From assembly GCA_002697255.1 (NCBI GenBank), contig NZUH01000009.1:1-38146 (forward strand): a DNA stretch of 38,146 nucleotides, read 5' to 3'. Numbering within the stretch: position 1 is the stretch's first letter; every line of letters begins with the position of its first letter. Under the pieces are notes generated by a model. The model was not told the DNA's origin. It saw only the letters and a list, made by a program, of their open reading frames with translations, and searched no databases. A program made the position numbers and the translations under genes. Origin of the DNA: Flavobacteriaceae bacterium. GTDB lineage: Bacteria > Bacteroidota > Bacteroidia > Flavobacteriales > Flavobacteriaceae. Below, in pieces: positions 1 through 38,146 of the stretch.

Positions 1-277
1 AGAAGAAACGCCAGCAGAAGAAACGCCAGCAGAAGAAACGCCAGCAGAAGAAACGCCAGCGGAAGAAACGCCAGCGGAAGAAACGCCAGCAGAAGAAACA
101 CCTGCGGAAGAAACACCTGCGGAAGAAACGTCAGCGGAAGAAACGCCAGCAGAAGAAACACCTGCGGAAGAAACGCCAGCGGAAGAAACGCCAGCGGAAG
201 AAACGCCAGCGGAAGAAACGCCAGCAGAAGAAACACCTGCGGAAGAAACACCTGCGGAAGAAGATTCAAAAAATTAA
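1..277 (+). CDS. rpsP: 30S ribosomal protein S16, C-terminal tail (5' truncated by window)
   Basis: The open frame runs in from the left edge (codons start at position 2) and ends at TAA 275-277. What is visible is only a low-complexity tail: seventeen five-residue units, nearly all Glu-Glu-Thr-Pro-Ala with one Glu-Glu-Thr-Ser-Ala, then EEDSKN. No conserved domain is inside the window. I call it S16 because in Bacteroidota rpsP lies directly upstream of rimM, which follows here, and S16 in this phylum often has an Ala/Glu/Pro-rich C-terminal extension. That assignment is inference from position. The tail is strongly acidic, unlike the basic S16 core. Confidence 0.7.
   Translation, partial: EETPAEETPAEETPAEETPAEETPAEETPAEETPAEETPAEETSAEETPAEETPAEETPAEETPAEETPAEETPAEETPAEETPAEEDSKN
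2..256 (+). repeat. 15-bp tandem repeat, 17 units, coding an EETPA tail
   Basis: Seventeen consecutive 15-bp units of the type gaagaaacgccagca lie in frame within the end of rpsP. Differences between units are almost all at third codon positions (acg/aca, cca/cct, gca/gcg), so the protein repeat is preserved. The one replacement is tca for cca at about 132-134. The array starts at or before the window edge, so 17 is a minimum. Its base composition is richer in G and C than the surrounding DNA. Confidence 0.95.
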
Positions 278-335
278 TAAATATTTATAATCTTTATTTC
301 ATACATTTATAAGAGTAAGTATAATACTTTAGTAA

Positions 336-860
336 ATGAATGATAGTAAATTTTATTTCCTTGGAAAAATAACTAGAAAATACAGTTTCAAGGGTGAACT
401 CATTATATATTTAGATACAGATAATCCATCTGATTATTTTCAAATTAAAAAAGTATTTATAAAAATTAACGATCGCTTCATTCCTTATTTCTTAACAGAA
501 ATATACCCATATAAGAATAATAGCATTAGGGTTAAAGTTGAAGACGTTAATGATGAAAATGAAGCAAATCAATTGATTAATAAAGAAATTTATTTACCTA
601 CTAGTTCACTTCCAACTTTAGAGGGTAATAAATTTTATTATCATGAAGTAGAAGGTTTTAAAATCATTGATAAAAAAAATGGTGATATAGGATTTATTAA
701 ATATGTGAATGATAAATCTCCACAACATTTATTTATTCTGGATCACAATAAAAAAGAAGTGCTAGTTCCAATTAATGATGATCTAATTATAGATATTGAC
801 AGAAAAGAAAAATTAATTAGAATGGATTTGCCGAGCGGGTTAATTGAACTTTATTCATAG
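336..860 (+). CDS. rimM: Ribosome maturation factor RimM
   Basis: RimM binds S19 in the 30S head and helps 16S rRNA processing and late 30S assembly. The 174-residue length fits the family. The N-terminal beta-barrel starts with FLGKITRKYSFKGELII, matching the usual 'GkI.k.hGlkGel.v' opening. The C-terminal PRC-barrel-like half begins near residue 98 (KFYYHEVEGF) and contains the typical VPINDDLI...D segment near 147-155. It lies 58 bp after the S16 stop, the standard rpsP-rimM order, and only 3 bp before the next gene, so the three are probably cotranscribed. Confidence 0.93.
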   Translation: MNDSKFYFLGKITRKYSFKGELIIYLDTDNPSDYFQIKKVFIKINDRFIPYFLTEIYPYKNNSIRVKVEDVNDENEANQLINKEIYLPTSSLPTLEGNKFYYHEVEGFKIIDKKNGDIGFIKYVNDKSPQHLFILDHNKKEVLVPINDDLIIDIDRKEKLIRMDLPSGLIELYS

Positions 861-863
861 AAT

Positions 864-1955
864 ATGGATTATAAAATTTATGTAGATAAAGATATTTGTA
901 AAGCAGAAACACTACCTGCGAAATTTTACAAAGATCAAGAAATTTTTGAACTGGTTAGAAAAAAAATATTTTTAAAATGTTGGCATTGGATTGGGGACGA
1001 ATCTTTAACCGAAAACAAGAATTCTGTTTATCCTTTAAATCTGTATCCAAAATTTTTAGACGAACCCATATTAATTACTCGAAATCAAAATAATAATATC
1101 AATTTTTTTTCCAACGTATGTACTCACAGAGGAAATATTCTTGTAAAAGAAAAAGGTAAATCAAAAAAAATTACATGTTCTTATCATGGACGAAGATTTG
1201 ACAATAATGGAATATTTGAATTTATGCCTGAATTTCAAAAAACTGAGAATTTTCCAAGAGAATGTGATAACCTCTATAAATTTTCATCTTTTAATTGGAA
1301 AAAATTGCTATTTGTAGGATTAAACCCAGATTTTGAGATTGAAAAAATTTTAACTAAAATTGAAGAAAGGATCGGATTCCTACCCTTGAATGATCTTAAC
1401 CCTGATTTGACACTTTCTAAAGACTACAATATAAATGCAAATTGGGCTTTGTACTGTGATAATTACCTAGAAGGATTTCACGTTCCATTTGTACATAAGG
1501 ACCTAAACGAGGTTTTAGATTATAATAGTTATAAAACCGAAGTTGATGAGTTTTTTAATCTTCAAATTGGGTACGGCAAAAACGAAGTCGAATGCTTCAA
1601 CATACCTAAATTTCACAAAGATTATGGAAAAAATATTGCAGCATACTACTATTGGATTTTTCCTAATCTAATGTTAAACTTTTATCCGTGGGGAATTTCA
1701 ATAAATCTGGTTTGTCCAGAATCAAATTCAAAGACAAAAATATTATTCCGATCTTATGTTTTTGACAAAACCAAATTGAATCACGGAGCTAGTAGTGATT
1801 TAGATAAAGTTGAAATGGAAGATGAAGAAATTGTGCAAACTGTTCAAATGGGTATTAAATCATCTTTTTATAACACAGGCAGATTCTCACCTACCATGGA
1901 GCGCGGAGTACATCATTTTCATTCCCTAATTTCAAATTTCTTAAATAAGAAATAA
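864..1955 (+). CDS. Rieske-type ring-hydroxylating oxygenase alpha subunit
   Basis: Mononuclear-iron oxygenase of 363 residues. Rieske [2Fe-2S] ligands are visible as Cys86-x-His88 and Cys105-x2-His108 (CTHRGN and CSYHGR). The catalytic iron site is in DNYLEGFHVPFVH, with His206 and His211. The C-terminal stretch DEEIVQTVQMG followed by GRFSP and E.GV..FH is typical of the glycine betaine/carnitine-type and related alpha subunits. The substrate cannot be read from the sequence. No dedicated reductase gene adjoins it; the nearest flavoprotein reductase is the FNR at 4080-5132 on the other strand. It follows rimM by 3 bp. Confidence 0.85.
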   Translation: MDYKIYVDKDICKAETLPAKFYKDQEIFELVRKKIFLKCWHWIGDESLTENKNSVYPLNLYPKFLDEPILITRNQNNNINFFSNVCTHRGNILVKEKGKSKKITCSYHGRRFDNNGIFEFMPEFQKTENFPRECDNLYKFSSFNWKKLLFVGLNPDFEIEKILTKIEERIGFLPLNDLNPDLTLSKDYNINANWALYCDNYLEGFHVPFVHKDLNEVLDYNSYKTEVDEFFNLQIGYGKNEVECFNIPKFHKDYGKNIAAYYYWIFPNLMLNFYPWGISINLVCPESNSKTKILFRSYVFDKTKLNHGASSDLDKVEMEDEEIVQTVQMGIKSSFYNTGRFSPTMERGVHHFHSLISNFLNKK

Positions 1956-1990
1956 AGTAAAAAAAAATTCAATCTTAAACAGGCATTATT

Positions 1991-1998
1991 TAAATTTG
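1991..1998 (+). promoter_or_regulatory. Candidate -7 promoter box for gcdH
   Basis: TAAATTTG matches the Bacteroidota -7 consensus TANNTTTG and lies 14 nt before the gcdH ATG. I see no good -33 TTTG at the expected spacing, so this rests on one box in AT-rich DNA. Confidence 0.35.
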
Positions 1999-2012
1999 TA
2001 AAAAATTTAACT

Positions 2013-3191
2013 ATGAAACCTGATCTATTTGAAGCCCCTGATTATTACAATCTTGATGAACTACTTACAGATGAACACAAATTAATAAGAGACTCAGCAA
2101 GAGATTGGGTGAAAAAATCTATTTCTCCGATTATAGAAGATTATGCTCAAAAAGCTAAATTCCCTGAACATATTATTAATGAATTGGCTGACATTGGTGC
2201 TTTTGGGCCTTATATTCCAGAAAAATACGGAGGACCTGGACTTGACAATATTTCTTACGGCCTATTAATGCAAGAAATTGAAAGAGGTGATTCTGGTATC
2301 AGATCAACTGCATCAGTTCAATCATCTCTTGTTATGTATCCTATTTGGAAATATGGAAGTGAAGAGCAAAAAATGAAATTTTTACCAAAATTAGCTACTG
2401 GTGATCTTATGGGATGCTTTGGATTAACCGAGCCTGATCATGGGTCTAACCCTGGTGGAATGACAACTAATTTTAAAGATAAAGGGGATCACTTTCTTTT
2501 AAATGGTGCAAAACTATGGATTTCAAATGCTCCTTTTGCTGATATTGCTATCGTTTGGGCAAAAAATGAAGAGGGAAGAATTCACGGCCTTATTGTAGAA
2601 AGAGAAATGGAAGGTTTCACAACTCCTGAGACACATAATAAATGGTCATTGAGGGCGAGTTCTACTGGAGAATTAATTTTTAACGATGTCAAAGTGCCTA
2701 AGGAAAATCTTTTACCAAATAAATCTGGGTTAGGAGCGCCGTTAGGTTGTCTTGACTCTGCAAGGTATGGAATTGCTTGGGGAGCTATAGGAGCTGCTAT
2801 GGATTGTTATGATACCGCTTTAAGATATAGTAAAGAAAGGGTTCAATTTGGAAAACCAATTGGTGGATTTCAGTTACAACAAAAAAAGTTAGCTGAAATG
2901 ATAACAGAAATTACAAAAGCCCAGTTATTAGCATGGAGATTAGGCACGTTAAAAAATGAAGGAAAAGCATCTTCTGCTCAAATATCAATGGCTAAAAGGA
3001 ATAATGTTGAAATGGCAATGAAAATTGCCAGAGAAGCAAGACAAATTTTAGGAGGTATGGGCATCACTGGTGATTATTCAATAATGAGGCATATGATGAA
3101 TTTAGAAAGTGTAGTTACGTATGAAGGAACCCATGATATTCATTTACTTATCACTGGTTTAGATATCACAGGGCTTAATGCATTTAAATAA
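2013..3191 (+). CDS. gcdH: Glutaryl-CoA dehydrogenase (acyl-CoA dehydrogenase family)
   Basis: FAD enzyme that oxidises and decarboxylates glutaryl-CoA to crotonyl-CoA in lysine/tryptophan breakdown, passing electrons to ETF. The 392-residue protein resembles GCDH along its length: QSSLVMYPI, GCFGLTEPDHGSNPG, KLWISNAPFAD and RYGIAWGAIGA. The catalytic base is Glu371 in VTYEGTHDIH. Glu90 and Arg97 (ERGDSGIR) match the residue pair human GCDH uses at the substrate's gamma-carboxylate, which favours this over a straight-chain acyl-CoA dehydrogenase. DUF3050 follows 6 bp later. A saccharopine dehydrogenase at 17460 fits a lysine degradation route. Confidence 0.9.
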   Translation: MKPDLFEAPDYYNLDELLTDEHKLIRDSARDWVKKSISPIIEDYAQKAKFPEHIINELADIGAFGPYIPEKYGGPGLDNISYGLLMQEIERGDSGIRSTASVQSSLVMYPIWKYGSEEQKMKFLPKLATGDLMGCFGLTEPDHGSNPGGMTTNFKDKGDHFLLNGAKLWISNAPFADIAIVWAKNEEGRIHGLIVEREMEGFTTPETHNKWSLRASSTGELIFNDVKVPKENLLPNKSGLGAPLGCLDSARYGIAWGAIGAAMDCYDTALRYSKERVQFGKPIGGFQLQQKKLAEMITEITKAQLLAWRLGTLKNEGKASSAQISMAKRNNVEMAMKIAREARQILGGMGITGDYSIMRHMMNLESVVTYEGTHDIHLLITGLDITGLNAFK

Positions 3192-3197
3192 ATAAAA

Positions 3198-4028
3198 ATG
3201 AATATTAATTATATTGAAAATAAAATTAAACCGTTAAGAGATAGGCTATTAAACCATAAGCTTTACTCAAGGATAGGTAAGATTGAAGATCTACAGCTTT
3301 TTACCGAAAATCACATTTATGCAGTATGGGACTTTATGTCATTACTTAAGGCTTTGCAGATAAATTTAACCTGTACTAAAATACCTTGGGGACCAAATAA
3401 GAATTCCCAAACCTCTTATCTAATAAATGAAATAGTTCTTGCTGAAGAAACCGATTTGAATCAGGCTGGAGAAAGAAAAAGCCACTATGAATTATACATT
3501 GATGCAATGGTTGATATTGGTGCTTCCATTGAAAAACCAACAAATCATATTAAAGAATTGATTAATTCTAATGATATTTTTGCAACGATTAATGATCTTA
3601 AAATTCACAAAAATATTAAAGAGTTCTTAAACTTTACATTTTCTGTTATTGACGAAGGTAAGCCTCACAAAATAGCAGCAATTTTTACATTTGGAAGAGA
3701 GAATCTTATTCCTAATATGTTTAATGAAATTCTTCACGAATTTCAAAAAAATATATCAAACTTAGATATCTCAAAACTTATATACTATTTTGAAAGACAT
3801 ATTGAACTTGACGAAGATGAGCATGGGCCTATGGCTTTAGAGATGGTTACAGAGCTGGCAAAAGACAATCCAAAAAAATGGCAAGAAATTGAAACCATTT
3901 CTCTTGAGGCATTAAGCAAAAGAATTTTATTGTGGGATGCTATTTATGAGAATTTAGAAAACCAAGTAAATTGGTCTAAGGAAAGATGTGAAAAAAACGA
4001 AACTTATTCTTTAGATTATAAAAACTGA
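3198..4028 (+). CDS. DUF3050 family protein, heme-oxygenase-like fold
   Basis: A 276-residue soluble, mainly helical protein recognised as DUF3050 from the ENHIYAVWDFMSLLKALQ opening (about residues 37-54), the NEIVLAEETD and SHYELYIDAM blocks (about 77-104) and a C-terminal HIELDEDEHGP block (about 201-211). The family has a heme-oxygenase-like fold with no settled function. The spaced His/Glu/Asp residues (His39, Glu78, Glu84, His96, Glu98, His201, Asp205, His209) look like a non-heme iron site, as in heme-oxygenase-like diiron oxidases; that is inference. It follows gcdH by 6 bp and probably shares its transcript. Confidence 0.8.
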   Translation: MNINYIENKIKPLRDRLLNHKLYSRIGKIEDLQLFTENHIYAVWDFMSLLKALQINLTCTKIPWGPNKNSQTSYLINEIVLAEETDLNQAGERKSHYELYIDAMVDIGASIEKPTNHIKELINSNDIFATINDLKIHKNIKEFLNFTFSVIDEGKPHKIAAIFTFGRENLIPNMFNEILHEFQKNISNLDISKLIYYFERHIELDEDEHGPMALEMVTELAKDNPKKWQEIETISLEALSKRILLWDAIYENLENQVNWSKERCEKNETYSLDYKN

Positions 4029-4046
4029 ATAGCAAGATATAGCTTT

Positions 4047-4070
4047 AAAGACAGTAAATTACTGGACTTT
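4047..4070. terminator. Weak hairpin between convergent genes
   Basis: AAAG-a-CAGTAA-a-TTACTG-ga-CTTT forms a near-perfect inverted repeat between the convergent ends of the DUF3050 gene and the FNR gene. It could end transcripts from either side, but there is no long T-run, so termination is only suggested. Confidence 0.35.
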
Positions 4071-4079
4071 ATAAATAAA

Positions 4080-5132
4080 CTATTTAATAGATTTTACAAC
4101 TGATCCTTCAGCCTTCTTAATCGATCCATCGAATCCTTCAACTCCTGAGACAGTAGTGTATTTTAATATGAATTTTTTTTCAGGATTTATGATTTTAAAA
4201 GCCGCTTGACACATCAATGCCGCTTCATGAAAACCACATAAAATCAGATTCAATTTCCCAGGATAAGTATTTATATCACCAATGGCAAATACACCTGGAA
4301 TATTTGTTTGATAATCAAGTGAATTATTTACAAGAATTGAATTTTTTTCAATCTCTAATCCCCATTCAGAAATTGAACCTAACTTTGGCGTTAATCCAAA
4401 TAAGGGAATAAAATAGTCAGCCTTAATTTCTATATTTTCATTGTCTTTTTTAACAACAACGGAATTTAATTTATCATTTCCATTTAAGGAAATAACTTCA
4501 GCTGGAGTTATTAAATTAATTTTATTTTGATCTTTTAATAATTGAACTTTTTCAACTGAATCATTTGCTCCCCTAAATTCATTTCTTCTATGTATTAAAG
4601 TTATATTCTTTGCAATTTTTGATAATTCAATTGTCCAATCTAATGCTGAATCACCTCCTCCAGCTATTATCACATTTTTATTTTTAAAAATTTGAGGCTC
4701 ACGAATAAAATATAAGACTCCTTTATCCTCAAATTTATCTATCCCCACAAAGGAAGGTTTTCTAGGTTGAAATCCACCTAATCCACCAGCAATAACAACA
4801 ATTGGAGCCCGATGTAATGTTCCTTTATTAGTAACAACTGTAAAACTACCATCATCATTTTTTAATAGTTTTTCAGCTTTTTCTCCAAGAGTAAAACCAG
4901 GCTTAAATTGACTGTTTTGTTTGAGTAAGTTTTCAATTAAATCACCTGCTAAAATTTCTGGATATGCAGGTATATCATAAATAGGTTTTTTTGGATATAA
5001 TTCGATACATTGACCACCAGGTTTCGGAAGAATATCAATTAAATGGCATTTCATTTTTAACAAACCTGCTTCGAATACCGCAAAGAGACCGACAGGGCCA
5101 GCACCGATAATAAGTATATCTGTTTTAATCAT
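4080..5132 (-). CDS. Ferredoxin-NADP+ reductase, thioredoxin-reductase-like type
   Basis: FAD/NAD(P)-binding oxidoreductase of 350 residues. The N-terminal dinucleotide motif is GAGPVGLFA; the second, NADPH-binding motif is GGGDSALDW. The CxxC of thioredoxin reductase is missing at the place where ALDW stands, which together with KPGGQCIELYPKKPIYDIP near residue 38 identifies the YumC/FNR2 class that moves electrons between NADPH and ferredoxin. GVFAIGDIN near the C terminus is the FAD-contacting motif. It is the last gene of the mrp-nifU-fnr run, 7 bp after the nifU-like stop, suggesting a role in electron supply for Fe-S cluster work. Confidence 0.9.
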   Translation of the reverse strand: MIKTDILIIGAGPVGLFAVFEAGLLKMKCHLIDILPKPGGQCIELYPKKPIYDIPAYPEILAGDLIENLLKQNSQFKPGFTLGEKAEKLLKNDDGSFTVVTNKGTLHRAPIVVIAGGLGGFQPRKPSFVGIDKFEDKGVLYFIREPQIFKNKNVIIAGGGDSALDWTIELSKIAKNITLIHRRNEFRGANDSVEKVQLLKDQNKINLITPAEVISLNGNDKLNSVVVKKDNENIEIKADYFIPLFGLTPKLGSISEWGLEIEKNSILVNNSLDYQTNIPGVFAIGDINTYPGKLNLILCGFHEAALMCQAAFKIINPEKKFILKYTTVSGVEGFDGSIKKAEGSVVKSIK

Positions 5133-5139
5133 GAAAAAT

Positions 5140-5373
5140 CTATTCTACGCTAATAACATCTTCAATTTCTGGTGCGTGTTTTTTTATAATCATCTCTACA
5201 CCTGACTTTAAAGTCATTTGATTAACGGTACAAGTTGAACAAGCTCCCTCAAATTTTACTTTAACGGTTTTTTTATCAACTGAAACCAAAGAAATGTCTC
5301 CACCATCATTTTTTAGAAAAGGTCTAATTTCATCTAAAGCGACTTCAATATTATTTTTTAATGTTTTATTCAT
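5140..5373 (-). CDS. NifU-like Fe-S cluster scaffold protein (Nfu domain)
   Basis: A stand-alone 77-residue Nfu domain: NNIEVALDEIRPFLKNDGGDISLV followed by a CSTC (CxxC) motif in GACSTCTVNQMTLKSG. Two such chains would hold one [4Fe-4S] cluster for delivery to apo-proteins. I start at the ATG at 5373, which overlaps the mrp stop by one base (TAATG); a longer frame to 5397 only adds residues that read through the end of mrp. It sits between mrp and fnr and is almost certainly translationally coupled to mrp. Confidence 0.9.
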   Translation of the reverse strand: MNKTLKNNIEVALDEIRPFLKNDGGDISLVSVDKKTVKVKFEGACSTCTVNQMTLKSGVEMIIKKHAPEIEDVISVE

Positions 5374-6485
5374 TACTTTTTGCTTACAGCAGAGCAACCT
5401 GCCATTGTTGTTATTTTTAGTATTTCTGAGGGTGGTAAATCATTATTTCTTTTAACAAGCTCAGAAACTAAATTTTTTGTAATATCCTTGAAAGTTAGTG
5501 AAATTTTTGAATCTTCTTGTAATGAGGCTGGATGACCAAAATCAGATGCTTCTCTAATACTTTGTAAAATGGGTACTTCTCCCAAAAATTGAACTTTCAT
5601 GTCATGAGAAAGATTTTTAGCTCCGTTTTTTCCAAAAATGTAATATTTATTGTCTGGCAATTCAAATGGGGTAAAGTAGGCCATATTTTCAACCAAACCA
5701 AGAACAGGAACATTTATACTTTTTTGCTTAAACATTGCTATCCCTTTTCTTGCATCGGCCAAGGCAATATTCTGAGGAGTACTTACAATAACACTCCCCG
5801 TTACCGGAAGTGCTTGTAAAATACTCAAATGAATATCACCAGTTCCTGGTGGAAGATCAACTAATAAAAAATCAAGATCACCCCAGTCAGCGTCAAAAAT
5901 CATTTGATTTAATGCTTTAGAAGCCATAGGTCCTCTCCAAATAACTGCTTGATCAGGCTTAGTAAAAAAACCAATTGATAAAATTTTTACTCCGTAATTT
6001 TCAACTGGCTTCATTTTATTTTTACCATCAATTGTCACACTTAAAGGTCTTGCTTCAGTAATATCAAACATAATCGGAATGGATGGACCATAAATATCTG
6101 CGTCTAAAATACCAACATTAAAACCCATTTTTGAAAGTGATATAGCAATATTTGATGTTACAGTAGATTTACCTACCCCTCCTTTTCCGGATGCAATTGC
6201 TATAATATTTTTTATACCCTTAATTGGTTTTCCTTTTATTTCATTTGAAATTGGCTCATCTTTTTCAATCTTAAAATTGATTTTTAATTCAAAATCTGAT
6301 TGAATATTTTCGTTTAATAAATTTTTAATCGAACCTTCTATACTCTTTTTATACTGAAGAGTTGGGTTGGAAGTAGAAATGTCAAAAATAATTTCATTCC
6401 CAAAAATATTTAGGTTAATGATTTTAAAAAAATTTTTATCTAAACTTTCTGTAAGTTTTATAATATTTGCCTTTGATAATTTCAC
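5373..6485 (-). CDS. mrp: Mrp/ApbC/NBP35-type Fe-S cluster carrier ATPase
   Basis: P-loop ATPase of 370 residues with the deviant Walker A GKGGVGKST (in IAIASGKGGVGKSTV). The DADIYGPSIPIMF and DLPPGTGDIHLS blocks are typical of Mrp/ApbC, which load and transfer [4Fe-4S] clusters. The first ~95 residues match the MIP18/DUF59 domain common in bacterial Mrp proteins. The start is GTG at 6485. It heads an operon with the Nfu scaffold and FNR. A TATATTTG box lies 15 nt upstream. Confidence 0.92.
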   Translation of the reverse strand: MKLSKANIIKLTESLDKNFFKIINLNIFGNEIIFDISTSNPTLQYKKSIEGSIKNLLNENIQSDFELKINFKIEKDEPISNEIKGKPIKGIKNIIAIASGKGGVGKSTVTSNIAISLSKMGFNVGILDADIYGPSIPIMFDITEARPLSVTIDGKNKMKPVENYGVKILSIGFFTKPDQAVIWRGPMASKALNQMIFDADWGDLDFLLVDLPPGTGDIHLSILQALPVTGSVIVSTPQNIALADARKGIAMFKQKSINVPVLGLVENMAYFTPFELPDNKYYIFGKNGAKNLSHDMKVQFLGEVPILQSIREASDFGHPASLQEDSKISLTFKDITKNLVSELVKRNNDLPPSEILKITTMAGCSAVSKK

Positions 6486-6500
6486 AAAAAATATTTTTTA

Positions 6501-6508
6501 CAAATATA
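6501..6508 (-). promoter_or_regulatory. Candidate -7 promoter box for mrp
   Basis: On the minus strand the sequence reads TATATTTG, a perfect TANNTTTG -7 box, 15 nt before the GTG start of mrp in a 60-bp gap. The -33 element is not clear. Confidence 0.45.
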
Positions 6509-6545
6509 CTATGAATTGGAAAATTTTAATAGTAATAAATAAATA

Positions 6546-6878
6546 TTAATGTAACTCAACCGAAGGGTCCCAAAGAATATTTTGAAAATTTGTAATAAGA
6601 TTATCTTTTACAACTATACCTTCACTTTCTAGCAACTCTTTCATCAAATTAGTCCCTGAAAAATGATGTTTTCCTGTTAAAAGACCTATCCTATTAACGA
6701 CCCTGTGAGCAGGCACATCATTAATTTTATGTGATGCGTTCATAGCATATCCTACAACACGAGCGCTTTTTGGCGTACCAAGAGCTTTAGCTATCAATCC
6801 ATATGTAGAAACTCTTCCAGAAGGAATTAATCTTACAACTTTATAAACTCTTTTAAAAAAAGATATATCTTCTTTCAT
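6546..6878 (-). CDS. Alkyltransferase-like (ATL) DNA damage-recognition protein
   Basis: A 110-residue protein with only the DNA-binding domain of O6-alkylguanine-DNA alkyltransferase. RVSTYGLIAKALGTPKSARVVGYAM is the helix-turn-helix region with the Arg finger. The active-site motif PCHRV is replaced by PAHRVVNRIG, so the alkyl-accepting Cys is Ala. That defines ATL proteins, which bind O6-alkylguanine and hand it to nucleotide excision repair rather than repairing it themselves. It begins 1 bp after the trmB stop and is likely cotranscribed with it. Confidence 0.9.
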   Translation of the reverse strand: MKEDISFFKRVYKVVRLIPSGRVSTYGLIAKALGTPKSARVVGYAMNASHKINDVPAHRVVNRIGLLTGKHHFSGTNLMKELLESEGIVVKDNLITNFQNILWDPSVELH

Positions 6879-6879
6879 C

Positions 6880-7560
6880 CTACTTTATAATTCTAAAATT
6901 TACAAATGTAATTGGCTTGCCCTGTTTCAAAAATTTTGATTCATAAAAAGTTTGAATTGATAAAGCATTTTTTGGAGTACCAGAATTATTATATATGTTG
7001 TGGTTTGAATAAATGAGTTCTAAAAAATCAGTTGACTTAATTAATCCCAACATATATCCATGTAAAAATTCACTGTCTGTTTTTAGATTTATAATTCCAT
7101 TTGGTATTAAAATTTTCATATAAAGTTCTATAAAATTTAAATTAATTAGTCTATGCTTTTCTCTTTTAAATTTAATTTGAGGGTCAGGAAAGGTTATCCA
7201 TATCTCAGAAACCTCATTCTCAGAAAATATTTTATCGATCAACTCAATTTGAGACCTCACAAATGCTACATTAGCAATTTCGTTATCAATTGCTGTTTTG
7301 GCCCCACGCCAGAACCTTGCTCCTTTAATATCAATTCCTATAAAATTTATACCGGGATTTAATTTTGCTAATTCAAGCGAATATTCACCTTTTCCGCATC
7401 CCAATTCAATCACGATGGGGTTATTATTTTTAAAAAACAACTGCCCCCATTTACCTTTGTATTCAAAATCATTGACAATGAGTTTTTCTCTTTTAGGCTG
7501 GATTACATTTTTAAAAGATAAATTTTCTTTAAATCTCTTTAATTTATTTTTACTTCCCAA
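6880..7560 (-). CDS. trmB: tRNA (guanine-N7-)-methyltransferase
   Basis: SAM-dependent enzyme making m7G46 in tRNA; 226 residues. The SAM-binding motif is VIELGCGKGEYSLELA (about residues 50-65). The family signature appears as WITFPDPQIKFKREKHRLIN, close to the usual FPDPWPKKRHHKRRL. It lies between the histidine kinase upstream (27 bp) and the ATL gene downstream (1 bp) on the same strand. Confidence 0.93.
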   Translation of the reverse strand: MGSKNKLKRFKENLSFKNVIQPKREKLIVNDFEYKGKWGQLFFKNNNPIVIELGCGKGEYSLELAKLNPGINFIGIDIKGARFWRGAKTAIDNEIANVAFVRSQIELIDKIFSENEVSEIWITFPDPQIKFKREKHRLINLNFIELYMKILIPNGIINLKTDSEFLHGYMLGLIKSTDFLELIYSNHNIYNNSGTPKNALSIQTFYESKFLKQGKPITFVNFRIIK

Positions 7561-7587
7561 TTGAATTATTTATAGAAGCTAAACTAA

Positions 7588-8682
7588 TTAATTAAACGGA
7601 ATTTTTGATTTTTTTATTGTGAAAGAAAATTCACTTCCAATTCCCAAAGTTGAGACAACATTAATATTTTCATTATGTGCCTCAATTATATGTTTGACGA
7701 TGGCTAATCCCAGCCCTGACCCACCATGATCTCTACTTCTACTTATATTAACTCTAAAAAATCTTTCAAATAATCTTGGCATATTTTCTTTACTTATTCC
7801 TAGACCATTATCTGTAACCCTAAATAATAATTTTTCTCCCTTATTTTCAAAACTAATTTCAGTTGTGCCTTTTGGCTTTCCGTAATTAATCGAATTTGAT
7901 ATTAAATTAATTAAAACTTGTTGAATTCTATTTCTATCAGCATAAACATAAACTCCCTCAGCATTTCTTGAATCTAAAATTAATTTTATTTTATTGTTTG
8001 AAGCACTAATTTCTAGCTCTTCTATTATTTCTTTTGTTAAATCTAATATCGCAAAAGATGATGTTTCTAACTTTGTTGTTGAAGATTCAATTTGTGAAAT
8101 TAAATCAAGATCTTTAATTATATACGCAAGTCTTTCAACACTTTTGTCGGCTCTATTTAAATATTTTGCTAATAATATTTTATCACTAGCTGCTCCATCT
8201 AATAAATTTGAAATGTATCCTTGTATGGAAAATAAAGGAGTTTTTAATTCGTGTGCCACATTTCCTATAAATTCTTTTCTGTATTGATCCTGCTTTTTAA
8301 GCGATTCAATTTCTATTTTTTTAATCTTTACATATTCTCCAAGATCTTCAATAAGTAAATCCATATTTGAAACAATACTTGAAGTTGATATCAAAGAATC
8401 TGACTTGAAATCTAAATCTTCGTAAATCTGCTTTATTCTATTTAAAAACATTGTTTGAACTCTTTTTTGAAGAATTATAAAAGAAATTATAAAAATGGAA
8501 ACCCAAACCAACAAAAACTCCATAGACAAAATGCTATCAAAAAATTTTTCAATATAACAAGTACCAGAGCATGAACCGTTAAAAATTATTTTCATATTAA
8601 AAATAATAAGTGAAGCCAAGGATATATATAAAGAAGTTTGAAAAGAAAACTTATAAGAACTAGATCTGAACTTTTTAGACAT
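7588..8682 (-). CDS. Sensor histidine kinase, PhoR-like
   Basis: Membrane kinase of 364 residues with transmembrane segments at about 17-34 and 55-72. The short periplasmic loop between them contains Cys38-x3-Cys42. A coiled-coil-like linker leads to HisKA with phospho-acceptor His144 in NVAHELKTP. The HATPase domain has the N box (LINLISNSINYG), G1 (DNGLGIS) and G2 (GGSGLGLAIVKHIIE). The start overlaps the stop of the response regulator by one base, so the two form a coupled two-component pair. The tiny sensor loop means the signal is probably sensed in or near the membrane, or through a partner. Confidence 0.9.
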   Translation of the reverse strand: MSKKFRSSSYKFSFQTSLYISLASLIIFNMKIIFNGSCSGTCYIEKFFDSILSMEFLLVWVSIFIISFIILQKRVQTMFLNRIKQIYEDLDFKSDSLISTSSIVSNMDLLIEDLGEYVKIKKIEIESLKKQDQYRKEFIGNVAHELKTPLFSIQGYISNLLDGAASDKILLAKYLNRADKSVERLAYIIKDLDLISQIESSTTKLETSSFAILDLTKEIIEELEISASNNKIKLILDSRNAEGVYVYADRNRIQQVLINLISNSINYGKPKGTTEISFENKGEKLLFRVTDNGLGISKENMPRLFERFFRVNISRSRDHGGSGLGLAIVKHIIEAHNENINVVSTLGIGSEFSFTIKKSKIPFN

Positions 8683-9359
8683 TAAATTATGAATTTATAG
8701 CCAACTCCTTTAACAGTTTTTAAATATGATGAGCCAATTTTTTCACGAAGCTTTCGTATATGTACGTCAATGGTTCGATCTCCTACAATTACATCGTTTC
8801 CCCAAATTGATTCTAAAATAAAATCTCTTTTAAAAACCTTGTCAGGTTTTGATGCTAATAAAAATAACAATTCAAATTCTTTTCTAGGTAATGATATCTC
8901 ATTTTTTTCAACTAGGACTTTATAACCTGTTTTATCTATTATTAAATTTTTAAATTCAATAATCTCATTCTGATCATCTGAAATTCTCCTTAGTAAAGAT
9001 TTTACTTTACTAATTAATACTTTAGGTTTAATCGGCTTAGTAATATAGTCATCTGCACCCGAATTTAGCCCAGCAATTTGACTGTAATCCTCCCCTCTAG
9101 CTGAAAGAAAAGTAATAAGTGTTTTACTAATATTGGGGTCTTCTCTTATAATCTCGCATGCCTCAATACCATCCATATCTGGCATCATAACATCTAAAAT
9201 TATTAAATGTGGAATTATTGATTTTGCTATTTTTATTGCTTCTAATCCATTGGATGCAGTATAAACATCATAATTAGCATTCTTTAAACTATATGAAATA
9301 ATCTCTATTATATCTGGTTCATCATCAACGAGTAAGATTTTAAATTTTTCGGTTTTCAA
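8682..9359 (-). CDS. Response regulator, OmpR/PhoB family
   Basis: Receiver domain in residues 1-120 with acidic pocket Asp12/Asp13, phospho-acceptor Asp56 (LIILDVMMP) and the conserved Lys in ITKP. The C-terminal winged helix carries the usual LPRKEFELLFLLASKP and GDRTIDVHIRKLREKI...VKGVGYKF motifs. It pairs with the kinase that overlaps it by one base. The start is a TTG at 9359, chosen because MKTEKFKILLVDDEPD leaves the receiver intact and no ATG lies nearby. Targets are unknown. In many flavobacteria this PhoPR-like pair is core. Confidence 0.92.
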   Translation of the reverse strand: MKTEKFKILLVDDEPDIIEIISYSLKNANYDVYTASNGLEAIKIAKSIIPHLIILDVMMPDMDGIEACEIIREDPNISKTLITFLSARGEDYSQIAGLNSGADDYITKPIKPKVLISKVKSLLRRISDDQNEIIEFKNLIIDKTGYKVLVEKNEISLPRKEFELLFLLASKPDKVFKRDFILESIWGNDVIVGDRTIDVHIRKLREKIGSSYLKTVKGVGYKFII

Positions 9360-9391
9360 TATATTGAGATAAACATTAGTTAAATTTAAAA

Positions 9392-9423
9392 AATCTTATT
9401 TATAATTTTTTAAAAATAAGATT
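9392..9423. repeat. 10-bp perfect inverted repeat between divergent genes
   Basis: Arms AATCTTATTT (9392-9401) and AAATAAGATT (9414-9423) are separated by 12 nt, in the 134-bp gap between the response regulator and the LuxE-like gene. It could be an operator or a stem-loop at the 5' end of the regulator transcript. Confidence 0.5.
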
Positions 9424-9481
9424 GACAACAATAAGTTAATACATTATTATCAATTTCTTAAGTAGATAATAAACAATATTA

Positions 9482-9489
9482 TATTTTTG
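9482..9489 (+). promoter_or_regulatory. Candidate -7 promoter box very close to LuxE-like start
   Basis: TATTTTTG matches TANNTTTG and ends only 4 nt before the ATG at 9494. If real, transcription would start about at the ATG, giving a leaderless mRNA. No clear -33 box is visible. Confidence 0.3.
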
Positions 9490-9493
9490 ACTA

Positions 9494-10468
9494 ATGATTA
9501 GTTTAGATGAAATTTTAGGATGTTCTGATTCTTCAGAATTTAATGACTTATCGATGCGAATTTTCAAATTTCAGTATGAAAATAACATTGTCTATAAAAA
9601 TTTTTGTAATCTTTTTAAAAAAAATCCAAAAAATGTAAATAACGTTGAAGAAATACCCTTTCTACCGATTTCGTTTTTTAAAACACACAAAATCTTAAGC
9701 TCTAAAAATATTGAAAAAACTTTCTTAAGTAGTGGAACAACTACTAATATTTCAAGTAAACATTATGTTTCTAGTCTAAATTTTTATGAAAAATCTTTCC
9801 TTAAAAATTTTATAAATAATTATAGTGATCCATCTAATTTTACAATTATTGGATTACTACCAACATATATTCAAAACACAAGCTCATCATTAATTTATAT
9901 GGTAAAAAAATTAATAAATGAATCAAATTGTGAAGAAAGCGGGTTTTATTTAAACGAATATGATTTGTTGATAAAAAAAATATTAAGACTTGAAAACTTA
10001 GGTAAAAAAATTATTTTAATTGGGGTTTCTTACGCGCTTTTAGATTTAATTGAAACTAAAAAAATAAATTTAAAAAATACTATTGTTTTAGAAACTGGCG
10101 GGATGAAAGGAACGAGAAAAGAAATGGTTAAAGAAGAATTGCATGAGGTTTTAAAATCTGGATTTGGAATAAAAAACATTCACAGTGAATATGGGATGAC
10201 TGAGTTATTATCTCAAGCTTATTCAAAAGGAGACGGAATATTTGAATGTCCAAACTGGATGAAAGTAATTATAAGAGATATAAATGATGCTCAAAATATG
10301 GAATTCAATAAGAAAACTGGGGGTATTAATATAATAGATCTAGCAAATTTATATTCTTGTAGTTTTATTGCCACCGATGATCTTGGGAAAATGGTAGGAG
10401 AATCAAACTTTCAAATTTTAGGAAGAATAGATAACAGCGATTTAAGAGGTTGTAATCAGCTTATCTGA
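9494..10468 (+). CDS. LuxE-like acyl-protein synthetase/acyltransferase
   Basis: A 324-residue adenylate-forming-type protein related to LuxE and PaaK. Visible blocks are VEEIPFLPISFFKTHKI, the Thr/Ser/Gly-rich nucleotide loop FLSSGTTT near residue 77, and a SEYGMTELLSQAYS motif near residue 236 like the YGxTE motif of adenylate-forming enzymes. LuxE activates fatty acids and passes the acyl group to a Cys; the substrate here is unknown, and there is no luciferase nearby. It ends 1 bp before the convergent tyrS stop. Confidence 0.75.
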   Translation: MISLDEILGCSDSSEFNDLSMRIFKFQYENNIVYKNFCNLFKKNPKNVNNVEEIPFLPISFFKTHKILSSKNIEKTFLSSGTTTNISSKHYVSSLNFYEKSFLKNFINNYSDPSNFTIIGLLPTYIQNTSSSLIYMVKKLINESNCEESGFYLNEYDLLIKKILRLENLGKKIILIGVSYALLDLIETKKINLKNTIVLETGGMKGTRKEMVKEELHEVLKSGFGIKNIHSEYGMTELLSQAYSKGDGIFECPNWMKVIIRDINDAQNMEFNKKTGGINIIDLANLYSCSFIATDDLGKMVGESNFQILGRIDNSDLRGCNQLI

Positions 10469-10469
10469 T

Positions 10470-11762
10470 TTATTTAATTTTTAAAATAAATGTTTTTTTC
10501 TTCCCTCTATTAAGTATAATATATTTGTTTCTGATCAAATCACCTGTAGTCAAAGTATATGTTTCACTAACTTTATTCTTATTAACAGAAATTGAGTTTT
10601 CTTTTAAGGCTCTTCTTGCTTCGGAGTTTGAAGATAAAAAACCAGAAATTTCAGAAAGAGACTTAACTATATTTATTCCTTTTTCAATTTGATCTAATGA
10701 TAATTCACAAGTTTGGACACCTTCAAATATATCCAAAAAAATATTTTCATCTATCTCGTTTATTTCATTTATGAAATCTTTACTAAAAAGAATTCCAGAT
10801 GCTTTAACTGCATTATTTAATTCTTCCTCATTATGAACAATACGCGTTATTTCTGATGCTAATTTTTTTTGCAAAATTCTTAAATGTGGACTTGCTTCGT
10901 GATCAACTATTAGTTGTTCAATTATATTTTTTTCTAAAAAAGTGAAGATTTTAATATATACTTTTGCATCCTCATCCGATGTATTTAACCAGTATTGGTA
11001 AAATTTATAAACTGAAGTTTTTTCTGAGTCTAACCAAATATTTCCTCCTTCAGACTTTCCAAATTTTGATCCATCAGATTTAGTAATTAATGGACATGTT
11101 ATAGCATAACCTTTCCCCTTATCAATTCTTCTAATAAGTTCTGTTCCTGTGGTAATATTTCCCCATTGGTCACTTCCACCCATTTGAATTGAGCAATTAT
11201 GATTTCTGTTTAAAAATAAAAAATCAAATCCTTGTACCATTTGATAAGTAAATTCGGTAAAACTCATCCCATTTCCTGATTCTGATGAAATTCTATTTTT
11301 TACAGAGTCTTTTGACATCATATAATTAACCGTGATATGTTTACCAACATCCCGGATGAATTTCAAAAAAGAAAAGTTTTTCATCCAATCATAATTATTT
11401 AAAAGAATAGCACTATTTTCAGAATTTTTATCAAACGACAAAAAACTTGATAATTGCTTTTTCAGACAATTCTCATTATGACGTAAAGTCTTCTCATTCA
11501 AAAGGTTTCTTTCAGATGATTTTCCAGAGGGGTCCCCAATCATTCCAGTGGCACCACCGATTAAGGCAATTGGTTTGTGTCCGCAAATTTGAAAATGAGA
11601 TAATAACATTATTGGAACCAAGTTACCTATGTGTAAAGAATCAGAAGTAGGATCAAAACCTATATATGCAGACCTAAACTTTTCATTTAAAAATTTTTGA
11701 ATACCAGGTGTAAAGTCATGAATTAATCCACGCCACTTTAATTCTTCTATAAAATTATTCAT
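10470..11762 (-). CDS. tyrS: Tyrosyl-tRNA synthetase
   Basis: Class I synthetase of 430 residues. The HIGH motif appears as HIGNLVPIM (near residue 46) and the KMSKS loop as KFGKSEGG (near 233). The tyrosine pocket is seen in QMVQGFDFLFLN and QMGGSDQWGN. The C-terminal ~70 residues (ISVNKNKVSE...) form the S4-like RNA-binding domain. It lies 57 bp downstream of the DUF4296 gene on the same strand. Confidence 0.95.
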   Translation of the reverse strand: MNNFIEELKWRGLIHDFTPGIQKFLNEKFRSAYIGFDPTSDSLHIGNLVPIMLLSHFQICGHKPIALIGGATGMIGDPSGKSSERNLLNEKTLRHNENCLKKQLSSFLSFDKNSENSAILLNNYDWMKNFSFLKFIRDVGKHITVNYMMSKDSVKNRISSESGNGMSFTEFTYQMVQGFDFLFLNRNHNCSIQMGGSDQWGNITTGTELIRRIDKGKGYAITCPLITKSDGSKFGKSEGGNIWLDSEKTSVYKFYQYWLNTSDEDAKVYIKIFTFLEKNIIEQLIVDHEASPHLRILQKKLASEITRIVHNEEELNNAVKASGILFSKDFINEINEIDENIFLDIFEGVQTCELSLDQIEKGINIVKSLSEISGFLSSNSEARRALKENSISVNKNKVSETYTLTTGDLIRNKYIILNRGKKKTFILKIK

Positions 11763-11819
11763 TAATAAATTATTAATCCTATCCTAATATAATCTATTTT
11801 TTTAAAAATTAAGCTTTAA

Positions 11820-12251
11820 TTAAATTATTGGTATCGATAACTCTGTACTATCATCAACATTTTCCTGAATAATTTCTTTACTTCTTAATCCTCTATTTTT
11901 TTTATATTTTTGAATACTATCAATAATTATTTCTCTGTTAAATTCTAACTTTTCTAAAACCATATCATAAATATGTAAATATTTTTCTAAATCATTCGAA
12001 TAATAAGTATTACTAATTACAAATTGCAAACTATCTATATTGTGTTTATTTAAAATATAAGATTTCGGTTTCATACCATTATTTTCTAAAATATTCTTAT
12101 TGATTCCTTTTGAAACACTTAAAAGTGACATATCATATAATATATCAATCATTTTCTCTTGACTAATTAAATCATCAGGTATTTTACTCGAATTATTAAT
12201 AAAATCACAAGAATAAAATATTATCAATAATATTATCAAATAATTTTTCAT
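11820..12251 (-). CDS. DUF4296 lipoprotein
   Basis: A 143-residue predicted lipoprotein: signal peptide with lipobox ending at Cys15 (FYSC). Residues about 24-105 match the DUF4296 pattern: IPDDLISQEKMIDILYDMSLL, then DSLQFVISNTYYSNDLEKYLHIYDMVLEKL. The C-terminal tail is charged. The family is confined to Bacteroidota and has no known function. Its start overlaps the pyrC stop by 4 bp, and DUF4296 commonly follows pyrC in flavobacteria. Confidence 0.85.
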   Translation of the reverse strand: MKNYLIILLIIFYSCDFINNSSKIPDDLISQEKMIDILYDMSLLSVSKGINKNILENNGMKPKSYILNKHNIDSLQFVISNTYYSNDLEKYLHIYDMVLEKLEFNREIIIDSIQKYKKNRGLRSKEIIQENVDDSTELSIPII

Positions 12252-13588
12252 CTGTTAAATTTAATTTTCATTCCCAGTTTTGAATCGTTAATTATCCCAT
12301 TGGAATAAACAATATTTCCGTTTACAAATGTATATAATATCCTAGATTTAAATACTTTATTTTCAAAAGGGGACCACAAGCATTTATATAATAAATTCTC
12401 TTTTGAAACTTTCCATGAATCATTTAAATTAAAAATTACTAGATCAGCGTAATAACCCTCTCTGATATAACCTCTTTTTTTAATGTCAAATAATATAGCA
12501 GGATTATGACACATCTTTTCTATTATTTTTTCCAAAGAAATTTTATCATTATGAAAACCTTCCAAGATAGATACAAGTGAATGCTGAACTAAAGGTCCTC
12601 CAGATGGACATTTAGTATATGAATTATTTTTTTCTTCAATAGTATGAGGTGCATGATCTGTAGCTATTACATCGATTAAATCATTATTTAACCCACTCCA
12701 TAGCATTTCTCTATCATTAGATGTTTTAATAGCTGGATTCCATTTTATTTTACTTCCATATTTATCATAATCTTGATCAGAAAATGTAAGATGATGAATA
12801 CATACCTCAGAAGTTATTTTTTTATCTTTTAGAGGTATATTATTTGAAAATAAAGCAAGCTCACGAGCAGTTGAAAGATGAAATACATGCAATCTTGCTC
12901 CTGTTTTTTTAGCCAATCCAACCGCCATACTAGAGGAAATAAAACAAGCTTCTTCAGTTCTAATTTTAGGATGATAATTTATAGGGATATTATTTCCATA
13001 AGTATCCATATGTAATTGTAAGTTATTTTTTATGGTTTGTTCATCTTCACAATGAGCAGCAATTGGTATTTGAACATTAGAAAAAATTTTCTCTAAAGAA
13101 TCCAAATCATCTACTAACATATTTCCGGTCGATGAACCAAGAAAAAGCTTGACTGCAGGAATTTGCGTTAAATCGTTTTTTAAAATCTCTTCAAGATTAG
13201 TGTTAGTCCCACCAAACATGAAAGAATAATTTGCCAATGAGTTATTTTTTGCAATTTCAAACTTTTTATTTAATTCATTAATTGTTGTCGTATTAGGATT
13301 TGTATTGGGCATTTCAAAAAAAGATGTTATACCTCCAGCTACTGCAGCTCTTGACTCAGAAAAAATATTCCCTTTGTGCGTTAGCCCTGGCTCTCTAAAA
13401 TGTACCTGATCATCAATAAGTCCAGGAATAATATAATTCCCCTTAGCATCTATAATATTAGTATTTGGCCTATCTGCACTTATCGAGCTTGAAATTTTTT
13501 TAATCTTTAGGTTTTCGATTAAAATATCAGACTCAAAAATTTCACCCTCGTTTATAATTCTGCAATTTTTTATCAGGATTTTATTCAT
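12248..13588 (-). CDS. pyrC: Dihydroorotase
   Basis: Amidohydrolase of 446 residues for the third step of pyrimidine synthesis. The opening metal motif is LIDDQVHFREPGLTH (about residues 58-71): the first His of the usual HxH is Gln61, while His63, Arg and Pro remain. Further expected residues are His in AHCEDE, HVFHLSTA, the SEVCIHHL block and the catalytic Asp in VIATDHAPHT. The Gln substitution is, as far as I know, usual in Bacteroidota PyrC and does not imply inactivity. It lies in a glycosyltransferase-pyrC-DUF4296-tyrS run, 2 bp after the glycosyltransferase. Confidence 0.92.
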   Translation of the reverse strand: MNKILIKNCRIINEGEIFESDILIENLKIKKISSSISADRPNTNIIDAKGNYIIPGLIDDQVHFREPGLTHKGNIFSESRAAVAGGITSFFEMPNTNPNTTTINELNKKFEIAKNNSLANYSFMFGGTNTNLEEILKNDLTQIPAVKLFLGSSTGNMLVDDLDSLEKIFSNVQIPIAAHCEDEQTIKNNLQLHMDTYGNNIPINYHPKIRTEEACFISSSMAVGLAKKTGARLHVFHLSTARELALFSNNIPLKDKKITSEVCIHHLTFSDQDYDKYGSKIKWNPAIKTSNDREMLWSGLNNDLIDVIATDHAPHTIEEKNNSYTKCPSGGPLVQHSLVSILEGFHNDKISLEKIIEKMCHNPAILFDIKKRGYIREGYYADLVIFNLNDSWKVSKENLLYKCLWSPFENKVFKSRILYTFVNGNIVYSNGIINDSKLGMKIKFNR

Positions 13589-13590
13589 TT

Positions 13591-14316
13591 TTATGAAATA
13601 TTAAATAAACTTTTAAATTTCATTGAAATTACACCAAAAAAAGCTTCACCGATAATAGAGCTGTTTAGCTTAGATTTTCCATATTTCCTGTCAGTAAATA
13701 TTATTGGAACTTCTTTTAAAAAACATTTAATTAAAAAAAGCTTAAATTTCATTTCTATTTGGAATGCGTAACCGTTGAATTTTATCGAAGTTAATGATAT
13801 TTTTTTTAGTGATTTCACAGAATAACAAACAAAGCCTGAAGTAGGATCTTTAATGTTCATTCCGGTAATAATTCTCACATACCACGAAGCCATATAAGAT
13901 AATAAAATTCTTTCAAGAGGCCAGTTAACAACATTAATACCTTTGACATATCTAGAACCAATTGATATATCATTCTGATTAATTTTACATGAATTATATA
14001 GTCTTTCTATGTCTTTGGGATTATGAGAAAAATCAGCATCCATTGAAATCACATATTTAAATCTATTTTTTATAGCCCAATTAAATCCAACCAAGTAGGC
14101 AGTACCTAGGCCTAGTTTAGAATCTCTCGTTATAAGAAATAAATTCTTACAGAATTTTGAAATAAGTTCTTTAACTTTACCGGATGTTCCATCAGGAGAA
14201 TTATCGTCAACAACTAGAATATTAATATTATTGTGAGTTAAAAATATTGATTCTATTATTCTTGAGATATTTTCACCTTCATTATAAGTAGGTATTATAA
14301 TTAGAACATCATTCAT
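13591..14316 (-). CDS. Polyprenol monophosphomannose synthase-like glycosyltransferase (GT2)
   Basis: A 241-residue GT-A fold enzyme of the DPM1 type. VLIIIPTYNEGENISRII opens the nucleotide-sugar domain; VVDDNSPDGTS and the metal-binding SMDADFSHNP (DxD-like) follow. GSRYVKG and PTSGFVCYS are also typical. There is no C-terminal membrane anchor, so it is probably a soluble or peripheral enzyme that puts a hexose on polyprenyl phosphate. The sugar cannot be told. It begins the pyrC operon. Confidence 0.88.
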   Translation of the reverse strand: MNDVLIIIPTYNEGENISRIIESIFLTHNNINILVVDDNSPDGTSGKVKELISKFCKNLFLITRDSKLGLGTAYLVGFNWAIKNRFKYVISMDADFSHNPKDIERLYNSCKINQNDISIGSRYVKGINVVNWPLERILLSYMASWYVRIITGMNIKDPTSGFVCYSVKSLKKISLTSIKFNGYAFQIEMKFKLFLIKCFLKEVPIIFTDRKYGKSKLNSSIIGEAFFGVISMKFKSLFNIS

Positions 14317-14375
14317 TCATTAATTTTTAGCTAAAGTATAATTTTTAGTCTAAAAAGAAATATTATTTAAAAAAT

Positions 14376-14987
14376 ATGATTAGAGAATCTATTTCAAATG
14401 ACTTTTTAACAATTCTTCTAGTTTTTTTATCGTTATATATTTTTCTGTTAAAAAGGTTTAATTTCAATAGATTTTTGATTAATGCACGTTTTTTTAAAAA
14501 AGAATTTAATGATAAGGTGTCTTTAAACTTTTTTGATATTCTTTTTTTAATTTTTTTCGTTATAAATATCTCTATATTAACCACACATTCTAAAACCAAT
14601 ATTTTTAATAATACAGATTTTGAATTAAAACTTACCTCAATAACATTTTTTATTATTTTAAAATATATTTTAGAAATAATAATAGGATTTATATTTGATT
14701 TTAAAAATTTATCTAAAAACTACATTAACTTAAAATTATTATATTTCAATTCAGCTGGAATATTAATTTTTTTGTTTAATATTTTGTGTGTGTATACAAA
14801 TTCATTTAGAGATGAGATAATTTTGTTTTCTATTTCTCTAACTATACTTTACATTATATATTTTCATTTAAGACTTTTTTATTTATTTAAAAAAATCTTA
14901 ATAAAAAACTGGTTTTATTTTATTTTGTATCTTTGCACTCTTGAAATAATTCCATATTATTTTTTTATAAATAATATTTTTATATAA
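14376..14987 (+). CDS. DUF4271 membrane protein
   Basis: A 203-residue hydrophobic protein with about five or six predicted transmembrane segments and very few charged residues outside the loop at about 30-48. The LKYILEIIIGFIFD and ILIFLFNILCVYTN segments and the position directly before hemD fit DUF4271, a Bacteroidota family with no known function. The codons are extremely A/T rich. A reverse-strand open frame at 14363-14599 is its shadow. Confidence 0.75.
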   Translation: MIRESISNDFLTILLVFLSLYIFLLKRFNFNRFLINARFFKKEFNDKVSLNFFDILFLIFFVINISILTTHSKTNIFNNTDFELKLTSITFFIILKYILEIIIGFIFDFKNLSKNYINLKLLYFNSAGILIFLFNILCVYTNSFRDEIILFSISLTILYIIYFHLRLFYLFKKILIKNWFYFILYLCTLEIIPYYFFINNIFI

Positions 14988-15001
14988 ACGTGAAATATAT
15001 A

Positions 15002-15748
15002 ATGAAAGTAAAAACAATCTTAGTTTCGCAGCCTAGACCAAAACTTGAAAATTCACCTTTTCTAGAATTAAAAAAAAGAAGAAAAGTAAAAATTGATTTT
15101 ATTCCTTTCATTCATGTCAAAGGTGCTACCGTAAAAGAGATAAGGCTTCAAAAGATTGACTTAACCAAATTTTCTGCAATTATTCTTACCAGTAGATATG
15201 CAGTAGATCACTATTTTAGGATTTGTGATAAAATGAGATTTAAAGTTCCTGATTCTATGAAATACTTTTGTCAATCTGAAGTAGTTGCATTATATCTGCA
15301 AAATCATGTTGTTTACAGAAAAAGGAAAATTTATGTTGGAAAAAGAACCTTTGAAGATTTATGTCCATTAATTGAAAAACATTCAAATGAAAATTTTCTT
15401 TTACCTACTACTGATAAATTAAAACCCGAAGTTCCAAAACTACTGGATGGTTTAGAAATAAGCTGGAGACAATCTGTTTTCTATAAGACTGTTATTAGCG
15501 ATTTATCTCATCTAGCTGATGTAACTTATGATATTTTAGTTTTCTTTAGCCCATCAGGGATAGAATCTTTACTTCATAATTTTCCTGACTTTAAACAAAG
15601 TAATACAAGAATTGCTGTTTTTGGAGCAATTACAAAAAAAACTGTAGAAGAAAAAGGGTTAAAAGTTGATATTTATGCACCATCACCAAAATTTCCTTCA
15701 ATGACTATGGCATTAGATAATTACATCGCTAAAGCTAATAAAAAATAG
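15002..15748 (+). CDS. hemD: Uroporphyrinogen-III synthase (Bacteroidota type)
   Basis: HemD closes the linear tetrapyrrole hydroxymethylbilane to uroporphyrinogen III. The 248-residue protein has two similar Rossmann-like lobes. VKTILVSQPRPKLENSPF opens it, FSAIILTSRYAVDHYF marks the first lobe, and YDILVFFSPSGIESLL plus IAVFGAITKKTVEEKGL mark the second; the last two are the most conserved parts of the family. I chose the ATG at 15002; a GTG at 14990 would add four residues. It follows DUF4271 by 14 bp and converges on pckA with 1 bp between stops. Confidence 0.88.
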   Translation: MKVKTILVSQPRPKLENSPFLELKKRRKVKIDFIPFIHVKGATVKEIRLQKIDLTKFSAIILTSRYAVDHYFRICDKMRFKVPDSMKYFCQSEVVALYLQNHVVYRKRKIYVGKRTFEDLCPLIEKHSNENFLLPTTDKLKPEVPKLLDGLEISWRQSVFYKTVISDLSHLADVTYDILVFFSPSGIESLLHNFPDFKQSNTRIAVFGAITKKTVEEKGLKVDIYAPSPKFPSMTMALDNYIAKANKK

Positions 15749-15749
15749 C

Positions 15750-17360
15750 TTATTTTATATTTGGCGCTCCAGCTAAGATTTGATTGTCTGCCTCGTCTAA
15801 AAATTTTTCAAAATTCTTATTAAATGCTTTGGAAAGCATATAAGCTTTCTTATAATACTTCGAATCATTATTCCAAGTTTGTCTAGGACTCAATACACTA
15901 TTTGGCACATTTGGGCAAACCCTTGGCTGCTTTAGATTAAAAACCGAGTGAATATGATAATTGTCATTATTTGCCTTATCTAGTTCACCAGACATCGCTG
16001 CGTTGATCATTGCTCTGGTATAATTAAGCTTCATTCGTTTTCCAATACCATATGGGCCTCCAGTCCAACCTGTATTAACTAACCAAACATTTACTCCAGA
16101 GTCTTTCATTTTTTTGATTAACATTTTTGCGTATACAGTTGGGTGTAGCGGCATAAAAGGAGCGCCAAAACATGCAGAAAATGAAGGAACAGGCTCATCT
16201 ACACCCGCCTCGGTTCCCGCCAATTTAGACGTGTATCCAGAAATGAAATGATATGCTGATTGACTTGCGTTTAATTTTGAAATTGGTGGTAAAACACCAA
16301 ATGCATCAGCGGTAAGAAAGAATATATTTGTGGGATTATTTCCTATTGAAGGTTTTTTAATATTTTCAATAAAATTGATTGGATAGCTAACCCTTGTATT
16401 TTGAGTTATAGATTTATTATTGAAATCAACAACTCCATTTTCACCAATAATAATATTTTCTAATAATGCACCAGGTTTTATCGCATTATATATCTCAGGT
16501 TCTTTTTCAGCTGATAAATTTAAAACCTTTGCGTAGCAACCACCTTCAAAATTAAAAATATTATCCTTTTCATCCCATCCGTGTTCATCATCACCGATTA
16601 ATTTTCTAGAAGAATCTGTTGAGAGAGTTGTTTTTCCGGTACCCGAAAGACCAAAAAATATTGAAGTATCATTATTTGTTCCAGAATTAGCACTGCAATG
16701 CATTGGCAAAGTGTTTTCTTGTAATGGAAGAATAAAATTTAAAACAGAAAAAATACCTTTTTTTATCTCCCCTGTATATCCTGTTCCACCAATTATGATC
16801 ATTTTTTTTGAAAAATTAATAATAGAGAAATTTTCGTTATCAACTCCGTCAAGATCTGGGTTTGCCTTAAAATCAGGTGCGGAAATTACAGTCCATTCAA
16901 TATTAAACTTTTCATTTATTTCAGGTCTAATGAACATATTATATGAAAAAATATCACTCCACGGGTATTCGCAAATAGTTCTTATATTTAATCTGAAATT
17001 TTGAGAAGCACACGCATAAGAATCTCTTACGTAAAGTTCCTTTTTAGAAAAATGAACTACTATTTTTGAATATAAATTATCAAAAACTTCCTGAGTAATA
17101 GGTCTATTTATTTCTCCCCACCATACTTTTTCTTTAGTGTTTATATCCAAAACTATATATCTGTCTTTAGGTGATCTACCAGTGAATTTTCCGGTATTTA
17201 TAGCAAGTACATTTTTGTTAGTTAAAGTTCCAAGATCATTTTCAGTACATAATTTATATAATTCTTCAATAGAAAGATTATAATTTATTTTAGAACTGTT
17301 TATTCCGTAACTTTTTAGAGAAATTGTTTGATTATCTAAATCGTTTGATTCTACGATCAT
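15750..17360 (-). CDS. pckA: Phosphoenolpyruvate carboxykinase (ATP)
   Basis: ATP-dependent PEPCK converting oxaloacetate to PEP for gluconeogenesis; 536 residues. The P-loop is GLSGTGKTTLSTD, kinase-2 is IGDDEHGWD and the substrate/metal region FNFEGGCYAK follows. RSPKDRYIV near the N terminus and the C-terminal GPYGIGKRMKL are also diagnostic. I start at the ATG at 17360; an in-frame TTG at 17375 would add five residues. It is transcribed alone, away from the saccharopine dehydrogenase gene. Confidence 0.95.
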   Translation of the reverse strand: MIVESNDLDNQTISLKSYGINSSKINYNLSIEELYKLCTENDLGTLTNKNVLAINTGKFTGRSPKDRYIVLDINTKEKVWWGEINRPITQEVFDNLYSKIVVHFSKKELYVRDSYACASQNFRLNIRTICEYPWSDIFSYNMFIRPEINEKFNIEWTVISAPDFKANPDLDGVDNENFSIINFSKKMIIIGGTGYTGEIKKGIFSVLNFILPLQENTLPMHCSANSGTNNDTSIFFGLSGTGKTTLSTDSSRKLIGDDEHGWDEKDNIFNFEGGCYAKVLNLSAEKEPEIYNAIKPGALLENIIIGENGVVDFNNKSITQNTRVSYPINFIENIKKPSIGNNPTNIFFLTADAFGVLPPISKLNASQSAYHFISGYTSKLAGTEAGVDEPVPSFSACFGAPFMPLHPTVYAKMLIKKMKDSGVNVWLVNTGWTGGPYGIGKRMKLNYTRAMINAAMSGELDKANNDNYHIHSVFNLKQPRVCPNVPNSVLSPRQTWNNDSKYYKKAYMLSKAFNKNFEKFLDEADNQILAGAPNIK

Positions 17361-17459
17361 ATTTGAGATTTTCAATAGATTATAGTAATTAAAATTAATC
17401 TAAATTATTTAATTAATACTAATAATTATTTACTAATATTATAATTAAATTAACGGGCT

Positions 17460-18800
17460 ATGAGAAAAATTTTAATAGTGGGTGCGGGTAAATCCTCTCC
17501 TTATTTAATTAAATATTTACTCAAAAATTCGCTAAAAGAAGAATTGTTAATTCATATAACTGATATTAGCACTGATCATTTAGAGCATTATGCAATAAAT
17601 AATAATTGTGCTGTTTCATCAATTGATATTTATAATGCTACCGAAAGAGAAAGCTACATCTCTGATGCTGATTTAATTATTTCGATGCTACCTGCCAAAT
17701 TTCATATAATTTTAGCAAAAACATGTCTTAAATTTAAAAAAAACTTATTGACGGCATCCTATGTTAGCGAGGAGATGAAAAATCTTCAAAATGATGTAAA
17801 AAACAGCGGGTTATTTTTTTTGAATGAAATGGGACTAGATCCAGGAATTGATCACATGAGTGCAAAAAAAATTATTGATCAATTGATAAATGAAGGGGCT
17901 AAAATAAATTCATTTAAATCTTACACCGGTGGATTGATAGCTCCTGAAAGTAACAATAATAAATGGAATTATAAATTTACTTGGAATCCAAGAAACGTTG
18001 TTTTAGCTGGACAAGGAAATCCTGCTAAATATATTATAAATAATAAGCACAAGTATATTCCTTACTGTAGACTTTTTAAAAATACTAAAAAGATACAAGT
18101 CATCGGACATGGCCTATTTGAAGTCTATCCAAATCGTGATTCTTTAAAATACAGAGAGATTTATGGTTTAAATGAAATCCAAACTATGATAAGGGGAACA
18201 ATAAGAAAAGTTGGATTTTCTGAATCATGGGATATGTTCGTTAAGCTTGGGCTAACAAATGATGGTTTCAAAATTTCAAACTCTAATAATATGAGTTACA
18301 GAGAATATCTAAATTGTTTTTTACCCTATGATGATCAATTACAAATTGAAGAAAAACTTGCAAAGGTTCTTTCAATCTCAAAAGGTGATGAAAACTGGGA
18401 AAAGCTTAAGGAAATAGATATCCTTAGTTCAAATAAAAAAATCCCATTGAAAAATGCATCACCTGCTCAAATATTAGAATATATTTTAAAAGATTCATGG
18501 AGATTAGAAAAAAAAGACAAGGATATGATAGTGATGTATCATGAGTTTGGATATGAAACGAGTATTGGGGAAAAAGAAAAAATAATTTCTACAATGGTAT
18601 GCAAAGGAAAAGATGATACCTACACCGCAATGGCTAAAACAGTTGGATTACCCCTTGCAATTTCTTCGATACTTTTATTAAATAATAAAATTAATCTTAC
18701 GGGAATTCACACTCCAATTGATAGAGAAATATACAACCCCGTTCTCAAAGAATTAAAAATCAATGGTATAACCTTTAATGAGTATATGAATGAAAAATGA
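17460..18800 (+). CDS. Saccharopine dehydrogenase (Lys9-like)
   Basis: A 446-residue NAD(P)-dependent enzyme. It opens with a Rossmann motif, ILIVGAGKSSPYLIKYLL, followed by DADLIISMLPA. NEMGLDPGIDHMSA (near residue 121) and FKSYTGGLIAPESNNNKWNYKFTWNPRNVVLAGQ (Sacchrp_dh_C) are characteristic of glutamate-forming saccharopine dehydrogenase/reductase, as in the second half of animal LKR/SDH. With gcdH at 2013 this suggests lysine breakdown through saccharopine. The direction (lysine breakdown or synthesis) is inferred. It overlaps the Lrp-type regulator. Confidence 0.88.
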   Translation: MRKILIVGAGKSSPYLIKYLLKNSLKEELLIHITDISTDHLEHYAINNNCAVSSIDIYNATERESYISDADLIISMLPAKFHIILAKTCLKFKKNLLTASYVSEEMKNLQNDVKNSGLFFLNEMGLDPGIDHMSAKKIIDQLINEGAKINSFKSYTGGLIAPESNNNKWNYKFTWNPRNVVLAGQGNPAKYIINNKHKYIPYCRLFKNTKKIQVIGHGLFEVYPNRDSLKYREIYGLNEIQTMIRGTIRKVGFSESWDMFVKLGLTNDGFKISNSNNMSYREYLNCFLPYDDQLQIEEKLAKVLSISKGDENWEKLKEIDILSSNKKIPLKNASPAQILEYILKDSWRLEKKDKDMIVMYHEFGYETSIGEKEKIISTMVCKGKDDTYTAMAKTVGLPLAISSILLLNNKINLTGIHTPIDREIYNPVLKELKINGITFNEYMNEK

Positions 18801-19254
18801 TCTTATGAAATTAGACGGTATTGATAAGCAAATCCTCAGAATGCTAATGTCAAACTCAAGAAGGCCGATTCTCGAAATAGCAAAAAATATTGGTATTTCA
18901 GGAGCTGCTATCCATCAAAGATTAAGAAAACTAGAAAAGCAAAATTTAATCATTGGATCAAGTATAGAAATCAATCATAAAGTATTGGGTTTTACAACGA
19001 TGGCTTATATAGGTATTTTTTTGGATAGAGCAACAAATAATTTGAGTGTAGTTAATAAATTAAAAGAAATTCCTGAAATATTAGAATGTCACTATACCAC
19101 AGGAGATTGGAGTGTACTTACAAAATTGTTATGTAAGGATAATGAAGACTTAATGGAAATTCTTACAAAAAAAATACAAACAATTAAAGGTGTCTCTCGC
19201 ACCGAAACCTATATATCTTTAGATCAACAAATAAATAGACAGATTACTATTTAA
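18790..19254 (+). CDS. Lrp/AsnC family transcriptional regulator
   Basis: A 154-residue feast/famine regulator. The N-terminal helix-turn-helix is DGIDKQILRMLMSNSRRPILEIAKNIGIS with recognition helix GAAIHQRLRKLEKQ; the C-terminal AsnC/RAM domain is GFTTMAYIGIF to the end. It overlaps the end of the saccharopine dehydrogenase gene by 11 bp (an ATG at 18805 is also possible), so the two are coupled. Local control by lysine or a related amino acid is plausible but not shown. Confidence 0.92.
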   Translation: MKNDLMKLDGIDKQILRMLMSNSRRPILEIAKNIGISGAAIHQRLRKLEKQNLIIGSSIEINHKVLGFTTMAYIGIFLDRATNNLSVVNKLKEIPEILECHYTTGDWSVLTKLLCKDNEDLMEILTKKIQTIKGVSRTETYISLDQQINRQITI

Positions 19255-19314
19255 TAAACTTATTTGATTTGTATACAAAATATGGCCATGGAGCTGTTAA
19301 TGAAACACCAAAAA

Positions 19315-22002
19315 TCATATAACAAAATTTATAATTTTACCTGGTACGATAATAATTCTTTTTGGCTCAATTCCATTTAATTTTTCAAGAATAGTTTCAT
19401 CGGATAAAATCCTAGCTTCAATTTGATCTTTTGTCAAATCTAGAGACAATTCTATTTTATGCTTTAACTTACCATTTATCGATACTGGATAAATTTTTGT
19501 GTTGTCCTGTAAATATGAATCAATAAAATCTGGATATTTTGAATAAACGATTGATTTTTTATTTCCTAAATTTTCCCAAATTTCTTCTGAAATGTGAGGG
19601 GCAAAAGGATAAATAATCAAGATTAATGGTTCTAATATATTTCTACTTCTACATTTTTGAGATGTTAATTCATTTACTAAAATCATCATAGCTGAAACTG
19701 CTGTGTTAAAAGAAAAAGATTCGATATCATCTGAAACTTTTTTTATACACTTGTGTAGAGATTTCATACTTATTTCACTGGGATCAGTATCCTTAACTAA
19801 TAAATTAGAATCTGAATCAAAATATAGCTTCCAAAATTTCTTTAAAAAATTATGAACTCCCGAAATACCTGCCGTATTCCATGGTTTTGATTGTTCAAGT
19901 GGACCCAAAAACATCTCGTAAAGTCTTAAGGTATCCGTACCGTATTTTTCACAAATATCATCAGGATTTACAACATTATATTTAGACTTTGACATTTTTT
20001 CAACTTCTCGATCTACATAAAATTTATCTTTAAATTCAAAAGAAGCATTTAAAAATTCAGAATTATTATTTTTTAATAATTCTAATTCTAATTCATTCTT
20101 TTCGTTCACGTAATTAATATCAACATGAATTCTTTGGGTCTTGTATTTAGATGCTATTTCTGCTGACACATAACTTTTCCCATCAATTTTTCTGTAAATA
20201 AATGCACTGTTTCCTAAAATCATACCCTGATTGACTAATTTTTTAAAGGGTTCCGGTGTATTGACATAGCCTAAATCAAATAAGACCTTGTGCCAAAATC
20301 TAGAATAAAGAAGGTGAAGAACTGCATGTTCAGCTCCACCTATATAAAGATCAACAGGCATCCAATAGCTAATGTTTTTTTTCGAAGCAAACGAATCATT
20401 ATTTTTAGGATCTAGAAACCTCAAATAGTACCAGCATGATCCCGCCCACTGAGGCATTGTATTGGTTTCACGAATAAAATTCTTACCATTAATATTTACT
20501 GATTTCCATTCAGAATTTCTAGCCAAAGGGGAAAGCCCGTCAGAAGTAGGTAAATAAGAATCGACTTCCGGAAGTTTAAGAGGTAAATCTTTTTCATCAA
20601 GACCTACCGTTCCCTCGTCAGCATGTAAAATGGGTATTGGTTCACCCCAATACCTTTGCCTTGTAAAAACCCAATCTCTCAGCTTATAATTTGTGGTTTT
20701 TTTAGCTGCTTTATTTTTTTCCAAATAAGTAGTTATAATATTTTTAAAATCTTCACTCATCAAGCCATTATAATTAGACGAATTTATTATTTCACCTTCT
20801 CCAGAATAACAATCTTGATCACTTTTAATTACCTTAATGATTCTTAAATTAAATTTTTTCGCAAATTCAAAATCTCTTTCATCGTGTGCAGGTACGGCCA
20901 TTATCGCCCCTGTTCCATATCCGTATAGAACATAATCAGAAATCCATATAGGGATCTTTTGCTCGGTTAACGGATTAATTGCATAAGCACCAGTAAAAAC
21001 TCCTGTTTTATTTTTTTGGTTTTCTTGTCTTTCAAGATCACTTTTAAGTAAAGTGTTTTTACAATAATCTTCTATTTCCTCACTTTGTTCATTTGTGATA
21101 ATATCTTTAAGAATTGGATGTTCAGGTGCTATAACTAAATAAGTAGCTCCAAAAATAGTATCAGGTCTCGTTGTAAAAACATCAATTGTATTATTATCAT
21201 CAATTTGAAAAGTGATTTCAGCACCTGTTGATTTACCAATCCAATTTTTTTGTGATGCCTTGATTGAATCGGGCCAATCTAACCCATCTAGATCTTCAAT
21301 TAATCTGTCAGCATATTCGGTTATTCTCATAACCCATTGTTTCATCGGTCTTCTCACAACAGGAAAGCCTCCTCTTTCACTTAAGCCTCCAATTACTTCT
21401 TCATTTGCCAAGACAGTACCCAGCTCTTCACACCAATTAACATCAATAGTGTCTAAATAAGCTAATCTTTTAGAATCTATAAAATAATTTTTTTCAGATT
21501 TTGTTAGAGAATCAGGAATTCTTAATTCTGAAATATTTTTAGCTTTATTTTCTTTTTTGTCAAAATATGAATTGTATAGCTTTAAAAAAATCCACTGAGT
21601 CCATTTATAATATTCACTATCACTAGTTTTTATTTCTCTATCCCAGTCATAAGAAAGTCCTAGCTTGTTCAATTGGTCTTTAAATCTTACAATATTTTTT
21701 TCTGTTGTAACTTTCGGATGTTGTCCAGTTTTTATAGCATATTGTTCAGCAGGAAGCCCAAAAGAATCAAAACCCATAGGGTGTAAAACATTAAATCCCT
21801 TTGCTCTTTTATATCTTGAAATTATATCCGATGCAATATATCCAAGTGGGTGACCAACGTGTAATCCAGATCCAGACGGATAAGGAAACATATCTAAAAC
21901 ATAATATTTTGGGAGGTTAGAATTATTATTAGTTGAATATATTTTATTTTCATACCAATACTTTTGCCATTTTTGCTCTATACTTCTAAAATTATATTCC
22001 AT
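19315..22002 (-). CDS. leuS: Leucyl-tRNA synthetase
   Basis: Class Ia synthetase of 895 residues. The HIGH motif is HVGHPLGYIASD (near residue 46), and the KMSKS loop is KMSKSKYNVVNPDD near 664. The CP1 editing domain between them keeps the Thr-rich TTRPDTIFGATYLVIAPEH motif and the GTGAIMAVPAHDERD motif. WYYLRFLDP is also present, and the C-terminal anticodon-binding and short ubiquitin-like domains complete it. The length is normal for bacteria. It is transcribed alone. Confidence 0.96.
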   Translation of the reverse strand: MEYNFRSIEQKWQKYWYENKIYSTNNNSNLPKYYVLDMFPYPSGSGLHVGHPLGYIASDIISRYKRAKGFNVLHPMGFDSFGLPAEQYAIKTGQHPKVTTEKNIVRFKDQLNKLGLSYDWDREIKTSDSEYYKWTQWIFLKLYNSYFDKKENKAKNISELRIPDSLTKSEKNYFIDSKRLAYLDTIDVNWCEELGTVLANEEVIGGLSERGGFPVVRRPMKQWVMRITEYADRLIEDLDGLDWPDSIKASQKNWIGKSTGAEITFQIDDNNTIDVFTTRPDTIFGATYLVIAPEHPILKDIITNEQSEEIEDYCKNTLLKSDLERQENQKNKTGVFTGAYAINPLTEQKIPIWISDYVLYGYGTGAIMAVPAHDERDFEFAKKFNLRIIKVIKSDQDCYSGEGEIINSSNYNGLMSEDFKNIITTYLEKNKAAKKTTNYKLRDWVFTRQRYWGEPIPILHADEGTVGLDEKDLPLKLPEVDSYLPTSDGLSPLARNSEWKSVNINGKNFIRETNTMPQWAGSCWYYLRFLDPKNNDSFASKKNISYWMPVDLYIGGAEHAVLHLLYSRFWHKVLFDLGYVNTPEPFKKLVNQGMILGNSAFIYRKIDGKSYVSAEIASKYKTQRIHVDINYVNEKNELELELLKNNNSEFLNASFEFKDKFYVDREVEKMSKSKYNVVNPDDICEKYGTDTLRLYEMFLGPLEQSKPWNTAGISGVHNFLKKFWKLYFDSDSNLLVKDTDPSEISMKSLHKCIKKVSDDIESFSFNTAVSAMMILVNELTSQKCRSRNILEPLILIIYPFAPHISEEIWENLGNKKSIVYSKYPDFIDSYLQDNTKIYPVSINGKLKHKIELSLDLTKDQIEARILSDETILEKLNGIEPKRIIIVPGKIINFVI

Positions 22003-22024
22003 TATATGTTAATTGACCAAAAAA

Positions 22025-22032
22025 CAAATTTA
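22025..22032 (-). promoter_or_regulatory. Candidate -7 promoter box for leuS
   Basis: On the minus strand this reads TAAATTTG, matching TANNTTTG, 22 nt before the leuS ATG. The -33 element is not clear. Confidence 0.4.
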
Positions 22033-22104
22033 CATTTAATACTAAGAATAGAAAACCTTTTTAATTATTGATTTGTTCACTACTTTTAATAATAATTAAA
22101 ACAT

Positions 22105-22968
22105 ATGAATAAAATTAAAAATAAAAGGTTAATGACATCATACATGTCTATTGTAATCATTATGTCCATTGTATTATTTTTATTTGGGTTTTTTGGTTTA
22201 TTTTTTATAAGCTCAAATTCAATTATTAATTCATTTAAAGAAAGTTTTTCAGTGTCCATATTTTTAAAGGAAAACGTAAAAAATGTTGAAATCATACAAT
22301 TAAAAAATGAATTATTAATTAGTAAATATATTGAAAATCTCAACTTTATTTCAAAGGAAAATGCAGTTATGATAATGAAAGACGAATACGGGGAAGATTT
22401 TATTAAAGATTTAGGCTATAACCCATTAGTAGATTCTATAGATATAAACTTAAAAAGTGAATATGTTGAATCAACAAAACTTGATAGTATTTCAAATATT
22501 TTAAGTAGAAATAAATATATTGACGAGATCGTTTATGATAAAAATTTAATCAATCTAATAAATAAAAATATTAAAAAAATTTCCTTTTGGTTACTACCTT
22601 CAATTGGTGTGTTCTTGCTTTTTACATTTCTGATAATTAACGGATCCATAAGATTGTCCATTTATTCAAATAGAAAATTGATAAAAACTATGCAATTAGT
22701 TGGAGCTAAAAAATCTTTTATTAGAAAGCCGTTCATAAAAACTAATATAATTTTAGGTTTAATCTCGTCAATTATTTCTATATGTTTAATATCTTTAATT
22801 CTTTATTATTTTGATTTAAATATAGATTTTATTAAAAATATTGATATGAAATCTGTTTATATTTTATTTATTGGAATTATAACTTTAGGTTTTATAATTA
22901 GCTATATAAGTACTTTTTTTGCAACACAAAATATTTTAAAAATTAAGGCAGACAGGTTAGATATTTAA
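22105..22968 (+). CDS. ftsX: Cell division protein FtsX
   Basis: Integral membrane partner of the ATPase FtsE, which controls peptidoglycan hydrolases at the septum. The 287-residue protein has one N-terminal transmembrane segment (about 12-34), an extracytoplasmic domain with the conserved NPLVDSIDI block (near 111), and three C-terminal segments (about 160-180, 205-230, 250-272) with IKTMQLVGAKKSFIRKPF between them, the FtsX signature. No ftsE is in the window; in Bacteroidota it is usually elsewhere. First gene of ftsX-DUF3098-uppP-truB. Confidence 0.92.
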   Translation: MNKIKNKRLMTSYMSIVIIMSIVLFLFGFFGLFFISSNSIINSFKESFSVSIFLKENVKNVEIIQLKNELLISKYIENLNFISKENAVMIMKDEYGEDFIKDLGYNPLVDSIDINLKSEYVESTKLDSISNILSRNKYIDEIVYDKNLINLINKNIKKISFWLLPSIGVFLLFTFLIINGSIRLSIYSNRKLIKTMQLVGAKKSFIRKPFIKTNIILGLISSIISICLISLILYYFDLNIDFIKNIDMKSVYILFIGIITLGFIISYISTFFATQNILKIKADRLDI

Positions 22969-23204
22969 TGATGAAAAAAATTAAAAAAGAATTCTTATTA
23001 AAAAAAAATAATTTTAGATTAATTATTTTAGGGTTGTTATTTATTATAATTGGATTTATACTTATGTCTGGAGGAGGAAGTGAGGATCCAAATTTTTTTG
23101 ACAATAATATTTATGATTTTCAAAAAATAAGATTGGCGCCTACACTTATTTTAATTGGTTTTGTAATTCAAATATATTCAATACTAAAATCGTCAAAAAA
23201 ATAA
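22968..23204 (+). CDS. DUF3098 small membrane protein
   Basis: A 78-residue protein with two hydrophobic segments (about 17-35 and 55-72). Between them is LMSGGGSEDPNFFDNNIYDFQKIRLAPTLI, the conserved core of DUF3098. The first base of its start overlaps the ftsX stop. Its fixed place between ftsX and uppP in Bacteroidota suggests a cell-envelope role, but none is known. Confidence 0.9.
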   Translation: MMKKIKKEFLLKKNNFRLIILGLLFIIIGFILMSGGGSEDPNFFDNNIYDFQKIRLAPTLILIGFVIQIYSILKSSKK

Positions 23205-23214
23205 ATTAAAAAAT

Positions 23215-24000
23215 ATGAATGAGTTAGACGCCTTCATTTTAGGAATAATACAGGGCCTAACAGAATTTCTACCTATTTCGTCTAGTGGTCACTTGGAAAT
23301 TACAAGAAAATTATTAGATGCAAATCAACTTCCATCTGAAAATCTTTTAATGACTTCAATTTTACACTTTGCAACTGCATTGAGTACTATTGTAGTTTTT
23401 AAAAAAAAAATACAAGAATTATTTGCAGGTTTTTTAACAAAAAAATCAATAAAAAGTAGAAATTATATCCTTAAAATTATTTTTGCAATAATTCCTGCAG
23501 GAATTATTGGCTTCACATTAAATGATGAAATAGAGTTTTTATTTGCTGGAAATACTAGTCTTGTAGGTTTAATGTTAATAGTCACAGGATTATTACTTTT
23601 TTTGACCAAAATTATTAAACCAAAAAATAAAAAAATATCTAAAACTGATTCGATAATTATTGGAATAGCTCAAGCTTTTGCTATTTTACCTGGAATTTCA
23701 AGATCAGGAGCAACAATATGCACCTCATTATTTTTAGGAAATAAAAATAGAGATAGTGCTGAATTTTCTTTTTTAATCGTAATTCCAGTAATTTTTGGAG
23801 CCATTCTGAAAGACATCATAACGGGTGATATTTTTTCTCATCAATTAAAAATTTCGGTTTTAGTTATTGGTTTTTCTTCTTCATTTTTATTTGGGATTAT
23901 GGCTTGTAAGTGGATGCTAAAAATTGTGAATAATAATAATTTAATATATTTTAGTTATTACTGCTTTATTATGGGATTAATATCAATTTATATATTATAA
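23215..24000 (+). CDS. uppP: Undecaprenyl-diphosphate phosphatase
   Basis: Membrane phosphatase (UppP/BacA) that recycles the C55 lipid carrier for peptidoglycan; 261 residues with about eight transmembrane segments. The two catalytic motifs are present: GLTEFLPISSSGH (Glu17) and PGISRSGATICTSLF in the second half. A 10-A run at 23401-23410 keeps its frame. It lies 10 bp after DUF3098. Confidence 0.95.
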   Translation: MNELDAFILGIIQGLTEFLPISSSGHLEITRKLLDANQLPSENLLMTSILHFATALSTIVVFKKKIQELFAGFLTKKSIKSRNYILKIIFAIIPAGIIGFTLNDEIEFLFAGNTSLVGLMLIVTGLLLFLTKIIKPKNKKISKTDSIIIGIAQAFAILPGISRSGATICTSLFLGNKNRDSAEFSFLIVIPVIFGAILKDIITGDIFSHQLKISVLVIGFSSSFLFGIMACKWMLKIVNNNNLIYFSYYCFIMGLISIYIL

Positions 24001-24004
24001 TTTA

Positions 24005-24685
24005 ATGAGTTTAAATATTAAGGATGGAGAATTTATTCTAATTGATAAAGAGTTACATTGGACTTCTTTTGATGTTGTCAATAAAATCAGACAATCAATC
24101 AAAAAAAAATTAAATATTAAAAAAATTAAAGTTGGTCATGCTGGAACTCTTGACCCTCTTGCTACAGGGCTTCTGATTATTTGTTATGGGAAAATGACAA
24201 AAAGTATAGACAACTTTTCTGCAATGAAAAAAGTATATGACGGAAAAATGATTATTGGCTCCACAACCCCATCATTTGATTTAGAAACAAAACCCAATAT
24301 TAATTACCCTGTAAACCACATTAATGAAAAACTACTATTGAAAACTTCTAAAAAGTTCATAGGTGAAATTTTACAAAAACCTCCAATGTATTCAGCAATC
24401 AAAAAAAATGGAGTAAGATTATATAAACTGGCTAGAGAAGGAAAAAAAATTAACAGAGAAAAAAGAAAAGTAATTATAGAAAAGTTTGAAATTACATCAA
24501 TAAAATTTCCAGAGGTTTCGTTTAGTGTTACGTGCAGTAAAGGAACCTATATAAGATCATTGGTTGATGATTATGGTAAAGAATTATTATCAGGTGCACA
24601 TTTAACATGGTTAAGAAGAACTAATATCGGAGACTTCTCAGTTAATAATTCTGTTAAAGTCATGGAGTTTATTCGTAAAATTTAA
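24005..24685 (+). CDS. truB: tRNA pseudouridine(55) synthase
   Basis: Makes pseudouridine 55 in the T-arm of tRNA. The 226-residue protein has the nucleophile Asp50 in KVGHAGTLDPLATGLL. QKPPMYSAIKKNGVRLYKLAREG, VSFSVTCSKGTYIRSLVDDYG and AHLTWLRRTNIGDF are also diagnostic. It lacks the C-terminal PUA domain, as usual for shorter TruBs. The stop overlaps the convergent PPK2 stop by 3-4 bases. Confidence 0.95.
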   Translation: MSLNIKDGEFILIDKELHWTSFDVVNKIRQSIKKKLNIKKIKVGHAGTLDPLATGLLIICYGKMTKSIDNFSAMKKVYDGKMIIGSTTPSFDLETKPNINYPVNHINEKLLLKTSKKFIGEILQKPPMYSAIKKNGVRLYKLAREGKKINREKRKVIIEKFEITSIKFPEVSFSVTCSKGTYIRSLVDDYGKELLSGAHLTWLRRTNIGDFSVNNSVKVMEFIRKI

Positions 24686-26301
24686 AATCTAATTTTTTCA
24701 GAGTGTATAAGTGTATTTGAATCATAAGGGATATTTTTTAATATCAATTTAATCACTTTAGTTCTTGCAAATATTTTTCTATCTGCTGAAATTATATTCC
24801 ATGGAGAATTTTTTGTGTTAGTTTTTTCAAACATTTTATCTTTATAATTAGAATATTTGTTCCACAAATTTTGCGCTTTGCTGTCAACGGCTGTATACTT
24901 CCATTTTTTTAAAGTACTATTCTGTATTTCATTAAATCTTTTTTCTTGAGTTTTTTTAGAAATAGAAAAATAAAATTTTAAAAGAATAATATTATTATCA
25001 GTTAAAATTTTTTCAAATTTATTAACATTGTCCATGAAATTTTTATATTCATTTGTTGAACAAAACTTATTTACAGGTTCTACAATAGCTCTATTATACC
25101 AACTCCTATCAAAAAAAACAATTTCACCATTTTTAGGAAAATGATTTATATATCTTTGGAAATACCATTGACCCTCTTCAATTTTAGAGGGTTTAGGCAA
25201 TGCTACCACTTTTAATTTTCTTGGATTTAAGTTTTGAATTGCTCTTCTAATTGCCCCACCCTTTCCTGCGGCATCTCTCCCTTCAAAAACAATGATTATT
25301 TTTTTATTATTTTTAAAAACCCAGTTTTGTAATTTAATCATTTCTAACTGAAGCTTCTTTAAATCTTTTTCATATTTTATGTATCTGAGTGTATGTGTGA
25401 GAGAGGTTTTTTCTCTCGAAAGTAGGCTAATTAATGCTTTTTTCTTATTTAAGAGTTTTAAATCTTTAGCTGAAAAGTCCATTGATTTCTGTTTTCTATT
25501 ATAAGTACTATTTAATAAAGAACTTTTATCAACTTTGATGTTTTTAAAATGTGACAATACATACTCGATAGACTCTAATCTGGCAGATAATTTATTATTA
25601 CTATCAATTATTTTCCACGGGGCGTATTCTGAATTAGTTTTTAAAAACATCTTTTCTTTAAACTCGGTGTATAAATCCCATTTTTTTTGCCCTTCCATAT
25701 CAACCTTGCTAAATTTCCAAGTTTTTAGAGGATTTGATAACCTATTTATAAATCTGGATCTTTGTTCTTCTTTTGAAATGGAAAACCATAATTTTAATAA
25801 AACTATTCCATCGTCGACTAACATTTTTTCAAAATCATTTACCTGATTCATAAATTGATTATATTGATTTTTATCACAAAAATCCATTATTGGTTCAACA
25901 ATAGCTCTATTATACCAGCTTCTATCAAAAAATACAATTTCACCTGCATTAGGCATTTTTTGAAGATATCTTTGAAAATACCATTGACTCTTTTCAATTT
26001 CTGACGGTTCAGAAAGGGCCACAACTCTTGAAAATCTAGGATTGAGGTGCTCTACAAATCTTTTGATTGACCCACCTTTTCCAGCAGCATCACGACCTTC
26101 AAAAATCACACAAACCCTTTTATTATTATTTTGAACCCAATTTTGAAGATTGACTAAAGATGACTGTAATTCAATTATTTTTTTATTATAATTACTTTTT
26201 TCGATAATTTTATCATATTCTTTTTTAGGCAACTTATTTTTAAGAACCTTAATAAAATCATTTCTATTTTTAAAACTATTTAATTCTTTAATTGTAAGCA
26301 T
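24682..26301 (-). CDS. Tandem two-domain polyphosphate kinase 2
   Basis: A 539-residue protein made of two PPK2 domains, about 30-255 and 305-530. Each has Walker A FEGRDAAGKGG (69-76 and 341-348), QWYFQRY, and Walker B plus lid FFDRSWYNRAIVEP (124-133 and 396-405). PPK2 moves phosphate between polyphosphate and nucleotides. In characterised two-domain (class II, polyphosphate:AMP) enzymes, usually only one half has the full active site, whereas both look intact here and both resemble the class I sequence type. The substrate is therefore uncertain. It follows the DUF3127 gene by 6 bp. Confidence 0.9.
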   Translation of the reverse strand: MLTIKELNSFKNRNDFIKVLKNKLPKKEYDKIIEKSNYNKKIIELQSSLVNLQNWVQNNNKRVCVIFEGRDAAGKGGSIKRFVEHLNPRFSRVVALSEPSEIEKSQWYFQRYLQKMPNAGEIVFFDRSWYNRAIVEPIMDFCDKNQYNQFMNQVNDFEKMLVDDGIVLLKLWFSISKEEQRSRFINRLSNPLKTWKFSKVDMEGQKKWDLYTEFKEKMFLKTNSEYAPWKIIDSNNKLSARLESIEYVLSHFKNIKVDKSSLLNSTYNRKQKSMDFSAKDLKLLNKKKALISLLSREKTSLTHTLRYIKYEKDLKKLQLEMIKLQNWVFKNNKKIIIVFEGRDAAGKGGAIRRAIQNLNPRKLKVVALPKPSKIEEGQWYFQRYINHFPKNGEIVFFDRSWYNRAIVEPVNKFCSTNEYKNFMDNVNKFEKILTDNNIILLKFYFSISKKTQEKRFNEIQNSTLKKWKYTAVDSKAQNLWNKYSNYKDKMFEKTNTKNSPWNIISADRKIFARTKVIKLILKNIPYDSNTLIHSEKIRF

Positions 26302-26307
26302 AGAATA

Positions 26308-26685
26308 TTAAAAAGGAAGATCATCTAAATCTTCGTCATTTGTTTCTGAAGCAGGCTCAAATGGAGATAAATTATCCAAAGGAGGTAGATCCTCAGTATT
26401 ATTGGCAGATTCTAATAATTCAATTCTCCACCCCTGAATAGAATTAAAATATTTAATTTCTTTTGTTTGTGGATTCTCCCATTGTCTACCTCTCAAATTA
26501 ATATTGACCTTAACATTTTGACCAACCTTATAATTATTTAATAGATCTGTTTTGTCTTGTACAAATTCAACTGATATTGTTTGGGGGTATTGTTCCTCTG
26601 TAGTAACTACAAGTTCTCTTTTTTTAAAAGTTGCACTAATTTCTTGAACATCTCCTATTACTTTTATCGATCCCTGGATTTCCAT
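26308..26685 (-). CDS. DUF3127 protein, OB-fold/SSB-like
   Basis: A 125-residue protein whose first ~93 residues match DUF3127: MEIQGSIKVIGDVQEIS, KKRELVVTTEEQYPQTISVEF, VGQNVKVNINLRGRQWENP and YFNSIQGWRIELL. The tail is acidic and ends DEDLDDLPF, like the partner-binding tail of single-stranded DNA-binding proteins. DNA binding is therefore possible but unproved. It lies upstream of and probably cotranscribed with the PPK2 gene. Confidence 0.88.
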   Translation of the reverse strand: MEIQGSIKVIGDVQEISATFKKRELVVTTEEQYPQTISVEFVQDKTDLLNNYKVGQNVKVNINLRGRQWENPQTKEIKYFNSIQGWRIELLESANNTEDLPPLDNLSPFEPASETNDEDLDDLPF

Positions 26686-26788
26686 ATATTAAAAATTTTT
26701 ATATCAAATATGAAGATAGATAATAAATAAGAAATATTGAAGTTTAATTTAGAGATAAACTTACTATATTTAATTACATTAATTAAAG

Positions 26789-27929
26789 ATGAATAAAAAC
26801 TCAAAGTTTTTAAATTGGGTGATAATTATTTTCTCATCAGTTATTATTTCTGCAATTTTATGGAATACTTATTTATTTGTGCAGAATTTTAAGCATGAAG
26901 AAAGAAATAAAATGGAATTGTGGTCATTGGCAACTAAAGAAGTAGCCAATATTCAAGGTGAAATATCAAATCTTAATCTTGAAATATTAAAAAAAAATAC
27001 TTCGACTCCAATGATAAAAGTTGATAACAACGGATCCATAGAAATAAATAATATTCCTGAATTAGATTTAAATGATACTATCAAAATTAATAGACTTATA
27101 GAAAAATATAAATCTGAAAATCAACCCATTGAAATAAATTTTGGTAAAGAAAAAATTTCAACACTATACTATGGAAATTCACCTTTATTAAATAAACTAA
27201 AATACTATCCTTCAGCTCTGCTGATTATAGCAGCTATTTTTGGCTTTATTGCATTTTTATTTTTCAAAAATTCAAAAATTGCAGAAATAAATAAATTATG
27301 GTCTGGGATGGCAAAAGAAACGGCGCATCAAATAGGAACTCCTTTAACTTCTCTTATGGGTTGGATTGAACTTTTAAAAAATAAGATTGATGATAAATCA
27401 TATTTAAATGAAATTGAAAAAGATATAGATAGGCTTAATATAATTTCTGAAAGATTTAGTAAAATTGGTTCCGATCCAAATCTTATCAAACTAGATATTT
27501 TAGAGGAAATCGATAAAATAGTAAATTACTTATCTTCTCGGATTAGTAAAAAAATACAATTAAAATTTATAAAGCCTAAATATAAAATTGATGCTAATAT
27601 AAATCCACAATTATTTGGTTGGTGTATTGAAAATTTAATAAAAAATAGTATTGACGCAATTAGAGATAAGGGAAATATAAATATCGATATAATAAAAGAT
27701 CAAAATAGAATTAACATATATATTACTGATGATGGAATAGGAGTTGACAAATCTTTACATAAAAAAATATTTAAACCTGGATTTACATCAAAAAAAAAGA
27801 GGTTGGGGATTAGGCTTGTCCTTAGCAAAAAGAATTATAGAAGATTATCATTCAGGTGAAATTAAGGTTTATAATTCAAGCCAAAATAATGGCACCATCA
27901 TGTTAATCAAACTAAACACAGTAAAATGA
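26789..27929 (+). CDS. Sensor histidine kinase with a one-base frameshift in the ATP-binding domain
   Basis: The first frame (to 27859) encodes two transmembrane segments (about 9-30 and 140-158), HisKA with His in AKETAHQIGTPLTS, the N box (ENLIKNSIDAI) and G1 (DDGIGVD). After GFTSKK it turns into RLGIRLVLSKK and stops. The +1 frame from the same point reads RGWGLGLSLAKRIIEDYHSG, the missing G2 box and end of the HATPase domain, stopping at 27929. The break is a run of nine A at 27790-27798; eight would restore a 379-residue kinase. It is either a real mutation or phase variant, or a homopolymer error. No response regulator adjoins it. Confidence 0.85.
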
Positions 27930-28310
27930 ATTTGAAATCAATGTTGCTATTTCTGTAAATTTAGATGAACTGAGCGAAATTTTATTGCTAAAATTTGCAT
28001 CCTTCATTGTATTAATAGGTATCAAATGAACATGAATATGTGGAACTTCTAATCCTATTATTGAAATTGCAACTTTTTTACAGTTAATAACATTTTTAAT
28101 GGAAATTGCAACTTTTCTAGAGAAAAGCATAAGTTTTTCAAAACTTTCTTTATCCAAATCTAGTATATCATCAATCTCAATTTTAGGGATGCAAAGTGTA
28201 TGACCTATAGAATTTGGGTTAATATCCAAAAAAGCTAAAAAATTATCATCCTCTGCAACTTTATAACAAGGAATATCTCCGTTAATTATTTTTGAAAATA
28301 TAGTAGGCAT
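27912..28310 (-). CDS. HIT family nucleotide hydrolase/transferase
   Basis: A 132-residue histidine-triad protein. FSKIINGDIPCYKVAED opens it, followed by LAFLDINPNSIGHTLCIPK. The catalytic triad is HIHVHLIPI (HxHxH). It probably acts on nucleoside phosphoramidates or similar AMP conjugates, but the substrate is not known. It begins directly after the greA stop and its 3' end overlaps the end of the convergent histidine kinase by 18 bp. Confidence 0.92.
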   Translation of the reverse strand: MPTIFSKIINGDIPCYKVAEDDNFLAFLDINPNSIGHTLCIPKIEIDDILDLDKESFEKLMLFSRKVAISIKNVINCKKVAISIIGLEVPHIHVHLIPINTMKDANFSNKISLSSSKFTEIATLISNSFYCV

Positions 28311-28784
28311 TTATCTAGATATTTTGATTATTTCAAAGTCAATTATTCCACTTGGTACATTAATTTGTGCAATATCACCTACTGATTTCCCTAATAAACC
28401 TTTACCTATTGGCGAGTTTACAGAAATCTTTCCTTTTGACAAATCAGCTTCACCATCAGCAACTAATGTATAGTCCATAATCATCCCATTTAAATTATTT
28501 TTAATTTTTACCTGAGAAAGAACAAGTGCTTTAGTATTATCAAGTTGGGATTCATCTATTATTCTTGCATTTGATAAAGTTTCCTCCAGCTTTGAAATTC
28601 TCATTTCTAGCATTCCCTGAGCCTCTTTTGCAGCATCATATTCAGCATTTTCACTCAAATCACCTTTATCTCTGGCTTCAGCAATTGCATTTGAAGCTTT
28701 AGGTCTTTCAATATCCTTAAGCTGATTTAATTCGTCTTTTAATTTTTTAAGTCCTTCTGACGTATAATATGAAATTTTTGCCAT
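28311..28784 (-). CDS. greA: Transcription elongation factor GreA
   Basis: Rescues backtracked RNA polymerase by stimulating transcript cleavage. The 157-residue protein has the N-terminal coiled coil with the acidic tip EARDKGDLSENAEYDAAKEAQ (about 35-55) that reaches into the secondary channel. The C-terminal FKBP-like domain carries GKISVNSPIGKGLLGKSVGD. It shares a transcript with the HIT gene. Its leader holds a hairpin plus U-tract. Confidence 0.96.
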   Translation of the reverse strand: MAKISYYTSEGLKKLKDELNQLKDIERPKASNAIAEARDKGDLSENAEYDAAKEAQGMLEMRISKLEETLSNARIIDESQLDNTKALVLSQVKIKNNLNGMIMDYTLVADGEADLSKGKISVNSPIGKGLLGKSVGDIAQINVPSGIIDFEIIKISR

Positions 28785-28819
28785 ATCAATAATTTTAAAA
28801 TATCCTACTTGTTTAGAAG

Positions 28820-28841
28820 AAAAAATCTCGCTAATGCGAGA
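28820..28841 (-). terminator. Hairpin with U6 tract in the greA leader (attenuator or terminator)
   Basis: On the minus strand TCTCGC-ATTA-GCGAGA (28841-28826) is followed at once by six T (28825-28820): a compact 6-bp stem, 4-nt loop and U-tract, the shape of an intrinsic terminator. It ends 35 nt before the greA ATG and starts a few bases after a TATATTTG -7 box. It therefore lies inside the probable greA leader rather than after a gene. Confidence 0.65.
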
Positions 28842-28848
28842 CCTTAAT

Positions 28849-28856
28849 CAAATATA
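28849..28856 (-). promoter_or_regulatory. Candidate -7 promoter box for greA
   Basis: Minus strand TATATTTG, a perfect TANNTTTG box, 64 nt before the greA ATG. Initiation would be about at 28845, just before the leader hairpin. No clear -33 TTTG. Confidence 0.45.
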
Positions 28857-28896
28857 CAAAATATTTAAAGATAGTTTTTTATTGTACTTTTATATA

Positions 28897-29328
28897 ATGC
28901 GTAAACTATTTTTTATCCTTTTATTTAATATAATATTTTATACTAATTGTAGTAAAAATATAAATAATTCACAATGTTCCTATTTATTAAATCTTGACAT
29001 ATACTATGAATTAAATTTAAATCTTCCTCAAAACTCTGAATTGAATTTTATAAGTAACTCTATATACATTCCTAATGTCGGAAATGGGGGTATTATTGTT
29101 ACTAATTCAGGAACTGGTTTTTTAGCCTGGGATGCAGCTGATCCCAATCGTACTAATTTACCATGTTCAGTTTTAACTATTTCAGGCCTAGAAGCAACAT
29201 CCAGTTGTGCAGAACAAAACACTTATAGTTTGATTACTGGACAATCTATAGGTGTAGCTCTTACTTGTTCTCTTAAGCCTTATAGAGTAGAATCAAGCGG
29301 GAATATATTAATAATCAGTAGCTATTAA
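28897..29328 (+). CDS. Rieske-fold-like lipoprotein lacking cluster ligands
   Basis: I start at the ATG at 28897, which gives a clean lipoprotein signal peptide with lipobox Cys18 (FYTNC); an upstream ATG at 28834 adds 21 residues that would bury it. The 143-residue protein has GGIIVTNSGTGFLAWDAADPNR (about 64-85), YSLITGQSIG and LKPYRVESSGNILII. These resemble flavobacterial outer-membrane-type lipoproteins with a Rieske-like fold. Where Rieske proteins have CPxH it has DPNR (82-85), and only one Cys (104) remains in the second motif. A [2Fe-2S] cluster is therefore unlikely. The function is unknown. The stop overlaps the receptor stop by 3-4 bases. Confidence 0.6.
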   Translation: MRKLFFILLFNIIFYTNCSKNINNSQCSYLLNLDIYYELNLNLPQNSELNFISNSIYIPNVGNGGIIVTNSGTGFLAWDAADPNRTNLPCSVLTISGLEATSSCAEQNTYSLITGQSIGVALTCSLKPYRVESSGNILIISSY

Positions 29329-31445
29329 AGCTTAAAAGTAATCCCTAATAAAAAATTTCTAAGGGCTTGTGGATAATATCCCGCGCCCTCAATGGTTGTT
29401 ATCATATTTGGTTCAGACCAAGTATCATCATAAGTATAATAATAACCATTTGACACATATTCTTTATTAAAAATATTGTTTATCATTGCCGTGAAAATTA
29501 TCTCCTTAAAGTGTTTTGATCTTTTAAATCTATAGATAAAATTAAGGTCAGTTGTTGAATATGAATTAAGCTTTGAAACAACTGATTCAGTATTACTCAT
29601 AAATTGTTCTCCCACAAACTTATTTAATATTGAAATATTTATATCTTCTTTAGGTCTAAAGTTGATACCAATTGACGAAACTAAATCTGGAGAAAATGAA
29701 ATATCTGTATCACCCCAATTGGTCACAACTCCATCAAAATTTGTTTTATAATCGATATTTTTATTTCTACTAAAACTAATATTAGATGATATATCTAAAT
29801 TATTAGTGGCTTTGAATATAGATTCCAACTCAATTCCTTTCCTGAAACTTTTACCACTATTCTTTCTAATCGGCGAACCAACATCGTCTAAAGCACCCGT
29901 CAAAACCAACTGGTTTTTATAATTCATGTAGTATAGGTTTGAGCTGAAATAAAACTTTTTAGTATTAAATTTCCATCCAAGCTCATAGTCAACCAATTCT
30001 TCTGGCTGTATATTTATATTATTCTCAAAATCACTACGTGTAGGTTCCCTATAAGCTCTTGACAAAGAAAAATATATTTTATTTATATCATTCAACGTGA
30101 AATTTAAACCAGCTTTAGGGTTAAAAAAGGAATAATGTTTATTTACGGTTAAATCTTCAATATTCGATGTGCTTCCAGAGGTTCTATAATCTATTTTTCT
30201 AAGTTGCAAATCAGCATAAATACCAATTCTTTCAGAAAACTGATAAATAGATTTTATAAAATTGCTAAAATCCTTTTTTAAACCATTCCCATTGTAGAAA
30301 AGGTCTGTAAATGCAATGTTACCTGAATTTTGTGACCATATAGTTTCACCATAGTGGTCACCATCATATTCACTATATGTTGAACCAAAAATTAAATTAT
30401 TTTTATTTTTAGAATAGTTTACATTATAATTAATCACATAAAACTGATTATCTAACCATTTTCTTGTAATAAAATCTTCACTTCCATTTTCATTATATTG
30501 CTCATAATAACCCTTTCCATTTGTAAGGTTTAATCCTAAATTAGAAATAAGATTACTTGAAATGGACTGGGTCCAATGAAATTGAAAATGATCTTGTTTA
30601 TAATTATCAACTTCATTTTCATGAAATTGTTCTTGACCGTTTAAATCATAATATATACCCGATGGATTATAAGTTCTATCATTTTCTAAAGTCTGTAAAT
30701 CAATACCATTCCATGCTTGATAAGTTATTTCGTGACCTCCAAAATTTAGAAACTTAAATAAACTTTTGTTTTTCCTATATGATAATTGAAAGAAATGGGA
30801 TTTTAAATCAGATGAAGCTCTATCTATATAACCATCTGAATCTATTTTTGAAATTCTTCCAGAAAATTCAAATGTATTGTTAAGTAAACCTGTACTGAAG
30901 CTGAAATTATTTTTTAGGGTATTAAAACTTCCTACTGAATTAGCACTTTCGAAGTACGGTTCTTCAGAAATCTTATCTGTTAAAATATTTATACTTGCAC
31001 CAAAAGCACTAGAACCATTTACAGAAGTTCCAATTCCTCTTTGCATTTGTAAATTTTCAACTGAGGATGAAAAATCTGGTAAATCAACCCAGAATGCACC
31101 AAGAGATTCAGCGTCATTGTATGGAATTCCATTAATGGTAACATTTGTTGATTGTGAGTTGATTCCTCTAATTCTAATACCTGTATATCCTATACCCGCT
31201 CCTGCATCAGAAGTAGTGACTACATTGGGTAGAAAATTTAATAAAATAGGAATGTCTTGACCTAAATTTCTTTTTGAAATTTCATCTTTTGAAACATTGT
31301 TAAATGCTATTGGAATATTTTCCTTTACCCTAACTGAAGATACAATTACCTCCTCTAGATTTTGAATTTCTAAGGAATCTATAACAGATTCCTGTGCGCT
31401 TAGCGTTATGCTATAGGCTAATAAAACAAACACAATTTTTTTCAT
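29325..31445 (-). CDS. TonB-dependent receptor, probable thiamine transporter
   Basis: Outer-membrane receptor of 706 residues: signal peptide to about residue 17, then a plug domain (IPILLNFLPNVVTTSDAGAGIGYTGIRIRGINSQSTNVTINGIPYND) and a beta-barrel ending in ...FLLGITFKL with a hydrophobic C terminus. It has no N-terminal carboxypeptidase-like domain. The TPP riboswitch directly upstream on the same strand is the reason for the thiamine assignment; this receptor type with a TPP switch is known from Bacteroidota. The substrate is inference. Nothing is cotranscribed downstream on its strand before the convergent lipoprotein gene. Confidence 0.88.
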   Translation of the reverse strand: MKKIVFVLLAYSITLSAQESVIDSLEIQNLEEVIVSSVRVKENIPIAFNNVSKDEISKRNLGQDIPILLNFLPNVVTTSDAGAGIGYTGIRIRGINSQSTNVTINGIPYNDAESLGAFWVDLPDFSSSVENLQMQRGIGTSVNGSSAFGASINILTDKISEEPYFESANSVGSFNTLKNNFSFSTGLLNNTFEFSGRISKIDSDGYIDRASSDLKSHFFQLSYRKNKSLFKFLNFGGHEITYQAWNGIDLQTLENDRTYNPSGIYYDLNGQEQFHENEVDNYKQDHFQFHWTQSISSNLISNLGLNLTNGKGYYEQYNENGSEDFITRKWLDNQFYVINYNVNYSKNKNNLIFGSTYSEYDGDHYGETIWSQNSGNIAFTDLFYNGNGLKKDFSNFIKSIYQFSERIGIYADLQLRKIDYRTSGSTSNIEDLTVNKHYSFFNPKAGLNFTLNDINKIYFSLSRAYREPTRSDFENNINIQPEELVDYELGWKFNTKKFYFSSNLYYMNYKNQLVLTGALDDVGSPIRKNSGKSFRKGIELESIFKATNNLDISSNISFSRNKNIDYKTNFDGVVTNWGDTDISFSPDLVSSIGINFRPKEDINISILNKFVGEQFMSNTESVVSKLNSYSTTDLNFIYRFKRSKHFKEIIFTAMINNIFNKEYVSNGYYYTYDDTWSEPNMITTIEGAGYYPQALRNFLLGITFKL

Positions 31446-31450
31446 GAAAT

Positions 31451-31490
31451 ATATAGTTTTAGTTATTCGGGATGTCTAAAAAAACTATAT
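31451..31490 (-). promoter_or_regulatory. 10-bp inverted repeat next to the receptor start (possible riboswitch expression platform)
   Basis: Arms at 31451-31460 (atatagtttt) and 31481-31490 (aaaactatat) are perfectly complementary, with a 20-nt loop. The stem lies between the TPP aptamer and the ATG at 31445 and ends 5 nt before the start codon, covering the likely ribosome landing site. It could switch translation, but no U-tract follows. Confidence 0.45.
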
Positions 31491-31497
31491 TGAAATT

Positions 31498-31570
31498 ATC
31501 AAGTTCCTAAACAGCATTACCTGTTCTAGGTTCAATGGGTATAATCTCAGCCTTTAAAGCACCCCTTATT
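31498..31570 (-). ncRNA. TPP riboswitch (THI element)
   Basis: On the minus strand the segment reads GGGGTGC, then GGCTGAGATTATACCC, ATTGAACCT and ACAGGTAATGCTGTTTAGGAA. These match the conserved blocks of the THI box: GGGGUGC, CUGAGA...ACCC, UUGAACCUG and GGAUAAUGCC..AGGGA. The pyrimidine-sensing CUGAGA and the pyrophosphate-sensing GAACC/AAUGC blocks are both present, with one or two changes. It lies 53-125 nt upstream of the TonB receptor ATG and should repress it when thiamine pyrophosphate is plentiful. Confidence 0.9.
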
Positions 31571-31606
31571 AATTAATATAAATTTACAAATTTTTAGTTA
31601 AATGAG

Positions 31607-31803
31607 TTATTGATTTTTAATTGGCCAATTATCATGCTGTGAGAAAACTCCGTTACTCCAATCAATTAATTCATCTTTACTTAACAAGCAATATTCTAAT
31701 ACTTTTTTTATTGATTTTACGTCTAAATTTTGTCCTATAAATACAAGTTCAATTTTTCTGTCACCAAGAATCCACTTAGTACAGTAACTGGAAGTTTTTT
31801 CAT
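31607..31803 (-). pseudogene. Remnant of a COG0523 (CobW/ZigA-type) GTPase with a large internal deletion
   Basis: Right after the ZnuD-like stop, the minus strand from the ATG at 31803 reads MKKLPVTVLSGFL, the N terminus of COG0523 zinc-chaperone GTPases just before the P-loop GAGKTT. The same DNA then continues, in another frame, as WILGDRKIELVFIGQNLD and on to CLLSKDELIDW and a stop at 31607-31609, the last ~50 residues of the CobW C-terminal domain. The P-loop, metal-binding CxCC and most of the protein (about 1 kb, judging from a family length near 400 residues) are missing. The two parts overlap around TGGATTCTTGG, which suggests deletion between short direct repeats. Confidence 0.8.
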
Positions 31804-31804
31804 A

Positions 31805-34240
31805 TTAATAGCTATAACTAACTGAAAGTAAAATATTTCTACCCATTTCGTGGGTAAAATATCTTAGCCTATTTAAATAATTCTTGTAAAGGTTATTAAA
31901 TAAGTTTTCAATCCTTAAATTGATTTTATAATTACCACCATTTTCTGCTTTTAATCCAATAGATGCTGCGAAGTTTAATAAGTGATATGCACTTGGTGGT
32001 GTGCTAGTATCTAAGAGCTGATATACTTGTTCAGTTGGAATAAAAACCTCAAAGTTATTATTTGGATACTCATTTTGCTTGAACACATATTCACTTTCTA
32101 GTGAAACATTTAAATTATTCAACTTTGGAAAATTGTAAGAAATTTGATTTTTGAGATTTACCGGAGGCATATTTATTAAAGGTTTATCGTTAGCCCTTTC
32201 ATAACCTTTGATGATTGAAAATTGATGTCCAACAAAAAAATTAGTTAAGTACTGTCTGTCATATTTTACATCAAATCCGAAAAGTTTAGCGTCTTCCTGC
32301 TTGTATTCCCAGTATGGGAAAACTCCAGCAATAGTCGGCATTAAATCAACTGGGATCATATAAATAAAATCATCAACAATATTAGCGAAAGTATTTACCG
32401 TTAAACTTGATTTTTCATTTGAAGAATCATAGGTCAAAGAAAAATTATGCCCAACTTCTGAGTTGAAGCTTAGGTCACCAATTTCAATTCTAGCGGATGA
32501 GTGATGTAAACCTTCGCTAAATAATTCAGATGGGTTTGGTTTTCTTGACGACATTGAGTAATTAATGAAAATGTTTTCACTTTCACTGATTGAATATCTT
32601 GCACCAAGGTTAGATGAAATATTATGAAAATCGAATTTAGGATTGGTCAGGGTATTAAGTCCTAGATCTTCAACTACAAATTCAGGGAATAGCTCATTAT
32701 AATTTCTTACTTCCCAAAGAGAAGTTCTGTAATATTTATATGCATCGATATGTGAAAAATCGTATCTAATGCCAGCTTCTATAAACCAATTTTCAGAAAA
32801 GTTCATATCATAAACGGAATATAAACTAAAGTCATATTTTTTATAATCTGGAATAATTCTTTTAACTCCGGTTGAAGGATCTGGAAAATTCTTTTGGTAT
32901 CGAGCTGAAATTCCCGCTTTCAAATTTGAATTATTCTCAAATTTTGACTCAAGGTCAAAAGCAAGAGAATGTGTTTGAAGATTTAAGTCCAGTGCTGGTT
33001 TAGTTCTGTCTCCTCTTCTAATATCATATTCTCTTCTGTCATTTGATTGAAAATCATATCTCATAGAAAGCTTTCCAAAATCAAAGGTTTTAAATCCTCT
33101 TAACTTGAATAAGTTGTGACTAATTTTTTGTCTTGGTATATTAATATCATAAGAAAAGTCTTCAATTATATGAGGCACTTCATTTTCAATGGCATTAATA
33201 ATATCAATTGCTGTATGTGCGTGTGATGATCTCAGTATACCCAAGTAATTACTAAATAAGGAATAGTAAACATCAAAGCCATGATCAATTCTATTGAGAC
33301 CAGCTTTTAAGGATAAATTATGTTCAGAAAAACCGGTGTTTGTCATCACATAATTTGGAGTTTCAAAATCACCCATTCGCTTTAAAGTTCCTTGAAATCT
33401 ATAGTACCATCCGCTACTATAGGTTTTCGTATAATCAGTTGAAATTCCACCACCTCTTCCATTTGATTGAATATTAGTGGTAACATTTCCATAAATACTA
33501 TCTAGTAATTTTTCTTTTGATGTTTCAGCGATAATAACTCCACCAACTGCATCACCCGCATACTTTAATGAACTAGCACCTTTTATAATTGAAATTTTAT
33601 CAATGGAGTTTATATCAATACTTGGTGCATGTTCAATGCCCCATTCTTGGTCTTCAAGTCTAACTCCGTTATTAATAAGAATAACTCGACTACTATGTAA
33701 ACCGTTAATTACTGGCTTTGATAAATAATTCCCAGAATTTAGACTACTAACACCCGTTACGGTTTTTAAAACTTCACCTAAAGTTCTACTGTTATAATCT
33801 TCAAGCACCTGCTTGGAAATTTTATTTTCGAAAAGAGTTCTAGAATTATTTCTATTATTAGAAATAACAATAATTTCTTCAAGCTCATTAAGATGATGCT
33901 CAAGTCTTATTTTTTTGAAAGTGTCCTTGTTTACATTAAGTGATGTAGTTATATCCTTACATTCTTCATGTGATATATTTAGGGTATAATTATCAGTACA
34001 GATATTTTCAAAAACTACATTACCATCAAGATCTGTAAACCCCTCTTTTTGTAATTCCTTAATTAAAACAACGGCATTACTTAGGGGAGTTCCATCATGT
34101 AAATCAACAACCTCTATGGATAAACTGTTATCACAATTTTGAGCATAAATATTACTATAAATAACAGTAATTACAAAGTAAAAAATGAGTGCCAATTTAG
34201 TTTGTAAATTGGCACTCCATTTAGTAAAAATATTCTTCAT
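31805..34240 (-). CDS. TonB-dependent receptor, ZnuD-like (probable zinc/metal uptake)
   Basis: A receptor of 811 residues: signal sequence to about 33, a carboxypeptidase-regulatory-like domain (about 40-115), then a plug (about 120-240) with INNGVRLEDQEWGIEHAPSIDI, and a barrel ending in MGRNILLSVSYSY. The barrel has His-rich spots, RSSHAHTAIDI and SELFSEGLHHSSARIEIGD; the latter resembles a conserved stretch of ZnuD-type receptors. Operon partners are an acidic lipoprotein (5 bp upstream), a small His/Cys exported protein and a COG0523 scar (1 bp downstream). A metal substrate, most likely zinc, is inferred from these. Confidence 0.85.
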   Translation of the reverse strand: MKNIFTKWSANLQTKLALIFYFVITVIYSNIYAQNCDNSLSIEVVDLHDGTPLSNAVVLIKELQKEGFTDLDGNVVFENICTDNYTLNISHEECKDITTSLNVNKDTFKKIRLEHHLNELEEIIVISNNRNNSRTLFENKISKQVLEDYNSRTLGEVLKTVTGVSSLNSGNYLSKPVINGLHSSRVILINNGVRLEDQEWGIEHAPSIDINSIDKISIIKGASSLKYAGDAVGGVIIAETSKEKLLDSIYGNVTTNIQSNGRGGGISTDYTKTYSSGWYYRFQGTLKRMGDFETPNYVMTNTGFSEHNLSLKAGLNRIDHGFDVYYSLFSNYLGILRSSHAHTAIDIINAIENEVPHIIEDFSYDINIPRQKISHNLFKLRGFKTFDFGKLSMRYDFQSNDRREYDIRRGDRTKPALDLNLQTHSLAFDLESKFENNSNLKAGISARYQKNFPDPSTGVKRIIPDYKKYDFSLYSVYDMNFSENWFIEAGIRYDFSHIDAYKYYRTSLWEVRNYNELFPEFVVEDLGLNTLTNPKFDFHNISSNLGARYSISESENIFINYSMSSRKPNPSELFSEGLHHSSARIEIGDLSFNSEVGHNFSLTYDSSNEKSSLTVNTFANIVDDFIYMIPVDLMPTIAGVFPYWEYKQEDAKLFGFDVKYDRQYLTNFFVGHQFSIIKGYERANDKPLINMPPVNLKNQISYNFPKLNNLNVSLESEYVFKQNEYPNNNFEVFIPTEQVYQLLDTSTPPSAYHLLNFAASIGLKAENGGNYKINLRIENLFNNLYKNYLNRLRYFTHEMGRNILLSVSYSY

Positions 34241-34245
34241 ACAAA

Positions 34246-34806
34246 TTACTCTATAGTAACAGGAAATGAAGTTTGAATATCAATAGAACCTCCAGCAGTA
34301 TCTAAGCCGTCATTAGGCTTTGTAGGTTCATGAACCAATGTAATAGTTAAGTTGCCAGATCCTGTATCACCAGCATTTTGAGGAGCAAGGACAAAGTTAA
34401 TTCCGACTGGATTTCCCATAGAATCAAAAGGTGCAGTATATACAAATTGTAAAGGTAAACCGTCACTCGCACTGAAAAACACTTGATGCTCATCAGCTTC
34501 TTCAAGGATTTCTTCAGTTATGTCTTCTGCAGGATCTTCCATTTCATTTAACCACTCAATTGAACCTGAGTATGAAGTAGCTGAGCTTAACGGACCTGAA
34601 ACTGTAACAACTGGTTCATTTGGGCCGTCTCCGTCTAAGTCTTGCGTTTGAAGTACTACAGTTCCTGATCCATCACTAGCTAACAGAGTCACTGTCATAG
34701 TTGTAATTACTTCCTCTTCGTTGATTGGCTCTGGAGTATCATCGTCATCATCACAAGAGAAGTATAAAAAAGGGATTGCCAATAAGGCGTATTTGAAAAT
34801 TTTCAT
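34246..34806 (-). CDS. Acidic lipoprotein of the TonB-receptor-associated Bacteroidota family
   Basis: A 186-residue predicted lipoprotein: signal peptide with lipobox FSC18, followed by five Asp (19-23). The rest is a beta-rich domain with LDGDGPNEPVVTVSGPLSSATSYSGSIEWLNE, then EEADEHQVFF and a C-terminal DTAGGSIDIQTSFPVTIE. It is rich in Asp and Glu. I recognise it as a Bacteroidota family often annotated as 'type 1 periplasmic binding fold' and found beside TonB receptors; that link is from memory. It may capture metal for the receptor 5 bp downstream. Confidence 0.65.
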   Translation of the reverse strand: MKIFKYALLAIPFLYFSCDDDDDTPEPINEEEVITTMTVTLLASDGSGTVVLQTQDLDGDGPNEPVVTVSGPLSSATSYSGSIEWLNEMEDPAEDITEEILEEADEHQVFFSASDGLPLQFVYTAPFDSMGNPVGINFVLAPQNAGDTGSGNLTITLVHEPTKPNDGLDTAGGSIDIQTSFPVTIE

Positions 34807-34844
34807 AATTTTTAATTTAAAAGTTTAATAATAATTAATTACAT

Positions 34845-34858
34845 GCGATTAGAATCGC
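34845..34858. promoter_or_regulatory. Short palindrome (operator-like) upstream of the acidic lipoprotein
   Basis: GCGATT-ag-AATCGC is a perfect 6+6 inverted repeat with a 2-nt spacer, in the 73-bp gap between the small His/Cys gene and the lipoprotein gene. It is unusually GC-rich for this DNA. It may be a metalloregulator site or a small RNA hairpin. Confidence 0.4.
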
Positions 34859-34879
34859 TTATTGAAAGTGTATAATTTA

Positions 34880-35179
34880 TCAAACAACTGGCGGAGCTCT
34901 TAAATTAAAAGTTCTTAAGTTGTTTGACTTTAGGTATCCAACTAGATCAATGACTAATTCATCTATCGAAACCAAATTATATTTTAAATCTGAATAACTT
35001 ACAAAACTATTATCTGTATTGTTTAGAATGAAACATAAAGAACACTCAATTTCAGCTTTATGGAAATGTACTTCAGTTTCAGTGCAAGCTTTATGCTCCT
35101 CAAAAATGTGATGAGCAAAACTGATAATACTTGGAAGAATTAAAAGTATGGAAAGAATAAAACTGTAAAATTTTTTCAC
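34880..35179 (-). CDS. Small exported His/Cys-rich protein, possible metal binder
   Basis: A 99-residue protein starting at a GTG (35179). The signal peptide ends near residue 22 (ISFAHH). The mature part begins HHIFEEHKACTETEVHFHKAEIECSLC, with five His and three Cys in about 27 residues, and ends NLRAPPVV. The Arg-Ala-Pro-Pro end is seen in small exported proteins encoded before TonB receptors in Bacteroidota. No formal family is recognised with certainty. Position and composition suggest metal binding. It is 18 bp after the kinase gene stop, with its own possible promoter. Confidence 0.7.
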   Translation of the reverse strand: MKKFYSFILSILLILPSIISFAHHIFEEHKACTETEVHFHKAEIECSLCFILNNTDNSFVSYSDLKYNLVSIDELVIDLVGYLKSNNLRTFNLRAPPVV

Positions 35180-35183
35180 TTGC

Positions 35184-35191
35184 CAAAAATA
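35184..35191 (-). promoter_or_regulatory. Candidate -7 box just before the His/Cys protein
   Basis: Minus strand TATTTTTG (TANNTTTG) ends 4 nt before the GTG start, the same spacing as at 9482-9489. It would produce a leaderless metal-operon transcript. No matching -33 box at 19-21 nt. Confidence 0.3.
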
Positions 35192-35197
35192 TAAAAT

Positions 35198-35755
35198 TTA
35201 TATTATACTATTTATACAACTTATTGCTTTTATTAATCTTTCAATTCTAGTGCCATTTATTACTTTGAACGGAAGATTATTTTTAATTAATTCATTCTTG
35301 AAAATTTGAAATGATTTCTGTCTTTCATTTGGCTTATCCCTTAAATCGTCTTTTTTCCAAGGAATATCAATATCCGTTAATAGATATAGATCATAATTGT
35401 TATTTAAAGCATATTTTTCTAATAGCGGATCACAAATTCCACCATAATAGTTTTTAGAATAAACCATTGTTTCAAAAAGGTTTGTGTCACATATCAAAAG
35501 CGAATCTGATTTTTTTGCATATTGGTTTTCTAGATTCATTTGACCAACAGCAATTGGCATTATATCACTCGGCTCACAAACTCTTTTATCCTTATCCCAT
35601 ACTTTTTGTAAATATTCGCGAGCATATTCTGGTACCCAATCAACACTATAGTGTTTTGATAATTCGATTGCTAAAGTTGTTTTCCCTGATGATTCTGGTC
35701 CGTAGAGAACAACCTTTTTACATTTTGAATCTATTTGTTTAAGCTTTTCTTCCAT
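35198..35755 (-). CDS. NadR-type ribosylnicotinamide kinase-like ATPase (AAA_28)
   Basis: A 185-residue P-loop kinase with GPESSGKTTLA (about 20-30), matching the ESSGK loop of the NadR kinase domain. VPEYAREYL, DTNLFETMVYSKNYYG and LYLLTDIDIPWKKDDLRDKP follow the same family. The HTH and adenylyltransferase domains of full NadR are absent. The start at 35755 leaves the P-loop near residue 20; a longer frame to 35905 runs inside pnuC and is rejected. It overlaps the end of pnuC by 25 bp. Pairing with PnuC suggests phosphorylation of nicotinamide riboside; thiamine is the alternative. Confidence 0.8.
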   Translation of the reverse strand: MEEKLKQIDSKCKKVVLYGPESSGKTTLAIELSKHYSVDWVPEYAREYLQKVWDKDKRVCEPSDIMPIAVGQMNLENQYAKKSDSLLICDTNLFETMVYSKNYYGGICDPLLEKYALNNNYDLYLLTDIDIPWKKDDLRDKPNERQKSFQIFKNELIKNNLPFKVINGTRIERLIKAISCINSII

Positions 35756-36378
35756 TCTAAATAACCTTGAATTGCTAAGATTGTAAAAATAATATATTGT
35801 AAAGATAGCATACCTAATCCTCTGTAAGCGTAAAGTGGAACAGTAATTATGTCTGCAATTATCCAAAAAATCCAGCTTTCTAATTTTTTGTTTGCCATTA
35901 ACCACATGGCTACAAAAAATACACCTGAAGTTAGTATATCAATATAATTAGGAATTCCTATTTTATCATAAACAGTACATTGAAAAAGTGGACATATAAT
36001 TGTAAAGAAATACACTAAATATGTAATACTAATAGTTAATAAAAAAAGAAACAGGGTTAAACCAATCTCGTTTTTAGATATGCTACTTATCTCTAATAAA
36101 TATTTATCTTTATCTTTTCTTGACCAATTCCACCAACCATAAATACTCATTGAAGAATAATAAATATTCATCATCATATCCCCAAAAAATTGAGCCTTAT
36201 ACAAAATATAGACTGTAATTACAGTACATATAATCCCAGTAGGATAGACAAGAATATTCTCCTTTTTAGCATAAATTACACTGATTATTCCAAAAGAAAA
36301 TGCAATAAATTCTAGCACTATATCAAGATTAGAATAGGAGGAATAAGAATCTAGAAAAAAATTATATAGTTCATTCAT
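35731..36378 (-). CDS. pnuC: PnuC-family vitamin transporter
   Basis: A 215-residue protein with about seven transmembrane segments. MMMNIYYSSMSIYGWWNWSRKDKD (about 69-92) is the conserved family core and WIFWIIADIITVPLYAYRG (about 168-186) the second. PnuC proteins move nicotinamide riboside by facilitated diffusion, with trapping by a kinase such as the downstream NadR-like one; PnuT/PnuX relatives take thiamine or riboflavin. There is no riboswitch directly upstream. The start overlaps the stop of the phosphopantetheinyl transferase by one base. Confidence 0.88.
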   Translation of the reverse strand: MNELYNFFLDSYSSYSNLDIVLEFIAFSFGIISVIYAKKENILVYPTGIICTVITVYILYKAQFFGDMMMNIYYSSMSIYGWWNWSRKDKDKYLLEISSISKNEIGLTLFLFLLTISITYLVYFFTIICPLFQCTVYDKIGIPNYIDILTSGVFFVAMWLMANKKLESWIFWIIADIITVPLYAYRGLGMLSLQYIIFTILAIQGYLEWKKSLNK

Positions 36379-36998
36379 CAGTTTTTAATTACATATGCTA
36401 AGGTATAATTTTTAGAAATTTTAAAATGTGTGTCGAATGAATAAATCTCTTCATTATTTATATACCAGCTTTTTGTATAATTATCCTTTTGATTAAAAGG
36501 AATTACGATTATATTTTTTCTGAAATCTATCCCGCTATTTTCAACTGATTTAAAAATACTCTCTTTAATATTCCAATATATAAGTGCAGTTTTTTTATTT
36601 AAAACTTGGGGGTAAATTAATTCAGTTTCCAGAAACTTGTCGGTTATTTTTAATATTTTATCACCTACAACTTCAATATCTATTCCAACCTTATGATCAC
36701 TAATGATTAGCGCTGCATAATTTCCTGAGTGGGTAATAGAGAGATTTTTATCATCAATAAGAATAGGTCTACCTAATTCATTATATTTTAAATTCTGATC
36801 ATAAACTGAAATTTCTTTAAGAATACTCCTAATCGCTAGGAATTGTTTTTTATGAATTTCTGATTTTCTGTCAGCTAATAATTTTACCGAATCTTTATCA
36901 AGTATGACCCCTGATCTAAGATCTTCAAGATCTTCCGTAATTTCCCAGATAATTAATCTAGTTTTTGATAATAAATTTAAATCCTCAATAATTGGCAT
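36378..36998 (-). CDS. 4'-phosphopantetheinyl transferase superfamily protein
   Basis: A 206-residue Sfp-type enzyme that puts the CoA-derived arm onto carrier proteins. The key motifs are VGIDIEVVGDKI (GxDxE, magnesium binding) and YWNIKESIFKS (WxxKEAxxK-like). LSITHSGNYAALII is the CoA/acidic-loop region before them. The target carrier is not in the window. It is cotranscribed with pnuC (TGATG overlap). Confidence 0.9.
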   Translation of the reverse strand: MPIIEDLNLLSKTRLIIWEITEDLEDLRSGVILDKDSVKLLADRKSEIHKKQFLAIRSILKEISVYDQNLKYNELGRPILIDDKNLSITHSGNYAALIISDHKVGIDIEVVGDKILKITDKFLETELIYPQVLNKKTALIYWNIKESIFKSVENSGIDFRKNIIVIPFNQKDNYTKSWYINNEEIYSFDTHFKISKNYTLAYVIKN

Positions 36999-37042
36999 AG
37001 TTCTGTATTAACTATAGAATATAAATATACAATTAAGGGAAT

Positions 37043-37073
37043 AAAAAAACCTCTTCAATATTGATGGGTTTTT
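37043..37073 (-). terminator. Intrinsic terminator-like hairpin after rplU-rpmA
   Basis: On the minus strand AAAAACC (37073-37067) pairs with GGTTTTT (37051-37045) around an internal TCAATATTGA stem, followed by further T to 37043. It lies about 90 bp past the rpmA stop and before the phosphopantetheinyl transferase gene, so it probably ends the ribosomal transcript. Confidence 0.5.
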
Positions 37074-37136
37074 AATTTATTGTTAAATAACAATAACAAA
37101 TCTTATATATAGAATAAATTGATAAATAAATGAATT

Positions 37137-37154
37137 TCTGTATTATAATACAGA
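37137..37154. repeat. 18-bp perfect palindrome 3' of rpmA
   Basis: TCTGTATTATAATACAGA is a perfect palindrome starting 7 bp beyond the rpmA stop. As RNA it makes a 7-bp stem with a UAUA loop. It may protect the 3' end or help terminate with the hairpin at 37043-37073. Confidence 0.6.
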
Positions 37155-37161
37155 TTGATAA

Positions 37162-37416
37162 TTATTCAGGGATAATAGACACAAAAGACTTATTGTCTTT
37201 CTTTTTAGTAAACTTTACAGTACCATCGACTCTAGCATGTAGGGTATGATCTTTTCCTAGGTAAACATTTTCACCAGGATTGTGAACTGTTCCTCTTTGT
37301 CTAACAATAATATTACCAGCTCTTGCCGACTGACCACCAAAAATTTTAACTCCTAATCGTTTCGATTCTGATTCTCTACCGTTTTTAGAACTACCAACTC
37401 CTTTTTTATGTGCCAT
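37162..37416 (-). CDS. rpmA: 50S ribosomal protein L27
   Basis: An 84-residue protein with the canonical [29 protein letters not shown] start and [29 protein letters not shown] core. The N terminus begins directly with MAHKK, so no leader peptide needs cleavage as in Firmicutes. The tail reaches toward the peptidyl-transferase centre. It follows rplU by 11 bp. Confidence 0.97.
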
Positions 37417-37427
37417 TTTCTATAAGT

Positions 37428-37973
37428 TTAGCTAAGTGCTTTAATTAAATCTGCTTTTTTCATTGAAGAAATTCCCAAAATACCTTTAGATTTAGCCATT
37501 TCCTTTAAGGAAGCAACAGATAATTTAGTTAAATCTTGCTTTTCTTTTTTTGGAGCAGCTTTTTTAGCTTCCTTCTTAACAGGAGCAGCTTTTTTAGCTT
37601 CTTTCTTAACAGGAGCAGCTTTTTTAGCTTCCTTCTTAACAGGAGCAGCTTTTTTAGAAACACCAGTTAAAATATCACTAATCTCAATTTCGGTTATCGC
37701 TTGTCTATGACCATTTCTAACCTTGTAACCTTTTCTTCTTTTTTTCTTAAAGACAATTACCTTATCAGATTTTAAATGTTTTAATACTTTAGCATCTACC
37801 TGTGCCCCGATTACATTTGGAGTTCCTACAGAAAATTTAGTTCCATCATTAACCATTAACACATTATCAAAAGAAACTTTTTTTCCTTCTTGTGTGTCTA
37901 ATCTATTGACAAAGAGTTTTTGCTTCTTTTCAACTTTAAATTGTCTACCTGATATTTCTACTATTGCGTACAT
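37428..37973 (-). CDS. rplU: 50S ribosomal protein L21 with repeat tail and HeH-like domain
   Basis: Residues 1-103 are a normal L21 (MYAIVEISGRQFKVEKKQKL; RRKGYKVRNGHRQAITEIEI). The start is the ATG at 37973; an upstream ATG adds eight residues not found in L21. After it come three to four copies of KKAAPVKKEA (about 110-145), then LTKLSVASLKEMAKSKGILGISSMKKADLIKAL, which looks like a HeH/SAP or Rho-N-type helix-extension-helix nucleic-acid-binding domain. The whole protein is 181 residues against about 103 for a plain L21. Extensions are common in Bacteroidota. Confidence 0.95.
   Translation of the reverse strand: MYAIVEISGRQFKVEKKQKLFVNRLDTQEGKKVSFDNVLMVNDGTKFSVGTPNVIGAQVDAKVLKHLKSDKVIVFKKKRRKGYKVRNGHRQAITEIEISDILTGVSKKAAPVKKEAKKAAPVKKEAKKAAPVKKEAKKAAPKKEKQDLTKLSVASLKEMAKSKGILGISSMKKADLIKALS
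37561..37650 (-). repeat. 30-bp tandem repeat in the L21 tail, 3 units
   Basis: Three 30-bp units (37561-37590, 37591-37620, 37621-37650) differ by a single base (ccttc/ctttc) and encode the basic ten-residue unit KKAAPVKKEA. A partial unit adjoins at the left. The near-identity at DNA level points to recent slippage or duplication. Confidence 0.9.
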
Positions 37974-37994
37974 TTTTATCTTTAAAAGCGAATG

Positions 37995-38025
37995 CAAATA
38001 TAAAGTTAATTAGCTAATCAACAAA
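37995..38025 (-). promoter_or_regulatory. Promoter of rplU-rpmA, Bacteroidota type
   Basis: On the minus strand TTTG (38025-38022) is followed, after 19 nt, by TATATTTG (38002-37995). This matches the -33 TTTG and -7 TANNTTTG of the Bacteroidota sigma factor at the right spacing. The -7 box is 21 nt before the rplU ATG. Confidence 0.75.
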
Positions 38026-38103
38026 TTTTTATGAAAAATTAAATATCTAATAATTTTTAATCTAATTTTTAAAATTTATTTAACACAATTATATTTTAAC
38101 ACT

Positions 38104-38111
38104 TATATTTG
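38104..38111 (+). promoter_or_regulatory. Candidate -7 box for the gene at the right edge
   Basis: TATATTTG on the plus strand, 16 nt before the ATG at 38128. Together with the rplU promoter it marks a divergent promoter region; the -33 element is not clear. Confidence 0.5.
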
Positions 38112-38127
38112 CAAGACCATAAATTAT

Positions 38128-38146
38128 ATGCCAATAAACTATCTTT
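38128..38146 (+). CDS. Start of a gene cut by the right edge
   Basis: ATG at 38128 followed by codons for Pro-Ile-Asn-Tyr-Leu to the window end. Only six codons are visible, so the product cannot be identified. The upstream TATATTTG box and the lack of another gene after rplU support a real start. Confidence 0.4.

Follow-up and report, generated by a model that had tools for sequence, protein, structure and literature searches.

A probable deletion remnant of a COG0523 GTPase gene beside a TonB-dependent receptor gene in a marine flavobacterium

The window (the whole 38,146-nucleotide stretch of flavobacterial DNA analysed here) carries on its minus strand, at positions 31803-31607, the first 13 codons and the last 52 codons plus stop of a COG0523 GTPase of approximately 400 amino acids, joined out of frame. 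Directly upstream lies an intact gene for a TonB-dependent receptor, the stop codon of which is separated from the ATG of the remnant by one base, and on the 3′ side the site is bounded by a TPP-riboswitch-like leader (31487-31576) that precedes a second TonB-dependent receptor gene (29325-31445). The features of this region are given below, where G004 and G019, like G010, denote relatives that carry the gene intact, and G000 will denote the window's own genome.

31487..31576 (-): TPP-riboswitch-like leader; RF00059, 50.3 bits, E=4.8e-9, model positions 1-105 of 105
31607..31765 (-): C-terminal remnant with the final 52 codons, covering the end of CobW_C, and the stop codon; tail match E=1.2e-20
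31764..31774 (-): deletion join TGGATTCTTGG; 1,007 bases missing relative to G004 and 1,006 relative to G019
31765..31803 (-): N-terminal remnant, 13 codons, ATG at 31803, MKKLPVTVLSGFL; ends just before the P-loop
31805..34240 (-): TonB-dependent receptor, intact, 811 aa, CarbopepD_reg_2 domain; directly upstream of the scar
34246..34806 (-): 186-aa predicted lipoprotein (by eye from its N terminus); upstream of the receptor, kept in place in relatives
34880..35179 (-): small protein of 99 aa, His/Cys-containing, its N terminus signal-like by eye; position conserved

The frame opened by the ATG at 31803 reads MKKLPVTVLSGFL followed by TGGATTCTTGG and terminates after 22 codons, its N-terminal piece agreeing in all 13 residues with the start of the intact gene at the same place in G010. 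The tail frame, GDRKIELVFIGQNLDVKSIKKVLEYCLLSKDELIDWSNGVFSQHDNWPIKNQ (GDRKIELVFIG...DNWPIKNQ), spans 31765-31610, with its stop codon at 31609-31607. In a search with the intact G004 protein against the 21 genomes of the genus, own genome included, the tail was matched at 79% identity with the E value listed above; it is 86% identical to G004, 71% to G010 and 69% to G019, and against Pfam CobW_C it reaches 22.6 bits at a cut-off of 22. The P-loop, CXCC and NKxD motifs are absent from the remnant, as all three fall in the missing stretch. With the P-loop, the CXCC motif and the rest of the GTPase domain gone, and with the two ends out of frame, no working GTPase would be produced from the remnant, and as the whole gene is still present in close relatives the scar may be read as the trace of a gene loss. 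We regard the segment 31803-31607 as very probably a defunct COG0523 GTPase gene from which the middle has been deleted. The first-pass annotation had proposed such a scar, with an N terminus of the type preceding a P-loop placed out of frame with the last ~50 residues, and this was borne out in the form of the 13 and 52 codons described here, both of which fit the two ends of one protein; the comparison with relatives that it had suggested located the gene intact behind the same receptor in three of the 17 genomes that can be judged at this site.

The intact gene, of 400-402 codons, occupies the site in G004, G010 and G019, flanked as in the window by the receptor and the TPP-riboswitch-like leader, and the G004 protein shares 90% identity with that of G019 and likewise with that of G010. 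All three display an invariant P-loop (GFLGAGKTT), the CXCC motif as GCICCT at residues 71-76 and the NKxD motif as NKVD at residues 185-188, while the G004 protein scores 190.6 bits with PF02492 (CobW nucleotide-binding) and 86.7 bits with PF07683 (CobW_C). Passages of PMC2770081 describe COG0523 proteins as G3E GTPases, a subset of which is tied to zinc homeostasis, and the CXCC motif as conserved in all COG0523 members. Like ZigA (NF038288, a COG0523/G3E GTPase), the intact G004 protein combines the P-loop, CXCC, NKxD and CobW_C domain, and ZigA is its best NCBIfam model (559.6 bits, residues 6-384); unlike ZigA, it remains below the curated cut-off of 600 bits, and the window's gene is destroyed. 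The only matches of the intact protein to solved structures are to YjiA (2 distinct sequences). The lost gene is thus designated a ZigA-like, probable zinc metallochaperone, a zinc role being likely in view of the ZigA-like match and the adjoining receptor.

The receptor itself is probably a metal-uptake gene, and it may have formed an operon with the GTPase gene. The arrangement resembles the ZnuD system in that a TonB-dependent receptor stands beside a COG0523 gene and matches the ZnuD model in part; it differs in that the receptor scores 77.6 bits against a ZnuD (NF038289) cut-off of 950, while a hemin-receptor model gives the higher score of 126.6 bits, itself below its cut-off of 316.85. 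Of the metal-uptake operon with a ZnuD-like receptor that had been annotated initially, the placement of the receptor beside a COG0523 gene therefore stands, whereas the score lies far under the ZnuD cut-off and zinc is assigned by association. A ZnuA-family binding protein was found in 0 of the 21 genus genomes, and a Fur family protein, without assignment to Zur, in 15 of them. For the 186-aa predicted lipoprotein no Pfam or NCBIfam match was obtained at E 0.001. This protein (L154, L159) is 98% identical in G020 and 96% identical in G011, in the latter beside a second copy of 73%, and the neighbouring genes are more diverged, a pattern from which recent allele exchange of its gene appears likely. 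The receptor gene is frame-broken in G020 (L159 10781-13217), as is a copy in G005 that lies at a contig end (L155 11849-13871).

Gene-loss scars are known that result from deletion between short matching sequences. The missing stretch is established by comparison with the intact relatives; the window-versus-G010 row (719 bases) is left out of the missing-length figures, its left part having been paired with bases unrelated to it. The two break regions have no more than 4-5 bases in common within any of the three intact genes, the longest shared words being TTTT, TTTGG and TGGT. On this ground a direct repeat of 11 bp, TGGATTCTTGG, at both ends was rejected, even though the alignment to G004 pairs the 3′-side GATTTTGG with GATTCTTGG at the cost of a one-base gap. 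Short direct repeats of this type had been claimed at first, with the readability of the join in two frames (SGFL and WIL) taken as a sign of them, and neither point held, WIL being a by-product of the new frame. Along with the P-loop and the CXCC motif, a single deletion of ~1.0 kb would have taken out what remained of the GTPase domain and the larger part of CobW_C; the ends, now out of frame, were probably brought together at a few matching bases, by slippage or by end joining. As in the known deletion scars between short matching sequences, both ends are left, the middle is gone and the frame is broken; we see no difference between the window's scar and such ordinary examples.

The receptor was searched in 60 genomes, own genome (G000) included, and the sequence downstream of it was read in 21 loci, 16 of them base by base. 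The genus set comprises 21 genomes, own included, and 17 of these could be judged at the GTPase site; G001 and G002, which gave no receptor match, and G014 and G017, which gave weak receptor matches only, stand outside this judgement. The gene is intact in three of the 17 (G004, G010, G019), scarred in two (G000, G016) and absent from twelve (G003, G005, G006, G007, G008, G009, G011, G012, G013, G015, G018, G020), in which 30-53 bp extend from the receptor stop codon (included) to the leader core. The G004 protein, when searched against the 21 genomes, recovered the three intact genes, the window's tail, both ends of the G016 scar and a distant relative in four genomes. The G016 scar retains the first 40 and the last 22-26 codons, lacks 1,016 bases and meets a stop right after its join. 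As both of its break points differ from those of the window, two separate events are indicated, at least one further species of the genus having undergone a break of its own in the GTPase gene. Similarity of the G016 join, TTGTTAAC, to the two ends as they stand in relatives (GTTATTGTAAAT in G004, TGTTTGTTAACC in G010) makes it possible that a longer match, of 7-8 bases, existed in the ancestor of G016; words shared inside single intact genes measure 4-5 bases. Outside the genus, a scan of species genomes, in which own-genome records may be left out, found 93 relatives, of which 80 were kept. Among the stretches of these (up to 6 kb per side) only three genus members (L065-L067) have this receptor (73-85%) directly before the gene, and the stretches of ten further relatives include a receptor of 23-27% identity.

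Two other explanations of the scar itself were weighed. In favour of a short gene or RNA in its own right are the tail frame being open over 65 codons and the 22-codon frame beginning one base past the receptor stop codon; against this, both pieces match the ends of one protein that is intact here in three relatives, the content of the G016 scar differs, twelve relatives have nothing at the site, and the Rfam matches in 31400-31830 are limited to the TPP-like leader and a microRNA hit (E=0.98). We consider this explanation practically negligible, and it was set aside on the Rfam result, the G016 scar and the twelve clean relatives. More serious is the proposal that the deletion was produced by whole-genome amplification or assembly, the chromosome still having the intact gene. 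The three relatives with the intact gene are isolates AG-894-C03, AG-461-G08 and AG-917-J15, whose titles resemble those of GORG single-cell genomes, and from such titles the window's genome may also be an amplified single-cell genome. Another GORG cell is named AG-893-E15 in a passage of PMC12416821. Most amplification chimeras are joined at short matches, of 2-21 bases, according to a passage of PMC1855051, and on benchmark cultures the single-cell workflow had 1.5 misassemblies per 100 kb and 3.0 indels per 100 kb (PMC11247762), both of which would favour an artefact, as would a frameshift in an A-rich run 4 kb from the scar that may be a sequence error. The remnants, moreover, are without clear decay: sought in the tail by dN/dS and by residues unseen in 50 intact genes (50 of the 80 kept loci were taken), none was clearly evident. 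The dN/dS of the tail is 0.11 versus G004, 0.38 versus G019 and 0.16 versus G010, as compared to 0.21, 0.06 and 0.15 for pairs of intact genus genes and 0.40 and 0.11 for pairs with L068, and its 4 unseen residues are at the top end of what leave-one-out gives for intact genes, 4 of the 50 having at least 4. A tail that is undecayed and about as constrained as a living gene implies either a recent deletion or an artefact, so that the initial description of the gene as recently lost fits this tail, while the same fact would fit an artefact.

The evidence against an artefact comes in part from the chimeras themselves, as in the same passage of PMC1855051 just 11 of 475 mapped chimeras were in direct orientation with segments less than 10 kb apart, and in part from the relatives, twelve of which are without the gene at this site altogether. 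A background set of 297 ORFs from the window and 15 syntenic stretches was also assembled, 281 of them with a homologue in another stretch. Away from stretch ends, 2630 of 2652 gene-by-genome comparisons were full length (at least 90% covered), under a rule that misses breaks near gene ends such as the kinase frameshift at ~27.8 kb; the other 22 come from the GTPase genes of G000 and G016, from the receptor gene of G020 and that of G005, and from a kinase gene that differs in length between G010 and G000. Broken GTPase copies amount to 2 of 5 detectable, in different places, as compared to 2 of about 292 other ORFs (p=0.0013), or to 3 of 292 (p=0.0022) if the kinase frameshift is included. Once the window's own scar, which had prompted the comparison, is excluded, the corresponding figures are 1 of 4 versus 2 of 292 (p=0.040) and versus 3 of 292 (p=0.053), so that this comparison, which is post hoc, becomes borderline. 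We have retained our estimate despite the weaker test, as it rests also on the rarity of direct chimeras, and infer a recent loss rather than an artefact, the latter being improbable though of real weight.

The wider history of the site is more tentative. On an RpoB tree of 20 rows (G009 gave no match, G003 and G007 are partial, and several nodes are weak), 11 losses are required if the gene was ancestral, with neither regain nor exchange, or 10 if G007 and G018, which are sisters on the receptor tree, are treated as such; two of these losses are visible as scars. The two scarred losses (G000, G016) are the best supported; the other losses are likely, though left uncounted. That a ZigA-like chaperone has been lost repeatedly at a fixed site, with its receptor mostly kept, within a marine flavobacterial genus of small genomes is advanced as a possibility that we rate as somewhat less than even. 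The gene may instead not be ancestral at the site, several arrivals or an exchange of presence and absence alleles between species accounting for the pattern and only G000 and G016 representing losses. Twelve of the 17 judged genomes being without the gene would agree with this, as would the fewer steps (five gains and two losses by hand count, as compared to 11 losses) and the disagreement between receptor and RpoB trees. The tree conflict, combined with the uneven identity of the window's 186-aa upstream protein (52-77% in genomes other than G020 and beyond the closer of the two G011 copies), makes allele exchange at the locus likely. A recent arrival is opposed by the three intact genes forming one clade (SH-aLRT 99 in a quick tree of 27 rows of the 80 loci) at one site and showing synonymous differences of 49-71% over the 52 tail codons; as a whole we judge a non-ancestral gene less likely than not.

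The scar represents gene loss of an ordinary kind, to which recurrence adds moderate interest. A probable zinc chaperone would have been lost while its receptor neighbour was kept, and intact, scarred and clean states of the site occur within one genus, a series that allows one to ask when a COG0523 chaperone is dispensable. If repeated loss is true, the need for zinc delivery would appear to shift from one ocean population to another, even among close relatives. Literature searches on COG0523 with TonB-dependent receptors, Bacteroidetes and zinc found no paper; those on COG0523, zinc and loss, and on zinc, marine flavobacteria, gene loss and metallochaperones, gave no title on this case among the matches listed.

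Elsewhere in the window's assembly, a search of G000 with the intact protein found the scar only and no second copy, and two PF02492 matches are present, one of the MeaB type and the other below cut-off; as the assembly is 84% complete, a copy may lie elsewhere in the genome. A distant COG0523-like GTPase (28-29% identity; L161-L164) is encoded at another place in G016, G002, G003 and G011, its gene in G016 being broken by a frameshift; it has a P-loop, and SCVLSS where CXCC would stand.

A histidine kinase gene at ~27765-27926 (+) is split near its 3′ end by a frameshift in an A-rich run, and is one open frame in the ten relatives that show the gene, so that either a sequence error or a real break may be involved. 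The score of the leader downstream of the scar lies under the RF00059 gathering score of 54.3, and no Rfam match at gathering score was obtained in the window or in the loci of five relatives (L004, L006, L009, L012, L015); in 35700-36800 no TPP-like leader turned up. Upstream of the metal genes, a PnuC-family transporter and an AAA_28/NadR-like kinase are encoded (35198-36378). Together with the leader and the TonB-dependent receptor gene at 29325-31445, these look like a thiamine-uptake set with the receptor genes in between, for which OMthi, pnuT and tnr3, as they appear in a passage of PMC5613172, serve as the thiamine comparison.
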